From positions 124,001 through 188,000 of the forward strand of contig NZ_CP009123.1 of NCBI RefSeq assembly GCF_000803645.1: a DNA stretch of 64,000 nt, in the 5' to 3' direction. The position numbers and the translations under genes are program-made. The stretch comes from Sphingopyxis fribergensis (lineage in GTDB: Bacteria; Pseudomonadota; Alphaproteobacteria; Sphingomonadales; Sphingomonadaceae). The notes under the pieces are model-generated. The model made no database searches. It was not told where the DNA came from and was given only the letters and a program-made list of their open reading frames with translations. Position 1 is the stretch's first letter, and each line of letters opens with the position of its first letter. Positions 1-64,000 of the stretch are shown here, piece by piece.

Positions 1-900
1 CGTACGCCCGGCGAAACCGTCGACGCATCGGCAATTCTTGAAAGCAAGTTCACTTCCAAGGCGATCGGCCTCGTAAAGGGGGGCTGGCTCCCATCGGCCT
101 TCGCGGTGATGTATCAGAAGACCATGATCCTGGTGGACCGCAATGTCGTCAGCCAGATCACCAGCCGCTTTGAAAACGGCAAGCGGCGCGGCGAGCAGGA
201 ACCCGATTTTATCGACCTGTTCGCAGACCAGCCCATCCGCATCAATCCGCTCCTTTTCGTTCTCGAAGGCAATCGCCGTACGATTCCGACGCCGGACGAG
301 GCGGCGGCGCAACTCGCGGAGGTCGAGATGAAGCTGCGCGCTGCTCTTCCCGAAGCGGAACTCGCCATCGGCCCCGACAGTCTAAAGGGCGCACTCGGAC
401 TCATCGAAGATTCAAGGGCATCTCTGGATTGCAAGCAGCGCTTTCTGCGCCATATCGCTCCCCGGATGACTTCGCCGGTAGCGCAGCGCGACGTCGAGAC
501 GCGGTGGAAGCAGATCATCGAGGCCGCCGACCTCCATTCGGTGCCGCGACAGTCGCTGGTCGTGCTGGCCGCTCTCAGCGCAGTCGCGGTGCCCAACTGT
601 AAGAGCCCCGCCAAGCGGCTGCTCAAGTTCCGAAACGGGTATTCCGAAGCTGACGCCTACAATGCGCTCGCCGACCTGCGGGCCATCGAGCTTTTCATCG
701 GATGCCACTGTCTGTTTCCGGAAGAGCCGATGCAGCTCTGTACCGGCGACAAGGATATGGCTTTGCTCTGGAGCGGTCTTCAGGCTTCGAACTTTCGGCG
801 AAGCGGGACAGGTTTCAGCTACGACATGGCCCCAGTAGAGGGACTGTTTCCTCAAAGCCTCGGGCTTTCGTGGAAAGCTTATCTGGAAGAGGGGAAGTGA
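1..900 (+). CDS. Hypothetical protein, 5' end outside window, possibly PIN-like
   Basis: The reading frame is open from the first base of the window to the TGA at 898-900, so the gene probably starts upstream. The GTG/ATG at 106-111 is only an internal candidate start. A hydrophobic strand followed by an acidic residue (MILVDRN) and a later CTGDKDM motif resemble the strand-Asp layout of PIN-like nucleases, but the match is weak and I do not recognise the family. The stop overlaps the next ATG by one base, so the two genes are probably translated together. Confidence 0.55.
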   Translation, partial: RTPGETVDASAILESKFTSKAIGLVKGGWLPSAFAVMYQKTMILVDRNVVSQITSRFENGKRRGEQEPDFIDLFADQPIRINPLLFVLEGNRRTIPTPDEAAAQLAEVEMKLRAALPEAELAIGPDSLKGALGLIEDSRASLDCKQRFLRHIAPRMTSPVAQRDVETRWKQIIEAADLHSVPRQSLVVLAALSAVAVPNCKSPAKRLLKFRNGYSEADAYNALADLRAIELFIGCHCLFPEEPMQLCTGDKDMALLWSGLQASNFRRSGTGFSYDMAPVEGLFPQSLGLSWKAYLEEGK

Positions 901-1397
901 TGTTCTGCCCATTGGCGATCGAATGGGGAAATGCCGCCGATTGGGCTTCGGCTATTGCGAGTTTCTGCGCCGTCGTCGCGGCGCTGTGGATCGCGTTCGG
1001 TCAGGAACGAAACGCCCGCAAACTCGGGCAGATCGCCAAGAACGAGGAGCACGCACGCACGGCGCATCTTATCGGGGAAGTCATAAGACTGACCGCCGAG
1101 ATCGAGGCGTTCGCGAACGCGGGCGCGATGTTCGCGGAGATGGGTGGAGGCCGGGATGGAGGATTGGTTTCCCATAGTCAGGACATAGAAGGTGCTCGTG
1201 CGCAGTTGTCGGCGCTTCAGCATTATCCTCAATCCGACCCGCGTATCTTCGGCGAGATCGGTCGCATCATCCGAGAAAGTGCTCTTCCTTCCGATTTCTT
1301 GGCCAGCAGCATTTCCTTTCAAGGGATCGTCTGCCGCGGTCTAGCCGAAAGGCTGGCGCCCCGCCGCGCGATCCTTGCGCAGCTGCTTTCATCATAA
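900..1397 (+). CDS. Small single-pass membrane protein of unknown function
   Basis: The start is taken as the ATG at 900-902, which shares a base with the upstream TGA; an in-frame GTG lies just before it. The 165-residue product has one hydrophobic segment at about residues 10-32 (WASAIASFCAVVAALWIAF), followed by a charged, mostly helical cytoplasmic-type domain. No catalytic motif is visible. It is coupled to the upstream gene, so the pair may work together. It ends about 35 bases before the 3' end of the convergent dnaE2. Confidence 0.6.
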   Translation: MFCPLAIEWGNAADWASAIASFCAVVAALWIAFGQERNARKLGQIAKNEEHARTAHLIGEVIRLTAEIEAFANAGAMFAEMGGGRDGGLVSHSQDIEGARAQLSALQHYPQSDPRIFGEIGRIIRESALPSDFLASSISFQGIVCRGLAERLAPRRAILAQLLSS

Positions 1398-1432
1398 TCG
1401 TGAGGCGTTGACCGTTCCCGACGCCCACCGTC

Positions 1433-4400
1433 TCAATGAAAATTACGGCTTTTGACGAGTTCGGGGGCTGGCACCTGCGCCCTCCCCTTCCCCGATCGAG
1501 GATCGGGCCCGCCGCCACTCATTGCGCCATCGGCACGCCCCATGGCCAAGCGGAACGACACGTCGCGCTGAGTGAGCGTATCGAGCACGTCCGAAAGGTT
1601 CAAGAGCTTCTTCACGATCACGTGGACGACCTCGCCTTCGCGCTGGATCTGGCCATAAATGCCGAGCAGACGCGCCCCCATGACGATACGTCGATTTTCC
1701 TCGAACATGCGAGGCCAGACGATCAGATTGGCGATGCCCGTCTCGTCCTCGATGGTGATGAACATGACGCCCTTCGCCGATCCAGGCCGCTGGCGGACGA
1801 GGATGAGCCCGGCGAGCCAGACATAGCGGCCATCGCGAATCCCATCGAGCGTGCTGCAGGGAACCATCTTGCGGGCGGCAAGCTCGCTTCGCAGAAATGC
1901 CACCGGATGCTGCCGCAGGGTCAGGCCGACATGGCCATAATCCTCGACGACCTCCCTGCCCTCCTGCATCGGCGTGAGCAGCACCGGCTGCTCGACGATT
2001 TCATGGACGAAGCCATTCTCGCGTGCGTCGGCCGCGGCAAACAAGGGAAGCTGCTCGTCGCGCAGCGCCTTGATCGCCCACAGCGCATCGCGGCGCGCAA
2101 GGCGCATCCCCCCGCGGAAAGCGTCGGCCTCCGCCAGCCGGTTGAACGCGCCCATGCCGACGTCGGCGCGGCGCCATAGCTCCTCGATGCTGGCGAAGGG
2201 CTCATCGGCGCGCGCGGCGATGATCCGCGCGGCATCCTGTTCATTGAGGCCGCGCACCATCCGCATCCCCAAGCGGACCGCGAAACGATCCTCGCCTATC
2301 GGTTCGAGCGTGCAGTCCCAGCGCGATACGTTGATGCAAACCGGCCGTATCTCGACGCCGTGCGCCCGCGCGTCCTGCACGATCTGCGCCGGCGCATAGA
2401 ATCCCATCGGCTGCGCATTGAGGAGGCTGGCGCAGAAAATCTCCGGATGCCAGCATTTGAGCCAGCAGGACGCATAGGCGATGAGGGCGAAGCTCGCCGC
2501 ATGGCTTTCGGGAAAGCCGTAGCTTCCGAAGCCTTCGAGCTGGCTGAACGTCTTCTCCGCGAATTCTGCCGTGTAGCCGCGCTCGACCATGCCGGAGATC
2601 AGCTTCTCCTTGAACTTCGAGACCCCGCCGGTGTGCTTGAAGGTCGCCATTGCGCGGCGGAGTTGATCGGCTTCAGACGGCGTGAAGCCGGCGCATTCGA
2701 TCGCAACGCGCATCGCCTGTTCCTGGAAGAGAGGGACACCCAGCGTCTTGCCGAGCACCCGTTCCAGCTCGGGCTTGGGATATTCGACCTTCTCGGTGCC
2801 GGCGCGGCGACGAAGATAGGGATGAACCATGTCGCCCTGGATCGGCCCGGGGCGGACGATCGCGACTTCGATGACGAGATCGTAGAAGGTGCGCGGCTTG
2901 ATGTGCGGCAGCATCGCCATTTGCGCCCGGCTCTCGATCTGGAAGGCGCCGAGCGTGTCGGCCGCGCGGATCATCGCATAGGTGCGGGGATCTTCGGGCG
3001 GTATCGACACGAGATCCATCGCGATGCCCTTATGCTCGGCGAGCAGATCAAAACCGCCCTTCATCGCGGTGAGCATGCCGAGCGCGAGGCAGTCGACCTT
3101 CATGAATTTGAGCGCGTCGATATCGTCCTTGTCCCATTCGATCACCTGGCGATCCGGCATGGCAGCGGGCTCGATGGGGACGAGCTCGTCGAGCCGGTCA
3201 TGGGTCAGGACAAAGCCACCGGGATGTTGCGAGAGATGGCGGGGCGTGCCGATCAGCTGGCGCGCGAGATCGAGCGCGAGCCGCAGCCGGCGATCGCCGA
3301 GGTTAAGATTGAGCTCGGCCGCCTGCTTCTCGTCGACGCCCTCGTCGCTCCACCCCCAGACCTGGCTCGAGAGCGCCTTGATCAGATCCTCGGACAGGCC
3401 AAGCGCTTTACCGACATCGCGAATGGCGCCTTTCGTGCGATAGCGGATGACCGTGGAGCAGAGCGCAGCATGGTCGCGGCCATAGGTGTCGAACACCCAC
3501 TGCATGACGATCTCGCGCCGCGCATGCTCGAAGTCGACGTCGATGTCGGGCGGCTCCTTGCGCTCCTGGCTGACGAAACGCTCGAAGAGGAGGTCGGACC
3601 GTTCGGGGTCGATCGAGGTGATACCGAGGACATAGCAGACCGCACTGTTCGCCGCCGAGCCCCGGCCCTGGCAGAGGATGTCGCGGCTGCGCGCGAAGCG
3701 GACGATCGAGTTCACCGTCAGAAAATAGGGTGCATAATCGAGCTCGCCGATTAATCGGAGTTCGTGGCGGAGCAGCCGCGCGACCTTTTCGGGCACGCCT
3801 TCGGGATAACGATCCTCGGCCGCCTTCCATGTCATGTGTTCGAGCGCCTGCTGGGCAGTTGCCCCCTCGGTGCCGGCTTCCTCGGGATATTGATATTTGA
3901 GCTCGTCGAGCGAGAAGCGGCAACGATCGGCGATGTCGAGGGTTCGCGCGAGCGCTGCGGGATAGCGCTGGTAGAGCCGGTGCATTTCGGCTGCGGGCAT
4001 CAGGAAACGGTCGGCATAGCGTTCGCGCCGAGCGCCGAGCGCGTCGATCGTGCAGCGGTGGCGGGTGCAGGTCATGACCTCCTGGAGCACGCGGCGATGC
4101 GGATGATGATAGAGGACGTCGCCGGTGACGACGGTGGGAACCCGATGGCGGGCCGCGAGGTTCGTCAGATCATGGAGGCGAAGCTGATCGCCCGGGCGGC
4201 GGCGCAAGGTCAGGGCCAGATAGCCCCTCCCCTCGAAGATCCGCGCGAAACGGCCCAGCACGGCTTCGGTGTCGGCCACCTCGTCGGGCAGGAAGATCGC
4301 GAGCAGGTCTTCCGCGAACGCCTCGACATCCGCCCACCCGATCACGCACTTGCCCTTCCCTCCCCGCGTCTTTCCCCGGCTGAGGAGGCGGCAAAGACGG

Positions 4401-4657
4401 GCATAACCGGCGCGGTTCATCGGATAGACGAGCAGCGACTGGCCTTCGGAGAGGTCGAGGCGGCAGCCGACGATCAGCCGGACCCTGGCGAGCTTGGCCG
4501 CTTCATGGGCGCGCACGATGCCGGCAAGCGTATTTCGGTCGGTGATCGCAAGCGCGTCGAGGCCACAGGCTTCGGCCTGGGCGAAGAGTTCGTCAGGGGA
4601 CGACGCCCCGCGCAGGAACGAGAAATGCGACGCGCACTGGAGTTCGGCGTATCTCAT
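1433..4657 (-). CDS. dnaE2: Error-prone DNA polymerase DnaE2 (ImuC)
   Basis: This is a C-family polymerase of 1074 residues, the usual size for DnaE2/ImuC, the catalytic enzyme of the SOS mutasome. It begins with a PHP domain (from about residue 5), has [10 protein letters not shown] near 331, the catalytic acidic cluster PDIDVD (D371, D373, D375) and the third acid at KVD (D522). A clamp-binding-type motif QLPLF lies at 869-873. The frame is open 50 codons further upstream, but MRYAELQC is the family start and its ATG overlaps the imuB stop in an ATGA. It is the last gene of the imuA-imuB-dnaE2 operon and probably under the LexA box upstream of imuA. Confidence 0.96.
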
Positions 4658-6174
4658 GCGAACAGCCCGTGCAGGAACCAGCCTTGACCGCCCGTGGCGC
4701 TGTCCATGCCGTCGCCGTTCCGGAAGAGCCAATAGCGCGCGCCGGTTTCGTCCTCGACCTGGAAATAATCGCGAACGCCGAGAAATTCGGCGTCGTTCAA
4801 ATGCCATTCGCCATAGATGCGTTCAGGACCGTCGGCGCGCGTCACCCGGCGCCGGACGCCGCGCCAGACAAAATGCACGGGTGGATGGTCGGGCAGCAGG
4901 GCCATGGTATCGACGGGCTCGGGGCGTGCGAAAAGCCGCGCCGGGCGCGGCCAGGCAGCCGGCCACCGGGTCTCGGTCGGATCGGACATCGGCGCGATGC
5001 GGGCGACCGAACGCTCGGGAATATCGCTCTCGCGCGCGGCGGCCCGAAAGAGCCGCCCCTCCCCTATCCGGTTCCCGAGCAGGTCGACGAGGGCCGCGAC
5101 GTCGGGGACGGGAGCCTCGCCGAGATTTGAAACCATGTGGTAGGTCAGCGGTTCAGCCGCGGGGACGGTCAGCTGCATTCGCTCGACACCGAAACCCGGA
5201 TCGATGGTCTCAAGCCGGTCGCAGAGCAGCCGTGTCATCTGCCTGCGATCGCGGCTCGGCTTGGCAAGTCCGGCCCGAATAGCCTCGATGCGGTTATCGA
5301 CCCGGTGGAAGCTGAGGTCGAGTCGGCGTGCGCCGACGCCTTCCTCCTCCAGACGCCGGGCGAGTTCGTCGACCAGCTTACCCGTGTAGCGCGCGAGCGT
5401 TTCGGGCGCGCCGATCGGCTCGGCGAACCGCCGCTCGACGGTGATCGGCTCAGGCGGCTGGATCGGCTCGAAGGGTTCGGCGACGCGGCCGAAGGCCTGG
5501 TCGAGGCGCTGGCCGGGCGCAGACCCGAAGCGCAGGGCCAGCGACGCGCGCGGCATCGCCTCGAGGTCGGCGATTGTCTCAAGGCCGAGGCGCCCGAGAG
5601 TGAGCACCATGTCGGCGTCGAGGCGCAGCGCCGCGATGGGGAGCGCGCCGATCGCCGCCTTAAGTTCGAGCGGATCGACGACGCGCGCGGGACCGGCCCC
5701 ATAGCGCGCAAGCGCGTGCGCCGCGCCATAGGTCGGCGCGCAAACCGCGCGCGCGGTCGCCCCCACCTCCGCAAGGCGGTGGACGAGATCACGAAGGACG
5801 CCCTCAGGTCCGCCAAAGGCGTGCGCGGCGCCGGTGATGTCCAGCATCAGGCCATCGGGCGGATCGGCCGCGATGATGGGCGCGTAGCGGCGCAGCGACC
5901 AGCAGGCGAGCTTCTCCAGCGCGGCGCGATCGGCGTCCGGTTCGGCATCGAGGATCTGGAGATCGGGAACGAGCGCCTGTGCCTGCGCGACCGTCATACC
6001 TGGGACAAGACCGATCGCGCGCGCCGCCGCATTCGCCGCGGTCAGGAGACGGCGCTGCCCTTCCATCGCCGCCAGCACCAGCGGCGCGTCAGGAGGCGGC
6101 GCGCTGGAGCCAAGCCTGCGACGCAGCCGATCGGTCGGCCAGGTCGGCAGGAAGAGCGAGATGACCTGCCGCAT
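4654..6174 (-). CDS. imuB: ImuB, inactive Y-family polymerase-like mutasome subunit
   Basis: ImuB is a Y-family homologue without polymerase activity that links DnaE2 to the sliding clamp in damage-induced mutagenesis. The 506-residue product starts [12 protein letters not shown], typical of the family, and shows the Y-family-like palm segment around [15 protein letters not shown] and a little-finger region. The start at 6174 lies inside the 3' end of imuA, an overlap of 86 bases; a longer frame to 6234 is open but less typical. The stop overlaps the dnaE2 start, indicating tight coupling. I did not see an obvious clamp motif at the C-terminus. Confidence 0.93.
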
Positions 6175-6850
6175 CGCAGCCTTCCACGAGAAAATCGGCG
6201 CTCTCGCCAGCCCGGCACCGGATGAGCTCGACAAACCAGCGCGGCCGCCCGACCCCGGGAACCGGGAGCGGCGCGGTCGGCACGCTGGTCACGCGCCAGC
6301 GGGTCGCGGCCGCGGTCGGCTGTCCGAAATCGGAGGCTTCGGCCGTCCGGCGCCAGCGGCGGATGGCGATGCCGATGGTGCCGGTGCTTTCGGCCGCCAG
6401 TTGCAGACGGCGCGAGGCCGTCATCGAAAGCCGGGCCGCTTCGGCAACGACACCGCCGAGGCCGCCATGACGAAGCCCCTCCTCAAAGCAGCTCAGGAGC
6501 GAGGTCTCGTCGCGGGCTTCGACATAGATGACCCGGTCGGGATCGAGACCCGCGAGCGCGAGCGCCGGCGCGAACAGGTCGGACTGCGTCATGCACCAGA
6601 GTATCTTGCCTTTGACGCGCGCGAGAATGCCGGCAGCGAACAAGGCGGCGGCAGCCGCATCCGTCGCGCCTTGCGCGCCGCCGGCGACTTCATGGAGGGC
6701 GCCGAGCGCGAGCCCGCCACCAGGCAAGCGCCTGTCGATCGCGTCGAGCCCGAACGGCAAGGTGCCAGACGAGCGCCGTTCGGCCCCCTCGATCCTGGCG
6801 ATCCGGGCGCGTAGCGTCGTCAGATGAGGGCGCGGCCCTCTCTCCGTCAT
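6089..6850 (-). CDS. imuA: ImuA, RecA-like mutagenesis accessory protein
   Basis: A 253-residue RecA/SulA-like protein, first gene of the damage-inducible translesion operon. The segment LPFGLDAIDRRLPGGGLALGALHEV is the family's RecA-like core entry, and the C-terminal part (RWFVELIRCRAG) is also typical. The frame continues upstream to 7153, but MTERGPRPHLTTL at 6850 is the natural start: it lies 33 bases from the LexA box, and the longer version would run through that box and antisense to the next gene. In the family ImuA is thought to modulate the mutasome through RecA contacts. Confidence 0.92.
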   Translation of the reverse strand: MTERGPRPHLTTLRARIARIEGAERRSSGTLPFGLDAIDRRLPGGGLALGALHEVAGGAQGATDAAAAALFAAGILARVKGKILWCMTQSDLFAPALALAGLDPDRVIYVEARDETSLLSCFEEGLRHGGLGGVVAEAARLSMTASRRLQLAAESTGTIGIAIRRWRRTAEASDFGQPTAAATRWRVTSVPTAPLPVPGVGRPRWFVELIRCRAGESADFLVEGCDAAGHLALPADLADRSAASQAWLQRAAS

Positions 6851-6882
6851 GAAGGGCCTCCATGGCTTTGGCGGTTGGTTGT

Positions 6883-6897
6883 GTTCTATTTTTGTTC
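6883..6897. promoter_or_regulatory. LexA (SOS) box, alphaproteobacterial type
   Basis: GTTC at 6883-6886, seven bases, then GTTC at 6894-6897: an exact match to the GTTC-N7-GTTC direct repeat bound by alphaproteobacterial LexA. It lies 33 bases upstream of the imuA ATG and 83 bases upstream of the rightward 53-residue ORF, so it may control both directions. Confidence 0.85.
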
Positions 6898-6980
6898 TAT
6901 AAAGGCCGAGAGTCAACGGGCCGGAGTCGCCGCGACTGCGGCGGCCCAGCCAAAGACAGGAAAGATCAAGGAAAATCGGG

Positions 6981-7142
6981 ATGGAGAAGCGCAAGCCACT
7001 CAAGCTTCGCCTGTCGGGCGAGACACCTTCGGAGGCTGTTGGCACGGCGGAGAGCGCCATGCGAGACCGCGACTCGGGCGAATCGGCAGCGGTCCAGACA
7101 CCGGATCTGGAGCCGATCACCGATGACGAGATTCCGTGGTGA
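6981..7142 (+). CDS. Small protein with SSB-like acidic C-terminal tip
   Basis: A 53-residue ORF starts at ATG 6981 with an AAGGA ribosome site about eight bases upstream, and stops nine bases before the SRAP gene. The N-terminus is basic (MEKRKPLKLRLSG), the middle is polar and probably disordered, and the last residues are ITDDEIPW. That ending closely resembles the acidic DDDIPF tip of single-stranded DNA-binding protein, which recruits repair enzymes. There is no OB fold, so it is not SSB. Inference: an SOS-regulated peptide that competes for, or recruits, SSB partners. Its coding status rests on the ribosome site, spacing and context. Confidence 0.7.
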   Translation: MEKRKPLKLRLSGETPSEAVGTAESAMRDRDSGESAAVQTPDLEPITDDEIPW

Positions 7143-7151
7143 GTTGAGGCC

Positions 7152-7808
7152 ATGTCGCGGCTTCATGTCATCACGGCGAGCGCGAGCGATGTGGCGGCTT
7201 ATTTCGAAGCCGAGCCGCCATCCGGCCTCACGACGCCCGAAGGGGACATCAAGGAAGGACTGACCGGACTCGTCATTTTCGAGAAGGACGGCCGCCGATT
7301 GCTGCGGCCCGTCACCTGGGGCTTTCCGCGCCTGACCCGCGAAATGCGCGAGCGCGGCGAGCCGCCGGGGCGCATCGGGCTTGTCGCTGACCTCACCAAT
7401 CCGATGTGGGAAGAGATGGTGGTGGAGCCGCGCTATCGCTGTCTCATCGCGCTGACCCATTTCGGCAATCCCGACGGGACGCCGGGTGCGATGACTCGGA
7501 CCTGGTTTTCGGTGAAAGATCAGCCGATCATGGCCTGGGCGGGTTTCTGCCGGAGCTTGCCCGACCAGGGGCCGGTCTATGCGGGCATGACGATGAGTGC
7601 GAATGCGGCGGTCATGCCGACTAACGACCGGATGCCGGTGCTCCTTGAGCGCGCCGAGTGGGATCAGTGGTTTCGTGGCTCCGTTCGCGAAGTAATTGGG
7701 TTCCAGTTCCGCCCGCCGTTCGCCGCCGAACGAATGATCGTCGAGCCGACCGATGATCGCTGGAACAGCGGCAAAGGGCCACCCGAGCCGCAACTCGCTT
7801 TGCAATGA
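7152..7808 (+). CDS. SRAP (YedK/HMCES) family protein lacking the catalytic residues
   Basis: 218 residues with the SRAP fold signatures (WGFP, PMWEE, RCLI, TRTWFS, NDRMPVLL), the family that crosslinks to abasic sites in single-stranded DNA. It aligns without gaps over the first 160 residues with the second SRAP protein here (8583-9233), but Cys2 is Ser, the Asn near 76-77 is Gly-Leu, Glu106 is Asn and His158 is Asn. All the known catalytic positions are lost, so self-proteolytic and crosslinking activity should be absent. It sits nine bases after the SSB-tip ORF, probably in the same SOS-responsive unit. It may keep DNA binding or act as a regulator of its intact paralogue. Confidence 0.88.
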   Translation: MSRLHVITASASDVAAYFEAEPPSGLTTPEGDIKEGLTGLVIFEKDGRRLLRPVTWGFPRLTREMRERGEPPGRIGLVADLTNPMWEEMVVEPRYRCLIALTHFGNPDGTPGAMTRTWFSVKDQPIMAWAGFCRSLPDQGPVYAGMTMSANAAVMPTNDRMPVLLERAEWDQWFRGSVREVIGFQFRPPFAAERMIVEPTDDRWNSGKGPPEPQLALQ

Positions 7809-7860
7809 GACGGCGATTGTATGGCACGTTGGATGCTCGCGCGGGAGGCTTCTCGCCGCT

Positions 7861-8475
7861 ATGGGCATGACAATGCCCGATAGAGACATGCTGCCGCGCA
7901 CGTTCCAGGCGAACGTTGACCGCTTTTATCAGCGCGTCATCCTGAAGACGCTTGGTGACCTTCCGACGCACGAAACGCTGGTTGTGGGCGAAGCGTCAGA
8001 TATGGATGAATTCCTTGATCGGTGCGCCGCGCAAATCGATAACTACACGGCCAACGAGGCCGCCAAGGCCTTTGTCCTCACGCTCGACGGGCTGTTCGAA
8101 CGCCAGCTCGCGCGGTGGGCTCGGGCGCACGGCGTGAAGTTCTCTGGCGCAACCGATCTGTCACGAGCAGCGCGGGAAATCGCTGCGATCGATGTGGGTG
8201 CGATCGGCGTGGCAAGCGATCTCCACGAAATGCACCTCGCCGCCAATGTCGCTAGGCATGGCGATGGCGGCGCCTGCACGAAATTGCTCGCGAAGGCCCC
8301 GCAACTCTGGACTCGGATATCCTTCGATTATGACGATATCGCCCCCGCGCCGGTGCCGACGAGTGAGGAGCTGCGGATCGGTCAGGACGAACTTCGGCGC
8401 TATGCACGCGCCGTTGTTCAATTCTGGGGCCACGCCGATCCCCTGCCCGGTGCCGTGCTTGTTGCGCCTTATTGA
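7861..8475 (+). CDS. Hypothetical protein between the two SRAP genes
   Basis: A product of about 204 residues; the start could be the ATG at 7861, 7867 or 7873, none with a strong ribosome site. It is predicted mostly helical. A region near the middle (LHEMHLAANVARHGDG) has an Asn-x3-His-Gly-Asp-Gly arrangement that recalls helical HEPN-type proteins, but this is only a resemblance and I assign no function. Being enclosed by two SRAP genes in the same direction suggests a role in DNA-damage handling or replicon defence. Confidence 0.6.
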   Translation: MGMTMPDRDMLPRTFQANVDRFYQRVILKTLGDLPTHETLVVGEASDMDEFLDRCAAQIDNYTANEAAKAFVLTLDGLFERQLARWARAHGVKFSGATDLSRAAREIAAIDVGAIGVASDLHEMHLAANVARHGDGGACTKLLAKAPQLWTRISFDYDDIAPAPVPTSEELRIGQDELRRYARAVVQFWGHADPLPGAVLVAPY

Positions 8476-8582
8476 AGTGCCCGTAAGCGCAGAACGCGGG
8501 GATCTTTGGCGTTCCTCCGCCGGCGCTTTAGCGCTACGCACCTTCCTATGCAGCGTTCCCAGCTCGGAAAGGGCCGCAAGCC

Positions 8583-9233
8583 ATGTGCAATCTCTATACG
8601 GAGCGCCTCAGCGCCGCTGAAGTCGCAGCCCACTTTGGCGTAGACGTTCCTGACATCGTTGCAACTAATGCACCGTCGACAGTTCACCCCGGCGCGCCCG
8701 GTATGGTGGTCCGCGCCGAAAGCGGTCGACGAATTCTTCAATCGATGGGTTGGGGATTTCCTCTGAAGCTAGCCTCGATGAAGCCGGGTTCGAAGCCCAA
8801 GGCGGTTAATAATATTGCGGATCTGCGCAAACCAATGTGGGTGGGCCTCGCCCGTAAACCGCAGTGGCGCTGCCTGATTCCGCTAACGGCCTGGGCGGAA
8901 CCCGCGGGGATCAAGGGAAGCAAAACCCGAACCTGGCTGTCGCTGAAAGACCGTCCGGTTTTTGCATGGGGCGGCTTGTGGCGGGACAGTGCCGAATGGG
9001 GTCCGGTCTATTCGGGCGCCATGACCGATGCGAACGAAGTTGCCGCGACAGTCCATAATCGGATGCCTGTCCTCCTCCACGAGGACGAATATGACCGTTG
9101 GCTTCACGGTACCTTCGATGAGCTGACCGCGCTTCAGGATCGGGTGTTTCCGAGCAGACTAATTGAGATCGAGCCGACCGACGAACCATGGCACGGTTGG
9201 CCCTCAGACATGCTGCAGGCAACGTTGCTATAG
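8583..9233 (+). CDS. SRAP domain protein (YedK/HMCES type), catalytically intact
   Basis: 216 residues, starting MCNLYT. SRAP proteins remove their Met1 so that Cys2 forms a thiazolidine link with abasic sites in single-stranded DNA, shielding them. Cys2, Asn76/77 (AVNNIADL), Glu106 (AWAEPAG) and His158 (VHNRMPV) sit at or near the positions known to be needed. It is longer-spaced from its neighbour (107 bases) and could have its own promoter. Together with DnaE2 it would offer both tolerance and protection at lesions. Confidence 0.93.
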   Translation: MCNLYTERLSAAEVAAHFGVDVPDIVATNAPSTVHPGAPGMVVRAESGRRILQSMGWGFPLKLASMKPGSKPKAVNNIADLRKPMWVGLARKPQWRCLIPLTAWAEPAGIKGSKTRTWLSLKDRPVFAWGGLWRDSAEWGPVYSGAMTDANEVAATVHNRMPVLLHEDEYDRWLHGTFDELTALQDRVFPSRLIEIEPTDEPWHGWPSDMLQATLL

Positions 9234-9800
9234 GCTGTTCAGCTGAACTTGCACCACCGTCGCCTTGGTTCGCTCTACAGGGACGCCTTGGATGAGCGTG
9301 CAAGCGTGAGCGGTTTGGAACCCTTCAGCGATCGCGAGATCTCCCCTCCCTTCTCCATTCCGAATGAATCCATGTTTGAAAACGCCCGGCGCGATAGCGT
9401 CGGGGTGATTCCAGATTCTAATGATTCTAAGATTCGGGGCAGCGTGACCGGCGGTTTTCCTGTGGAAACCAAGCAGTATCCTGTCCTTTTGGGGGCTTTA
9501 TCCTGACGTCCTGGGGGCTTTAGCCTGACCGATCGGGGGAATTATCCTGCCCCTTTGGGGTATCCTGTCCGATTGGGGTGGTGCGCTCAATGCTTTCGTC
9601 GTTGCAATTTAATGGACGGGATCGGCTCAGGAGTGCGGTTCTAACGGGGGTCGCTGCGACTCGCGGATTCTCTGGGTCCTTGCTCTCATCTTAATTGGAC
9701 TCGATCCTGTCCGATTGGGGGCGGTGCCGGCTAATCCATCCTGTCCTGACTTGACGAGTGAGGTCAGGTCAGGCAACCTGATGTCCAATGAGGTGAAATG
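9234..9800. other. Candidate plasmid replication origin region
   Basis: This 567-base gap before rep has no convincing gene. It holds short direct repeats of GATTC near 9415-9437, a partial DnaA-box-like TGTGGAAAC near 9461, the iteron array at 9477-9578, further copies at 9703-9721 and around 9738, and the inverted-repeat stretch AGGTCAGGTCAGGCAACCTG around 9763-9782 close to the rep start. The last could be a rep operator. Iterons next to a Rep_3-type initiator are the normal arrangement of theta-replicating plasmids. Confidence 0.7.
9477..9578 (+). repeat. Iteron array (five copies, 22-bp phasing)
   Basis: Five copies of a unit close to TATCCTGTCCNNTTGGGG begin at 9477, 9499, 9521, 9543 and 9561. 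The first four starts are exactly 22 bases apart, about two helical turns, so the sites face the same side of DNA. The fifth is offset by 18 bases. A further good copy lies at 9703-9721 and a weaker one near 9738. Probable binding sites of the downstream initiator. Confidence 0.85.
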
Positions 9801-10982
9801 ATGGGGGAATCGGACTCAGTACTCATAGCGGATGATGAGAACGAAGTCTCCTCCGCTCGCGCGATGCGTGTCGCCGCGGCGCTCGCCCGCAAGGGCGGTG
9901 AGGAGTTCGTCAAACCTGGCCGGCTCGTCGAAGTTCGTTTCGTTCGTGGTCAGTCGCTCAGCTTGACGGCCTCTCGCCTTCTCGCGCTGATGATCCTCAC
10001 GGCAGGCGGCGACGCTTGGCGTGATGTCTCGCATCGAATGCGTAAATCGGACATTCGACGTGGTCACAAAGGAAATGAGCGGATCGTCGACATGCTCGAA
10101 GAACTTCATCGCACGTTGTTCGCGGAGGACGACAAGTCCTGGCGTGGAAAGCGGGCGACCAAGCGTTTTAGTCTTATTCAGGCTTCGTGGGAGGAAGTCG
10201 AGGAAGAGGGCAAGGAGACCGGTTGGATCGAGTGGCAGTTCACCCCGGATGCGCGACGCCTCATCCAGGAATCGCAGACTTACGCGGTGATGAACCGACA
10301 GGCCGTTCTCGGCTTCCGGTCGGCCTATTCTCTCAAACTCTATGAAGAGGGTGCGCTGCGGTTGCATCGGCGGCAGCCGATTTGGAAGGTCGACATGGTC
10401 GGCCTTCGGGCTGCGCTGGGGATCGATCCAGAGAAATATGCCGATTTCGCTCAGTTGCGGCGCAAGGTGCTGCAGGTCGCGAAAGCCGAAATCGACCAGC
10501 TCGCGCATTTCACTGTGGAATGGAACGAGATCCGGCGGGGCAGGGCGGTGATCGAGCTGATCTTCCGCTTCGCGCCAAAGGATGCGCCGGCCCAAATCGA
10601 AACCGTTGATGAACTTGCGCGTCACGCCTCGGGCCGCAAGGCGCGGCGGGAGGATAGCGTCGAAGACCTCGCGATTGCGGGGCCAACCGTCGCCCCAGAG
10701 CTGATCGGGAGGCTCGTTGCCGATGCGACGTCGAAGCTCTCGGCGCCAGACCGTGTCCCGCGCGAGAAGTTTGCGGCCTTTCCGTTGGGGTCGCTCCGGT
10801 ATGGCGGTGAAGAGTTTTACAAGGTCGGTGTTGAGCATGGCGGCGGATGGGATGTCGATGGCATCGCTGAGGCGTACCGCAAGGAGATGGGGACCCGGTT
10901 GGGATCCCTGAAAGGTGTGAAGTTGGAGCGGTCGTGGCGTGGCTTCTGCGAGTCCTATTTCTCGCGCCGGGGTCGGCCCTGA
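9801..10982 (+). CDS. repA: Plasmid replication initiator, Rep_3-type
   Basis: 393 residues if the second of two tandem ATGs (9798, 9801) is used; the GAGGTG ribosome site is better spaced for the second. The central part (SAYSLKLYEEGALRL, then WKVDMVGLRAALGI and FAQLRRKVLQVAKAEI) is the winged-helix pattern of Rep_3-type initiators that bind iterons and open the origin. The position directly after the 22-bp iterons supports this. It is followed by parS-like palindromes, parA and parB. Confidence 0.88.
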   Translation: MGESDSVLIADDENEVSSARAMRVAAALARKGGEEFVKPGRLVEVRFVRGQSLSLTASRLLALMILTAGGDAWRDVSHRMRKSDIRRGHKGNERIVDMLEELHRTLFAEDDKSWRGKRATKRFSLIQASWEEVEEEGKETGWIEWQFTPDARRLIQESQTYAVMNRQAVLGFRSAYSLKLYEEGALRLHRRQPIWKVDMVGLRAALGIDPEKYADFAQLRRKVLQVAKAEIDQLAHFTVEWNEIRRGRAVIELIFRFAPKDAPAQIETVDELARHASGRKARREDSVEDLAIAGPTVAPELIGRLVADATSKLSAPDRVPREKFAAFPLGSLRYGGEEFYKVGVEHGGGWDVDGIAEAYRKEMGTRLGSLKGVKLERSWRGFCESYFSRRGRP

Positions 10983-10988
10983 ATTGGA

Positions 10989-11050
10989 GAATTGCAGGTC
11001 TGCAATTCCGAGAAGATTGCGTTTGGAGGACTGGATTGCAGGCCTGCAAT
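10989..11050. repeat. Two parS-like palindromes upstream of parA
   Basis: Two dyads with core ATTGCAG-NN-CTGCAAT: one at 10989-11008 with nine-base arms around a two-base centre, and one at 11035-11050 that is a perfect 16-bp palindrome. The same motif occurs twice again between parA and parB. Candidate partition centromere or operator sites. Confidence 0.75.
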
Positions 11051-11270
11051 TTCGCGCATTGGCTGCGGGGCCCCCAATAGGTCAGGATTGGGAGGACGGA
11101 GAGGCTGTCTATCGGCGCGGATATTTGACGCCAATGGTGAGAGCGGAGCGGGCTGGGTATGCCAGTTGCGAAATCACAACCCTCAGGCATAGTTTTGCAC
11201 ATATTAGCCTTTCATTGACCGAAAAGTGAAAATCAGGCATGACCACGCTGGTTTTCAAAAAGGGGCAGGT

Positions 11271-12473
11271 ATGGCTACGTCGGTGGATCAGGTTCGCATA
11301 GCCGAGACCTTGGACGTGGGCGCACTTGCCGCGCGTACGTCGTCCGTTCTTGAACGACTGCGGGACTCTGCTCGAACGGCGCGAGCGGACGAGCGGCGCG
11401 AGCCGACGTTTCCGATCGGCAAAGCTGCTGAACTGGTTGGACGCACGACCGCCGCAATCCGGGAAGCGGAATCCGATGGGCGCCTCGTTGCCCCGACGCG
11501 CGGTGAGAACAATCGGCGACTTGCCTACAGCCTCGCGCAGCTCAATGACATGCGCGGAACATTTGGAACCCGGCCTTGGCGTGCGCCTTCTGATCCGGTC
11601 TCGATTCTGGCGGTGCAGAACTTCAAGGGCGGAGTTGGTAAGAGCACGACGGCGGTCCATCTGGCGCAAAATCTCGCGATCCGGGGCTATCGAGTCTTGC
11701 TTATCGATTGTGACAGCCAAGCCTCAGCCACGACTCTGTTTGGTTACGTGCCTGATCTCGATCTGAGCGAAGACGAGACGCTCTATCCCTACCTGCGCGA
11801 GGGTGAGCGCGAGACGCTCGATTATGCGATCAAGAAGACCCATTTTGACGGTCTCGACCTGATCCCCGCGAACCTGCGCTTGTTCCAGTCTGAGTATGAG
11901 TTGGCCGCACGCATGGCGCGTGGGCAGGGCGCGCTGCTGAACCGTCTTGCTCAGGGTATTGCGTCGGTCTCCGATCTCTATGACGTGGTCATTCTGGACC
12001 CGCCGCCGGCGCTCGGCGCAATTTCCTTGTCGGTGCTCAGGGCCGCGAACGCGCTTGTGGTGCCTGTTCCCCCGACTGTGATGGATTTTTCCTCAACTGC
12101 GGCATTCCTTGCGATGCTCGATGAAACGATCCAGGAACTTCAGGCGGTCGACCTTGCTCCTCAGCTTTCGTTCTTGCGGTTTCTCGCGTCGAAGGTTGAC
12201 GATACGAAGTCGATGCAGAAGGGACTCCTTGAGCTGATGCGCCAGGTTTTCGGCAATGCGATGATCCGCACGCCGCTGAAGGATTCTGCGGAAATTGACA
12301 ACGCGACGGCCCGGTTGATGACGGTCTACGAACTCAACGGGCCGATGACGAGCAAGCAGGTTCGCGATCGCTGTCTGACTTATCTGGATGGGGTCTGTGG
12401 GGAGATCGAGGTCGATATACGAGCGACTTGGCCGAGTCATTTGCCGCGCCTGCGCAAGGAGGGGCTCGCATGA
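11271..12473 (+). CDS. parA: ParA partition ATPase with N-terminal DNA-binding domain
   Basis: 400 residues, starting at ATG 11271 after an AGGGG ribosome site; the frame is open 15 codons upstream without such a site. Residues about 47-75 form a MerR-like helix-turn-helix (IGKAAELVGRTTAAIREAE), as in plasmid type Ia ParA proteins that also repress their own operon. The deviant Walker A KGGVGKSTT is at 119-127, with DCDSQAS and DPPPALG following. It moves plasmid copies by ATP-dependent DNA binding together with ParB. Flanked on both sides by the repeated palindromes. Confidence 0.93.
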   Translation: MATSVDQVRIAETLDVGALAARTSSVLERLRDSARTARADERREPTFPIGKAAELVGRTTAAIREAESDGRLVAPTRGENNRRLAYSLAQLNDMRGTFGTRPWRAPSDPVSILAVQNFKGGVGKSTTAVHLAQNLAIRGYRVLLIDCDSQASATTLFGYVPDLDLSEDETLYPYLREGERETLDYAIKKTHFDGLDLIPANLRLFQSEYELAARMARGQGALLNRLAQGIASVSDLYDVVILDPPPALGAISLSVLRAANALVVPVPPTVMDFSSTAAFLAMLDETIQELQAVDLAPQLSFLRFLASKVDDTKSMQKGLLELMRQVFGNAMIRTPLKDSAEIDNATARLMTVYELNGPMTSKQVRDRCLTYLDGVCGEIEVDIRATWPSHLPRLRKEGLA

Positions 12474-12480
12474 TACGCCT

Positions 12481-12558
12481 GAATTGCAGCCCTGCAATTT
12501 CGAGGTCCTGCAGCGGATCGGTGGGGAAAGAAAGTGAAAATTGCAGCCCTGCAATTTT
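12481..12558. repeat. Two parS-like palindromes between parA and parB
   Basis: Core AATTGCAG-CC-CTGCAATT at 12482-12499 and again, with longer A/T arms, within 12537-12558. Same motif as at 10989-11050; the second copy is about 19 bases before the parB start, so binding there could also affect parB translation or transcription. Confidence 0.75.
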
Positions 12559-12576
12559 GGATGAAAGGGGAGGGCA

Positions 12577-13611
12577 ATGACCTCCAAGAACAAGAGTTTT
12601 GTTGCCGATTTGGCCGCTGGAATGGAGCCGACGGCTACTACGCCGGTAGACCGGCCAGGCCGGCTCGGCGTCGGCGTCTTGGGCAGCCGTACGAACCGGC
12701 TGGCGGATCTCGCATCCGGTGCGGTCGTCGATATTCCCCAGGAACTCGTCGACCCCGCGCGGTGTCGAATCTGGGAACGCCATAATCGCGACTATGCTGC
12801 GCTCAACGAGGAGCGTTGCGCAGATCTAATTGAAACCATCGTCGCGCAGGGTAAGCAGGAGTTCCCTGCGATCGTCCGCCGCGTAACGGGCGACCCCGAC
12901 CACGACTATGAGGTTATTTCGGGCGCACGGCGCCACTGGACCGTCTCTTGGCTACGCGCTAACAATTATCCCGACATCCGCTACCTCATAGAGATCCGGA
13001 GCCTCACCGATGAACAGGCCTTTCGGGTCTCCGATCTTGAAAACAGGGCTCGGGAGGATCTGACCGATGTCGAGCGCGCGCGGGACTATCTGAAGGCTCT
13101 CGATTTCTATTACAGCGGAAAGCAGAAGGCGATGGCGCAACGCCTCAACCAGAGTGAGGCGTGGCTCAGCCGCTATCTCGATCTCGCTCGTTTGCCAAAC
13201 GAACTGATGATCGCTTTTCCTGACCCGTTTGAGCTTAAGATCTCGCATGTCGGTACCCTGAAGCCGATACTGAAACCGGAAGATTCGAGAACGCGAGTTT
13301 TCGCGGAAGCAGCCCGTCTTGCCAAGTCTCGGGCTGACGGCGCGACGAACATTCCTGCGACAGTCCCCGATATCCTGCGAGCGTTGGTTGCCGCTGCCGA
13401 GCGAAAAACCAAAGCCGCGGATAAGGCCGCCCCCAAGAAGACAGGTTCGACCGAAAGGATCTTCCTATCGGGTGCCGGGATGCCGCTTCTGCGTATCGAC
13501 AAGAAGGACAAGAGAGGGGTCAGTGTCACCCTGTTCCCAAAGAGCGGAGGAAGCCGCGCCGAGGCAGAGGTCGCGATGCAGGAGCTCCTTGACCAGCATT
13601 GGCCCAAATAG
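12577..13611 (+). CDS. parB: ParB-family partition protein
   Basis: 344 residues. The N-terminal ParB/Srx-like domain includes the arginine patch ISGARRH near residue 115, the region that binds CTP in ParB proteins. A helix-turn-helix follows (MAQRLNQSEAWLSRYLDLARLP, about 185-205), and a lysine-rich linker leads to a C-terminal dimerisation-type segment. It would load on the nearby parS-like palindromes and stimulate ParA. Start chosen at ATG 12577 after AGGGGAGGGC. Confidence 0.93.
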   Translation: MTSKNKSFVADLAAGMEPTATTPVDRPGRLGVGVLGSRTNRLADLASGAVVDIPQELVDPARCRIWERHNRDYAALNEERCADLIETIVAQGKQEFPAIVRRVTGDPDHDYEVISGARRHWTVSWLRANNYPDIRYLIEIRSLTDEQAFRVSDLENRAREDLTDVERARDYLKALDFYYSGKQKAMAQRLNQSEAWLSRYLDLARLPNELMIAFPDPFELKISHVGTLKPILKPEDSRTRVFAEAARLAKSRADGATNIPATVPDILRALVAAAERKTKAADKAAPKKTGSTERIFLSGAGMPLLRIDKKDKRGVSVTLFPKSGGSRAEAEVAMQELLDQHWPK

Positions 13612-13800
13612 GGGAGGGCGCTGACGCCACGGGCTATCCGCGCCATTGCATTGTCGAATGAACTGGACAGTACCGTTCGCTTCGCCGCTAAACGTTTTAG
13701 ACCGGCGGGCGGTGCTGCGTAATGCCTGGAGTGCTGGGATGCCCGGCTTCGATCGGTTGACGCTCGCCGCGCGTATTGCGGGCCGCGCGGCAACCGTTGA

Positions 13801-14808
13801 TCATGGCCGCGCATCGAGGCCTTGGTGCAGCTCCAAGCCGAATCCGGCAGAGGTGCTTAGGTCACGCGACAAATGGACCGTCATCCCCAATCCGCATGTG
13901 TAAGGCTCGAAAGTATGAGGGGTATTTGCGAATTGGCGTACGGCGAGCTGCCGAAGCAACTTGCCGGCGCCTGCCTTTGTACAGGGCAGGGCACGAGCTA
14001 ACTGCGCCGGCGTCAACGACCCGAATGCAAACAGCAGCATCCAGGCGTCGAACAGCCTCGAATTCCTCCTTAACCCCGGAAACGCCTCGGCGAACGCCGC
14101 GGCAGCGCGCGGCATCCGCGCCACGTCGCAGAGCGTCTCATACAGCGCATCGAGAATGAACTCGCTGATGTCGTCGCGCTCGCGGTCGGGATCGCGATCG
14201 GCGCGAAACAATCGCCGGCGCACGAGCCCGGGAAAGGGCAGGGGATGCGGTGTAAGGCCGAACAGAGCGGGCTCGCCGACGGCAAGCAGGTTGACCGCCC
14301 AGCAGGGCGACGTCGCGGTGGCGGACAGGGGATCGCCGTCGACGTCGGCCGATCGCCGTAGACTGCGAACGATGGTGAGCAGACGGGCCGCTGGGTCGGC
14401 AGGCAGGTTCGCGCTCGCGGCGACGAGGCGCACGGCCTCGAGTTCTTCAAGCCCGGCGTCGACGATGACCGCGGTCGCTGCGGCCTCCGCGGCAAGGGGC
14501 CTAATGACGGTTTGTCGAACGCGCTGGATAGCCCGGGCGAGATCCGAACGCGGGTCGGGGAGGGCCGCCACGAGTAGGGTGAGAAAGGCGTCGCGTTCGG
14601 CGGCGCATTCGCCGCCGATGAGGTTCTCGCCCATCATGACCGCGCGGTCCTCGCGGTACTGCGACCATGCGCGGACAAGCGTGCGAAGCGCGAAGCACTG
14701 GCGCCTTTCCGCGGGATAGAGGGCAGGGGAGGCGAACAGCGTGCGCGCGAGCGCATCGATCTGACCTTGCCGGAAGGCGATGGCGGCTGTGTGAGGGGAG
14801 GGGGACAT
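13801..14808 (-). CDS. Hypothetical protein with possible C-terminal helix-turn-helix
   Basis: About 335 residues from ATG 14808 (MSPSPHTAAIAF); the frame extends to a TTG at 14859 but the ATG is preferred. It is Ala/Arg/Leu-rich and helical. A stretch near the C-terminus (LTPAQLARALPCTKAGAGKLLRQL) looks like a helix-turn-helix. I do not recognise the family. It lies divergently from the tyrosine recombinase, so it may be a regulator or cargo of that element. The 189 bases between parB and this gene hold nothing I can assign. Confidence 0.6.
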   Translation of the reverse strand: MSPSPHTAAIAFRQGQIDALARTLFASPALYPAERRQCFALRTLVRAWSQYREDRAVMMGENLIGGECAAERDAFLTLLVAALPDPRSDLARAIQRVRQTVIRPLAAEAAATAVIVDAGLEELEAVRLVAASANLPADPAARLLTIVRSLRRSADVDGDPLSATATSPCWAVNLLAVGEPALFGLTPHPLPFPGLVRRRLFRADRDPDRERDDISEFILDALYETLCDVARMPRAAAAFAEAFPGLRRNSRLFDAWMLLFAFGSLTPAQLARALPCTKAGAGKLLRQLAVRQFANTPHTFEPYTCGLGMTVHLSRDLSTSAGFGLELHQGLDARP

Positions 14809-14943
14809 GGCGGCTCCGGGTGGCGCGGCAATGATAGCCGTGCGCGGAGTCGGCGTCAAAACGAGAGTTTACCGAAACGGCATTTTAGTATCCTATCTAT
14901 TCCCCGTGACTTCCTCGGACTTTCCATAATCGGGACTTATGGT

Positions 14944-14973
14944 AAAATCGAGGTTGCCGAAATAGTCGATTTT
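14944..14973. repeat. Inverted repeat upstream of the integrase gene
   Basis: AAAATCGA at 14944-14951 is mirrored by TCGATTTT at 14966-14973, with a 14-base spacer. Another dyad, CCATAATC-GGG-ACTTATGG-like, lies just before it. The repeats sit 38 bases before the recombinase start and could be its recombination site or an operator. Confidence 0.45.
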
Positions 14974-15010
14974 GCCCAAAAAGGTTCGGTGAAATCCGCC
15001 GGAAACAACA

Positions 15011-16192
15011 ATGCTCGCCGCAGCTGATCAACCGTTCCCGTCTTCGGTCGAGCTGGTCTTGCGCCGCTACGCGCCGCTGATCGACGCGCGCGGCGCCCGT
15101 TCGGTCGCCTTCGAGGCGGCGGTCACGGCGATGGCGCCGGCGACCAAGGCCGCGATCACCGCAGACCTCAAGTGTTTCCTCGCCTGGTGCAAGTCGCGCC
15201 GGCCGGTTGCCACTGCGGTTCCCGTCGAGCCGGAAACGCTCGTCCACTACCTGCGCTGGCTGGCGAAGGGTTCGGACACGCGCGCTCCTGCCAGGCCCGC
15301 GACGCTCGCGCGGCGGATCGCCAGCATTGCCCGAGTTCATCGGATGCTGGGGTTTGGCGAGAAAGAGCCGCTGGCAACGCAGGCCGGGATGGTGCGCGAT
15401 ACCCTGAAAGGGATCCGCCGTGACAAGCGGCAACGCCAGCGTCAGGCCGCGCCGCTGCGGCTTGGCGAAGCCATGGCTGAAGGGCAGGGGGCTCCCGAGG
15501 GGGTGACGGTAAAAGCGCTGCTCGCGTCCTGCGGCACCGACATCATCGGTCTGCGGGATGCGGCGCTGATCAGCCTGGCCTATGACGCGGGTCTCAGGGT
15601 CTCGGAATTGGTGGGCACAGAGGTTGCCGATCTGCGGCAGGTGGGGGACAGCAGCGGCCGGCTCGAGATCGGGCATTCCAAGACTGACCAGCTGGGGGAG
15701 GGGGCTCTGGCCTGGCTGTCGGGTGACACCATGGCGCGTTTGTCGGCCTGGTTACTGGCAAGTGGCCTCAGCGAAGGCCCGGTGTTTCGTCGGATCAATG
15801 TGCTGACCAGTCCGCCAGATCCTGCCGGACAGCGGGTCGTGCGGCACTACATTGGCGCCAAGTCGCTCACCCGCCAGGGTGTGGTCGCGATCCTGCGCCG
15901 CCGGGTGCTCGAGGCGATCGATCTCGGGCATGTCGAGCTTGAGCCCGGGATGGAAGGCGACACCGTTCGCGGCCTGAGCGCGCACTCGTTCCGGGTCGGG
16001 CTGACCCAGGATCTGTTCGCGGCGGGTGAGGATGGGTCTGGAATTGCCCTCGCCCTGCGCTGGTCGTCGCCAACCACCGCGCTACGCTATGCGCGCGAAC
16101 TGGCCGTGGGTAACAATGCGGCGGCACGGGTGCTGGGACGTTTGCGCGACAGCGAGGCACCCACAGTCGCACGGTCGACAGCGAACCAGTGA
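15011..16192 (+). CDS. Tyrosine recombinase / integrase
   Basis: 393 residues with a SAM-like N-terminal core-binding domain and a full catalytic domain: R196 (GLRVSEL), K224 (HSKTD), H325 and R328 (HSFRVG), W351 (LRWSS) and the nucleophile Y360 (LRYAREL). The spacing resembles Cre-like phage and plasmid recombinases rather than XerC/D. It may resolve plasmid dimers or mobilise this segment; the inverted repeat upstream is a candidate site. It converges on the amidoligase-like gene, 11 bases apart. Confidence 0.9.
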   Translation: MLAAADQPFPSSVELVLRRYAPLIDARGARSVAFEAAVTAMAPATKAAITADLKCFLAWCKSRRPVATAVPVEPETLVHYLRWLAKGSDTRAPARPATLARRIASIARVHRMLGFGEKEPLATQAGMVRDTLKGIRRDKRQRQRQAAPLRLGEAMAEGQGAPEGVTVKALLASCGTDIIGLRDAALISLAYDAGLRVSELVGTEVADLRQVGDSSGRLEIGHSKTDQLGEGALAWLSGDTMARLSAWLLASGLSEGPVFRRINVLTSPPDPAGQRVVRHYIGAKSLTRQGVVAILRRRVLEAIDLGHVELEPGMEGDTVRGLSAHSFRVGLTQDLFAAGEDGSGIALALRWSSPTTALRYARELAVGNNAAARVLGRLRDSEAPTVARSTANQ

Positions 16193-16203
16193 GTGCGATC
16201 GCG

Positions 16204-17454
16204 TTATGGCCCGGCCTTGGCATAGAATTGCGGATGCATCGCCCGTCGCAGCGTCTCGGCTTTCGCCAGTTCGTCCAGCTGCGCTGAACTCGAAAGGCCA
16301 GGCGCCTTTCTCAGTTGTCCGGCCAGCTGGAGCACTGCCCGCTGAAAGGCTTTGTTGCTGCTGGCACGCTGCCGGACGCCGAGATTGTAGAGCTCGGCAA
16401 GATCGAGCGCGAGCAAGGCGACTGCTTCGGGAATATCGGCGAGGACAATGTCGCGGATGGTGGCGACATACTCATGTTCGCCGCGCCCGTAGAGCGTGAG
16501 CTCGACCAGGCCATTGGCCATCAGGTGGCCGAGCGGCTCGCCGGCGAAATGGACGCGACCCGTGGCGGCGACCAGGCCGTGGGTCAAATCCCACTCCAGC
16601 TTGCCGCGAATGCGGACAAGCCAGCGCGAGAGCAGCAGAAACTTGCGACGAAAGGCCTGCTCGAAGGGATGGCTGTGGGCGGGCCAAACCTCGAAGGCCG
16701 CGGGTATGCGCTCGAGTTGCTCGATGAGATGGGGGCCGTTGAAGAACGACTCTGCGCTGAAATGGCGCAATTCGAGATAGCCCTTCAAGAGCTTGCCGAA
16801 GTTGGCGGCGTAGCCTTTGTCGCGTCCGGCACTCGCATCGAGCAGATTGCCGAGGGCCGTTCCGAGTAGGAACTTGCCTTGCGGATCTTGCGCCAGATGG
16901 CGCAGCAGCGGAACGCCTACAGCATGGCGTTGCAGGCCAGTGTAGCGGCTGAACAGCCGATCGTTGTTCGCGAGCAGCAGCAGTTCATCGACGCCGAGGA
17001 TGAAGCGGTCAGGATCGAGCCGGTAGCCATCACCAGCATCAATGTTGATGTGCCAACCGCAGCCATCGGTGTGTTCATTGGCGAAGAAATTGAAATCGCC
17101 GTCGATCTCGTAGATTGCCTCGTAGAGTTCGGTTCTGACCGCCTCAGCTTCGTCGAGGGGCAACGGAGGAGTCAACAGTTCCACGCCGGCGAGGCGGCAT
17201 TCCGGCCAATTCAATGGGTCCAGCCCATACTCCGGAACCACATAAAAGCCGGGACGCTGCGGGGATTTGGTGGGGGCAGACCAAGCTCGCCTTGTCCGCT
17301 CGCGCAATTTTGACGCGAAAGCTCGGCAGAAGGTCGGCGAAGCCTCGTCCATGGCCTCACCGTCGCGCAGCTCTCGCTCGAAACGGGGATCGCCCAGATC
17401 ACCGAGGATGACCTCCAATTCAAAACCGGCACGCCAGGATGGGATCGCGGACAT
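16204..17454 (-). CDS. Amidoligase-like protein (COOH-NH2 ligase fold)
   Basis: 416 residues. Three short motifs match the Amidoligase_2 group, relatives of gamma-glutamylcysteine synthetase that form amide bonds with ATP: an N-terminal glutamate strand (AGFELEVI), a GVELLTPPL segment near residue 90, and CGWHINIDAG near 133, in the place of the family's G-x-HVH motif, with a later LELRHFS. These give the acidic and histidine residues expected for metal-ATP binding. The substrate is unknown. The gene is next to recombinase genes and looks like mobile cargo. No glutamine-amidotransferase partner, common for this family, is present. Confidence 0.6.
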   Translation of the reverse strand: MSAIPSWRAGFELEVILGDLGDPRFERELRDGEAMDEASPTFCRAFASKLRERTRRAWSAPTKSPQRPGFYVVPEYGLDPLNWPECRLAGVELLTPPLPLDEAEAVRTELYEAIYEIDGDFNFFANEHTDGCGWHINIDAGDGYRLDPDRFILGVDELLLLANNDRLFSRYTGLQRHAVGVPLLRHLAQDPQGKFLLGTALGNLLDASAGRDKGYAANFGKLLKGYLELRHFSAESFFNGPHLIEQLERIPAAFEVWPAHSHPFEQAFRRKFLLLSRWLVRIRGKLEWDLTHGLVAATGRVHFAGEPLGHLMANGLVELTLYGRGEHEYVATIRDIVLADIPEAVALLALDLAELYNLGVRQRASSNKAFQRAVLQLAGQLRKAPGLSSSAQLDELAKAETLRRAMHPQFYAKAGP

Positions 17455-17512
17455 GACAGGAAAGGTAATTCAAATCGGGGGCGTGTAAATGCGCGCATCG
17501 CATTGCCATCAA

Positions 17513-17965
17513 TTATGGCACGCGAACCCTGTCACGGAAGACGTCGATGACGTCAATTTTGGCAGCCGACAGCGTGCCCACCGGGTCATGCGCCGGCAGC
17601 AGCGCATCGAGCCGATCGAGCGCACGGTCGGCCGGAGCGAAGACGCTTGCGAAGCTTTCGGTAGCGCCCTTCGCGGCGAGCGCGAGGCGCGCCGCGCGGG
17701 CGAGGGGAGGGGGGCCGCGCCGGCTGATCCACGACAGAAAATCGCGGCGTTCGGCCGTGTACCACGAACGGGTCAGTTCGGCCGCCTCAAGCCCTGGGTT
17801 GTGCTCAGGCCCTTGGTTTTCCTGGGGAAAGTCACGGACATGCACGCGCCACAACCGCCGCAATGAGGCCAGCGCCAACCCGTCCGCAACCCCTGCGCTC
17901 AGAAACGGCAGCGCCCCCTCGATCCGCGCGAGGGCCAGTTGCCACGGGGGAGGGGAGAGTGCCAT
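17513..17965 (-). CDS. Hypothetical protein, 150 residues
   Basis: Short Leu/Ala/Arg-rich protein beginning MALSPPPWQLALARIEGAL, without a signal peptide, membrane segment or recognised motif. It precedes the amidoligase-like gene on the same strand (58 bases apart), so the two may be co-transcribed. Real-gene status rests on length and position only. Confidence 0.5.
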   Translation of the reverse strand: MALSPPPWQLALARIEGALPFLSAGVADGLALASLRRLWRVHVRDFPQENQGPEHNPGLEAAELTRSWYTAERRDFLSWISRRGPPPLARAARLALAAKGATESFASVFAPADRALDRLDALLPAHDPVGTLSAAKIDVIDVFRDRVRVP

Positions 17966-18204
17966 CGAGTCCGATAATATAGGAATGGCTTTAAAAGTAT
18001 ACTCCGCTGTGAGGCCTGTTTGCGGCCTCTGTCACTGTCCGATAACGGCCCTTCACGGATGCCACCGCCGACGTGATTTCGCCCGCCGCAATCTGCCAAA
18101 ATCCCGCAGAATTGCGCGGTTCATAGCCTCTAGCCTTGCGCGACAAATGATTATATCTAACGGGGGCAACCGTTCAAATGCCTCCATTCTATAATATGTG
18201 ACAA
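17966..18204. other. Intergenic region with possible resolution site
   Basis: 239 bases between divergent genes. GACAAATGA occurs twice, near 18141 and 18200, the second overlapping the resolvase start, with AT-rich stretches between. This may be a resolvase (res-like) site and promoter region; the evidence is only the repeats and the position. Confidence 0.35.
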
Positions 18205-19098
18205 ATGACTCTGATCGGCTACGCCCGGGTTTCGACCGATGAACAGGACACTGCTGCCCAGCAGGATGCGCTGCGTGCGCAAGGGTGCTCGATGATCTTC
18301 GAGGATAAGGCGAGCGGCGCGAATAGGGAGCGCCCGAACCTTGCAAGAGCACTGGACCGGGTAGGGAAGGACGACACCTTGCTGGTGGTACGGATTGATC
18401 GCCTGGCGCGCTCGCTGTCGCATCTGCTCGAGATTGTCGAAACGTTGCGCGCCAAGGGCGCCTACTTCCGGTCGATCAACGATCCGATCGATACTTCCAG
18501 CGCACAAGGCATGCTGATGACCCAGATGCTGGGAGCCTTCGCGGAGTTTGAACGCGCCTTGATCCGAGAGCGTACGCGCGCGGGCATCAAGGCCGCCGTC
18601 GCTCGCGGCGCGCGTCCAGGAAATCCCAAGATGCGGAGCCGCGATCCTGGAGCGATCGCCGAAATCCGCGCCAGCCATAAGGAGCGCCACCTCAATGAGT
18701 TGCTCGATGGCCGACATCGCTGGCTTCCCACGGTGGAGCGGTTGCGACCACACCTTCCCTGGGGTTTGGTGCTAAGGCAGATTCAAGCATTGCCGCCGCC
18801 AGTGCGGTCGTTCAGTGAACGCACACTTGTTAAGGCATGCCGGACCTTGGTTCGGGAAGGCTATGCCGAGCCAGCGATCCTTAAAGTCGCACCTCGGCCG
18901 CCCGCAGATACCAGAGCAGCCCGCCTCGTGGCTGATCGGCTCAAGACTCACCCAGGTAGTTCGCTCCGCGATATTGCGTCCTGGCTGTCGCGCGACCTAC
19001 GCGAGCCGACGCCGCGCGGCGGGCTGTCCTGGTCCCCTGAGGGAGTCCGAAGGGTGATTTCACAAGCGATGGCGCTGCGATTGATCGCCGCCGAATAG
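18205..19098 (+). CDS. Serine recombinase (resolvase/invertase family)
   Basis: 297 residues. The N-terminal catalytic domain shows GYARVSTDEQD with the nucleophile Ser10, the DRLARS segment and the GMLMTQMLGAFAEFER helix typical of small serine resolvases. The usual ~185-residue protein ends after a short helix-turn-helix; here there are about 110 further residues with two possible winged-helix segments, so the DNA-binding part is extended. Probably a transposon resolvase, perhaps tied to the decayed Tn3-family transposase at 56966-57410. Confidence 0.9.
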   Translation: MTLIGYARVSTDEQDTAAQQDALRAQGCSMIFEDKASGANRERPNLARALDRVGKDDTLLVVRIDRLARSLSHLLEIVETLRAKGAYFRSINDPIDTSSAQGMLMTQMLGAFAEFERALIRERTRAGIKAAVARGARPGNPKMRSRDPGAIAEIRASHKERHLNELLDGRHRWLPTVERLRPHLPWGLVLRQIQALPPPVRSFSERTLVKACRTLVREGYAEPAILKVAPRPPADTRAARLVADRLKTHPGSSLRDIASWLSRDLREPTPRGGLSWSPEGVRRVISQAMALRLIAAE

Positions 19099-19144
19099 TT
19101 GCCCGGGTTGCCTTTCCTGGAGAAGCCGAAGTAGGATCCTGACC

Positions 19145-19312
19145 ATGTCCTCGCCCAAGCAATTCAAGATCATTCTGCGCCTCTATAGCGGAGTGGAAAT
19201 TCCGATTGGGCCCGGGAAAGCTGACTTGCTCGACGCCATCAGGGGATTCGGTTCGAGCTCGGCGGCCGGCCGGGCTTTTTGGCCTGCTCCCGATCGGTCG
19301 GCACGACAGTAG
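19145..19312 (+). pseudogene. Truncated ModE-type (LysR-like HTH) regulator
   Basis: The first ~45 residues (LRLYSGVEIPIGPGKADLLD then SAAGRA) match the start of ModE-type winged-helix regulators of molybdate genes. After AAGRA the family pattern stops and the frame ends 14 codons later at 19310-19312. The rest of the gene is missing, so this is a 5' remnant, probably cut when the neighbouring transposon or the nudix block was joined here. Confidence 0.6.
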
Positions 19313-19322
19313 AAGGAAGAGC

Positions 19323-20099
19323 ATGATGCACCACGAAGAGTCAGCACTCGAGCCCAAACTGGCAGCCACCATTCTGCTTCTACGCGATGAGCCTGAGTTT
19401 CAGGTGCTGATGGTCAAGCGGCACCAGCAGATAGATTTTGCCTCAGGCGCGCTCGTCTTTCCTGGCGGCAAACTGCACGACCGGGATGCAGATCCTGCCT
19501 GGGCCGAACACTGTACTGGGTGGCCCCAATTCGACGAGGTGCAGCGGAAACTTCGGATCGCCGCGATTCGCGAAGTATTCGAAGAGGCGGGAATTCTCCT
19601 TGCCCACCACCGTGACGGCAGGCTTTTCGAGCACAGCTGTGAACCAGCGGTGCGCAGCGCCGTAGATCGGGGAGATCTGGCCTTCCTCGACGTTGTGCGC
19701 GACCTTGGTGTACAATTGCGGCTTGATGCATTGAGGGTATTTGCGCGCTGGATCACGCCGCCAATCATGCCAAAGCGCTTCGACACCTTTTTCTACGTCG
19801 TCCATGCCCCCGCCAATCAAGTCGCCGCTTGCGACGGTCATGAAACCGTCGATGCCGAATGGATAGCTCCAAGGGATGTTTTGCGCCTAGCCGGAAGCGG
19901 CGAACGAACGGTCATTTTCCCGACCCGGATGAATGTGCAGTTGCTTTCCGAAGCAAGCGATGCGTCGGACTGTCTGCGTCGCGCCGAAGAGCGGCCACTC
20001 GTTACCGTGCTTCCCCGGCTTGAAGAACGGAACGGCCAGCGCGTCCTCGTCATACCCGACAATGCTGGTTATGGTCCCGTTGTTGAAATTGTCGGTTGA
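19323..20099 (+). CDS. Nudix hydrolase, CoA-diphosphatase-like
   Basis: 258 residues from ATG 19323, preceded by AGGAAGAG. It has a split Nudix box: GGKLHDRD, then an insertion, then REVFEEAGIL, as in NUDT7/NUDT19-type hydrolases that cleave CoA and acyl-CoA derivatives. A conserved FPGGK lies upstream. Its position at the 3' side of an acyl-CoA catabolic operon fits a role in CoA-ester turnover, which is inference. It converges on the leftward operon. Confidence 0.8.
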   Translation: MMHHEESALEPKLAATILLLRDEPEFQVLMVKRHQQIDFASGALVFPGGKLHDRDADPAWAEHCTGWPQFDEVQRKLRIAAIREVFEEAGILLAHHRDGRLFEHSCEPAVRSAVDRGDLAFLDVVRDLGVQLRLDALRVFARWITPPIMPKRFDTFFYVVHAPANQVAACDGHETVDAEWIAPRDVLRLAGSGERTVIFPTRMNVQLLSEASDASDCLRRAEERPLVTVLPRLEERNGQRVLVIPDNAGYGPVVEIVG

Positions 20100-20159
20100 G
20101 GCCTGACCATCGCATGATCAACAGTCTTGGAACTTGGGTGATTCCGAAGCCTCCTCACC

Positions 20160-21137
20160 TCAGTCCGAAGCGGCCTCATGCCATTGAGCCAGCAAAGCGC
20201 GCACGGCGGTCACAAAAGCCAGCGGCTGATCGAGCATCAGGTGATGGCGTGCTCCCGGAACAGCGATTATCTGGATGTCTTTTCCGCCAAGATCGTGCAC
20301 GAAATCCCTCGAGTCACGTGTGAACAGCAAGCTTTCCTCGCCATGGATGATCGCCTTGCGGCCTGGCGCCGCCACAAGTTTCGTGCCGATTGTAAGCCAA
20401 TCGGTGCGCGCATTGTCGCGCTTGAAAACTGCGGGTGAGAACTTCCAACTCCAACCGCCTTCGACCCTTCGCAACGAATGATAGGCCATATAGTCGAACA
20501 GGAACGGTTCCCCGACTTGCTGCGGCGGCGATAGCTTGTAACGGCCGCGCGCAGTCGCAAAGTCCGGGTAGATGCGGAGCGGCTTGTCGGGATTGCCTGA
20601 ACCCGGGCTGGTGTGGCCGCCCGCCCAGAATGCTTCAAGCATGGCGGGGCGCAGGGTCATCATGTCGCAAATGGCTGCACCGGCAAAGCCTCCGGGCAAT
20701 TGTTCGAGCGCTTCCAGCGCGACGCTGGCACCGAAGCTGTGCGCGACGATCGCTGGTTTCGGGGCGCCGTCGAACAGACCCAGCGCCCGCGCCACCCCGA
20801 TCATTTCGCGGCCTCTCGCCGCTAAGTCGCAATTTTCGCGCACCGCGCTGTCGCCCATCGCAGACAGGTCGTAGGCCACAACGTCGTAATCCTTTGCGAG
20901 GAATGGCGCGATGAATGCGAAACAGCGGGCGTGGGCGAGGAAGCCATGGGTCATCAACACCGGTGGCGCTCCGCGGCGGCCCCACCGGAAATAGTGGATC
21001 CTGGTGCCATCGACCTCGACGAAGCCTTCATCGCGGGGAACGGCAAGGGCATCGACAAACCATCGGGGCAATTCTTCAGGGTTCGGCGCCCACTCTGGAT
21101 CGATATCGCCAAGGCCGTTCGTTATGTCACTCGACAA
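20160..21137 (-). CDS. Alpha/beta hydrolase (esterase or lactonase)
   Basis: 325 residues with the alpha/beta fold: an oxyanion-region strand VLMTHGFLAHAR, a nucleophile elbow AHSFGAS near residue 141 and a C-terminal histidine in PGARHHLML. No signal peptide. It is the last gene of the leftward operon, 18 bases after the Baeyer-Villiger-type monooxygenase. In such pairs the monooxygenase makes an ester or lactone and the hydrolase opens it, which is the likely role here. Confidence 0.85.
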   Translation of the reverse strand: MSSDITNGLGDIDPEWAPNPEELPRWFVDALAVPRDEGFVEVDGTRIHYFRWGRRGAPPVLMTHGFLAHARCFAFIAPFLAKDYDVVAYDLSAMGDSAVRENCDLAARGREMIGVARALGLFDGAPKPAIVAHSFGASVALEALEQLPGGFAGAAICDMMTLRPAMLEAFWAGGHTSPGSGNPDKPLRIYPDFATARGRYKLSPPQQVGEPFLFDYMAYHSLRRVEGGWSWKFSPAVFKRDNARTDWLTIGTKLVAAPGRKAIIHGEESLLFTRDSRDFVHDLGGKDIQIIAVPGARHHLMLDQPLAFVTAVRALLAQWHEAASD

Positions 21138-21155
21138 GGTAATCTCCGATAAAAT

Positions 21156-22763
21156 TCACGACCCCAGCGTGAAGCCCCGATAGCCATTCGCGGTGACGTC
21201 CGCGCAGATCTGGGCATAGGTTGACACACTCGGGAAGTTGATGAGCTGGCGCTTCTTGCCCGGGATATTGTCACCCATGTACCAGGACCTGGCTTTGGGA
21301 AAGAGCGTCATCGCGCCGATCTGTTCGACCATTTCGGTCCATTCGCATTCCGCCGCCGGGTCGGGCTCAAACCGCGTGAACCCCTCGTTCCTCAGGTGAA
21401 GGAGGAAATCCGTTGTCCAGTCACCCTGCAGCTCGGCAGCAGTCGGACCGTTCGAAAATCCGGACGGGCTCAGCGGGCCGTAGTGAAAAAGCATGTTGGG
21501 GAAGCCGGTAACCGAATAGCCTAGATAGGCGCGCACCCCGTCCTTCCACGCCTCGCCCAGGTCAAAGCCTTCGGTGCCGCGAAGCTTCATGTCGATCAGT
21601 CCGCCGCTACCGGCATCGAAGCCTGTAGCGAACACAATAATGTCGCATTCGATCAGGGCGCTCGCGGTCTCGATTCCTGAGGTGACCACGCGCACGATCG
21701 GATCGTGCTTGAGATCGACCAGCGACACATTGCCCTGCGCGAATATCTCGTAGTAGTTCTGTTCGAGCGATGGACGTTTCGTACCGAAGGGATGCGGCGG
21801 TTCCATCGGCGCCAATGCCTCGTGAAGCGAGGGATCGGCAATCCGCGCGCGGACCCTGTCGCGCCAGAAATCGTAGGCGAAGCGGTTGGCCCGTTCATCG
21901 GTCAGCAGGTCGGAGAAATTGTTGTACCAGAACCGCAGGCCGCCGGCTCGCCATAGACGTTCGAAAGTTGCGGTACGTTCGACTGCATCGACGTCGAGCG
22001 CGCTGATTTCCATTCGATCGGCGTCGAAGCCGCCGTTCGAGGTCTGCCGTTTGGCAAAGATCGCGCGATAGGCAGCCTTTTCCTGCGCTTGCTGCTCAAG
22101 GCTCAGTGGCTGCTGCTGCATCGGCAGAGCCAGGATCGGGGTGCGCTGGAACAAGGTCAGCTGCGCGGCGTCGCGCGCGGCTTCCTGCGCCACCTGGACA
22201 CCGCTTGCCCCGGTTCCGATAATTGCCACCCGCTTTCCGGCGAACGAAAGTCCGCCCTGCGGCCAGTGCGCGGTATGGTGCCGTTCGCCTGCAAAAGACT
22301 CAAGGCCGACAATGTCAGGAGTATAGGATTTGGCGGCGAAGCCAGCGCACGGTAGCAAGAACCGCGCGCTGATCTGCTCGCCTTGCGGCGTATCGACACG
22401 CCAGACATTGTTGTCGCCATCGAAGCGGGCACCGGACACCCGCGTCCCCATGGCCATGTCGGCCCAGAGCTCCAGCTTGTCGCAAACATAGCGGAAATAT
22501 CGTCGCAACTCACCGCCGCCGGGGAACCGTTCGCTCCAGGTCCAGTCCTGCCACAGCTCGGGCAGCGAGAATTCGTAGATCGGAACGTGCGAATCGACCC
22601 GGGCACCGGGATAACAGTTCCAGTACCAGATCCCGCCTGGCTCCGCGGCGGCGTCGATCAGCTTTGCGCGAAACCCCGCCTCACGCAGCCGATGGAGCAG
22701 ATAGATGCCGCTGAAGCCCGCGCCGATTATCAGCGCATCGCAGTCAGGTTCAGGTGTGCTCAT
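21156..22763 (-). CDS. FAD-dependent Baeyer-Villiger-type monooxygenase
   Basis: 535 residues. FAD-binding GAGFSGIY at 14-21, NADPH-binding GTGASG at 183-188, and between them F157-x-G-x3-H-T-x2-W-P, the fingerprint of class B flavoprotein monooxygenases of the cyclohexanone and phenylacetone type. It would insert oxygen beside a ketone to give an ester or lactone, using NADPH and O2. The start overlaps the acyl-CoA synthetase stop in an ATGA, so it is coupled to that gene. The natural ketone is not predictable. Confidence 0.9.
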   Translation of the reverse strand: MSTPEPDCDALIIGAGFSGIYLLHRLREAGFRAKLIDAAAEPGGIWYWNCYPGARVDSHVPIYEFSLPELWQDWTWSERFPGGGELRRYFRYVCDKLELWADMAMGTRVSGARFDGDNNVWRVDTPQGEQISARFLLPCAGFAAKSYTPDIVGLESFAGERHHTAHWPQGGLSFAGKRVAIIGTGASGVQVAQEAARDAAQLTLFQRTPILALPMQQQPLSLEQQAQEKAAYRAIFAKRQTSNGGFDADRMEISALDVDAVERTATFERLWRAGGLRFWYNNFSDLLTDERANRFAYDFWRDRVRARIADPSLHEALAPMEPPHPFGTKRPSLEQNYYEIFAQGNVSLVDLKHDPIVRVVTSGIETASALIECDIIVFATGFDAGSGGLIDMKLRGTEGFDLGEAWKDGVRAYLGYSVTGFPNMLFHYGPLSPSGFSNGPTAAELQGDWTTDFLLHLRNEGFTRFEPDPAAECEWTEMVEQIGAMTLFPKARSWYMGDNIPGKKRQLINFPSVSTYAQICADVTANGYRGFTLGS

Positions 22764-24373
22764 CGCGCGTCGCTCAGCTTGGCAGCGATTTGCGCAGCAC
22801 CCTTGTAGTCCGCCTTGCCATTGGGCGCGCGCAGCGCCATCGCGGTTGCGAAAACGGCCTTGGGGGTCTTGTAGCCCGCCAGCTTGCTGCGGACGTGTTT
22901 CTTCACCTCCGTTTCATTGAGCGTTTCGCCCGCTGCGAGGTGAACCACCGCAGTCACCGCCTGGCCCCACTTGTCATCGGGCACCCCCACGACAAGCGCA
23001 TCCTCGATCGCCGGATGGGTCTTGAGCGCTTCCTCGACCTCTTCGGGATAGACCTTTTCGCCCGCGGTGTTGATGCAGACGCTGCCCCGGCCGAGCAGGG
23101 TCAGGCTGCCATCGGGCTCGACCGTGCACCAGTCTCCGGGAATCGAATAGCGGACACCGCCGATGGTCTTGAAAGTTCGCGCCGATTTTTCAGGATCCTT
23201 GTAATATTCGAGCGGGATCGGTCCCTTGAGCGCGATGAACCCCGGTGTGCCGCTGCCCGGAAGCACCAGCTGGTCGTTCTCGTCGAACACGTCGCACATG
23301 CTGCCGATGGTGAACTTGGCGGTTTCCGTAGTCCCCGCAGCCGTGGTCACCGAGCGGCCGAAACCCAGCCCTTCGGAAGCCCCGAAGCTGTCCATCAAGG
23401 CCACCTGCGGAATGTGCCCGATCAGCCCCTGCTTGACTTCCTTGCTCCACATCACGCCCGATGAAACGATGGTGATCAGGCTGGACATGTCGAACCGGCC
23501 GGGGTTTTCGTCGAGCACCTTGAGCATCGGCTTGGCGAAGGCATCGCCAACAATCGCGATCGATTGCACCTTGTTCCGCTCGACCGCATCCCACAGCTCG
23601 ACCGCGTCGAGCGATGGGTTGTCCAGCGTGACAAGGCATCCGCCCGAAGCCAGGGTGCCGATCGCGGTGATGAACCCGGTTCCGTGCATCAGCGGGCAGG
23701 CCGGCAAGGTCATCCGCCCGGGTCCGTCGGTGCGGATCATCGCGACCGCCTCGTCAAGGCTGTCGGGCACCGGCGCGAGCAGGCGCTGCGCATCGAGCTG
23801 CGCTTCGCGCATGTCGGTGTGGCGCCAGACTACGCCTTTGGGCATGCCGGTGGTCCCGCCAGTATAGATGAACAACTCGTCGTGCGGTGACCGTTCGATC
23901 CCTAATGGCGAGCCATCCCCCGCTGCTGCCAGGTCCTCGTAGGCAAGCGCAAACGGTGCCTTGGCCGCCGCATCGCCGATTTCGACGAAGATCTTGGCCT
24001 TTGCCAACCGATCCTTCAGTTCGACGATGCAATCGCGGAATTCGGCGCTGTAGAAAATGGCCTCGCTGTCGGAATCGTCGAAGATGTAGAACACCTCCTC
24101 GGGGCGGTAGCGATAGTTGATGTTCACATGGGTGAACCGGCCTTTGAAGCAGGCCGCCATCAGTTCGCCGTATTCGGGGCGGTTGCGCATGTAGAACGCC
24201 ACCTTGGCTCCCGGCGAGAGGCCATGGGCCGCGAGCGACCGGGCGATATTGTTCGACCGCGCACCCATTTCGGCCCAGGTGATGACGCGCGCGCCGTGGA
24301 TCAGAGCCGGGGTGTCTGCGGGAAGCGCAGGCTCGATCGCATCAAGAATGTCACCAAGATTCCACTGCGCCAT
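22760..24373 (-). CDS. Acyl-CoA synthetase (AMP-forming), FadD17/FadD19-like
   Basis: 537 residues. The phosphate-binding motif YTGGTTGMPKGVVWR is the variant seen in actinobacterial and sphingomonad synthetases for branched or steroid-type acids. The adenylation core (GDWCTVEPDGSLTLLGRG), the hinge and the C-terminal catalytic lysine region (PNGKADYK) are present. It activates a carboxylic acid to its CoA ester, feeding the two dehydrogenases encoded upstream (22 bases gap). Stop overlaps the next start. Confidence 0.9.
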   Translation of the reverse strand: MAQWNLGDILDAIEPALPADTPALIHGARVITWAEMGARSNNIARSLAAHGLSPGAKVAFYMRNRPEYGELMAACFKGRFTHVNINYRYRPEEVFYIFDDSDSEAIFYSAEFRDCIVELKDRLAKAKIFVEIGDAAAKAPFALAYEDLAAAGDGSPLGIERSPHDELFIYTGGTTGMPKGVVWRHTDMREAQLDAQRLLAPVPDSLDEAVAMIRTDGPGRMTLPACPLMHGTGFITAIGTLASGGCLVTLDNPSLDAVELWDAVERNKVQSIAIVGDAFAKPMLKVLDENPGRFDMSSLITIVSSGVMWSKEVKQGLIGHIPQVALMDSFGASEGLGFGRSVTTAAGTTETAKFTIGSMCDVFDENDQLVLPGSGTPGFIALKGPIPLEYYKDPEKSARTFKTIGGVRYSIPGDWCTVEPDGSLTLLGRGSVCINTAGEKVYPEEVEEALKTHPAIEDALVVGVPDDKWGQAVTAVVHLAAGETLNETEVKKHVRSKLAGYKTPKAVFATAMALRAPNGKADYKGAAQIAAKLSDAR

Positions 24374-24394
24374 TCGAACTGTCCTCTCGCTCTG

Positions 24395-25489
24395 TCAGGC
24401 CGCTCTTGCGGTCCAGCCTTGCAATATCGCCGCCTCTTCCCGGACTGCTTCGGGCCCACCCAGAACCTGCCGGTCAAAGCCGATCCGCTTGAACCAGTAA
24501 TGCAGCCCCAACAGGTCGGTGAAGCCCATGCCGCCATGCACCTCGGTCGCGGTGCGAGCGACAAAGAGGCCCACTTCGCCGGTGTGGGACTTGGCATGGC
24601 ACGCCATCAGGGCCGCCTCTTCCGGCGCCGCATCGAAGGCGTGGGCTGCATACCACACCAGCGACCTGCATGGTTCGTTCTTCGCGGTCATTTCGGCGCA
24701 CATGTGCTTGACCGCCTGGAAGCTGCCGATCACCCGGCCGAACTGTTCGCGCTGCCCGGCATAGGCAACCGCCTGGGCGATCATCGCATCCGCGGCGCCC
24801 AAGCTGTCCGCCGCGAGCAAGATCCGCCCCGCCGCAATCACCCGCCGCGCCGCTGCGCCGCCATCGTCGGACAGAGCTTCCGCCGGGGTCGAAGCAAGCC
24901 GCAGTTCGCCGACCGAGCGCGTCGCGTCGATCGTCTTGAGGTCAATCAGCTGCAACCCGTCTGCCTGCACCGATACGATGTGCAGCCGCCCGGTTTGATC
25001 GGCGACCAGGAAGTAATCGGCGCCTTCGCAATCGAGCACGAACAGCGCCGCGCCGGTCAACTTTCCATCAGTGCAGAGCAGGCCTGAACCATCACGGTTG
25101 CTGACCAGCTGTTGCACGCCAACGCCGAAACGCGCTTCACCGGACGCCATCTTAGGCAGCCATTGCGCCTTCTGCGCCTCCGTACCGGCCTCGATAAAGG
25201 CGAGCGGCGCCATCACGTTGCGACCGGCAAAAGGCACTGGGGCTACCGCCTCCCCCAGCGCCGCGGCGACGACCGCTGCATCGAGCATCCCCATGCCCAG
25301 GCCACCATGAGCCTCTGGCACAACCAGCCCGGGCAATCCCATCTCGGCGAGCGCAGCCTGGGTTTGCGCGCTGACTGCGCTTGCGCCTTCGGCGACGTGC
25401 CGGACCTCATCCAGCGGGCAGAGTTCGCGCAACAGGCGCGTCACGCTTTCCGCCAGCATCTGCTGTTCTTGCGAAAGTCCGAAGTCCAT
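24395..25489 (-). CDS. Acyl-CoA dehydrogenase subunit
   Basis: 364 residues from MDFGLSQEQQ; the frame is open 49 codons upstream but this start overlaps the previous stop in an ATGA. The acyl-CoA dehydrogenase N-terminal helical domain, a short mid-domain and the C-terminal VHGGMGF motif are present. It lacks the standard active-site segment around the catalytic Glu. Together with the adjacent, coupled paralogue it resembles heteromeric pairs such as ChsE1-ChsE2 in which one subunit is non-catalytic. Confidence 0.87.
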   Translation of the reverse strand: MDFGLSQEQQMLAESVTRLLRELCPLDEVRHVAEGASAVSAQTQAALAEMGLPGLVVPEAHGGLGMGMLDAAVVAAALGEAVAPVPFAGRNVMAPLAFIEAGTEAQKAQWLPKMASGEARFGVGVQQLVSNRDGSGLLCTDGKLTGAALFVLDCEGADYFLVADQTGRLHIVSVQADGLQLIDLKTIDATRSVGELRLASTPAEALSDDGGAAARRVIAAGRILLAADSLGAADAMIAQAVAYAGQREQFGRVIGSFQAVKHMCAEMTAKNEPCRSLVWYAAHAFDAAPEEAALMACHAKSHTGEVGLFVARTATEVHGGMGFTDLLGLHYWFKRIGFDRQVLGGPEAVREEAAILQGWTARAA

Positions 25490-26712
25490 CACTGCCCTCC
25501 CTGTGCCGACGGGCCTTTGGGCAGGTCCAGGCGCGGCTCGCGCGGCATGTTGAGGCCTCGCTCCGAAATGATGTTCTTCTGGATCTGGGCGGTCCCCCCG
25601 CCGATGATCAGGCCGAGCTGGAACATGTAGTTCCATTGCCAGCTGCCGTGCTCGCGCTCGTGGACGCTTCCGTTGTAGAGGATTCCCAATTCGCCCATAG
25701 CGTCGATCGCCAAAGCGGAAATCTGGTGGGCCAGCTCGCAGGCCTGGAGCTTGACGATCAGCTTGGCCAGGCCGCCCGGTTCGCCCTTGATCTGGTTCGA
25801 GAGGATCCGCATTCCGTTGTATTTCATCGCCGCGACTTCCGCCTGGAGAGCAACGAGCCGATCCCGGAAGGCCGGAAGGTCGATCGCCCGGACACCGTCA
25901 ACCTGTTCCACCTTCATCAGCGCGATCAGGGCCAAAAGGCGGTTTTCGAGCGCGTCGGGATCGCCCAGCATCCCGCGCTCGTGTCCCAACGTGGCGTTGG
26001 CGACGAACCAGCCTTGCCCGCGTTGCCCCACAATCTGATCGACTGGCACGCGCACGTCGGTGAAGAAAGTTTCGTTGAATTCCGCATGGCCGGTCATGGT
26101 CCTGAGCGGGCGGACTTCGATCCCCGGCGTGGTCATCGGGAAGATCAGATAGCTGATCCCCTGATGCTTGGCGGCGTCCCCTTCGGTCCGTACCAGGCAG
26201 AAGATCATGTCCGCTTCCTTGGCGGTGCTGGTCCAGATCTTCTGGCCGTTGATGACGAATTCGTCGCCTTCGACCCGGGCGCTGGTCTTGAGACTGGCGA
26301 GGTCCGATCCCGATCCGGGTTCGGAATAGCCCTGGCACCACACCACATCGCCCGCGAGCGTCGGTTCGATCCAGCGCCGCTTCTGCTCTTCGGTGCCAAG
26401 CTCGAGCAAGGTCGGCACCAGCATCGAAATGCCCTGGTTGGCAAGTCCTCCGGGCACCCCGGCGCGCGCAAACTCCTCGGCGATGATCCGGGATTTGAGT
26501 ATGTCTGGTTCGGCCCCGAACCCGCCGTATTCGCGAGGAATCGTGCGCGCGGTGTAGCCGTGCTGAATCAGCAGCTTCTGCCAGGCTACGCCTTCTTTCG
26601 ACGGGCGCGCCGCGCGACCGGCATTCGTTGGTGCGAGATGACGATTGGCGGCGATGAAGCCGCGCACTTCCTCGCGGAACATCTCATACTCGGGGCCGTA
26701 ACTCAGGTCCAT
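25489..26712 (-). CDS. Acyl-CoA dehydrogenase, FadE type
   Basis: 407 residues with WCQGYSEPGSGSDLASL (FAD/substrate loop), GQKIWTS and the C-terminal GGGTAQIQKNIISERGL. The position that often carries YEGT reads GGGT, as in long-chain and steroid-type FadE proteins, where the base can come from another helix. It should introduce the alpha,beta double bond in an acyl-CoA, giving electrons to an electron-transfer flavoprotein not encoded here. Coupled to the smaller subunit downstream. Confidence 0.9.
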   Translation of the reverse strand: MDLSYGPEYEMFREEVRGFIAANRHLAPTNAGRAARPSKEGVAWQKLLIQHGYTARTIPREYGGFGAEPDILKSRIIAEEFARAGVPGGLANQGISMLVPTLLELGTEEQKRRWIEPTLAGDVVWCQGYSEPGSGSDLASLKTSARVEGDEFVINGQKIWTSTAKEADMIFCLVRTEGDAAKHQGISYLIFPMTTPGIEVRPLRTMTGHAEFNETFFTDVRVPVDQIVGQRGQGWFVANATLGHERGMLGDPDALENRLLALIALMKVEQVDGVRAIDLPAFRDRLVALQAEVAAMKYNGMRILSNQIKGEPGGLAKLIVKLQACELAHQISALAIDAMGELGILYNGSVHEREHGSWQWNYMFQLGLIIGGGTAQIQKNIISERGLNMPREPRLDLPKGPSAQGGQ

Positions 26713-26726
26713 TGCACAGCGTCCTT

Positions 26727-27173
26727 TCAGGCCGGCCGGAAGACGGGCAAGCGGAAGTCTTCTCCGATGGTCTCGAACGCGAGTGTCACCGGCAGGTCGA
26801 GACGGACAGCGTCAATCGGGCAATCGACCAGACGGGTGGCCATGCGGACCCCCTCGTCGAGTTCGACCACGGCGGCGATATAGGGAATGTCGGCCGCGAA
26901 GGCGGGATGTAGCGCTTGATGGACCACGGTCCACGAAAACACTGTGCCCTTGCCGCTGCTCTGCTCCCAGGCGAAGTCCGGCGATCCGCAGCGCGCGCAC
27001 ATGTAGCGCGGCAGATGCCGCCACGAACCACAGCTCTGGCACTTCTGGAAATGGAGGTGCCCATCCTGACAGCGGTCCCAGAACTCCTGTTCGACCGGGT
27101 CCTGCGGTCGCGGCAGCGGCTTGGGCGGGGCTGCGACTGCAGCGCGGGCCTTGGGGGGGAGATCTTCGTTCAT
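26727..27173 (-). CDS. DUF35 zinc-ribbon/OB-fold protein, partner of the thiolase-like protein
   Basis: 148 residues from MNEDLPP, whose ATG overlaps the thiolase-like stop. It has a rubredoxin-like zinc ribbon, CQSCG...CARCG, followed by an OB-type fold (VFSWTVVHQAL, IAAVVELDEG). DUF35 proteins bind acyl-CoA and pair with thiolase-superfamily aldolases such as Ltp2. The immediate translational coupling with the thiolase-like gene supports that complex here. The MaoC hydratase often fused to DUF35 in steroid pathways is not present. Confidence 0.88.
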   Translation of the reverse strand: MNEDLPPKARAAVAAPPKPLPRPQDPVEQEFWDRCQDGHLHFQKCQSCGSWRHLPRYMCARCGSPDFAWEQSSGKGTVFSWTVVHQALHPAFAADIPYIAAVVELDEGVRMATRLVDCPIDAVRLDLPVTLAFETIGEDFRLPVFRPA

Positions 27174-28345
27174 CAGTCGAACCTCCGCAGGATGGCGATG
27201 CTGCCGTCGCCCAGATCGCCCCACCCGGTGACCAGCCCGGTCCGGGCGCCTTCAACCTGGCGTTCGCCGCAATCGTGGCGCAACTGGCGGACCGCCTCGA
27301 TTACGTGGTTGAGCCCCCAGACGTGGGCTTCGCTGAGCAGGCCGCCATGGGTGTTGAGCGGATAGTTCCCGCCAAGCTCGATCTGACCGTCCTTGACAAA
27401 ATCGAGCGCGCCGCCCGGTTCGCAATAGCCCATCGCTTCGAGCTGGAGCAGAACGACATAGGAGAAACAGTCATAAACCTGGAGAAAATCCATGTCGCTG
27501 CGCGATACTCCGGCCATTTCGAAAGCCTTGGGGGCGGCATAGGACAGGCCGATTCTGAACGGGTCGGGCCGGGATGGAATATCGTCGGCAGGGTACGGGT
27601 GCCCTTCGGCCGCGCCCGCAATCGTTACCGGAACGTGCGGCATGTCGCGCGCAAGATCGAGGCGCGATACCACCACCGCACAGGCGCCATCGGTTTCAAG
27701 GCAGCAGTCGTAAAGCCGGAACGGTTCCGAAATCCACCGCGCCGAATGATAGGTGTCCCAGTCCAGCGGTTTGCCATGGGTAAAGGCCTTGGGGTTGAGC
27801 TGGGCGTGCTTGCGGCAGGCCAGAGCGATTGCCGCAGTCGCTTCCGGGCCTACCCCGTAGAGCCGCGAATGCCGCATCGCCAGCCAGGCATACATCTGCA
27901 CCGGCAGAAACACACCATAGGGAATGTAGTAGCCCTGGATGGTGTTAGTCAGGGTGTTCATGTTCATCGGCCGGGTCGGCGGAGCCCCGGGTTTGGGCCG
28001 AAGTGCCGAAAACCCGTTCCAACCGAGCGTGACCAGCACATGATCGCACAGCCCGGAGGCAATCGCCATCGCCGCGTTCTGCAGCGCTGTGGTTGGGCTG
28101 GCACCGCCCATATGGACGGTCGCAGCATAGCGCAGCACCTCAATCCCGAGATTAGCGGCCAGTTCCTCGCTGGTGGTATAGATCGGCGGCGGCACCATGC
28201 CGTCGATGTCCGAAGGTTTCAGGCCGGCATCGGCAATCGCCTTGCGCGATGCTTCCAGCATCATGTCAACGGCGGAGCGCTCGGTTCCCTTGACGAAGTC
28301 GGTTTCGCCGACGCCGGTGATAGCTGCTTTGTCGGAAAAGCTCAT
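27173..28345 (-). CDS. Thiolase-superfamily lipid-transfer protein, probable retro-aldolase
   Basis: 390 residues, N-terminus [11 protein letters not shown] and C-terminus [16 protein letters not shown] of the SCP2-thiolase (Ltp) group. The position of the thiolase nucleophilic cysteine reads HMGGAS (about 79-83), so normal thiolytic cleavage is not expected. YDCFSY at 291-296 and NTHGG at 331-335 are retained, in the zone where Ltp2-type aldolases carry catalytic tyrosines. With its DUF35 partner it may split a beta-hydroxyacyl-CoA by retro-aldol cleavage. Stop and start overlaps on both sides show tight coupling. Confidence 0.87.
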
Positions 28346-29139
28346 GCCGGTTCCAAGTTTCTTTCGCGTTGCAATGCCAGTTCGCGGCGGACCTGGAATT
28401 CGACCTCGATCCGCTTGGCCTCGGGCTCAGCCGCGCGGTATCGGGGCGCGGGACCCAGAAGTAGCGCTGCGCGAACCTCTTCGAGTGGGCGATCCAGAAA
28501 TTCTTCCCACTGGATTTCGGAAAAGTTCCTGGCGGAGCGACCACGCCGCCAGGCTTCGATCATCGGACCCAATACCGGCAATTCGGGGTGCTCGCGCCTT
28601 GATTTGAACAGCCCAAGTAGAAGCAGGAAGGCAATTCCGTGATTGTAGAATTGGGCGTTGCCAAAGGTCAGCACGCAAATTTCGCCCAGTCCGTCACGGC
28701 CATAGCCGGTGACAATGTGATAGAGATCATGCGAATCTCTCATCCGGTTGCGGAAAAGGGCAACATCGGGGTCAACGAACGACCGGACACCACCTACTTT
28801 GCTCGCCTCGACCAGACCGTCGGCGCTCAGCCCTTCGCCATAGACAAATGCCAGATACCGCTGCCCCAGGCTTCCGATCGGGCAGCGTGCCAGCCGTTCG
28901 CGGTCGCGCAGGTGTTCGAGCAAATTGCTGCGGCTGGCCAGGATGCGCCTTCCGCCTTCGGATTCCGCAAATCGCCTGAAATGGTGATAATAGCTGTTTC
29001 CGGCCAAGGCCTCGACGATCCTGAAAACCTGAGCTGTGTCTTCCTTGTCGCGGAGCAGGACCTTCATCGCCGAGAAGGCTTCCACCGGTCGGATTCTGCG
29101 CTTCAGTTCTAGACCCTGCATCTTCGCCTCGCTAGCCAT
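28342..29139 (-). CDS. Coq4-family protein in a catabolic operon
   Basis: 265 residues with the Coq4 metal motif H137-D138-x2-H141-x11-E153 ([17 protein letters not shown]). Eukaryotic COQ4 acts on ring C1 of ubiquinone precursors (decarboxylation and hydroxylation). Here no ubiquinone gene is nearby; instead the gene is coupled by an overlap to the thiolase-like gene and lies 15 bases after the nitronate monooxygenase-like gene. Inference: a metal enzyme acting on a pathway intermediate, perhaps a decarboxylation or hydroxylation. Confidence 0.85.
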
Positions 29140-29154
29140 GTTGCCGCGGCCTCT

Positions 29155-30294
29155 TCACCCAAATCGCTTGGCCCCGGCCAAGGCCTTTTCGGCATCGGAG
29201 ACCAGATCGCGCATCACCTCGGCCGCGGGCCGGACCGACTTGATCAGCCCGATGCCCTGTCCCGCAAAACCGGGAAGCACATCCATGCGCTTGTCGCGGA
29301 TCGCCGCTGCCATGACCGGGCCGGCGACCATCGATTGGTACGGCATGGGTAATGGCTCTTTGCCGGCCTCGATCCAGGCATTGGCCCACTTGTTGGCGAT
29401 CATCCGGGCCGGTTTGCCGGTAATCGATCGACTGACCACCGTGTCGCCATCGCCGCCTTCGGCGATGGCCTGCTTCTGGAAATCCTCGATCCCTGCCTCG
29501 TCAGTTGCCAGGAATGCCGTTCCTACCCAAGCCCCTTCCGCACCCAACATGAAGGCCGCTGCCACGCCGCGACCGTCAGTGATGCCGCCAGCGCCGAGCA
29601 CCGGAACCCGATCGCCAACGGCATCGACCACCTGGGGGATCAGCGATATCGTCCCGACCGGCGAATTGTGCCCGCCGCCATCGTGGCCTTGCGCGACGAT
29701 CATGTCGATCCCCGACTCTACAACCTGCAATGCATGTTTGACTTTGCCCACCACTGCCATGACGATCGTGCCGTTGGCGTGAAGGCGGTCCATCCACGGT
29801 CCGGGATTGCCCAATCCCGCCGCATAGACGGGCACCTTTTCCTCGATCACCACTTCCATCTGCGCCTCGAAGAATTCCTTCGAGAACAGCGGCGGGCCGC
29901 CCTCGCTTTCCGCCCCGGCGGCGGCGCGCATCGCTGCGATGGGATCGACCTCATCCAGTCCTTCGCTGGACATGAAATCGCGAGCGAACTGCTGGTATTC
30001 GCCGAACACCGCCATCGGATCTGCGGGGGCTGCACCGGTTTCCGGAGCTTTGCCCCGGCGGACCGAAGCCGGCAGCAAGGTATCGACGCCAAAAGGTTTG
30101 TCGGTGAGCGCGCGCGTCTCGCGGATCCAGCTGCGCAGGCGTTCGGGTGAGCAGGCTGCCGCTCCCAGCACGCCCAGACCGCCTGCATTCGACACGGCGG
30201 CCGCCAGGGCGGGGACACTTGCTCCGCCCATCCCGGCCAGGACGATGGGATGTTCGATCCCGAGCATTCTGCAAATTCGACTGTTCAGTGCCAT
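29155..30294 (-). CDS. Nitronate monooxygenase-like FMN enzyme
   Basis: 379 residues from MALNSRICRM, preceded by GGAGAGGG; a start 12 bases upstream is also possible. TIM-barrel FMN family: PIVLAGMGGASVPALAAAVSNAGGLGVLG at the N-terminus, IVAQGHDGGGHN with the conserved HxGGH-type site, and VLGAGGITDGRGVAAAFMLGAEGAWVGTAF for phosphate binding. Members oxidise nitronates, while relatives act as enoyl reductases or in aromatic and lipid catabolism; the operon context makes the latter more likely. Confidence 0.85.
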   Translation of the reverse strand: MALNSRICRMLGIEHPIVLAGMGGASVPALAAAVSNAGGLGVLGAAACSPERLRSWIRETRALTDKPFGVDTLLPASVRRGKAPETGAAPADPMAVFGEYQQFARDFMSSEGLDEVDPIAAMRAAAGAESEGGPPLFSKEFFEAQMEVVIEEKVPVYAAGLGNPGPWMDRLHANGTIVMAVVGKVKHALQVVESGIDMIVAQGHDGGGHNSPVGTISLIPQVVDAVGDRVPVLGAGGITDGRGVAAAFMLGAEGAWVGTAFLATDEAGIEDFQKQAIAEGGDGDTVVSRSITGKPARMIANKWANAWIEAGKEPLPMPYQSMVAGPVMAAAIRDKRMDVLPGFAGQGIGLIKSVRPAAEVMRDLVSDAEKALAGAKRFG

Positions 30295-30325
30295 TGCCCT
30301 CTCCATCCAAACCCGTTTGGCCGAT

Positions 30326-31093
30326 CTAAGCCACCTCTCCCCACTGCACCTTTTGCGCCACAAGTTCGGGGCTTCGTTCGGCCAGATATTCGGAAGAACC
30401 CTTGACGAGCCGCTCCATATGGCGGCGGGCGGCGTCGGAATCACACAGGCGAACCGCACTCAGAATGCGGGCCAGGCAGCGCAACTGGTTGGCCCGTTCC
30501 TGTGCGGAATAGCCAAGCTCCACCGCCATGTCGCGGGTCAGCAGATGCAGAGCTGAAGTGAGCAATCCAAAGGTCGGGTTGCCGCTGGCCCAGCCTAGCA
30601 GGTCGTGAAAGCGGCGGTTGGTTTCCTCGAAAGCAGCAGTTTCGCTGTCACGTTCAAGCTGGGCATAACAATCAGAAAGCGCGGCCAGATCGGCATTGGT
30701 CGCTCGCTCTGCCGCCCGCGCCGCCATGTCAGGCGCAATTGCTTCGCGCAATTCGAGCAGCGCGCGCAGATCGGTGTCCATAAATTGCAGGATCAGCGAG
30801 AGCGAACTGGCGAAATCCCGGGTTTGCGGTCGCGATACCACAGGACCACCGCCCCTGCCGAGCTGGAGATGAATAACGCCCTGGAGTTCGAGGAACCTGA
30901 GCGCCTCGCGCAACGTCGCGCGCGCCACCTCGTAGCGCGCGAGCATGTCTTCCTCTTGAGGCAGCCTGTCACCGATTTCCCGTGCATTCGACTGGATGTC
31001 CAGAACGATTGCCTGTGCAACCTGCAATGCGCGCTTGGCCTTGATTGCGGCAACCGTGCCGGGATTTAGTGAGGCGTTCGATTTCGAAATCAT
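30326..31093 (-). CDS. GntR-family (FadR/FCD type) regulator
   Basis: 255 residues. The N-terminal winged helix (LPQEEDMLARYEVARATLREALRFLELQGVI, about 45-75) is of GntR type and the helical C-terminal domain has the FCD pattern (D-x3-R-x2-ie at LLELREAIAPDMA, with His residues for metal or ligand binding). It heads the leftward operon and faces the CYP153 gene, so it probably controls one or both from the shared 210-base gap, responding to an acyl-CoA or acid. Confidence 0.88.
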   Translation of the reverse strand: MISKSNASLNPGTVAAIKAKRALQVAQAIVLDIQSNAREIGDRLPQEEDMLARYEVARATLREALRFLELQGVIHLQLGRGGGPVVSRPQTRDFASSLSLILQFMDTDLRALLELREAIAPDMAARAAERATNADLAALSDCYAQLERDSETAAFEETNRRFHDLLGWASGNPTFGLLTSALHLLTRDMAVELGYSAQERANQLRCLARILSAVRLCDSDAARRHMERLVKGSSEYLAERSPELVAQKVQWGEVA

Positions 31094-31303
31094 AAAAAGG
31101 GTATAAGCATTAATTCATTGCGATGTCTAGGCTCAAATTATCCATCGGGCACTGGCTTGAATACAGCAGAAATCCGGACGCTCTCGCCTTGACCCCTACG
31201 TTAGGCAGTTCATGCTTGAGGGAAAGGCGTAAAAGCTGATAATCTTTATTGACTCGTGCGACCCATTTGGCTAGCAGCTGACGCATCAGGAAAGGGCAGA
31301 TGC
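31094..31303. promoter_or_regulatory. Divergent promoter region between gntR and CYP153
   Basis: 210 bases with no gene. TTGACC near 31191 and TTGACT near 31249 are possible -35 elements for the rightward genes, but no convincing -10 is paired. AT-rich sequence near the gntR start (ATAAAAAGGGTATAAGCATTAATTC) could hold the GntR operator; no perfect dyad was found. Confidence 0.4.
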
Positions 31304-32557
31304 ATGGCAACCTCGGCAGTCCATAACCAAACCGTCGATTCCATTCCGCTGGGCGAGATCAATGTCGCCAATCCGTACCTCTTCCAAAATGACACGGTGG
31401 GGGAATATTTTTCCCGGCTTCGCCGCGAAGACCCGGTCCACTATTGCGCAGAGAGCCGGTTCGGACCCTATTGGTCGGTGACCAAGTTCAACGACATCAT
31501 GGCGGTCGATACCAACCACAAGGTCTTTTCGTCGGAAGCCAAGCTGGGCGGCATCTCGGTCCAGGACATGCACAGCGACGAAAGCGCGCTTGAGCTTGAA
31601 ATGTTTATCGCGATGGATCAGCCCAAGCACGATCAGCAGCGCAAGGCTGTAAGTCCTGTTGTCGCGCCTTCGAACCTGCTCCTGCTTGAACCGATCATCC
31701 GCGAACGGGCAGGCTCCATCCTCGATGCACTGCCCGTTGGAGAAGAGATCGACTGGGTCAAGCTGGTCTCGGTCGAACTTACCACCATGACGCTTGCGAC
31801 GATTTTCAATTTTCCCTGGGAGGAACGGGCCAAGCTCACACGTTGGTCGGATGTCACCACCGCATCGCCAGAGACTGGCATAGTTGAATCGTTTGAGCAG
31901 CGTCGCGAGGAACTCATCGAGTGCGCGATGTATTTCAAGGGCCTGTGGGACCAGCGGATCGACCAGCCCGGCGGCAACGACCTGATATCGATGATGGCGC
32001 ATTCCCCGGCGACCCGCGACATGCCCTTCCTGGAATTTCTCGGTAATCTGTTGCTGTTGATCGTGGGCGGTAACGACACCACCCGCAATTCGATCAGCGG
32101 CGGGGTCCTGGCCCTCAACCAGAACCCTGGCGAATATCAGAAATTGCGGAACAATCCGGCGCTCGTTTCAAGCATGATCCCCGAGATCATCCGCTGGCAG
32201 ACCCCGCTGACCCATATGCGCCGCACCGCGCTTGAGGACGTGAAGATTGGCGGGAAGCAGATCAGAAAAGGTGACAAGGTGGTGATGTGGTATCTCTCGG
32301 GCAACCGCGACGACACCGTGATCGACCGGGCCGAAGAGTTCATCATCGATCGCGAAAATCCGCGCCACCATCTCTCGTTCGGGTTCGGTATCCACCGCTG
32401 CATGGGCAACCGTTTGGCCGAATTGCAACTTCGCATCATCTGGGAGGAAATCCTCAAGCGCTACAGCTTCGTCGAAGTTGTCGGCGAACCCGAGCGGCTA
32501 CTGTCGAATCTGGTGCGCGGGATCACCCGGCTGCCGGTGAAGCTCCACGTGCACTAA
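31304..32557 (+). CDS. Cytochrome P450, CYP153 type (terminal alkane/fatty-acid hydroxylase)
   Basis: 417 residues from ATG 31304 with an AGGAAAGG ribosome site. The I-helix oxygen motif GGNDTT at 255-260 within [18 protein letters not shown] is the CYP153 signature. The ExxR pair is E294-R297, and the heme ligand is C366 in [17 protein letters not shown]153 enzymes hydroxylate the terminal carbon of medium-chain alkanes, cycloalkanes and fatty acids using a ferredoxin and its reductase. The ferredoxin follows directly; no reductase is in this operon. Confidence 0.92.
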
Positions 32558-32591
32558 AGCCCTGATTTCGCTTGAAATACGGAACATCGAA

Positions 32592-32918
32592 ATGATCAAA
32601 GTGACTTTTGTTTCCGCCGATGGCACCCGTCGAACGGTTGAAATAGACGAGGGGCTCAGCGCTCGTGAAGCCGCCCTATTCAACAGTGTGCCGGGGATCG
32701 ACGGCGATTGCGGCGGGGTCTGTGCCTGCGCCACGTGCCATGTCCATGTCGACCTGGCCTGGATGGATCGGGTCGGGCCGCCGGAAGAAGGCGGCATGGA
32801 GAGCGATCTGATCCAGTTCGCTGAGGGGACGACCGAGACTAGTCGCCTCGCCTGCCAGATTTCGATGGTCCCCGAACTCGATGGCTTGGTGCTGCATCTG
32901 CCAGAACTTCAGCACTGA
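32592..32918 (+). CDS. [2Fe-2S] ferredoxin, putidaredoxin/adrenodoxin type
   Basis: 108 residues. Cluster ligands are visible as C-x5-C-x2-C (CGGVCACATC near residues 39-47) plus a distal Cys (LACQIS near 88), the vertebrate/putidaredoxin-type spacing. It lies 34 bases after the P450 and would carry electrons to it. The reductase must come from elsewhere, possibly the AlkT-like flavoprotein at 38690-39919. Confidence 0.93.
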   Translation: MIKVTFVSADGTRRTVEIDEGLSAREAALFNSVPGIDGDCGGVCACATCHVHVDLAWMDRVGPPEEGGMESDLIQFAEGTTETSRLACQISMVPELDGLVLHLPELQH

Positions 32919-32928
32919 GCAATACGCC

Positions 32929-33786
32929 ATGCACATGACGTTTGACGGAAGCGGCGGCATCTCCATCGCCGCAAGCCTTGTCGGCGATGGCCTTGGTCGA
33001 CCGCCAGTCTTACTGGCGCATGGCGGGGGGCAGACCCGGCGAACCTGGCGCAAGACGATGCAGCAATTGGCGCAGCACGGTTATCGTTCGTTGGCGATCG
33101 ACATGCGCGGCCATGGCGAGAGCGACTGGGCAGCCCCTGACCAATACCGCTTTGCCGATTTCGGCAAGGACATCCTAGCTGTATGCGACAGGTTGGACCA
33201 GCGGCCGCATGTGATCGGTGCATCGCTTGGCGGATTGGCCGCACTTGTAGCGGAAGGCGCGGTCCGACCGGGCAGCTTTGCGTCGCTGACGCTGGTCGAT
33301 GTTGCGCCGGAAATGGACCCGGAGGGCGTTTCGCGAATTGTCGGATTCATGAACGCCCATGTGGAGCGCGGCTTCGCGTCATACGACGAAGCCGCGGAGG
33401 CGATCGCAGACTATATGCCGAACCGCGAGAAGCGAGGCGCCAGCGAGGGTCTGAAGAGCTATCTCCGCCTCGACGCTGACCAGCGTTACCGCTGGCATTG
33501 GGATCCTGGTTTTCTGAATCACATGGCCGCGCGCCGCGAACAGGACTATGCCCAAGCCCAGGCGGCTGCATGCGCCCTCGCGCTACCGGTCCACCTGGTG
33601 CGGGGCGGATCGAGCGACCTGATCTCCCTTGAGGCTGCGAAACGATTTGTCGCGACGGTGCCCGGCGCGCAGTTCACCGATGTCTCCGGCGCGGGACACA
33701 TGGTCGTCGGTGACGACAACGACGTCTTCAGCAGGGCAATTCTCGAATTCCTCGAAAGCCAGGCCGAACCGGAGACAATCGCGTGA
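32929..33786 (+). CDS. Alpha/beta hydrolase
   Basis: 285 residues from ATG 32929. Strand plus oxyanion region VLLAHGGGQTRRTW, nucleophile elbow GASLGG near residue 101, acidic residue region VRGGSSDLI and a catalytic histidine in GAGHMVVGD. Cytoplasmic. It is in the P450-ferredoxin operon (11 bases downstream) and overlaps the thioesterase start. Substrate unknown; an ester formed in the pathway is plausible. Confidence 0.87.
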   Translation: MHMTFDGSGGISIAASLVGDGLGRPPVLLAHGGGQTRRTWRKTMQQLAQHGYRSLAIDMRGHGESDWAAPDQYRFADFGKDILAVCDRLDQRPHVIGASLGGLAALVAEGAVRPGSFASLTLVDVAPEMDPEGVSRIVGFMNAHVERGFASYDEAAEAIADYMPNREKRGASEGLKSYLRLDADQRYRWHWDPGFLNHMAARREQDYAQAQAAACALALPVHLVRGGSSDLISLEAAKRFVATVPGAQFTDVSGAGHMVVGDDNDVFSRAILEFLESQAEPETIA

Positions 33787-34175
33787 CACTCGAAGATCTT
33801 AACCGCACACTGTTGGTCGCGCCGTTTCACCGGTGGCTGAACCTGCGAATGGTCAAAGCGGATGCCGAACACATTCTGATCGAAATGCCGTGGCGGGACG
33901 AGATGATCTCCAACCCGACGCTGCCGTCAATGCACGGCGGAATTCTTGCCTCGCTGATCGATCTGACAGGTTTCTACACTGTCCTCGCGTCAGGAAGCAT
34001 GTCCAAGTCCACCGCCGATCTGAGGGTTGATTACCACCGGGCGGCGAGCCGCCAGACGCTCCTTGCCGAAGGGCGCCTGATCAAGGCCGGAAGATCGTTA
34101 AGCGTGGCCGACGTACGCATTCACGATGAAGCCGGAACACTGGTCGCCAGCGGTCGCGGGGCATACAATATGTAG
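33783..34175 (+). CDS. Hotdog-fold thioesterase, PaaI-like
   Basis: 130 residues from a GTG overlapping the upstream TGA (GTGA). The hotdog helix motif MHGGILASLIDLTGFY and the following strand DLRVDYHRAA are typical of PaaI/YbgC-type acyl-CoA thioesterases. It would release CoA from acyl- or aryl-CoA intermediates. End of the CYP153 operon. Confidence 0.85.
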   Translation: MTLEDLNRTLLVAPFHRWLNLRMVKADAEHILIEMPWRDEMISNPTLPSMHGGILASLIDLTGFYTVLASGSMSKSTADLRVDYHRAASRQTLLAEGRLIKAGRSLSVADVRIHDEAGTLVASGRGAYNM

Positions 34176-34340
34176 TTGGCATTGTCGCACGCTCAAACCG
34201 ACTTCGGTCGGGGTCGAGATCACTGATATTGGCTAACATCCTGGAGAGCATGGAGCGCATTTTGATCTGATCCCGAAAAGCTGGATCATTTTGAGTTAGA
34301 GTTTTTCGCCGTAGTCTCCCCTGGCTGGGAGGAGCGAAGG

Positions 34341-34610
34341 ATGATGAAGGCATCCAGATTCTCAAACGCGTAGAAGGCGTTCATTCTGAAACAGGGCGCG
34401 GATGGCGTTCCGGTGGCAGACATCTGCCGCAGGGCCGGGATCAGCCAGGCGACCTGCTTCAACTGGAAGAAGAAGTATGACGGCATGCTGCCGCCGGATA
34501 TGCGTCGACTGAAGCAGTTCGAGGACGAAAATGCGAAGCTGCGCAAGCTCGTGGCGGACCTGTCCCTGGACAAGGAGATGCTGCAGGATGTCATTCGCCG
34601 ACAACTGTGA
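34341..34610 (+). pseudogene. IS3-family OrfA with premature stop
   Basis: From ATG 34341 the frame reads as an IS407-group OrfA (KASRFSNA, then KAFILKQGADGVPVADICRR...), but codon 11 is TAG (34371-34373) where the family has Gln. The helix-turn-helix and leucine-zipper part to DKEMLQDVIRRQL is otherwise intact and ends overlapping orfB. Confidence 0.75.
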
Positions 34611-35428
34611 GGCCTGCTCGTAAACGCGAGCTGGTGAACGGGGTTCGCAGTGATTGGGGCGTGTCGAACCGCCGGGCTTGCCAGGTTCTGGAGATGGACA
34701 CCTCAACCTACCACTGCAAATCCCGCCGCCGCGAGCAGGCCGGCATTGAAGCCCGCATCCGTGAGATTTGCGAGACCCGCGCCCGCTACGGCTACCGGCG
34801 GGTGCACGTTCTTCTTCGCCATGAAGGCTGGGAGATCAAAATGAAGCTAACGCACAGGATTTACAACGAGTTGGGCCTCCAACTGCGTAACAAGACGCCC
34901 AAGCGAAGGGTGAAGGCGAAGCTGAGGGAAGACCACTGCGCGGCCTCCCGCGAGAATGGTGTGTGGGGCATGGATTCGTCCATGACCAGTTGGCGACAGG
35001 CCGCAAGATCCGCGTACTGACGGAGGTCGTCCACCACATCACGTCAGCGCTTCAGCTAACGTGGCAAAGACGTCGTCCAGACCCTCGAGGTGACCTGCGC
35101 CATGGTTGGCTATCCGAAGACGATCCGGGTCGACCAGGGCTCCGAGTTCATCAGCCGCGACCTGGACCTGTGGGCCTATGCCAACGACGTCACGCTGGAC
35201 TTCTCCCGGCCCGGCAAGCCGACAGACAATGCCTACATCGAAGCGTTCAACGGGCGGTTCCGGGCGGAGTGCCTGAACACACACTGGTTCCTGACGTTTG
35301 CAGATGCCCGCGAAAAGTTGGAGGAGTGGCGCAGATACTACAACGAGGATCGGCCGCATGGTTCCATCGGCAACAAGCCCCCGATCACGCTGGTAAATCC
35401 CGGTGGCGCACCCAGCCCGTCACCGTGA
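34607..35428 (+). pseudogene. IS3-family OrfB (DDE transposase), frameshifted
   Basis: Begins RKRELVNGVRSDWGVSNRRA and continues to WGMD near 34970, where the frame shifts (the expected FVHDQLATGRKIRVLT is in the next frame). Around 35020-35080 sequence is rearranged and shortened. A third stretch (35090-35428) restores VDQGSEF and NAYIEAFNG, so parts of all three DDE motifs remain but no active enzyme can be made. Confidence 0.8.
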
Positions 35429-35689
35429 TCAAGGCCGGGAAACTCTAACCCCGGGTGGTCCTGAGAATGGTGTAGGATCAGCAAGGCGGAAAACTCTAGA
35501 CCGGAACGGTCCAAGGTTGGGCAGTAGTGTAGAAGGAGCCGGACTCTACCTCTGAATGGTAACAATCAGGGGCGCACGTCATCTGGTCCGACCGCCTCGA
35601 CCTCGATGCCGAAAGCCACCTGCCGCTGCACACAAAACTGCAACTGTGTATCTGTGTCCGAATAATGCACAGGGGCCTATCCGAATAAT

Positions 35690-35822
35690 TCAGCGCGGAA
35701 ACCACCGTCGCGCGAAACGCCTCGAAATCAACAACCCGCGCCAGCACTTCCAGCGAATCGCCATCCGCCGACAACATCATCTTGTGGTCCGATAAGCCGA
35801 AAAGCCCCGATTGCCGCATCAT
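35690..35822 (-). pseudogene. N-terminal remnant of an IS5-type transposase
   Basis: Minus-strand reading MRQSGLFGLSDH...LEVLARVVDFEAFR..ALNYSD matches the start of IS5-family transposases and then ends. The rest of 35450-35888 holds terminus-like repeats and no gene I can support. Confidence 0.6.
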
Positions 35823-35888
35823 TCGATACCATGATACGGAGCGATTGAATCATCCGTCAGCCAATTGGCGAGCGTTGAATAGAAATGT

Positions 35889-38528
35889 TCATTTGTGAAA
35901 AAGTTTCATACTATCTGCTAATAATATCGCCTGGACGCGATTTTTAACTCCAAACTTGGAAAATATGTTGTGGACATGCCATTTAACTGTGTCTTCGCTA
36001 ATTCTGTGTTTTAGGGCGATCTCGCGATTTGAAAGACCTTCTTTGATCTTCTGGAGAATTGCCAATTCCTTTCTCGTAAGGATAGCATTTTTGATTTCTT
36101 TTGATGTGAAGGCAGGATAATCATTTAACTCGATGCGGTGGCTGCCAAAATCCTGATCGCCTGGCAGGAGATCGAGCAGCGGTATCGAGCTTGGTCCTAA
36201 AAATTCCAGATATTGACGCTCGTCAAGCAACGTTCGAAAACATCCCTTTCGTGCGGCGATATCGATGGCATCCGCTACGCGTTGCTCGGCAACCGCCAAC
36301 CTTTCTGTTGCCGCATTGGCGCCTGCGAGGCACATCAGAGCTGAAATTTCCAGCCTGTTCGATTGGCTGCGACGCGCGTGATCCAACGTGGCGCTCGCTA
36401 ACCGGCTCGACAGATGATGCTTCCCTTTTCGCGCTGCGATACGAGCTTCCGCGAGCGACCTCATGGCGCGTAAACATGGGCCGTGTGATGTCTGAAAAAC
36501 AGGCTCGCTTTGCGCCGGCAAGATCGCAATGGCCTCGTCGGGGCCATCCAGGACCAGTAGATTGGCCAGGGCAAGACGCGCGAGCACATCAAGACGCGGG
36601 AAGGTGCATTCCCTTGCGATCAGGCGCGCTTCCCAAAGGAGTTCGCTGGCGACTCTCCGGTCGCCTTCGCGATTGGCGATGGCTGCCGCAGTACGAAAGG
36701 CCGAAAAGAGGAAATCGACCACGCCGTGTTGACGTACGAAATCCAGAATATTATCAACCCGCGAAGCGATACCGTCAAGTTGGTTCGTCTCGTATCGTAG
36801 TTCAAGCTCCAGTATTTCCAGGAGATTGGCAGAGAACGGTGTGGCATTGATCTGGGCTATGTTGTCGTTTCGCGCACATCTAAGGCGCTCGGCGGCGCCT
36901 TGCATATTGCCCCGCGAAATGTCGCTGTAGATTATCGCGCTGTGAAGCCAGCCGAGCGCATACCGATGGTCGGCGACGATGTTGACGGCGGATGCTTCAA
37001 TACTCAATTTTTCCAGGTCGTCAAACCGCCGTTCGCTGGCCGCAATAAAACACAGGCATGTGAGGATTGCCCCCCTGGAGACGAGATCAGCATCACCATT
37101 CAACTTTATCCATAACTCGCATTGCCGTCTGCTTTCGGCAAGATTGTCCGCGGTTGCTTCGCCGATCGCGGCGACGAGATCGCACCACCACTTCGTCCGC
37201 CGCCGGGCCGTTTCGTCGGAAAGGCCGGCGCTGAGGGCGCGAAGTTCCGTCAGCAGCGCGGCCGCCTGTTTCTGGTCGTGACTGAAAATCTGCGCCCAGG
37301 CCGATCCGACAATGATCGTTGGGTCAGAGACAGCCTCGGAGAAGCTGCGCCGCCATAACTGGATCTGATCCACCTCGCCTTGGCGCAACGCGATGTCTAT
37401 CATGCTCGTTGACGCGACCTCGGCCGCAGCGTCCAAATCGCCCGCTCGCAGATAGAGGCTGATACTTTCGCGACTATGACCGCTTGCCCGCTGCCATTGA
37501 GCAGCCCGGGCGAACAGTTCCGATTTCAGGCCGTGAAGCTCTACCGCAAACCTGTGCTCGAGAAATTCGCGGAGCAGCGGGTGAAATTCATAACATAACT
37601 GTGTTCGGTCCTGTGGGGTAAGCAGCATGCGTTCGGCGGAGAGCTTTTCGATGAAGTAGGCCCCATCGCCCCTGTTGAAAACATGGTTGAAGTAGTCGGC
37701 GGAGATCACCCCAAGGATCGAGGCGCGGATGCAGAACTCCCGCACATCACTCGGGAGACTGGCGAGTATGGCGCTGCGAAAATATCGATCCAGATCGCTA
37801 TCGCGACCGGTAACACGATCGACGACCAGACGTCCCGCAGTTGCATGATTCGTTGAAGCGGCCTGTAACAAAAGGCATAGTGGTTCCGCCCAGCCTAGTG
37901 TTCGTTTCCAGAGCAAATGGATGTCCGGTTCCGAGATGAGAATTCCGGGCTCGCCACGCGCGACTGCATTCGCTTCGACAAGCGAGAAGGCGAGCGCATC
38001 CGTCCCGACTTCCCGGAGCTGTCGCCGGGCGGCGATGCGCGCAAAGCCGATGCCCGCAGTCGTTGCTGCCACGATCTCGACGTCAGCCGGCGCAGTCAGC
38101 ATGAAGTCCTCGATCTCGTCCGTCAAATCCGGATGAAACCCGATGTCGTCAAAACAGAGGAGAATAATCGATTTCGTTTGATCAATGAGTTCCTGCAACC
38201 AGGCGGCGAGAGCGTGGAGCGTCTGAGGAACGGCGCCCGGAAGCGGTGGAGGGTCATTCCCGGTGGCGCGGTATGCTGCGACTATCTGCGCATGGATGCG
38301 CTCTGCGAGCAGACGGGGATTATAATCGCATTCCTTGGCGGACGTCCAGGCCACATAGGCCCCGCCTTGACGGCGATTGGCCCAGAACTGGGCCATCGCG
38401 ACACTCTTTCCATAGCCAGAAGGCGCGCGAAGGAGGTGGCGGCGTCTAGCTTCATCAGCCATGAACAGGCGCGGGCGCGGAAGGCATCCAGACGCGAGCC
38501 TCGCTACCCGTTCATTGACACCATCCAT
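35889..38528 (-). CDS. alkS: AlkS-like MalT/LuxR-type transcriptional activator
   Basis: 879 residues, the length of the P. putida alkane regulator AlkS. It has a P-loop APSGYGKS at 35-42 (STAND/MalT-type ATPase), a long repeat-rich helical middle and a C-terminal LuxR helix-turn-helix (LSNREIALKHRISEDTVKWHVHNIFSKFGV). Such proteins bind ATP and an inducer, and activate alk promoters. It lies downstream of alkT and is divergent from alkBGHJL, supporting control of that operon. Base composition is lower in GC at its 3' end (AT-rich after 35980), suggesting a different origin. Confidence 0.8.
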   Translation of the reverse strand: MDGVNERVARLASGCLPRPRLFMADEARRRHLLRAPSGYGKSVAMAQFWANRRQGGAYVAWTSAKECDYNPRLLAERIHAQIVAAYRATGNDPPPLPGAVPQTLHALAAWLQELIDQTKSIILLCFDDIGFHPDLTDEIEDFMLTAPADVEIVAATTAGIGFARIAARRQLREVGTDALAFSLVEANAVARGEPGILISEPDIHLLWKRTLGWAEPLCLLLQAASTNHATAGRLVVDRVTGRDSDLDRYFRSAILASLPSDVREFCIRASILGVISADYFNHVFNRGDGAYFIEKLSAERMLLTPQDRTQLCYEFHPLLREFLEHRFAVELHGLKSELFARAAQWQRASGHSRESISLYLRAGDLDAAAEVASTSMIDIALRQGEVDQIQLWRRSFSEAVSDPTIIVGSAWAQIFSHDQKQAAALLTELRALSAGLSDETARRRTKWWCDLVAAIGEATADNLAESRRQCELWIKLNGDADLVSRGAILTCLCFIAASERRFDDLEKLSIEASAVNIVADHRYALGWLHSAIIYSDISRGNMQGAAERLRCARNDNIAQINATPFSANLLEILELELRYETNQLDGIASRVDNILDFVRQHGVVDFLFSAFRTAAAIANREGDRRVASELLWEARLIARECTFPRLDVLARLALANLLVLDGPDEAIAILPAQSEPVFQTSHGPCLRAMRSLAEARIAARKGKHHLSSRLASATLDHARRSQSNRLEISALMCLAGANAATERLAVAEQRVADAIDIAARKGCFRTLLDERQYLEFLGPSSIPLLDLLPGDQDFGSHRIELNDYPAFTSKEIKNAILTRKELAILQKIKEGLSNREIALKHRISEDTVKWHVHNIFSKFGVKNRVQAILLADSMKLFHK

Positions 38529-38689
38529 GATCGTCGAACTTCCTCTCCTGCTCTAGCCTGCCTTTTCCGTCGGCTCTCAGCGGCACAACCGAACTCCTAT
38601 ATTACAGAGATTGTCATTCCTGCCAAACCCAGCCGGAACGCTGGTGACCATTCCCCCGCAACGCCTCCGCCGGCGATGTGCAAGGCGGG

Positions 38690-39919
38690 TCAGATGACGG
38701 CCTCCTTCAAAGGGATGGCGGGATTGCTCAGCTTGCTAGGGTCGATATTCGTGCGCGCGCTGATGAATTGCTTACCAACCAGGAAATCCTGTGGCGAATT
38801 GATCGCTTCGACGCACTGGATCCGATCGCCCTTCAAATGGAAAATCGCAAAGCCTGCGGCACACGGGGTGCCTCGCAGAAGGACATTGTCGACATCGGTC
38901 GCCTGGCCGGCGATCTGCAGTTTCATGTCATATTGGTCGGACCACTGCCAGGGGACTTCGTGGGTCGACGAGGGGCCGCCGACAATGGCGTTGGCGGCCT
39001 GTCTGGCTTGTTCGAGTGCATTGGGCACGCTCTCGAGACGAGCGACGTGGGCGTAGTGGGGGATGGGGCGACGGGCGACGTCGCCGATGGCGAAGATGGC
39101 GGGATCGGATGTGCGCGCTTCAAGATCGACGAAAATGCCGGCGCCTGTATTCAGCCCGGCATCCCGCGCGATTTCATCATTGGGAACGGCGCCGACGCCG
39201 ACGAGGACGGCATCGCACGCGATCGTTCGACCATCGTCGAGACGCACACCGCTTACACGCCCATCATGACCTTCGAACCCCGACACGGTGACACCCAGTT
39301 CGAAGTGGACGCCCTGTTTCGCATGGTATTCGTGAAAGAAGGTGGAAAGTTCTGGGCAGGCTACGCGGGCGAGCAGCCGCAGGTCGCGCTCAATCACCGT
39401 TACTTCCGCTTCAAGCGCTCGTGCGGACGCGGCCACCTCCAGGCCGATGTAGCCGCCGCCGACTATGGCAAGGCGCCGGCCGGCTCGCAGGGCGTTTTTG
39501 AGTCGTTCCGCGTCGCCCGCCGTTCTCAATTCCATAACCCCGTCTAGGTCCGACCCCTCTACCTGCAGCTTGATCGGGCGAGCGCCCGTCGCGATGATGA
39601 GATAGTCATATTGCAGAACCTCGCCGGTCGAGAGTGTCACCGTCCTGGATTGGCGTTCCAGCTTGTCCGCCCGAATACCCAGGCGCAGGCCGATCTGGGA
39701 TGCTTCGTAGAACCCGGCCGGTTTCAGGAGTGTCGGAGCTTTACCCGGTTCGGCCCGGAGCGAAGCCTTGGAAAGCGGCGGACGATGGTAGGGAAGGAGG
39801 GATTCTTCACCAACGAGCGTTATCAGCCCCTCGAATCCAAGCTGGCGAAGGATGGCTGCCGCCGTTCCGCCCGCGTGGCCCGCCCCCAGAATCACGACAT
39901 GTTCATCCGCTCGGCCCAT
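38690..39919 (-). CDS. alkT: Rubredoxin reductase (AlkT-like FAD/NADH oxidoreductase)
   Basis: 409 residues from MGRADEHVVILGAG, whose ATG has a GGAGAGAG ribosome site; the longer frame to 40138 runs into the alkB promoter. FAD motif GAGHAGG near residues 11-17, NAD motif GGGYIGLE near 155 and the FAIGDVA segment near 290 are those of putidaredoxin/rubredoxin reductases. It transfers electrons from NADH to AlkG and may also serve the nearby CYP153 ferredoxin. Probably co-transcribed with alkS. Confidence 0.9.
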   Translation of the reverse strand: MGRADEHVVILGAGHAGGTAAAILRQLGFEGLITLVGEESLLPYHRPPLSKASLRAEPGKAPTLLKPAGFYEASQIGLRLGIRADKLERQSRTVTLSTGEVLQYDYLIIATGARPIKLQVEGSDLDGVMELRTAGDAERLKNALRAGRRLAIVGGGYIGLEVAASARALEAEVTVIERDLRLLARVACPELSTFFHEYHAKQGVHFELGVTVSGFEGHDGRVSGVRLDDGRTIACDAVLVGVGAVPNDEIARDAGLNTGAGIFVDLEARTSDPAIFAIGDVARRPIPHYAHVARLESVPNALEQARQAANAIVGGPSSTHEVPWQWSDQYDMKLQIAGQATDVDNVLLRGTPCAAGFAIFHLKGDRIQCVEAINSPQDFLVGKQFISARTNIDPSKLSNPAIPLKEAVI

Positions 39920-40124
39920 AGATGCTCTCTCCTGAAACGCTGTGGTTTGACCGGCAGGGCGATCATTCTGATCTTCAGGCTCATTCGATAGAAAATTCGG
40001 ATAGGGATAAAACCCCACTTTAGTTGGGTTGTTCCACGAGATGAAGTAGCCAAGAATACAAAGCGGCACGACTTGCCCAAAGTTAGAGACGCAGGAAGTG
40101 CGTGCGCATCGAGAGGAAATGTCC
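39920..40124. promoter_or_regulatory. Divergent alkT / alkB promoter region
   Basis: 205 bases. An imperfect palindrome AACCCCACTT-TAGTTGGGTT lies at 40011-40030 and could be the binding site of the AlkS-like activator. A possible rightward promoter has TTGTTC at 40029-40034 and AGAATA at 40053-40058 (18-base spacer), so the dyad would overlap the -35 element. The AlkS site itself is inferred. Confidence 0.45.
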
Positions 40125-41321
40125 ATGAGCACAACCATTTTGAGTGACGGCGCGCCTGATCGCTATGTCGACAGGAAGCGTTATCTTTGGGTATTGTCGG
40201 TCGTTTGGCCGGCAGCACCGCTAATCGGGCTTTATCTCGTCCACCTGACGGGATGGAGCATCTTCTACGCATTCACTCTGTTCGTCTGGTACGGCGCAAT
40301 CCCGGTCTTCGACGTCCTCTTCGGCAAGGATCCGAACAATCCTCCCGAAGCGGCAGTTGCCCGCCTCGAGGCAGACCGCTATTATCGAGTTCTCACTTGG
40401 CTTACCGTTCCGGTGCACTATGCTTCGCTGATCGGCTGTGCATGGTGGATCACGACGCAGCCGATCGCGTGGTGGGAGGTAGTGGCTCTCGCTTTCTCCC
40501 TGGGGATCGTCAACGGGCTGGCGCTGAATACTGGCCACGAACTCGGGCACAAGAAGGAACCCTTCGACCGCTGGATGGCCAAGATCGTTCTCGCCGTGGT
40601 TGGCTATGGGCACTTCTTCATCGAGCACAACAAGGGCCATCATCGCGACGTAGCGACTCCCGAAGACCCCGCCACTTCTCGCATGGGCGAGAGCATTTAC
40701 AAATTTTCGCTCCGCGAAATTCCGGGCGCGTTCCTGCGCGCGTGGAATCTTGAAAAAGTGCGGCTGGAACGTGTCGGAAAGGGTGTCTGGAGCCTCGACA
40801 ATGAGATCATCCCCCCGCTAATGATTACCTTGGCAGTCTACACCGCGCTTGTTCTGGCTCTCGGTCCCAATCCGAAGTTGCTGGTGTTCCTGCCCATTCA
40901 GGTCGCCTTCGGCTGGTGGCAGCTCACCAGCGCGAACTATATCGAGCATTACGGACTGCTGCGCCAGAAGATGGCGGACGGACGGTACGAGCGCGCTCAG
41001 CCGCGTCACTCGTGGAACAGCAATCACATCGCGTCGAATCTCATCCTCTTCCACCTTCAGCGGCACTCCGATCACCATGCTCATCCGACGCGCAGCTATC
41101 AGTCGCTGCGCGACTTCAAGGGCCTGCCGGAACTGCCCACGGGATATCCGGGCATGTTCTTCATGGCGATGATCCCGCCGATATTCCGGTCAGTAATGGA
41201 TCCTCGCGTTGTCAAATGGGCCAATGGCGATATCGACAAGATCCAGATTGATCCGGCGCGCAGAAAGCGAATCGCCCGCAAATACGGTGCATCGCAGGGT
41301 AGCCGGCTTCCCGTAACATAA
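40125..41321 (+). CDS. alkB: Alkane 1-monooxygenase AlkB
   Basis: 398 residues from ATG 40125 (an ATG at 40119 is too close to the GAGAGGA ribosome site). It is the integral-membrane di-iron hydroxylase of alkane terminal oxidation. The histidine boxes are complete: HELGHK 138-143, EHNKGHH 167-173, NYIEHYGL 271-278 and LQRHSDHHA 311-319. About six membrane helices are visible. It needs rubredoxin (AlkG) and its reductase (AlkT), both encoded here. Confidence 0.97.
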   Translation: MSTTILSDGAPDRYVDRKRYLWVLSVVWPAAPLIGLYLVHLTGWSIFYAFTLFVWYGAIPVFDVLFGKDPNNPPEAAVARLEADRYYRVLTWLTVPVHYASLIGCAWWITTQPIAWWEVVALAFSLGIVNGLALNTGHELGHKKEPFDRWMAKIVLAVVGYGHFFIEHNKGHHRDVATPEDPATSRMGESIYKFSLREIPGAFLRAWNLEKVRLERVGKGVWSLDNEIIPPLMITLAVYTALVLALGPNPKLLVFLPIQVAFGWWQLTSANYIEHYGLLRQKMADGRYERAQPRHSWNSNHIASNLILFHLQRHSDHHAHPTRSYQSLRDFKGLPELPTGYPGMFFMAMIPPIFRSVMDPRVVKWANGDIDKIQIDPARRKRIARKYGASQGSRLPVT

Positions 41322-41483
41322 GTTCATACCGCAGGCGATCTGACTCGACTCGATCGCCCTTCAGAAGGTCGGACGTTCCTCCCAGTAGCGATGCTGGATG
41401 CAAGACCTGGCGACGGCGCCCCAGGCGGCGTCGCCTTTTCTCCGGAATTCGTCCACCGCTTAACGCAGGAAGAAAGCAGCGCG

Positions 41484-41861
41484 ATGACCGAATATAAATG
41501 CCCAGACTGCGGCTACATCTACGACGAAGCCAAGGGCAACCCACATGAGGGCTTTGCACCCAACACGACATGGGCGCAAATTCCCGACGATTGGGCATGC
41601 CCTGACTGCGCCGTTCGCGACAAGGCGGACTTCATCCCTCTGCTGGCGCAGGGCGCGAGTGCGACGGCGATCGAGGCTTCAACAGACGCCGAACCGTTCG
41701 CGAAATGGCACTGCGTGACCTGCGGTCACATCTATGACGAGGCGGTCGGCGACCCGGCGACAGGTCTGCCGCCTGGAACCCGATGGTCCGATGTACCTGC
41801 GGATTGGTACTGCCCTGACTGCGGCGCGACGAAAGAAGATTATGAGCGTCTCGACTTCTGA
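41484..41861 (+). CDS. alkG: Two-domain rubredoxin AlkG
   Basis: 125 residues from ATG 41484 ([11 protein letters not shown]). It has two rubredoxin domains, each with two CxxC pairs: [14 protein letters not shown] and [14 protein letters not shown]. The linker between them is about 20 residues, shorter than in P. putida AlkG. It carries electrons from AlkT to AlkB. The 162-base gap after alkB has no gene. Confidence 0.95.
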
Positions 41862-41918
41862 TGGGCGCCGGGTGCCGCGCTGTGGCTCTGGTCGCTGCGT
41901 CAGCTTGAGGGGAACTCC

Positions 41919-43373
41919 ATGAATATCCAAGCATTCACGCGCGCCATTTCCGACTCGGGCGGCGGCATGAAGGAGGTTCAGTCCCTTTTTGCCTGTCAAC
42001 GCGAGGCAGCCGAACGGGACAGAGCGCGGTTCGGCCTGCAGGAACGCCTGGATAGCCTGACGCGGCTGAAGAATGCGATCAAGCGGCGCGAAGGCGACAT
42101 CATCAGGGCGCTAGATGCTGATTTCAGGAAGCCGGAACCTGAGGTGCGGCTGACCGAACTCTTCCCGGTCTATCAGGAGATATCCCACGCCCGGCGGAAC
42201 CTGAAGTCCTGGTCGAAGCCGCACAGCGTTCGAGGCTCGCTCGGCATGTTCGGCACGACCGCGCAGGTTCGCTACCAACCCAGAGGCGTGTGTCTGATCA
42301 TCGCGCCCTGGAACTATCCGGTCAATCTGACCTTTGGACCGTTGGTATCCGCCTTGGCCGCCGGTAATACGGTCATGCTCAAGCCGTCCGAGCTGACGCC
42401 GGCGACATCAGCCGTCATCCGGCAGATCGTGGAGGAAACCTTCCCGGCGAATCGGGTTGCCGTCTGCGAGGGCGACGCCTCGGTCTCGCAGGCACTGCTC
42501 GACCTGCCTTTCGACCACATTTTCTTCACCGGTAGCCCACAGGTCGGCAAGATCGTGATGGCGGCAGCCGCAAAGCACCTGACCTCGGTGACACTCGAAC
42601 TCGGCGGCAAATCCCCAACGATCGTCGATTCGACAGCCGATATCGACGATGCAGCGCGCAAGATTGTCTGGGGGAAGTTCTCCAACAATGGCCAAACCTG
42701 CATCGCACCCGACCACATCTATGTCGCACGCGATCAGGCGAAGCCCCTGGTCGATGCCCTCCGCCGCGAAATCCGGGGCGTATACGGGGAGACGGAGCGC
42801 GATCAGAAATGCGGTGCGGATTACGGGCGGATCGTAAATTCTCGGCATTTCGATCGCCTCAGCGCGCTGCTAGACGATGCAACCTCGCGTGGCGCGCTGG
42901 TCCTCGAAGGCGGGGTCCGCGATCCGGATCAGAAATATCTCTCGCCAACGCTGATCGGGGGGACCGACCCCGAAATGGCAATTTCGCGGGAAGAAATTTT
43001 CGGGCCGATTCTGCCAGTGATCGAATATGACGATATCAGCCGCGTTATCGATACAATCAACACCGGCCCCAAGCCGCTCGCTCTTTATATCTTCAGCAAG
43101 CATGCCCCAGCTTGGGAATCAATCATCGAAAGGACCAGTTCCGGCGGTGTTTGTATCAACCAGAACGTCGTCCAGTACCTGCACCCCAATCTGCCGTTCG
43201 GAGGGGTCAACAACAGCGGTATCGGAAGCGCGCATGGCTTCCACGGCTTCAAGGCATTCTCGCACGAACGCGCAGTGTTGAGGGACAGGTTCTCTGTTTT
43301 GCGGCTTCTGTTTCCGCCCTACACGCCCGCCGTGAAGCGATTGATCGATATTACGGTTCGCATTCTAGGCTGA
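41919..43373 (+). CDS. alkH: Aldehyde dehydrogenase AlkH
   Basis: 484 residues. The catalytic cysteine lies in [10 protein letters not shown] and the general base glutamate in [16 protein letters not shown] and the NAD-binding [10 protein letters not shown] are typical. A hydrophobic C-terminal end ([18 protein letters not shown]) suggests membrane association, as in AlkH and fatty aldehyde dehydrogenases. It oxidises medium-chain aldehydes to acids, following AlkJ. Confidence 0.93.
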
Positions 43374-43419
43374 GCGCCCAGACAGAGAGTGGTCTTGGCA
43401 CTACAGATCGGAGACATGG

Positions 43420-45084
43420 ATGTTTGATTATATCATAGTGGGTGGGGGATCCGCTGGTTGTTTGCTAGCAGAGCGCTTGTCGGCAAACCCTGACATAAAG
43501 GTCTGTCTGCTCGAAGCGGGGCCGCCGGACCGCAGCCCGCTGATCCACATGCCCATCGGGATCGCGCTTCTTTCCAAGAGCAAGACGCTCAACTGGGCCT
43601 ACGAGACTGAGCCGCAGCCCAACCTCGGCAACCGGAGACTGTTCTGGCCGCGTGGAAAGACACTCGGCGGCTCAAGCTCGATCAATGCAATGGTCTATAT
43701 CCGTGGTCATCGCGAGGACTATGACGCCTGGGGAGAGGCGGCCGACCCAATCTGGTCCTTCGATAATGTCCTTCCGTTGTTCAAGGCGATGGAGGCGAAC
43801 GAGCGATTCGGATCCGACGCGCACCACGGCGGTTATGGCGAGCTTCATGTCAGCGATCTTCGGACCGTCAACCGGCTGAGCGAAGCATTCGTGGAGGCTG
43901 GGCAAGAAGCGCAGTATTCGCACAACGCCGATTTCAATGGCGACACGCAGGATGGGATCGGCTTCTACCAGGTTACGCAACGCAAAGGGCGGCGTTGGAG
44001 TTCCGCCCGAGCCTTTCTGTCAGGCGCAAAAGGGCGGCCTAATCTCCGAATAGTAACCGGAGCGCGGGCAACGCGGATCATTCTGGAAGGGCGCAAAGCT
44101 GTCGGGGTGACCTATGCGTCGGGTGACAAGCTCACCGACCTGCGCACCAGGGGCGAGGTCATTCTGTCGGGCGGTGCGATCAATTCACCACAGTTGCTGA
44201 TGCTTTCCGGCATCGGCGACGCGGCAGAATTAGGGGTGTTCGGCATTCCGGTCGTCGTCGATCTGCCGGCGGTTGGAAAAAACCTGCAAGATCATCTCGA
44301 CATCACGATCATGCACGAGGCGAGCGATCGCACGCCGATCGGGGTTGCCCCATCATTCATCCCGCGAGCGCTGGCTGGCGCATTATCCTATGTGTTCCAG
44401 AGGCGGGGGTTTCTGACGAGCAACGTTGCCGAATCCGGCGGATTCGTCAAAAGCTCACCCTCACAAAGTCGCCCGAACCTGCAGTTTCACTTCCTTCCTA
44501 CTCTGCTGAAGGACCACGGCCGCCAGATCGCCTTCGGCTATGGCTACACGTTGCATGTCTGCGATCTGTTGCCGAAGAGCCGGGGACGGATCGGGCTAAA
44601 GAGCCGGAATCCGCTCGACGATCCCTTGATCGATCCCGCCTATCTCTCGGCTCCCGAAGACATCGAGACGATGGTCTGGGCGGTAAGGATCGGGCGTCAG
44701 ATCCTGTCGGCGCCGTCGATAGCGACCTTTTCGAAACGCGAGCTGGTTCCCGGATCGTCAATCGAGAGCGAAGCTGACGTCATAGCGGACATCCGCCATC
44801 GGGCCGAAACGATCTACCACCCGGTTGGGACATGCCGGATGGGAAGAGATCCGCATTCCGTCGTCGATCCGGCGTTGCGCGTCCGCGGGGTGGAGGGCCT
44901 TCGTGTCGTCGATGCCTCCATCATGCCCACCCTCGTCGCCGGGAACACCAACGCGCCAACGATGATGATCGCGGAACGGGCCGCCGAACTCATTCTCGGG
45001 AAAACAAGGCTCATGGCGGGCACGGAGGAGGGATCATCCTCCACCGTATCGCTAGGTGCCAGGCAGCGAAGTCAGGTCGGATGA
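43420..45084 (+). CDS. alkJ: Alcohol dehydrogenase AlkJ (GMC family, FAD)
   Basis: 554 residues. FAD-binding [14 protein letters not shown] is at 8-21 and [15 protein letters not shown] (near 90-104) is the GMC signature; a C-terminal HPVGTCRMG holds the active-site histidine region. AlkJ oxidises alkanols to aldehydes and passes electrons to the ubiquinone pool. About 20 residues at the C-terminus look non-conserved. Next to alkH and alkL in the same direction. Confidence 0.94.
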
Positions 45085-45168
45085 ACGGGCATTCCGACGG
45101 CTGATCTGGCCGACAAATTACAGACGACGTCCTGCAGTGGCGGCGCATCACAAGGAGAGGAGAATAAC

Positions 45169-45855
45169 ATGACCTTCATTCGTAAGCCTGCGGATCCAAC
45201 GGCTTTGCCGCTTGCCGGAGCATTGTTCCTACTGAGTGCCGTTCTTGCCACGCCCGCTTCCGCGCAGGACTCGCCGAAACTGAAGCGATGGGCTGTCACT
45301 GTGAATGCGACCGAGGTTTTTGTGGATGAGAACGCCCCGAACATCACTCTGGCGGGCGCACCTCTACCCGGCTCTAACGTGCGAATTGGAAACGCGACTA
45401 CGCCGACTCTGGACGTCGGGTATTTTTTTACGCCGAACATCGCCGCCAATGTGTTTTTGGGGGTGCCCGCACCTGCCGAAATCGACGGCACCGGCAGCAT
45501 CGGACCGCTCGGGACACTGGCCAAGGTCCATTATGGACCAGTAATCCTTTCGGCTCAGTATCATTTCAATAGCCAGGGCAAGCTTCATCCCTATGTGGGA
45601 GTAGGCGTCGGCCGTGTCCTGTTCTTCAACAAGCACGACGGAGCATTGAGCGATTTCAACATCCGCGACAGTTGGGCGCCGACTGGGCAATTGGGCGTTC
45701 GGTACGAACTCAATAAATCATGGATGCTGAACGCTGACGTTCGGTATGTTCCATTCTCCACGCACGCGTCAGGTTCGCTAGGTGGAGCGCCCGCGCTGAC
45801 CCGGCTCGACATCGATCCCATTCTGACGAGCGTTGGGGTTACCCTTCGTTTTTGA
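45169..45855 (+). CDS. alkL: AlkL/OmpW-type outer membrane protein
   Basis: 228 residues with a signal peptide ending TPASAQD near residue 35, and an eight-strand beta-barrel pattern of OmpW/AlkL type (GYFFTPNIAANVFLGVP, HPYVGVGVGRV, terminal aromatic F in GVTLRF). AlkL imports alkanes across the outer membrane. It is the fifth gene of the alk operon. Its stop lies in the palindrome GAATATATATTC at 45854-45865; the following 230 bases are non-coding. Confidence 0.9.
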   Translation: MTFIRKPADPTALPLAGALFLLSAVLATPASAQDSPKLKRWAVTVNATEVFVDENAPNITLAGAPLPGSNVRIGNATTPTLDVGYFFTPNIAANVFLGVPAPAEIDGTGSIGPLGTLAKVHYGPVILSAQYHFNSQGKLHPYVGVGVGRVLFFNKHDGALSDFNIRDSWAPTGQLGVRYELNKSWMLNADVRYVPFSTHASGSLGGAPALTRLDIDPILTSVGVTLRF

Positions 45856-46098
45856 ATATATATTCGAATACATCGCATGGAAAACTATATGTTGACCCTA
45901 ATGATGCACCGCCCATTGCGTATCCCGCAGGTCATTCAACATATGACGGAGTAAAATGACGATGGTGGAATTGTTGCCTAGTCGATCTAAGGGGGTTGTC
46001 AATGGTCTGGGTGAGGAGGCACAGGCCGTCACCTTTAAGATTTGATTTGTGCTCGCCCCGGCAAGCCCCTGCGAAACTGATCTTCCGAGAATGATACT

Positions 46099-47859
46099 AT
46101 GACTATTTATACCGCTCCCGTCGCGGATATCTCCTTCCTGCTGCGGCGGGTGTTCGGCTTCGACGCGATCATGGCCAGCCTACCTGGCTATGAGGAGGTG
46201 AATACAGAGCTCGCCGTCACTATTATGGAGGAGGCTGGCAAGTTCGCAACCAGTGTACTGGAGCCGCTGAACCGCCCAGGTGACGAGGAGGGCTGCACGC
46301 TCGAAAACGGTGTCGTCACCACCCCCAGCGGCGTTGCTGCCGCTTACCTCGCTTTCGCGGAGGCTGGCTGGTGCTCGCTCTCGGGCGACCCTGCCTATGG
46401 TGGCCAGGGTCTGCCGCGGGTGCTACAGATTCTGCTCGACGAGATATTGTCCTCGGCCAACCTGTCCTTCGGACTGTTTCCCGGCCTCACCCGCGGGGCG
46501 GCAGAAGCCATCGGCCATCATGCTTCAGCGGAATTGAAGGCAGCCTTCCTGCCGAAGATGATCTCCGGCGAGTGGACTGGCGCCATGGCGCTGACGGAGT
46601 CCTCCGCCGGAACCGACCTTGGCTTGCTTTCGACCCGGGCCGTGCCGAACGCTGACGGCTCCTTCGCTATCACCGGCACGAAGATTTTCATTTCCTCCGG
46701 CGATCAGGATTTCGGCGGCAACATCGTCCATCTGGTGCTTGCCCGCCTGCCGGACGCGCCCAAGGGCGTGAAAGGCATCAGCCTGTTCCTCGCCCCGAAA
46801 TTCCTGGTGAATGCCGACGGCAGCCTTGGTGCACGCAATTCCATGAGCGTCGGTGCACTGGAGCGCAAGATGGGCATTCATGCGCAGCCCACCTGTTTGA
46901 TGAACTATGATGGCGCTACCGGCTGGCTGGTGGGACAGCCGGGCCGCGGACTGAATGCCATGTTCACTATGATGAACGCGGAACGGCTGTTCGTCGGCAT
47001 CCAGGGCCTCGGCATCGCCGAAGCAGCCAATCAGAAGGCCGTCGCCTATGCCAAGGAGCGCCTGCAGGGCGGCGGCAGCGACGGCACGCCAGGCCCAGTG
47101 GCAATTATCGACCATCCCGACGTGCGCAAGATGCTGCTGTCGGGGCGCGCCTTCGCCGAAGGCGCGCGCGCCCTCGCGATATGGACGGCGCTGCAGATGG
47201 ATATCGCCGACCGCCATACGGATGCCGCAGTGCGAAAGGAGGCTGACCTCCTCGTGGCGCTCATGACGCCGGTGGTAAAGGCCGCCTTCACCGATTTCGG
47301 CTTCGAGACCGCGGTGGCCTCCCAGCAGGTGCTGGGGGGGCACGGCTACATCCGCGAATGGGGAATGGAGCAGTATGTGCGCGATGCCCGCATCGCCCAG
47401 ATCTACGAAGGCACCAATGGCGTTCAGGCCATGGACCTCGTGGGACGCAAGCTCGCCCTCGACGGCGGCACGCTGACCCAACGCTTCTTCGCCCTGATCC
47501 GCGCAGAACTCGACGCCGCGCTGCCAACCGCCGGTGAAGGGCTGGTGGCGCCCGTGGCGCAAGCCCTGGCGCGGCTGGAGCGGGTGACGCAGCGCCTCGC
47601 CGGGAGTGGCGGTGGAGCGGAACTGGGTGCGGCGGCCACTGACTATCTGCGCCTGTTCGCTCTCGTCTCCTTCGGCTGGATGTGGGTGCGCATGGCCGCC
47701 GCCGTGCCGGCCCTGGACGAGGCGACGGCTGTGGAAGTGCGCAAGACCGCCCTTGCCCGCTTCTTCGTAGAGCGCATGCTGCCGCAGACGCTCGGCCTGG
47801 AAGCCGCACTCGCCAGCGGCGCGTCCTCGCTCATGGCGCTCGACGCCGACGCCTTTTGA
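46099..47859 (+). CDS. Acyl-CoA dehydrogenase with C-terminal domain (FadE type)
   Basis: 586 residues, longer than the classic 380-residue enzymes, with the extra C-terminal helical domain of FadE5-like proteins. Motifs: MALTESSAGTDLGLL, ERKMGIHAQPTC, QQVLGGHGYIREWGMEQYVRDARI and the catalytic glutamate in IYEGTNGVQAMDLVGRKL. It would start beta-oxidation of the acyl-CoA made by AlkK, closing the alk pathway. It is 240 bases after alkL and 65 before alkK, all rightward. Confidence 0.93.
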   Translation: MTIYTAPVADISFLLRRVFGFDAIMASLPGYEEVNTELAVTIMEEAGKFATSVLEPLNRPGDEEGCTLENGVVTTPSGVAAAYLAFAEAGWCSLSGDPAYGGQGLPRVLQILLDEILSSANLSFGLFPGLTRGAAEAIGHHASAELKAAFLPKMISGEWTGAMALTESSAGTDLGLLSTRAVPNADGSFAITGTKIFISSGDQDFGGNIVHLVLARLPDAPKGVKGISLFLAPKFLVNADGSLGARNSMSVGALERKMGIHAQPTCLMNYDGATGWLVGQPGRGLNAMFTMMNAERLFVGIQGLGIAEAANQKAVAYAKERLQGGGSDGTPGPVAIIDHPDVRKMLLSGRAFAEGARALAIWTALQMDIADRHTDAAVRKEADLLVALMTPVVKAAFTDFGFETAVASQQVLGGHGYIREWGMEQYVRDARIAQIYEGTNGVQAMDLVGRKLALDGGTLTQRFFALIRAELDAALPTAGEGLVAPVAQALARLERVTQRLAGSGGGAELGAAATDYLRLFALVSFGWMWVRMAAAVPALDEATAVEVRKTALARFFVERMLPQTLGLEAALASGASSLMALDADAF

Positions 47860-47924
47860 AGATCTGGCCGAGACGACCGACGCCCGGAACCCACGCACAA
47901 GCACCAAATAATCGGAGGGAAACA

Positions 47925-49583
47925 ATGCTCGGAACCATGATGGACGTGCCGCTGCTGGTGTCAGGGATACTGAGGCATGCTGAGGCGTATCACGGTGACG
48001 CCGAAGTCGTATCCGCCACGATGGAAGGCGGCCTCCACCGCTACACCTACGCGGACCTCGCCCGGCGCAGCCGACAGCTCGCGAGTGCGCTCGCGCGCAT
48101 GGGTCTGGAGACCGGAGACCGCGTCGGCACGCTGGCGTGGAACGACTATCGGCACATGGAACTGTATTACAGCGTGTCCGGGTCCGGCTTCGTGTGCCAC
48201 ACCATCAACCCACGGCTATTCCGCGAGCAGATAGCCTACATCATCGAGCATGCTGGTGACAGCGTGCTGTTCTTCGACCTCACCTTCCTGCCCGTCATCG
48301 AGGAACTGGCGGACCAGTTGAATGGCCTGAAGGCGGTGGTGGCGATGACAGACACAGCGCACATGCCTGAATCCGACATCCTCGCGCAGAAGCTGCCAGA
48401 CCTGAAGTGCTACGAGACCCTCATCGACGGCGAGCAGGACAGCTTCGACTGGCCAAGCTTCGACGAGAACACTGCCTCCGGCCTGTGCTACACCTCGGGC
48501 ACCACGGGTGACCCCAAGGGCGTGCTCTATTCCCACCGCTCCAGCGTGCTGCACGCTATGGCCATCACTGCGCCGGATGCGCTGGGGCTCTCTGCCAATG
48601 ACGTGGTGTGCCCCATCGTCCCCATGTTCCATGTAAATGCATGGGGCCTGCCCTTTGCAGTGCCCATGGTGGGCGCCAAGCTGGTACTGCCCGGCGCGCG
48701 GCTCGACGGGGCGAGCCTGTACGCATTGTTCGAGGCGGAGGGCGTCTCGTCCACCGCCGGCGTGCCCACCGTGTGGCTCGGCCTCTTGGATTGGATGGAC
48801 GGCCACGCCAAAGAGTTTACCTCTCTCAAGCGGGTGATCATCGGCGGGTCGGCGGTACCAGCCATCATGATCAGTCGATTTCACCACAAGGGGGTGGAGG
48901 TGCGACAGGCCTGGGGCATGACGGAGACCAGCCCTCTGGGCCTTTCCGCGGCGCTGAAGCCCAAGCACCGTCTCCTGCCCGCAGAGGATCGTTTGGCGCT
49001 GGAATGCAAGCAGGGCCGGCCGGTGTTCGGCATGGAGTTCCGTGTGGTCGGCGGCGAAGGGCGCGAGGTGACGCACGATGGCAGGAGCTTCGGCTCGATG
49101 CTGGTGCGTGGACCGTGGGTGGCCGCGGCCTATTTCAACGCCGCCGCTGGCTCCGCCCACGAGCAGTATCCAGGCTGGTTCGACACCGGCGACGTGGTGA
49201 CCATAGACAAGGACGGTTTCATCCAGATTGTCGACCGCACCAAGGACGTTGTGAAATCCGGTGGCGAGTGGATCTCCTCAATCGATCTGGAAAACATCGC
49301 CCAAGCTCACCCAGCCATAAAGGAGGCGGCCATCGTCGCCCGGCCGGACACCCGTTGGGGAGAGCGCCCGGTGCTGGTGGCAGTGCTGAAGCCCGGTGCC
49401 GAATTTAGCCGTGCCGAAATGCGTGCCCATTACAAGGGCAAGACCTCCAAGTGGTGCGTGCCGGATGATCTTATCATCGTTGACGAACTGCCGCACACCG
49501 CCACCGGCAAGCTCTCCAAAAAGGACATCCGGCAAATTGTATTGGAAGACCCTCGTACCTTTTCCTCGGAGTGGCGAACATGA
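47925..49583 (+). CDS. alkK: Medium-chain acyl-CoA synthetase AlkK
   Basis: 552 residues from ATG 47925 after a GGAGGGA ribosome site. The N-terminus ([19 protein letters not shown]) and [12 protein letters not shown] are those of AlkK. Adenylation motif [25 protein letters not shown] and the C-terminal [14 protein letters not shown] with catalytic lysine are present. It activates alkane-derived acids to CoA esters. No alkF is present. Confidence 0.92.
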
Positions 49584-49609
49584 GAACGGATTACTTGCAA
49601 CGTTTGGTG

Positions 49610-49797
49610 TCCGCGCCTGACGGCGGCGATGTTTGATCGGAATCGGCTTTCTAGACGAAGGGGTGCGGGTCATAGGTGTTGTTCCGAGATAAAACAGTTG
49701 ATGGCGTCCTGCAGATCGACGACGGAGTGGAATATGCCGTTTTTCAACCGCCGTCGGGTGAGCTTGGCATAGAAGCGTTCGACAGCATTGAGCCATG
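49610..49797 (-). pseudogene. IS630-family transposase C-terminal remnant
   Basis: Minus-strand reading WLNAVERFYAKLTRRRL then FHSVVDLQDAINCFISEQ is the C-terminal DDE region of IS630 transposases; a stop occurs at 49670-49672 and the expected AAVRRGHQ tail is in another frame. The rest of 49584-49943 holds no gene I can support. Confidence 0.7.
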
Positions 49798-49943
49798 AGC
49801 AAACGTTAGCAAATCCTATCCCGGTTTCCACCAACCCGGCCGCAGGCCAGTCAGTGTCTCCCTCAATCCGAGCGCTTGGTGGTCAGTTCGTATCAATTGC
49901 CGGATTTGCCGGTGACGACGCGCCATCGAAGATCCGGGGCGCT

Positions 49944-52900
49944 TCATATCCGCAAGAACCTCTCGTAAAGAAGGGGTACGACAAAGATGGTGAGCGCGGT
50001 CGAGGCAAGCGTACCGAAGATAAGCGAGATGGCGAGGCCGCCGAACACGGGGTCGGGAAGCATGATGGCCGAGCCCAGCACAATGGCAAGCGTAGTCAGC
50101 AGGATCGGGCGCAGGCGCACGGCGCCGGCCATGCGGGCAGCCTCCGCGAGAGGCATGCCATGCTTCTGGTTGTCCTGAATGAAGTCGATAATGAGCAGCG
50201 AGTTACGGATCACCACGCCGGAGAGTGCGATGATGCCGACGATCGAGGTCGCGGAGAAGTCGGTACCCAGCAGCCAGTGCCCCGGAAAGATACCAATGAT
50301 CCCGAGTGGCACAGCGGACATCGCGATCAGCGGAATGAGGAACGACTTGTAATAGGCGACGAGCAGGAAATAGACTGCGGTCAGCGCAGCGCCGAGCGCC
50401 ATCAGCATGTCGCGGTAGATATCGAGCGTCATGCGCATTTCACCATTCCAAAGAAGTTGGTAGCCGTTGATGATATCAGGCGCGGCCTCGCTGAGGCTGA
50501 GATTACCGATGGCGAGTGGCTGGCCGTCGGGCGCGTGCATCCTGGACAAGCGGCGGTTAAGATCGAGCACGGCATAGACCGGCACGCTGTGCGAGAGTTC
50601 TCCCCCGATGAAGATCACGCGCTCATTGTCCTTACGCTGGATCGGCTTGTCGGCCTCGGTCGGAGTGCGTCGGACGAGTTCGGCCAACGGAATCTGACGT
50701 CCCTCCCGACCGGTCACATAGAGACCCTCGAGTTGGGACGGCGCAGGCTGCTCTGCTCGCGGCACATAGGCCCGGATCGGAACGGGATTGCGCTCAGGAT
50801 CGATATGCGCGCGCCCGACTACCTGACCATCGTAGACGAGGCCCAGGACATTAGCGATATCCGCGGCCGATACGCCGGAAAGTGCCGCTTTTTCACGGTC
50901 TGGCACGAAGCGCCATTGCGCCACGTCGGTGGGCTCGCTGTTTGAGATATCGACCATGTCGTAGGTCTTGGCAAACTCGGCTTCGACCTGTTTAGCCAGT
51001 CGACGCAGGCCTACCAGATCCTCGCCGTGTAACTCCGCCAATACCGTGGCGCGCACAGGCGGCCCCGGCGGATCTTCGACCAGCCTCACCTGGGCGCCCG
51101 GATAACGGGCACGGATGGCATCGACCTTCGTGCGCAACTCGCGAACAAGCATGATCGAACTTTCCGAACGATGTTGCTTGTCCACAAGGTTGACGCGGAT
51201 TTCGGCGACATTCTCGCCCGTTCGAAGCGAGCTGCCCTGCATCAGCCCATTGAAATCCGGGACGCCGGCCTGTCCGATCCAGTTCTGATAGTTCGTCACC
51301 AGCGGATCAGCGGCAAGAAGTCCGTCGATCTCATGGACCATCCTGGCCGTGTTTTCGACCGGGCTGGCTTCGACCATGGTGATGACGATGTTGAAGGTGT
51401 TCTTGTTGTCCTTGGGCAGAAAGCCCATGGCGACGCCGAGCGGGGGCACTGGCCCGCCCACGCCGGATGGGCGGATGAACTGCCAACCGCCTTGCGCCGC
51501 CGATAGGAGCAGAGCGAGGATTGCACCGATCATCAGGGCCCGGCGCGCGCTCGAACGCTCCTGCAACGGCTTGATCAGCCAGAGATAGACGTCCCGCAAC
51601 TTGTCGGGCTTGCGCTCCTCATGGGTGTTTGCCTCTGATTCTGCCTCGCTTCCATCATCCAATATGCCGCCGGTCGGAGCCGGTCGCTTGACCCAGCGGT
51701 TCGCCGCCCATGGGGTGACGATATAGGCGACGACGATGGAGGCGAGCATCGCGATCGGGACATTGTAGGCGATGGGGTAGAAATAATCGCCAGCCATGCC
51801 GGTCACGAGCAGCAGCGCCGCGAACACCAGCATCACGGCAAAGGTCGCGAGATTGGTGGCGCCGCCGATTTCGTTGGTGGCGAGGACGGTCACGTCCTCC
51901 TTCGCGGCCGTAGAGTGGCCATGATAATGGCGGTGGATGTTCTCGATGACGACGATCGACGCATCGACCAGCAAGCCCAGCGCCAGGATCAGCGCGAACA
52001 GAGTGATGCGGTTGATCGTCACCCCGCCAAGCAGATCGGCGCCAAGGGTGATCGAGAAGATGACGGGCACCGTCACCGAAACGATCAGCGCCTCGCGCCA
52101 GCCGAGGAACAGCAGCATGATGAAGCTGACGGTGATGAGCGCGATCGCCAGATGCTCCATCAGCCCGTCGACGGCCTCGTCGGCTTTCTGGCCGTCGTCC
52201 CGGGTGGTGACGACATGGACCGCGCGGGGGATGAAGCTCGCCTGCATCCGTTCGACTCGGTTGGCCACGGCTTCGGACACGGTGACGGCATTCTCACCCT
52301 TTTTCTTCGCCACGGCGATGGTGACCGCGGGCATTTCGCCTTCGCCCAGCTTGGCGCGAGGGTCGCCAGCCGCGAAGGCGAAGCGGCTGAGATGCATGAT
52401 CTCGTCGCGCGGGCCGTCCGACACCGTGGCGACATCGCCGATCTTGATCGTGCGGCCGTTGCGCACGCCGATCACCAAGTCACGAACCGCTGCCGCCGAT
52501 CCCAGTTCGCCGGCATAGCGTAGTCGTTCGAGTTTGCCCGCCTCCACCGGTCCCGACAGGTTAAGGCCTACATCGGAGGCGGCCAACGCTCCACGCGCTT
52601 CGGCGAGCGATATCGAGAAGGCTTGGAGCCGGACCGGATCGAAGGCGACATCAATCTCGCGGTTGCGGCCACCATAGACGGACACCACCGAGACGCCTGG
52701 CGTGCTCCGAAGCCGTTCGGCCACCGAATCCGCCAGTCGCTTGAGCCCGTAATCGTCATAGGTGGGGGAAGCGAGCGTCACGGTGACGATGGGCACGTCG
52801 TCGGCGTCGACGGCCTGGATCAACGGGATACCCGCGTCCGCTGGAAGCCGGCCACGGTTGGCGATCACCCGGTTGTAAAGCTTGACCAGCGAATCTTCGG

Positions 52901-53225
52901 GCGGCTGGCCGACCTTGAACTGGACCTGCACCATGCCGACGCCGGGCTGGGCCACGCCATAGCTGTGATCGACGCCGGTCATTTCGCTGAGCACGCCTTC
53001 GAGTGGAGCGACCACCAGCCGGTCCACCTCCTCGGCAGTCGCGCCAGGCAGCGCCACTGTCACCATCGCGCCCGGTACCACGATTTGGGGATTTTCCTCG
53101 CGCGGGGTCAGCGCTACGGCCAGCGTTCCCAGCAGCAGCGAGGCGAGCAGGAAGACGATGGTCAGCTTGGAAGTGATGAACGTCTTTGCGAGGCGGCCCG
53201 CGAGATTGAGCGGGGCTTCTGTCAT
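49944..53225 (-). CDS. RND efflux pump, inner membrane permease
   Basis: 1093 residues, the RND permease size, with N-terminal helix, large periplasmic loops and twelve-helix pattern (LITVSFIMLLFLGWREAL; IALSGVVIRNSLLIIDF). It is HAE1-like in overall sequence, but the proton-relay pair reads LVDASIV (D421, then Ala where AcrB has the second Asp), and the TM10 lysine position reads VIRNS (Arg). Coupled to the adaptor by an ATGA overlap. Substrate unknown; solvent or metabolite export would fit the alkane neighbourhood. Confidence 0.92.
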   Translation of the reverse strand: MTEAPLNLAGRLAKTFITSKLTIVFLLASLLLGTLAVALTPREENPQIVVPGAMVTVALPGATAEEVDRLVVAPLEGVLSEMTGVDHSYGVAQPGVGMVQVQFKVGQPPEDSLVKLYNRVIANRGRLPADAGIPLIQAVDADDVPIVTVTLASPTYDDYGLKRLADSVAERLRSTPGVSVVSVYGGRNREIDVAFDPVRLQAFSISLAEARGALAASDVGLNLSGPVEAGKLERLRYAGELGSAAAVRDLVIGVRNGRTIKIGDVATVSDGPRDEIMHLSRFAFAAGDPRAKLGEGEMPAVTIAVAKKKGENAVTVSEAVANRVERMQASFIPRAVHVVTTRDDGQKADEAVDGLMEHLAIALITVSFIMLLFLGWREALIVSVTVPVIFSITLGADLLGGVTINRITLFALILALGLLVDASIVVIENIHRHYHGHSTAAKEDVTVLATNEIGGATNLATFAVMLVFAALLLVTGMAGDYFYPIAYNVPIAMLASIVVAYIVTPWAANRWVKRPAPTGGILDDGSEAESEANTHEERKPDKLRDVYLWLIKPLQERSSARRALMIGAILALLLSAAQGGWQFIRPSGVGGPVPPLGVAMGFLPKDNKNTFNIVITMVEASPVENTARMVHEIDGLLAADPLVTNYQNWIGQAGVPDFNGLMQGSSLRTGENVAEIRVNLVDKQHRSESSIMLVRELRTKVDAIRARYPGAQVRLVEDPPGPPVRATVLAELHGEDLVGLRRLAKQVEAEFAKTYDMVDISNSEPTDVAQWRFVPDREKAALSGVSAADIANVLGLVYDGQVVGRAHIDPERNPVPIRAYVPRAEQPAPSQLEGLYVTGREGRQIPLAELVRRTPTEADKPIQRKDNERVIFIGGELSHSVPVYAVLDLNRRLSRMHAPDGQPLAIGNLSLSEAAPDIINGYQLLWNGEMRMTLDIYRDMLMALGAALTAVYFLLVAYYKSFLIPLIAMSAVPLGIIGIFPGHWLLGTDFSATSIVGIIALSGVVIRNSLLIIDFIQDNQKHGMPLAEAARMAGAVRLRPILLTTLAIVLGSAIMLPDPVFGGLAISLIFGTLASTALTIFVVPLLYERFLRI

Positions 53226-54322
53226 CGCGCCGCTCCGTCGGCAAGGCGCGCGCCGTCTCGGACAGTCGGGTCGACGCGGGCCAGGATGCGCTCGCCTGTC
53301 GAGAGGCCGGAGGTCACGACGACACGATCACCAACAGGGTCGCCCAGCCGCACCCATCGGAAGGTGACGCGCTGGTCCTTGCCGACCACGAACACGCCGG
53401 TCAGCCCGCCGCGATCGGCGACCGCGGCGGCAGGGACGGAAACAGCGCTTCCGCTATTGCCCTGGTCGCCCACCGAAGGAAGCCGGACACGTCCGAACAT
53501 GCCTGGCATGATCCCGCTATCGGCGGGAAGGACGACCTCAACTGTATAGCGCCGCGTCGCGGGATCGGCCGAGGGGACGACGCCCCGGACCCGGCCGGTC
53601 ACGGGGCGATCCTCTCGCCCGTCGAGCAGCACCGGAACCGTCGAGCCGGGCGCGAATAGCCCGAGGCTCGCCTGGGGAGCGGCAAAGCGGAACAATAGTC
53701 GACCCCGGCTTTCCACGGTCACCAGCGGCGAACCGGGCATCACCATGTCGCCGTCGTGAATCTGCCGGGAGACGACGACACCGTCGATCGGGCTGACGAT
53801 GGAGGTATAGCTGCGATCCGCTTGCGCTGTGGCGAGCGCCGCCTGTGCTTGGGCGACTCCGGCCACCGCCGCGTCGTTGCGGAGCTGCTCCTTGCGATAG
53901 GCATCCGTTGCGAGGGCCCCGCTCTGGGCGAGTGGTGCATCGCGCGCGACGTCGCCACGTGCGTCATGCTGCTCGGCGAGAGCCGCATCCAGCCCGGCGC
54001 GTGCGCGGCGAACCGCGGCCTCGGCTTGCCGGGCGTCTATGGTCGCCAGGATCTGTCCGCGCCTGACAGGCTGGCCATCGTAGAGACCTGCCGCACGGAT
54101 CGTACCCGAAGCGCGAGCGACGAGTTGTGCCCGGTCATCGGCTTCGACGGTGCCGCTTGCCGTGGCGCCGTCCATCGATGCCGCCGGAGAAGCGGTCGTC
54201 ACCGGAAGATCGACCGCCGGAGGTTCCGCCGATTGCGACGCTTCGTGTCCGCTGCCGCAACCTGCGAGCAGCAATGGGAGTGACAGGGCAAGCGCCTTCA
54301 TCGGCGGGAAATCGCGGCCCAT
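53222..54322 (-). CDS. RND efflux periplasmic adaptor (membrane fusion protein)
   Basis: 366 residues from ATG 54322, with GGAGG six bases upstream; the ATG at 54301 is an alternative. Lipoprotein signal (LSLPLLLAGC) with lipobox cysteine near residue 22. Lipoyl-like halves QLVARASGTIRAAGLYDGQPVRRGQILATI and SPIDGVVVSRQIHDGDMV flank an alpha-helical hairpin. It joins the pump to the outer-membrane factor. Starts one base after the tetR stop. Confidence 0.92.
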   Translation of the reverse strand: MGRDFPPMKALALSLPLLLAGCGSGHEASQSAEPPAVDLPVTTASPAASMDGATASGTVEADDRAQLVARASGTIRAAGLYDGQPVRRGQILATIDARQAEAAVRRARAGLDAALAEQHDARGDVARDAPLAQSGALATDAYRKEQLRNDAAVAGVAQAQAALATAQADRSYTSIVSPIDGVVVSRQIHDGDMVMPGSPLVTVESRGRLLFRFAAPQASLGLFAPGSTVPVLLDGREDRPVTGRVRGVVPSADPATRRYTVEVVLPADSGIMPGMFGRVRLPSVGDQGNSGSAVSVPAAAVADRGGLTGVFVVGKDQRVTFRWVRLGDPVGDRVVVTSGLSTGERILARVDPTVRDGARLADGAAR

Positions 54323-54323
54323 G

Positions 54324-54899
54324 TCAGGCCTCCACCGTCGCGGGTTGGATCAGGGCTAGGAACCGCGCCACCACCCGATCCACTGTGTCGGCTGTCTCGC
54401 TTTCTCCGGTCAGCCCGGGCGCTAGAGGCAGAACCAGTACTTGCCCCAGGGCGAAGCCGACTAGCGACAGCGCGACTTCCCTGGCGGGCACGTCCAACCT
54501 GCCTTTCCGCACTGCCGCGACGATGGAATGAAACGGCTTTTGGAGCACTGTGCGCGAAAGGGCGGCGATGCGGGCTTCGTCCCCGTCCAGCAATTCCCGA
54601 TAAAGCAGACGGGCGAAGATCCGGTCGGTCATGAGCATCTGGACGAACCATCGAACGAAGGCTTCGATCTGGTTCGAGGGATGCCGGGCCAGCCACGCAT
54701 CCAGCTCCTGGGCGCGGGCCTCGAACACCGAGGCAAGCGTGGCCTCGATCAGGTCGGCCTTGTCCCGGAAATGGTAATAGAGGTTGGCCTGCGTCACGCC
54801 GACCAGCTTGGCGATGTCCCGCATCGACACGGCCTTATAGCCGCGCTCCGCGAACAGGCGGGCGGCTGTGTCGAGCAGTTGGGATCGCATATCGGACAT
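54324..54899 (-). CDS. TetR-family repressor of the efflux operon
   Basis: 191 residues. N-terminal helix-turn-helix (VSMRDIAKLVGVTQANLYYHFRDKADLI, about 25-52) of TetR type, and a helical ligand-binding C-terminal domain. It heads the tetR-adaptor-pump operon and is divergent from the outer-membrane factor gene, with a palindrome in the gap, so it probably represses both directions. Confidence 0.9.
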   Translation of the reverse strand: MSDMRSQLLDTAARLFAERGYKAVSMRDIAKLVGVTQANLYYHFRDKADLIEATLASVFEARAQELDAWLARHPSNQIEAFVRWFVQMLMTDRIFARLLYRELLDGDEARIAALSRTVLQKPFHSIVAAVRKGRLDVPAREVALSLVGFALGQVLVLPLAPGLTGESETADTVDRVVARFLALIQPATVEA

Positions 54900-54909
54900 C
54901 AGAAAAGCT

Positions 54910-54933
54910 CACTTGTTGAACGACCGTTAAGTG
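54910..54933. promoter_or_regulatory. Candidate TetR operator
   Basis: A 24-base imperfect palindrome with CACTT at one end and AAGTG at the other, 10 bases upstream of tetR and 73 before the outer-membrane factor start. Size and placement suit a TetR-family operator. Confidence 0.55.
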
Positions 54934-55005
54934 CGCTAGTAAGCGATTCGCCGATGGCTGTCCAGCGGGCTTGTGCCGAGGCGATCCGAACCGGAGATTC
55001 TGCCA

Positions 55006-56409
55006 ATGCGTGTGCTTCCTCTTGTCCCGCCGCTCCTGCTGATACCGATGCTCGGTGGATGCATGATGGGGCCGAATTTCCATGGGGCACCGCCGCCGCC
55101 GGCTTCGATGAGCAAGACCTTCGTGCGCGCCGATCAGGCCGCGATGCCGGTACCGCCGCAATTGACGCCATGGTGGCGGACCTTGAACGACCCGCTTCTC
55201 GATCAGCTGATCACACGCGCGCTGTCTTCGAACCCGTCCATCGAGGTGGCCGAAGCGCGCGTCCGACAGGCGCGATCCCAGATGCGCGGCGCGCGCGCGG
55301 CCCTGGCGCCGGTTGTCGGCGCCGGGGCCGGTGCGGGGAATATCCAGGCACCGGGGTTGGTGACGGGCGGAGAGGCCAAATCCTCGTCGCTGTTCCTCGC
55401 GGGGTTCGACGCGCTGTGGGAGATTGATCTCTTCGGCGGCGCGCGACGGAACATCGAGGCGACGCGCGCGCAATTCGGCGCGGCGCAAGCCGATGCGGAC
55501 GATACGCGTCTCACTCTGACTGCAGAGATCGCGCGCCAATATATCGCGCTGCGCGCAAGCCGGCAGCGTCTGGAGATTGCCCGCTATTTGCTCACCAACC
55601 AGCAGAAGATCGCCGATCTCACCGCGCAGCTCGAAGGGGCGGGCAAGGTGTCGCGTATCGAGCGCGAGCAGACCGACCGCGGCGTGGAGGCCAGGCGACA
55701 GACGGTTGCTGCCCTGGAAGCGGAAGTGAACGATCACAAGGACGCGATCGCCGTGCTGGCGGGAGAGGCACCGGGTGCGCTCGACACCATGCTCGATGGG
55801 CCCGGCACGGTTCCGCTTCCTCCGGTCGAGGTGGCGGTAGGCGATCCTGCGGCCATGCTTGCACGGCGTCCCGACATCAGGGCAGCCGCGCAACGTCTTC
55901 ACGCCGCAAACGCCGGTATCGGCGTGGCGGAAGCTGCCCGGATGCCCAGGGTCAGCCTTGCCGGCGTAGTCGGTCTTGGCGGCGCGCTGAAGGGCGATAT
56001 CACGAGTGCGGACAATCTCTGGTCGGTCGCGGGCCCGACGATCCAGTGGAATCTGGCCGACTTCGGGCGCGGGCGGGCAGGTGTGGATCAGGCTGTCGCC
56101 GGTCGCGATGAGGCTGCAGCAGGGTATCGCGCCACGGTGCTCGCCGCCCTCCAGGATGCGGAGGGCTCGCTCAACCGGTTCGGCGAAGCCCGCAAGATGT
56201 TTGCGATGCAGGCGCGCAATGGCCTATCAGCCGTTCACAGCAATGACCTTGTCCAGCAATCCTGGCGCGTGGGGCGATCTTCCGCGCTCGTGGCTCTGGC
56301 CGCCGAAAATGAGCAATTGGCGGCAGAAGATCTCCTGGTCCAGGCTCGCATGGCTCTGACAACGCAGTTTGTTGCGCTCCAAAAGGCGTTGGCGATGGGG
56401 GTGAACTGA
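55006..56409 (+). CDS. RND efflux outer-membrane factor, NodT-type lipoprotein
   Basis: 467 residues from ATG 55006, with a lipoprotein signal (LLLIPMLGGC, Cys near residue 19). TolC-like repeats: long amphipathic helices with RQARSQMRGARAALAP, and the duplicated IAVLAGEAPG / LARRPDIRAAAQRLHAAN segments typical of the NodT family. It completes the tripartite pump with the adaptor and permease on the opposite strand. Confidence 0.92.
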   Translation: MRVLPLVPPLLLIPMLGGCMMGPNFHGAPPPPASMSKTFVRADQAAMPVPPQLTPWWRTLNDPLLDQLITRALSSNPSIEVAEARVRQARSQMRGARAALAPVVGAGAGAGNIQAPGLVTGGEAKSSSLFLAGFDALWEIDLFGGARRNIEATRAQFGAAQADADDTRLTLTAEIARQYIALRASRQRLEIARYLLTNQQKIADLTAQLEGAGKVSRIEREQTDRGVEARRQTVAALEAEVNDHKDAIAVLAGEAPGALDTMLDGPGTVPLPPVEVAVGDPAAMLARRPDIRAAAQRLHAANAGIGVAEAARMPRVSLAGVVGLGGALKGDITSADNLWSVAGPTIQWNLADFGRGRAGVDQAVAGRDEAAAGYRATVLAALQDAEGSLNRFGEARKMFAMQARNGLSAVHSNDLVQQSWRVGRSSALVALAAENEQLAAEDLLVQARMALTTQFVALQKALAMGVN

Positions 56410-56520
56410 TAACCGTCGAGTCTGGGAGATGATAACGGATTGTATATCATCTTCTCTGGCGGCTGCATGTTACATGGTATTTGATGCGGGTGATCTCGTG
56501 TTCGTCGGCTTTTGCATCGT

Positions 56521-56965
56521 AAGAGCGGTGTCTCACACCCACCTTGTGCGTGTGGGGGTGAGTGCTGTGGCGCGTCGCCATGGGTTGGATCCGTCGCAGA
56601 TTTGCGCCTGGCGCAAGAACTTGCATCGGCAGTTGGTGGACCACAGATTGGCGCCGTTAGCGGCAGAGCCGGTCTCCGAAACGTTTGTGCCAGCACTGAT
56701 CGAACCGACCGTTCCACCGGCACCTGCCGCTTCTCCAACTCCGGCGCGACGCGGCAAGCGGCGACGGCCATGGAACTGGAGATCGACGGCGTTGCGGTGA
56801 AGATCGCGAGTGGCGCCGATGCTGGAATGATTGCGGCCGTGATCGAAGCGCTCAAGGGTTTACGATGATTTGACCGGGCGCCGGCGCGCGGGTGATAGTC
56901 GCGACGCGTCCGATCGACTTCCGCAAGGGGCCCGATGCTTTGGCGGCCCTGGTGGGCGCCGAGTA
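56521..56965 (+). pseudogene. IS66-family remnant (TnpA and start of TnpB)
   Basis: Fragments of IS66 TnpA (VARRHGLDPSQICAWRKNL and, in another frame, MELEIDGVAVKIASGADAGM, AAVIEALKGLR to 56868) followed by the beginning of TnpB (RVIVATRPIDFRKGPDALAALVGAE), cut at 56965. Frameshifts and a missing rest make it inactive. Confidence 0.75.
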
Positions 56966-57410
56966 ACGCGGTGAGCCGAATCCTGCGCAAGCTCGCCGCC
57001 TATCCGCTTCAGAACGATCTGGCCGCCGCATTACGCGAGGTCGGCCGCATCAAGCGGACACTGTTCATCATCGAATGGATTCTCGATGCCGGGATACAGC
57101 GCCGTGCGCAGATCGGCCTCAACAAGTGCGAAGTGTAACACGCCTTGAAGGACGCCCTGTGCATTGGTTGCCAGGGCGAGATCCGCGACCGCACCACCGA
57201 GGGCGAGCACTACCGGATCGCGTGCCTCAATCTGCTCACCGCAAGCATCGTCTACTGGAACACCCTGCCTCTCGGCCACGCTGTGGAAGCCCGGCGCCGC
57301 GAAGGGCTCGATACGCCCGACCATCTTCTCGCCTACATCTCGCCGCTCGGATGGGCGCATATCCTCACATCGGCACGGACCATTCGGCAGGGGCCGTCAC
57401 GATCGCGGAC
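56966..57410 (+). pseudogene. Tn3-family transposase C-terminal remnant
   Basis: VSRILRKLAAYPLQNDLAAAL, then RTLFIIEWILDA and RRAQIGLNK, followed after an in-frame TAA (57136-57138) by ALKDALCIGCQGEIRDR, YRIACLNLLTASIVYWNT and LLAYISPLGWAHI: the end of a Tn3-family transposase. It is fused to the IS66 remnant at about 56966. It may be the partner of the resolvase at 18205-19098, though they are far apart. Confidence 0.8.
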
Positions 57411-57453
57411 GGGCAATCACGTCCATGCGTCGCACGCATCATAATATCACAAT

Positions 57454-57470
57454 TTATGCATTAGACATAA
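57454..57470. promoter_or_regulatory. LysR-type box upstream of the TonB receptor
   Basis: TTATG-N7-CATAA, a perfect dyad with the T-N11-A pattern of LysR-type operators. Its core ATGCATTAGACA (57456-57467) occurs again, exactly, at 62871-62882 in the lysR/M20 gap. It lies about 150 bases before the receptor start. Confidence 0.6.
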
Positions 57471-57616
57471 CGCATATGCAGCCATAGTCGTCATTGATAG
57501 TTTCGAGACGGCGGGCTGAACATTCCTGTTACAATCATTCCCGGGTCACGCTGACAGGCGAAGCCCGGATGCCCCCGGTCAAACCAGTCGATAGATTGAA
57601 CTGTAAGGGGGCAGAT

Positions 57617-60526
57617 ATGAGGTTGAGGTTGACGGGCGTGGTTTCCGCCATCGCGCTGATGTACATGGTTCCGTCCGGTGCGCTCGCGCAGACGGCGCCC
57701 AAGCCGGAAGCGCCCGCCGAAGCATCCACCGAAGCGTCGCCCTCGGCCGGCCCCGACATCGTCGTGACGGGATCGCGCGTGGCGCGGCGCGACTATCAGT
57801 CGAGCAGCCCGATCGTCACCGTCAGCAGCGACGCGATCGCCGCGACCGGAAACGTCACGCTGGAAGGCGCGCTGAACCAGTTGCCGCAATTCACCCCGGA
57901 CGGGACCGCCTTTTCCAACGGCCTCAACGCCACCGGGCAGGCCACGCTCAACCTGCGCGGGTTGGGAGCGCAGCGTAACCTGGTGCTGCTCGACGGCAAG
58001 CGGTTGCAGCCGTCCAGTTCGACCCAGGTGGTCGACATTAACTCGCTGCCGACGATCCTGGTCGGCGGGACGGAGATCATCACCGGCGGCGCGTCGGCGG
58101 TCTATGGCTCGGACGCGAACTCCGGCGTGGTGAACTTCAAGCTGCGCCAGATCGAGGGAGTCGAGATCAGTGCGCAGAACACCATTACCGAACGCGGCGA
58201 TGCCGGCATCCGCAATATCTCGCTCGGCGCCGGCACGCACTTCGCCGGCGGCCGCGGCCGCGTGCTGTTCGGGATCGACTATACCGATCGCGACGCATTG
58301 GGCGTTACCGACCGCGCGTTCTTCCGGCGCAACGTCGGCGTATCCAGCTCGATCGGCGCCGGCCTGTTCACCCCCAGCACCAATGGCCCGTCGCAGGCTG
58401 CGATCAACGCCGCCTTCGCCGCCTATGGCGTCCCTGCCGGAGCGGTGCCGCGCGCATCGTCGATCGGCGTCAACGCCGACGGGACGTTGTTCTCGACCGG
58501 GCTGGGGGTCTATAATTATCGCGACGCCACGCCTTATGTGAACAACATCGGGAGCGCGCTGCTGCAGAAACAGAAGGACGTTTATGCCCAGATGCCGCTG
58601 GAGCGTCTGTCGACCTTCGGCAAGGTCAGTTACGACCTGGCGTCGGACGTGAAATTCTACGCGCAGGGACTTTATGCCGACTATACCGCTTATTCGATGG
58701 TCGACGCCGCGCCCAATGCCGGCGTCTGGATGCTGAGCGTTCCGGTGACTAACCCGTATATCCCTGCCGCGCTGCAACCGCTGCTCGCCTCGCGCGCAAA
58801 AATGACCGCGCCGGTGCTGGTGACCAAGCGGTATGTCGAGGCCGGGCCGCGCCGCACCAGGCACGATTCCACGACATGGCAGGCGCTGGCGGGATTTTCC
58901 GGCCGCATCGGCGCGATCACCTGGGACCTGTACGGATCGCACGGCGAGAGCAGCCTGAGCGACGCCACCGCCGGATCGGTGTTCGCCGACAAGGTGCAGC
59001 GACTGGTCAGCGCGCCTGATGGCGGCGCGGCGCTATGCGGCGGCTACAATCCGTTCGCCGTCACCAATTCCGCCACCTGCGCCGCCTATATCAGCGGCAC
59101 CACGACCAACCGCACCAAGACGACGCAGGACGTCGCGGAACTGACCTTCCAGGGGCCGCTGGTGACGCTGCCGGCGGGCGAAGTGCGCTTCGCCGCCGGC
59201 GCCGACTATCGCCGCAACAGCTTCTCCTTCACGCCCGACGCGCAGCAACTGGCCGGCAATATCGTCGGCATCACGCGAAGTTCCGGCACCAGCGGCTCGA
59301 CCCGCGCGATCGAGGGCTATGCCGAACTGCTCGTGCCCCTGCTGCGCGACCTGCCCGGCATCCAGTCGCTCGATCTCGATGCCGCCTATCGCTATTCGGA
59401 CTATGACCGCTCGGGCGGGGTCTCGACCTACAAAGCGGAGCTGAACTGGCAGGTGTTCGAGCCGCTGCGGCTGCGCGGCGGCTACCAGCGCGCGATCCGT
59501 GCGCCCAACGTGGGCGAATTGTTCACCGCCAGCACCGGCCTGTTCCCGACGATCGGCACCGCCGCGACCGGCGCGGGCGACCCGTGCGACATCCGCGGCA
59601 GTTATCGTACCGGCGCGCACGGCGCCGACGTGCGCAACCTGTGCCTGGCGCAGGGTGTCCCGGCCGCGGTGATCGACGCTTATGCCAACAACGTGTCGCA
59701 GGTCGGCGCCTATCTGTCGGGCAATACCGATCTGTCGCCGGAAAAGGCCGACACCTATACCGCCGGCGCGGTGCTGACGCCGCGCCTGGCCACGCCGTCA
59801 CTGTCGGCGCTCAGCCTGTCGGTCGATTATTACAACATCAGCATCGCCAACGCAATCGCGACCATCCCGGTCACCCTGTCGCTCAGCAAATGCTTCAACG
59901 GCGACGGCAGCAACCCGACCTACAGCAACAGCAATTATTACTGCTCGCTGATCGGGCGCGATCCGGCCACCGGCGGGATAACCAACGCGCTGATGCCCTA
60001 TCTGAACATCGGCGGCTATCGCACGTCGGGGGTCGATGTGCAGCTCGACTGGTCGGTGCGGCTGGCCGACATCGGTATCGGCGGCGGTGACACGAAGTTC
60101 GGCATCTCGTCGGTGGTGAACTATCTCGACACCTACAGGGTGCAGAACCAGCCGGGATCGCCGTTCCAGGAATATGGCGGCACGATCGGCAGCGGCACGA
60201 CGCTGCCGCGCTGGCGCTCGACCACCTCGTTCACGCTCGGCGACAGCAGGGCCACCATGCTGGTGCGCTGGCGCCACATCGGCGGGATGAGCGATTTCTC
60301 GTCCGTCGCCAATCCGGCGAGCACGATCGCGGGGGTTCCGGCCTATGACTATGTCGACCTGTCGTTCCGGATCGATCCGGTGAAGGGGTTCGGGCTGCGC
60401 TTCGGCGTCAACAACCTCGCCGACAGCGAGCCGCCGGTGGTGGGCGGCGTGCTCGGCACCACCGACAGCGGCACCTATGATGTGCTGGGCCGGACCTTCT
60501 ACATGGGCGCGACGGTGCGTTTCTGA
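57617..60526 (+). CDS. TonB-dependent outer membrane receptor
   Basis: 969 residues from ATG 57617, after AAGGGGG. A signal peptide ends near LAQTAPK (about residue 24). The plug domain shows the usual DIVVTGSRV start and GGTEIITGGASAVYGSDANSGVVNF; a large barrel follows, ending GRTFYMGATVRF with terminal Phe. It resembles sphingomonad receptors for organic nutrients rather than siderophores. It is 24 bases before the lipase-like gene, so probably one operon. Confidence 0.93.
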   Translation: MRLRLTGVVSAIALMYMVPSGALAQTAPKPEAPAEASTEASPSAGPDIVVTGSRVARRDYQSSSPIVTVSSDAIAATGNVTLEGALNQLPQFTPDGTAFSNGLNATGQATLNLRGLGAQRNLVLLDGKRLQPSSSTQVVDINSLPTILVGGTEIITGGASAVYGSDANSGVVNFKLRQIEGVEISAQNTITERGDAGIRNISLGAGTHFAGGRGRVLFGIDYTDRDALGVTDRAFFRRNVGVSSSIGAGLFTPSTNGPSQAAINAAFAAYGVPAGAVPRASSIGVNADGTLFSTGLGVYNYRDATPYVNNIGSALLQKQKDVYAQMPLERLSTFGKVSYDLASDVKFYAQGLYADYTAYSMVDAAPNAGVWMLSVPVTNPYIPAALQPLLASRAKMTAPVLVTKRYVEAGPRRTRHDSTTWQALAGFSGRIGAITWDLYGSHGESSLSDATAGSVFADKVQRLVSAPDGGAALCGGYNPFAVTNSATCAAYISGTTTNRTKTTQDVAELTFQGPLVTLPAGEVRFAAGADYRRNSFSFTPDAQQLAGNIVGITRSSGTSGSTRAIEGYAELLVPLLRDLPGIQSLDLDAAYRYSDYDRSGGVSTYKAELNWQVFEPLRLRGGYQRAIRAPNVGELFTASTGLFPTIGTAATGAGDPCDIRGSYRTGAHGADVRNLCLAQGVPAAVIDAYANNVSQVGAYLSGNTDLSPEKADTYTAGAVLTPRLATPSLSALSLSVDYYNISIANAIATIPVTLSLSKCFNGDGSNPTYSNSNYYCSLIGRDPATGGITNALMPYLNIGGYRTSGVDVQLDWSVRLADIGIGGGDTKFGISSVVNYLDTYRVQNQPGSPFQEYGGTIGSGTTLPRWRSTTSFTLGDSRATMLVRWRHIGGMSDFSSVANPASTIAGVPAYDYVDLSFRIDPVKGFGLRFGVNNLADSEPPVVGGVLGTTDSGTYDVLGRTFYMGATVRF

Positions 60527-60549
60527 CGTCAACGGTGGAGAACAACGCG

Positions 60550-61764
60550 ATGAAGTCCCATTCGATCGGCATGGCCGCGCTGGCGCTCGCGCTGGCGCCG
60601 CAGGCGGGCGCTCAATCCGCCCCCGCGCCAGCGTCCTCAGATGTGGGACCAGCGCCGGAAGCTCCGCCGACCCCGGCGCGGCTGCCGGCGGCCGGTAGCA
60701 TGATCGATACGGCCCCGTTGCCCGCCGCCCTGGGTCTAGCCGACGCGGGCACCGCGCTGCGCATCCTCTATACCGCGACAAACGGTATCACCGGCACCAG
60801 AAGCGTGGCGGTGACGGGCGCGCTGTTCCTGCCGAAGGGCACACCGCCCAGGGACGGCTGGCCGGTGGTGGCGTGGGCGCACGGAACGGTCGGGATCGGC
60901 GACGGCTGCGCCCCGTCCGCCAACCCGCGCTCTGAACGCGATTCGACCTATCTCAACGGCTGGCTGCGTGAGGGTTATGCGGTCGTCGCGACCGATTACG
61001 AGGGGCTGGGCGGGCCGGGACCGCACCCCTATCTCAATACGCGGGCGGAAGCGTGGTCGGTGCTCGATTCGGTGCGCGCGGCACTGGGCGCGACGGTCGG
61101 GGGCACGCGCCTGCCGCTCGCCAACAAGGTGCTGATCGTCGGCCAGTCGCAGGGGGCGAGCGCGGCCTTCGCCACCACGATCGCGGCGCGCGGCTATGCG
61201 CCGCAGGTCAACGTGCTGGGCACCATCGCGACCGGCATCCCCTATCTGACCGGCGCATTGCCGCCACGGGCCAATATCGACCAGGTCGATCGGACCATCG
61301 CCTATCTGTTCTACATCGCCGCCGCCGCCGGCGAGGTCGATCCGGCGCTGAAGGCGGATACCGTCTTCACGCCCGCCGCGATGCCGCTGGTCCACGCGGC
61401 GGCGCAGCGGTGCGTCGCGGACATGATGACCGCGACCGTCCAGGCCGGGATGACGCGGCGACGGACGCTGCAAGGCGACTTCGTCGCTTATTACGCCAGC
61501 TTTCTGCGCAATACCGCTTATGCGACGCTGAAGACGGCGACGCCGGTATTCGTCGGCACCGGCGAACAGGATATCGACGTGCCGACGCCGATGCAGAAGG
61601 CGCTAGTGCGCGATGCGTGCAAGGCCGGGACGCGAATCCAGTTCCATCTTTATCCGGGGCTGGACCATTCGGGCACGCTCAACCCTTCGTTCGCCGATTC
61701 ACGCCTGTTCGCGCGGCAATTGCTGGAAGGGCGGCCGGTCGAGACCAATTGCCCCGCAAGCTGA
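60550..61764 (+). CDS. Secreted lipase-like alpha/beta hydrolase (LIP family)
   Basis: 404 residues from ATG 60550 with a GGAG site; the signal peptide ends LAPQAGAQS near residue 21. Features of secretory lipases: PVVAWAHGTVG, VATDYEGLGGPG, nucleophile elbow VGQSQGAS, a D in GTGEQDIDVP and His in PGLDHSG. It may cleave an ester outside the cytoplasm, with the product taken up by the coupled TonB receptor. 150 non-coding bases follow. Confidence 0.88.
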   Translation: MKSHSIGMAALALALAPQAGAQSAPAPASSDVGPAPEAPPTPARLPAAGSMIDTAPLPAALGLADAGTALRILYTATNGITGTRSVAVTGALFLPKGTPPRDGWPVVAWAHGTVGIGDGCAPSANPRSERDSTYLNGWLREGYAVVATDYEGLGGPGPHPYLNTRAEAWSVLDSVRAALGATVGGTRLPLANKVLIVGQSQGASAAFATTIAARGYAPQVNVLGTIATGIPYLTGALPPRANIDQVDRTIAYLFYIAAAAGEVDPALKADTVFTPAAMPLVHAAAQRCVADMMTATVQAGMTRRRTLQGDFVAYYASFLRNTAYATLKTATPVFVGTGEQDIDVPTPMQKALVRDACKAGTRIQFHLYPGLDHSGTLNPSFADSRLFARQLLEGRPVETNCPAS

Positions 61765-61914
61765 ACCCGCTGGCCGAATCGTCATGATGTGGCGACCAGC
61801 CATACCGCCCGGCCAGGCCTGGACGACGCCGTAGGCGAAGTTCGCACCCGGCCGGGAATCCGGACAAAAGCGCTCGTGGTACGGCCGGTCTATCGAAGCG
61901 GCGCCCGACGCGAC

Positions 61915-62841
61915 TCAGTGTCCGGCCGTCTCCGGGCCGTCCGAAAGCATCTCATCAATGATGGTCCTGATCACCGGAATCGAGGCCGGCATCGTCCGAC
62001 CGCGCAAGGTGATGATGGAGAATTTCGATATTATCGATATATCGGAGGTTTGGATGCGCACCAGCTTTCCGTCGCGCACCAGATCCCTGGCCGTCGCGAT
62101 GACGCCCATGAACACGGCGGTGGTGGTCTGGGCGACCTTCAGCAGGCTCGTCACTTCATCGCATTGGAGAGAGATGAACTGGTCGGGATGGGCCTCGGGG
62201 CCGTATCTCTCGACCAGGAAGCGCGCCGCCTCGTCGCTGATGCTCGTGCTGGCGACGGGATAGTCGAGCAGGTCACGGAACCGGAACGCCTTGCGCCGGG
62301 CCAGCGGGTGATCGGGCCGGCACAGCAGTCCGGTCTTCAGGTCGGCGACATGCTCGATAAGCAGGTCCGGCGTTGGCGAGACCGAGCGCGCTTCCACGAT
62401 CAGGGCATCGACCTGCTGCGCGCGCAGCGCCTGCAATTGCGTCTCGGTCGGACCTGACGTCAGGGTTATCCGCAGGTTTTTCGGGTGATTGGACACATAG
62501 GCCAGCAGGGGGACGGAAAGGATCGCGCGGGGCGTGGACCCCAGACCGAGGCGGAAATGGCCACCGATCCCGTTGGCGTGCTCCTCGGCGGTCCGCGTCA
62601 GCGTGTCGATGTCGGCGATCACGTTGCGGGCATGTTGCAGTATGATCCGTCCGAACGGCGTCAGTTCGTTGCTGTGCCCGATCCGGTCGATCAACCTTGC
62701 CCCGACCTGCTCCTCGAGCATGGCGATGCTGCGGCTGAACGCGGCCTGCGAGCGATGGACCCGTGTGGCGCCCTTGGTGAACGAGCCGGTATCGGCCAGC
62801 GCGACGAAATGCTGCAACTGGGTGAGGCTGATATCTATCAT
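61915..62841 (-). CDS. LysR-family transcriptional regulator
   Basis: 308 residues from ATG 62841 (MIDISLTQLQHFVALADTGSFTKGATRVHRSQAAFSRSIA), the classic LysR winged-helix start; a longer frame upstream has no family pattern. A substrate-binding domain follows. It is divergent from the M20 amidohydrolase and close to a 12-bp motif also found before the TonB receptor, so it may control both. Confidence 0.92.
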   Translation of the reverse strand: MIDISLTQLQHFVALADTGSFTKGATRVHRSQAAFSRSIAMLEEQVGARLIDRIGHSNELTPFGRIILQHARNVIADIDTLTRTAEEHANGIGGHFRLGLGSTPRAILSVPLLAYVSNHPKNLRITLTSGPTETQLQALRAQQVDALIVEARSVSPTPDLLIEHVADLKTGLLCRPDHPLARRKAFRFRDLLDYPVASTSISDEAARFLVERYGPEAHPDQFISLQCDEVTSLLKVAQTTTAVFMGVIATARDLVRDGKLVRIQTSDISIISKFSIITLRGRTMPASIPVIRTIIDEMLSDGPETAGH

Positions 62842-62867
62842 ATGTCGTTCCGATAATCTTATCCAGA

Positions 62868-62886
62868 ATAATGCATTAGACACATT
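62868..62886. promoter_or_regulatory. LysR-type box in the lysR / M20 gap
   Basis: ATGCATTAGACA at 62871-62882 repeats the core of the site at 57456-57467; it is flanked by AATG and CATT. It lies 30 bases upstream of lysR and about 80 before the M20 gene. Confidence 0.6.
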
Positions 62887-62961
62887 GATCGGCCCGGCAT
62901 AGCCTCGTGCTCCACCATGTTGGTTTCGCGCGGTGCGGGTAGTCTGTTTTTGGAGGGTAGG

Positions 62962-64000
62962 TTGGCGACGGTCCTGGACAAAAACCCCGCGGGTGAATCG
63001 GCGAGCTTCTATGACGAGTTCGTCGCGTTGCGCCGCGACATCCATCGCCACCCGGAACTGGGCTTCGAGGAGGTTCGCACCAGCGACATCGTCGCCGCGA
63101 AGCTGACCGAATGGGGCTATGCCGTCACGCGCGGCCTCGGCGGGACCGGCGTGGTCGGGCAATTGGTGCACGGCAACGGCGGCAAGGTGCTGGGCCTGCG
63201 CGCCGACATGGACGCGCTGCCGATCCAGGAGCAGGGCCAGGCTGAATGGCGCAGCGATACCCCCGGCGTGATGCACGCCTGCGGCCATGATGGCCATACC
63301 GTCATGCTGCTCGCCGCGGCGAAACGCCTGGCCGAGGACCCGGGCTTCAGCGGAACGCTCAACCTGATTTTCCAGCCCGCCGAGGAGGTGGGCACGGCGG
63401 GAGCGGGCGCCGCGCGGATGATCGCCGACGGCCTGTTCGAGACATTCCCCTGCGACGCGGTGTTCGCTATGCACAACGCGCCGACCGTGCCGGCCGGTAT
63501 GCTGCTGTTCCGCGAGGGGCCGATGCTGGCCTCGTCCGACGCGGTGAACGTCGTGCTGAAAGGCCGCGGCGGGCATGGCGCCATGCCGCATACCGCAGTC
63601 GACCCGGTCGTCGGCGCGGCCAGCCTGATCATGGCGCTCCATACGATCGTGTCGCGCAACGTCGACCCGCTGAGAACCGGGGTGATCACCGTTGGGGTGG
63701 TCAGGGCCGGTGACGCGCGCAACGTGATCCCCGACAGCGCCCGTCTGGAGATAACGGTGCGCGCGCTCGATCCGGCAGTGCGCGACCTGCTCCATGAGCG
63801 TATTTGCCGCGTCGTGGCCGACCAGGCCAGCAGCTTCGGGCTGGAGGCGGAGGTTGACTATGATCGCGGCTATCCGCCGGTAGTCAATTCGGTGGCGGAA
63901 ACCCGCTTCGCCAGCCAGGTCGCGGCGGATGTCTTCGGGGCCGGGCGGGTGATGACCGACTGCCCGGCGCAGACCGGTGGCGAGGACTTCGCCTTCATGC
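62962..64000 (+). CDS. M20-family amidohydrolase, 3' end outside window
   Basis: The frame is open from TTG 62962 (GGAGGG just upstream) to the window end; an in-frame ATG at 62917 is an alternative start with no ribosome site. About 346 residues are visible. Metal-binding motifs of M20/hippurate-hydrolase-type aminoacylases are present: LRADMDALPI, HACGHDGHT, PAEE and AMHNAP. It cleaves N-acyl amino acids or similar amides. Divergent from lysR and likely activated by it. Confidence 0.9.
   Translation, partial: MATVLDKNPAGESASFYDEFVALRRDIHRHPELGFEEVRTSDIVAAKLTEWGYAVTRGLGGTGVVGQLVHGNGGKVLGLRADMDALPIQEQGQAEWRSDTPGVMHACGHDGHTVMLLAAAKRLAEDPGFSGTLNLIFQPAEEVGTAGAGAARMIADGLFETFPCDAVFAMHNAPTVPAGMLLFREGPMLASSDAVNVVLKGRGGHGAMPHTAVDPVVGAASLIMALHTIVSRNVDPLRTGVITVGVVRAGDARNVIPDSARLEITVRALDPAVRDLLHERICRVVADQASSFGLEAEVDYDRGYPPVVNSVAETRFASQVAADVFGAGRVMTDCPAQTGGEDFAFM

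Follow-up and report, generated by a model that had tools for sequence, protein, structure and literature searches.

A small protein family with an SSB-type C-terminal tip next to SOS mutasome and SRAP genes in Sphingomonadaceae

Introduction

The C-terminal tip of the bacterial single-strand DNA-binding protein (SSB), i.e. DDDIPF, is a known docking motif, and the tip of the E. coli SSB recruits at least 17 different proteins, as stated in the abstract of PMC10018359. The same paper describes that an SSB-tip peptide supplied in trans raises the affinity of RecO for ssDNA, stabilises RecR4O, and stimulates the ATPase of RadD, and that RecQ is stimulated by binding of the SSB tip. SRAP or SRAP-like proteins have been linked to error-prone polymerases in the consulted parts of PMC3765255 and PMC12926913, and Cys2 is called absolutely conserved in SRAP in the former. 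The literature searched, mostly titles and abstract openings, contained neither a natural free-standing SSB-tip microprotein nor a dead SRAP of the kind described below.

We analysed a 64-kb stretch of DNA from Sphingopyxis fribergensis (the window), which lies on a contig of 208,588 bp with Rep3, ParA-like, and ParB-like genes. It contains the same ImuA-ImuB-DnaE2/SRAP SOS neighbourhood as described in Aravind 2013 (PMC3765255) and in PMC12926913; the SRAP neighbourhoods in the passages of these two papers used here include no tip microprotein. A first-pass annotation had interpreted a small ORF of the window as a free-standing mimic of the SSB tip that would compete for the SSB-partner pocket, and this interpretation as a whole is partly supported by the analyses reported here. 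Like the bacterial SSB, the microprotein has an acidic C-terminus with an [IV]P-aromatic end on a disordered stretch, and similar tips are found on SSBs, i.e. DDEIPF in five order-level relatives and DDDIPW on phage SSBs. Unlike SSB, it has no OB-fold match and no DNA-binding core, its last residue is Trp, and it is encoded in an SOS locus. It shares a free tip without an SSB body with the synthetic SSB-tip peptides that were used on RecO and RadD (PMC10018359, passages as above), but these are laboratory reagents, whereas the microprotein is encoded by a natural gene and has a second conserved end.

Results

The ORF at positions 6981–7142 (plus strand) has an ATG start, which is preceded by the purine-rich sequence AAGGAAAA, and encodes a product of 53 aa (MEKRKPLKLRL...ITDDEIPW). 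The ORF list and the translation bear out the TDDEIPW end that had been reported for it. The respective gene is the first one before a SRAP gene (SRAP1), and homologues and codon-level selection define a family, termed family A. Two parts of the protein stand out, i.e. the SSB-type tip DDEIPW (7122–7139, plus strand), identified by its pattern, the lowest pN window, and the genome background, and a basic/hydrophobic N-terminal motif, KRKPLKLRL (6987–7013, plus strand), which alignment and codon analysis showed to be partly conserved and to be [RK][RK]KLSL[RK]-like in relatives. The window protein matched neither Pfam nor NCBIfam (E<=1), so that no known domain was found. Pfam scans of three family-A members likewise returned nothing at E<=1, the OB-fold ssDNA-binding domain (SSB, PF00436) included. 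An AlphaFold monomer model with a nine-sequence input had a pLDDT of 65 and a pTM of 0.15 and contained no helix of 4 and no strand of 3 residues. The earlier view that the protein has no DNA-binding fold is in agreement with the missing Pfam/NCBIfam matches at E<=1 and with the missing predicted fold.

To the criterion for SSB tips, an acidic C-terminal tip with an [IV]P-aromatic end, the microprotein conforms with Trp instead of Phe as the aromatic residue. For comparison, the three SSBs of the host end DDDVPF, DDDIPF, and DDDHVPF, and the SSB with the DDDHVPF tip is encoded on the contig that also contains the window. The pattern D[DE][DE][IV]PF followed by a stop codon retrieved 17 ORFs from 17 genomes (the host and 16 relatives), and 16 of the 17 are SSBs; five of these 16, all from order-level relatives, end DDEIPF. 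Because 16 of 17 such ORFs are SSBs, the IPF/VPF tip is almost an SSB signature in this clade. The claimed likeness to DDDIPF holds for the SSB type of the tip, but not for its last residue, which is Trp and not Phe. The single non-SSB-like ORF of the 17 (L253, G004:C4:159519) ends DVDDEVPF and was not matched when one host SSB was used as the query.

The specificity of the Trp-ended tip was assessed with the pattern D[DE][DE]IPW plus stop, without any further condition. The window contains one match, versus 0 in 100 shuffles. The 397 Sphingomonadaceae genomes contain six matches in five genomes, and all six are in SOS loci; four of them adjoin imuA and/or SRAP1 (G000, G297, and two in G312), and the remaining two (L070 and L067) belong to a different operon of the SRAP-alkB type. 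A reversed control pattern had 0 occurrences among the matches listed for the 397 family genomes. In a class-wide sample of 385 genomes, the host genome was the sole match; the other 384, four of them family members, had none. The shuffles, the family scan, and the class scan together rule out a chance tail.

The same pattern is common on phage proteins. The scan of phage contigs yielded at least 120 loci (L073–L192), of which six continue past the tip, with TGG in place of the stop codon, and four lack an in-frame start codon, leaving 110 proteins. Among the matches listed, 31/110 have a Pfam SSB match (21/76 plus 10/34), and the Trp-ended tip thus occurs naturally on phage SSBs. The other 79 of the 110 proteins among the matches listed have no Pfam SSB match, which indicates that the IPW tip is also common on phage proteins beyond classical SSBs and that the tip alone proves neither descent from SSB nor function. 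PHROGs were assigned for the first 76 phage proteins only: some members without a Pfam SSB match belong to families named single-strand DNA binding, and the largest such family besides phrog_44, which has 21 members, comprises 15. Many other IPW-tipped phage proteins are small, and some have no annotated function. The small ones (PHROG 18154, 7364, and others) resemble the microprotein in size and tip, and many of them have no Pfam SSB match; they differ, in this comparison of the proteins themselves, in that several match PHROG families named ssDNA-binding.

Relatives of the microprotein were found via the SRAP1 neighbour, the homologue in strain V4, and the tip pattern. Profile and sequence searches together revealed 15 loci of family A in 13 Sphingomonadaceae genomes, and the frame is intact in 13 of the 15 loci. 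At E<=1, 35 of 99 genomes were listed in a sequence search that covered 60 members of the genus of the window; three at E<1e-28 were kept, and the rows with E 0.047 or worse were dropped. These three are G000, G004, and G006 (3/60 genus members). The genus of G297, with the named members Sphingobium TKS and V4, contributes 12 loci, which are spread over 10 of 94 genomes. The profile search of the 397 family genomes was convincing in G000, G297, and G312 only, and six others had E values of 7e-4 to 8e-3. A tblastn search of the window protein against plasmids returned five records with E values of 2–6, which were taken as chance. The 15 loci do not include a match on a plasmid of Sphingobium fuliginis (H69). 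Four Sphingopyxis contigs (L051–L054) have near-identical loci with the same protein; at least two of them equal G004 and G006, and all four were left out of the locus count. Minus-strand loci (e.g. L023 and L032) were left out of the neighbourhood reading in the initial locus listings.

The tip is kept as D[DN]E[IV]PW in all 15 loci, with the variants DNEIPW in G006 and DDEVPW in G1065 and G1051, and the relatives adjoin imuA and/or SRAP; the first-pass annotation had proposed to look for homologues in precisely this neighbourhood and to regard the loss of the acidic, hydrophobic-ended tail as evidence against its reading, which has thus survived this check. At two of the 15 loci (G1110, L213; G312 contig C13, L215), the N-terminal motif and the tail are in different frames, reflecting either decay or an assembly error. 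When nine members were aligned by codons, the last six codons had a pN/pS of 0.029, against 0.742 for everything outside the tail; the N-terminal motif had a value of 0.28. This alignment includes two near-identical pairs, and one member of each was dropped to obtain a set of seven. With the seven members, the last six codons have a pN of 0.019 and a pS of 1.05, and their pN is the lowest of 51 six-codon windows. Within the first half, pN is lowest (0.20) at the N-terminal motif, and low values are likewise found in the windows overlapping the tip; the codon windows show that the middle of the protein changes freely. Five of the six tip codons (all but TGG) vary synonymously while the protein is unchanged, as would be expected of a peptide that is translated and under selection. 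By these codon data, family A is a real gene family with a tail under protein-level selection, and the evolution of the codons points to translation of the microprotein.

The SOS neighbourhood that had been noted for the ORF was confirmed: SRAP1 lies 9 nt downstream, and imuA-imuB-dnaE2 are divergent. A pattern scan detected a LexA/SOS box (GTTC-N7-GTTC) at 6883–6897, in the stretch that separates imuA from the ORF; the SOS box of Caulobacter is GTTCN7GTTC according to the consulted part of PMC9578287. One match in the window versus 1.84 expected (shuffle mean) is not significant alone. A box is present, however, in all 15 loci, and its distance to the end of the tail is 259–263 nt in 13 of them; the two remaining loci have distances of 271 nt and 231 nt (two boxes). 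Judged from these sequences, the position of the box is telling. On the minus strand follow imuA (6089–6850, with an ATG at 6850 and 253 aa; ImuA model NF033429 with E 1.5e-18, below the curated cut-off), imuB (4654–6174, start codon inferred; IMS and IMS_C), and dnaE2 (1433–4807, the limits of the ORF, with a true start that may be downstream; tblastn match to the L059 gene annotated as error-prone DNA polymerase).

The fullest gene order is imuA, SOS box, microprotein, SRAP1, AlkB-like dioxygenase, and SRAP2, with imuA divergent from all other genes. As in the window, imuA is the next divergent gene in 11 of the 14 other loci; in L211 and L212 it lies at a distance of about 1.6 kb, and in L216 the contig ends. 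AlkB is present in nine of the 14 other family-A loci and absent from L059, L214, L217, L218, and L219; it was also looked for in the window and not found. A 240-aa ORF without a Pfam match (7753–8475) lies between the two SRAP genes of the window, where many relatives have alkB. The start of SRAP1 is 5–14 nt after the microprotein gene in eight of the 15 loci and 383–1795 nt after it in seven. In 13 loci with SRAP1 (L229–L235, L238, L061–L064, and L066), no family-A tip protein was found, even with a relaxed tail pattern, and the microprotein gene is therefore an optional first gene. Two of these 13 SRAP1 are partial (L235 and L238), and the SOS box directly precedes SRAP1 in nine of the 13.

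Both SRAP genes of the window were identified by Pfam and alignment. In SRAP1 (7152–7808, plus strand; PF02586), the active-site residues are replaced (as aligned, C2S, N to L, E to N, and H to N), whereas C2, N, E, and H are intact in SRAP2 (8583–9233, plus strand). The YedK residues used for this comparison were taken from the consulted part of PMC9436759. None of the 19 aligned SRAP1 proteins has kept any of the YedK-type Cys2/Asn/Glu/His residues (S, L or M, N, and N instead), and all four are present in 11 of 11 aligned SRAP2 proteins. As judged from the alignments, the catalytic residues have been lost from SRAP1, a conserved paralogue within the SRAP family that is encoded beside an intact SRAP2. 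SRAP1 differs in its lack of Cys2 from SRAP as described in the passages of PMC3765255 used here.

The C-terminus of the window SRAP1, QLALQ (7791–7805, plus strand; QLALL, QLALI, or QMALL in relatives), resembles the sliding-clamp-binding motif in the alignment, and the form Q[LM]AL[LIQ] is present in 11 of 16 aligned sphingomonad sequences and absent from three rhizobial ones. Sliding-clamp-binding motifs are of the QLxLF/QLxLxL type. The N-terminal KLSLRL-like element of the microprotein lacks the Gln of this motif. TKS-type microproteins (L214:5274-5432; TKS plasmid L059:4044-4205) contain QADLF in the linker, which resembles the clamp motif of DNA polymerase III.

A second small protein of 102–103 aa (family B) ends LIDDEIPW in L070:1213-1521 and L067:1501-1812. 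Its gene is located between a SRAP-like ORF and alkB, with an SOS box upstream and imuA nearby. The SRAP-like ORF has a Pfam match over positions 92–192 of 214, and its likely start after the box (MDSATPF) is without Cys2. In a profile comparison, families A and B align over the last nine columns only. The chromosome of the host encodes a family-B copy of 102 aa (L241, G000:C1:173388-173690) that ends MDDEIPS, in an operon that adjoins a second imuA-imuB-dnaE2. The DDEIPS end is evidence against a strict need for the aromatic residue in family B, in which two of three keep it. In Sphingopyxis granuli TFA, a SRAP-alkB pair and imuABdnaE2 are up 8–12 fold in anaerobic growth, according to the passages of PMC6472365 used here; this response is only an analogue of induction by DNA damage.

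Discussion

A gene family, selection on its tip, a position behind an SOS box and within an operon, and the absence of a predicted fold were observed, and they form the basis of the following model. The disordered microprotein would be induced together with SRAP1 and the ImuA-ImuB-DnaE2 mutasome upon release of LexA. Its C-terminal DDEIPW would dock in the SSB-tip pocket of SSB-interacting repair proteins of the RecO, RecQ, ExoI, RadD, or PriA type; this putative fit is drawn from the established biology of SSB. The basic KKLSL-type N-terminus, about 30 variable residues away from the tip, may hold a partner at the damaged fork, with the sliding clamp, SRAP1, the mutasome, and DNA as candidates. 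The tip would then hold, and perhaps allosterically switch, one SSB-partner enzyme independently of SSB, a direction of effect that is itself conjectural, as is the identity of both partners. Two conserved ends flank a variable, disordered linker, and therefore a bivalent tether is favoured more than a plug. Conservation of the basic N-terminus points to a second partner, which makes an adaptor at least as likely as a competitor. We favour an SOS-induced bivalent adaptor or tether, with the tip in an SSB-partner pocket and the N-terminus on a second partner, over a pure competitor, and give it about even chances of being correct.

As a pure competitor, an abundant SOS peptide would occupy the pocket for the SSB tip in at least one enzyme of recombination or nuclease type, keep such enzymes off SSB-coated DNA, and thereby favour translesion synthesis. 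The tip as the most conserved element, the predicted disorder of the rest of the protein, and a first gene behind an SOS box and beside mutasome genes are all compatible with such a role. However, simple competition has no need of the conserved N-terminal motif, and a monovalent peptide would have to reach high levels against SSB tips, which are multivalent and abundant. An SSB-tip peptide can also stimulate its targets (PMC10018359, passages as above). We regard pure competition as rather unlikely. The tip might instead bind within its own operon, to the pocket of the dead SRAP1 or to AlkB, and the resemblance to SSB would then reflect shared chemistry and not mimicry. This is suggested by the presence of the tip on two families that share nothing but the tip and are both located beside a Cys2-less SRAP and often alkB (AlkB in 9/14 family-A loci and in the family-B loci). 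It is difficult to reconcile with the distance of 1795 nt to SRAP1 in the TKS/G297 type, with the absence of AlkB from this type, L217, L218, and the window, with the close match of the tip to SSB tips, and with the 13 SRAP1 loci devoid of a family-A gene, which show that SRAP1 does not need the microprotein. We regard an operon-internal target as improbable.

Two further explanations would deprive the peptide of a role of its own. The ORF could be an upstream leader that serves translational coupling or regulation of SRAP1, with an unimportant peptide, as would be compatible with the stop codon 5–14 nt before SRAP1 in eight loci and the little constrained middle of the peptide. Protein-level selection on both ends, the far-downstream SRAP1 in the other seven loci, and the recurrence of the tip on another protein make this very improbable. 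Lastly, descent from a decayed SSB gene, or chance alone, could account for an SSB-type tip and for two copies that are out of frame, but no Pfam match was found in the three family-A members scanned, the tip codons vary synonymously while the protein is kept, and all six pattern matches are in SOS loci. The selection pattern contradicts an SSB remnant, and we give this explanation hardly any credence.

Several observations were also counted against the adaptor that we favour. Trp is found in place of the Phe of the host SSBs, and 79 of the 110 phage proteins among the matches listed carry the tip without a Pfam SSB match. In addition, there are two frame-split loci, the family-B copy ends DDEIPS, the gene is optional, and the N-terminal element lacks the clamp Gln. 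In the text of one inhibitor-design paper, neither Trp nor tryptophan occurs.

The docking motif itself is known, and phages place the tip on several types of protein; its use on a microprotein of an SOS locus is new, judged by the literature searched. Tentatively, and with somewhat less than even confidence, we propose that the free-standing SSB tip in sphingomonads is an SOS-inducible, trans-acting regulator or tether, in which two linear motifs would take an SSB-partner enzyme away from SSB and hand it to the ImuA-ImuB-DnaE2/SRAP repair assembly, and that at least two small SOS-operon proteins with nothing else in common have acquired the tip. The dead SRAP1 beside the microprotein is a second, unexplained candidate recruiter. 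If the proposal is true, a natural SSB-tip peptide encoded in a mutasome locus would switch the cell between recombination and translesion synthesis in a way that can be tested directly, and the microprotein would be a natural model for inhibitors that act at the SSB-tip site.
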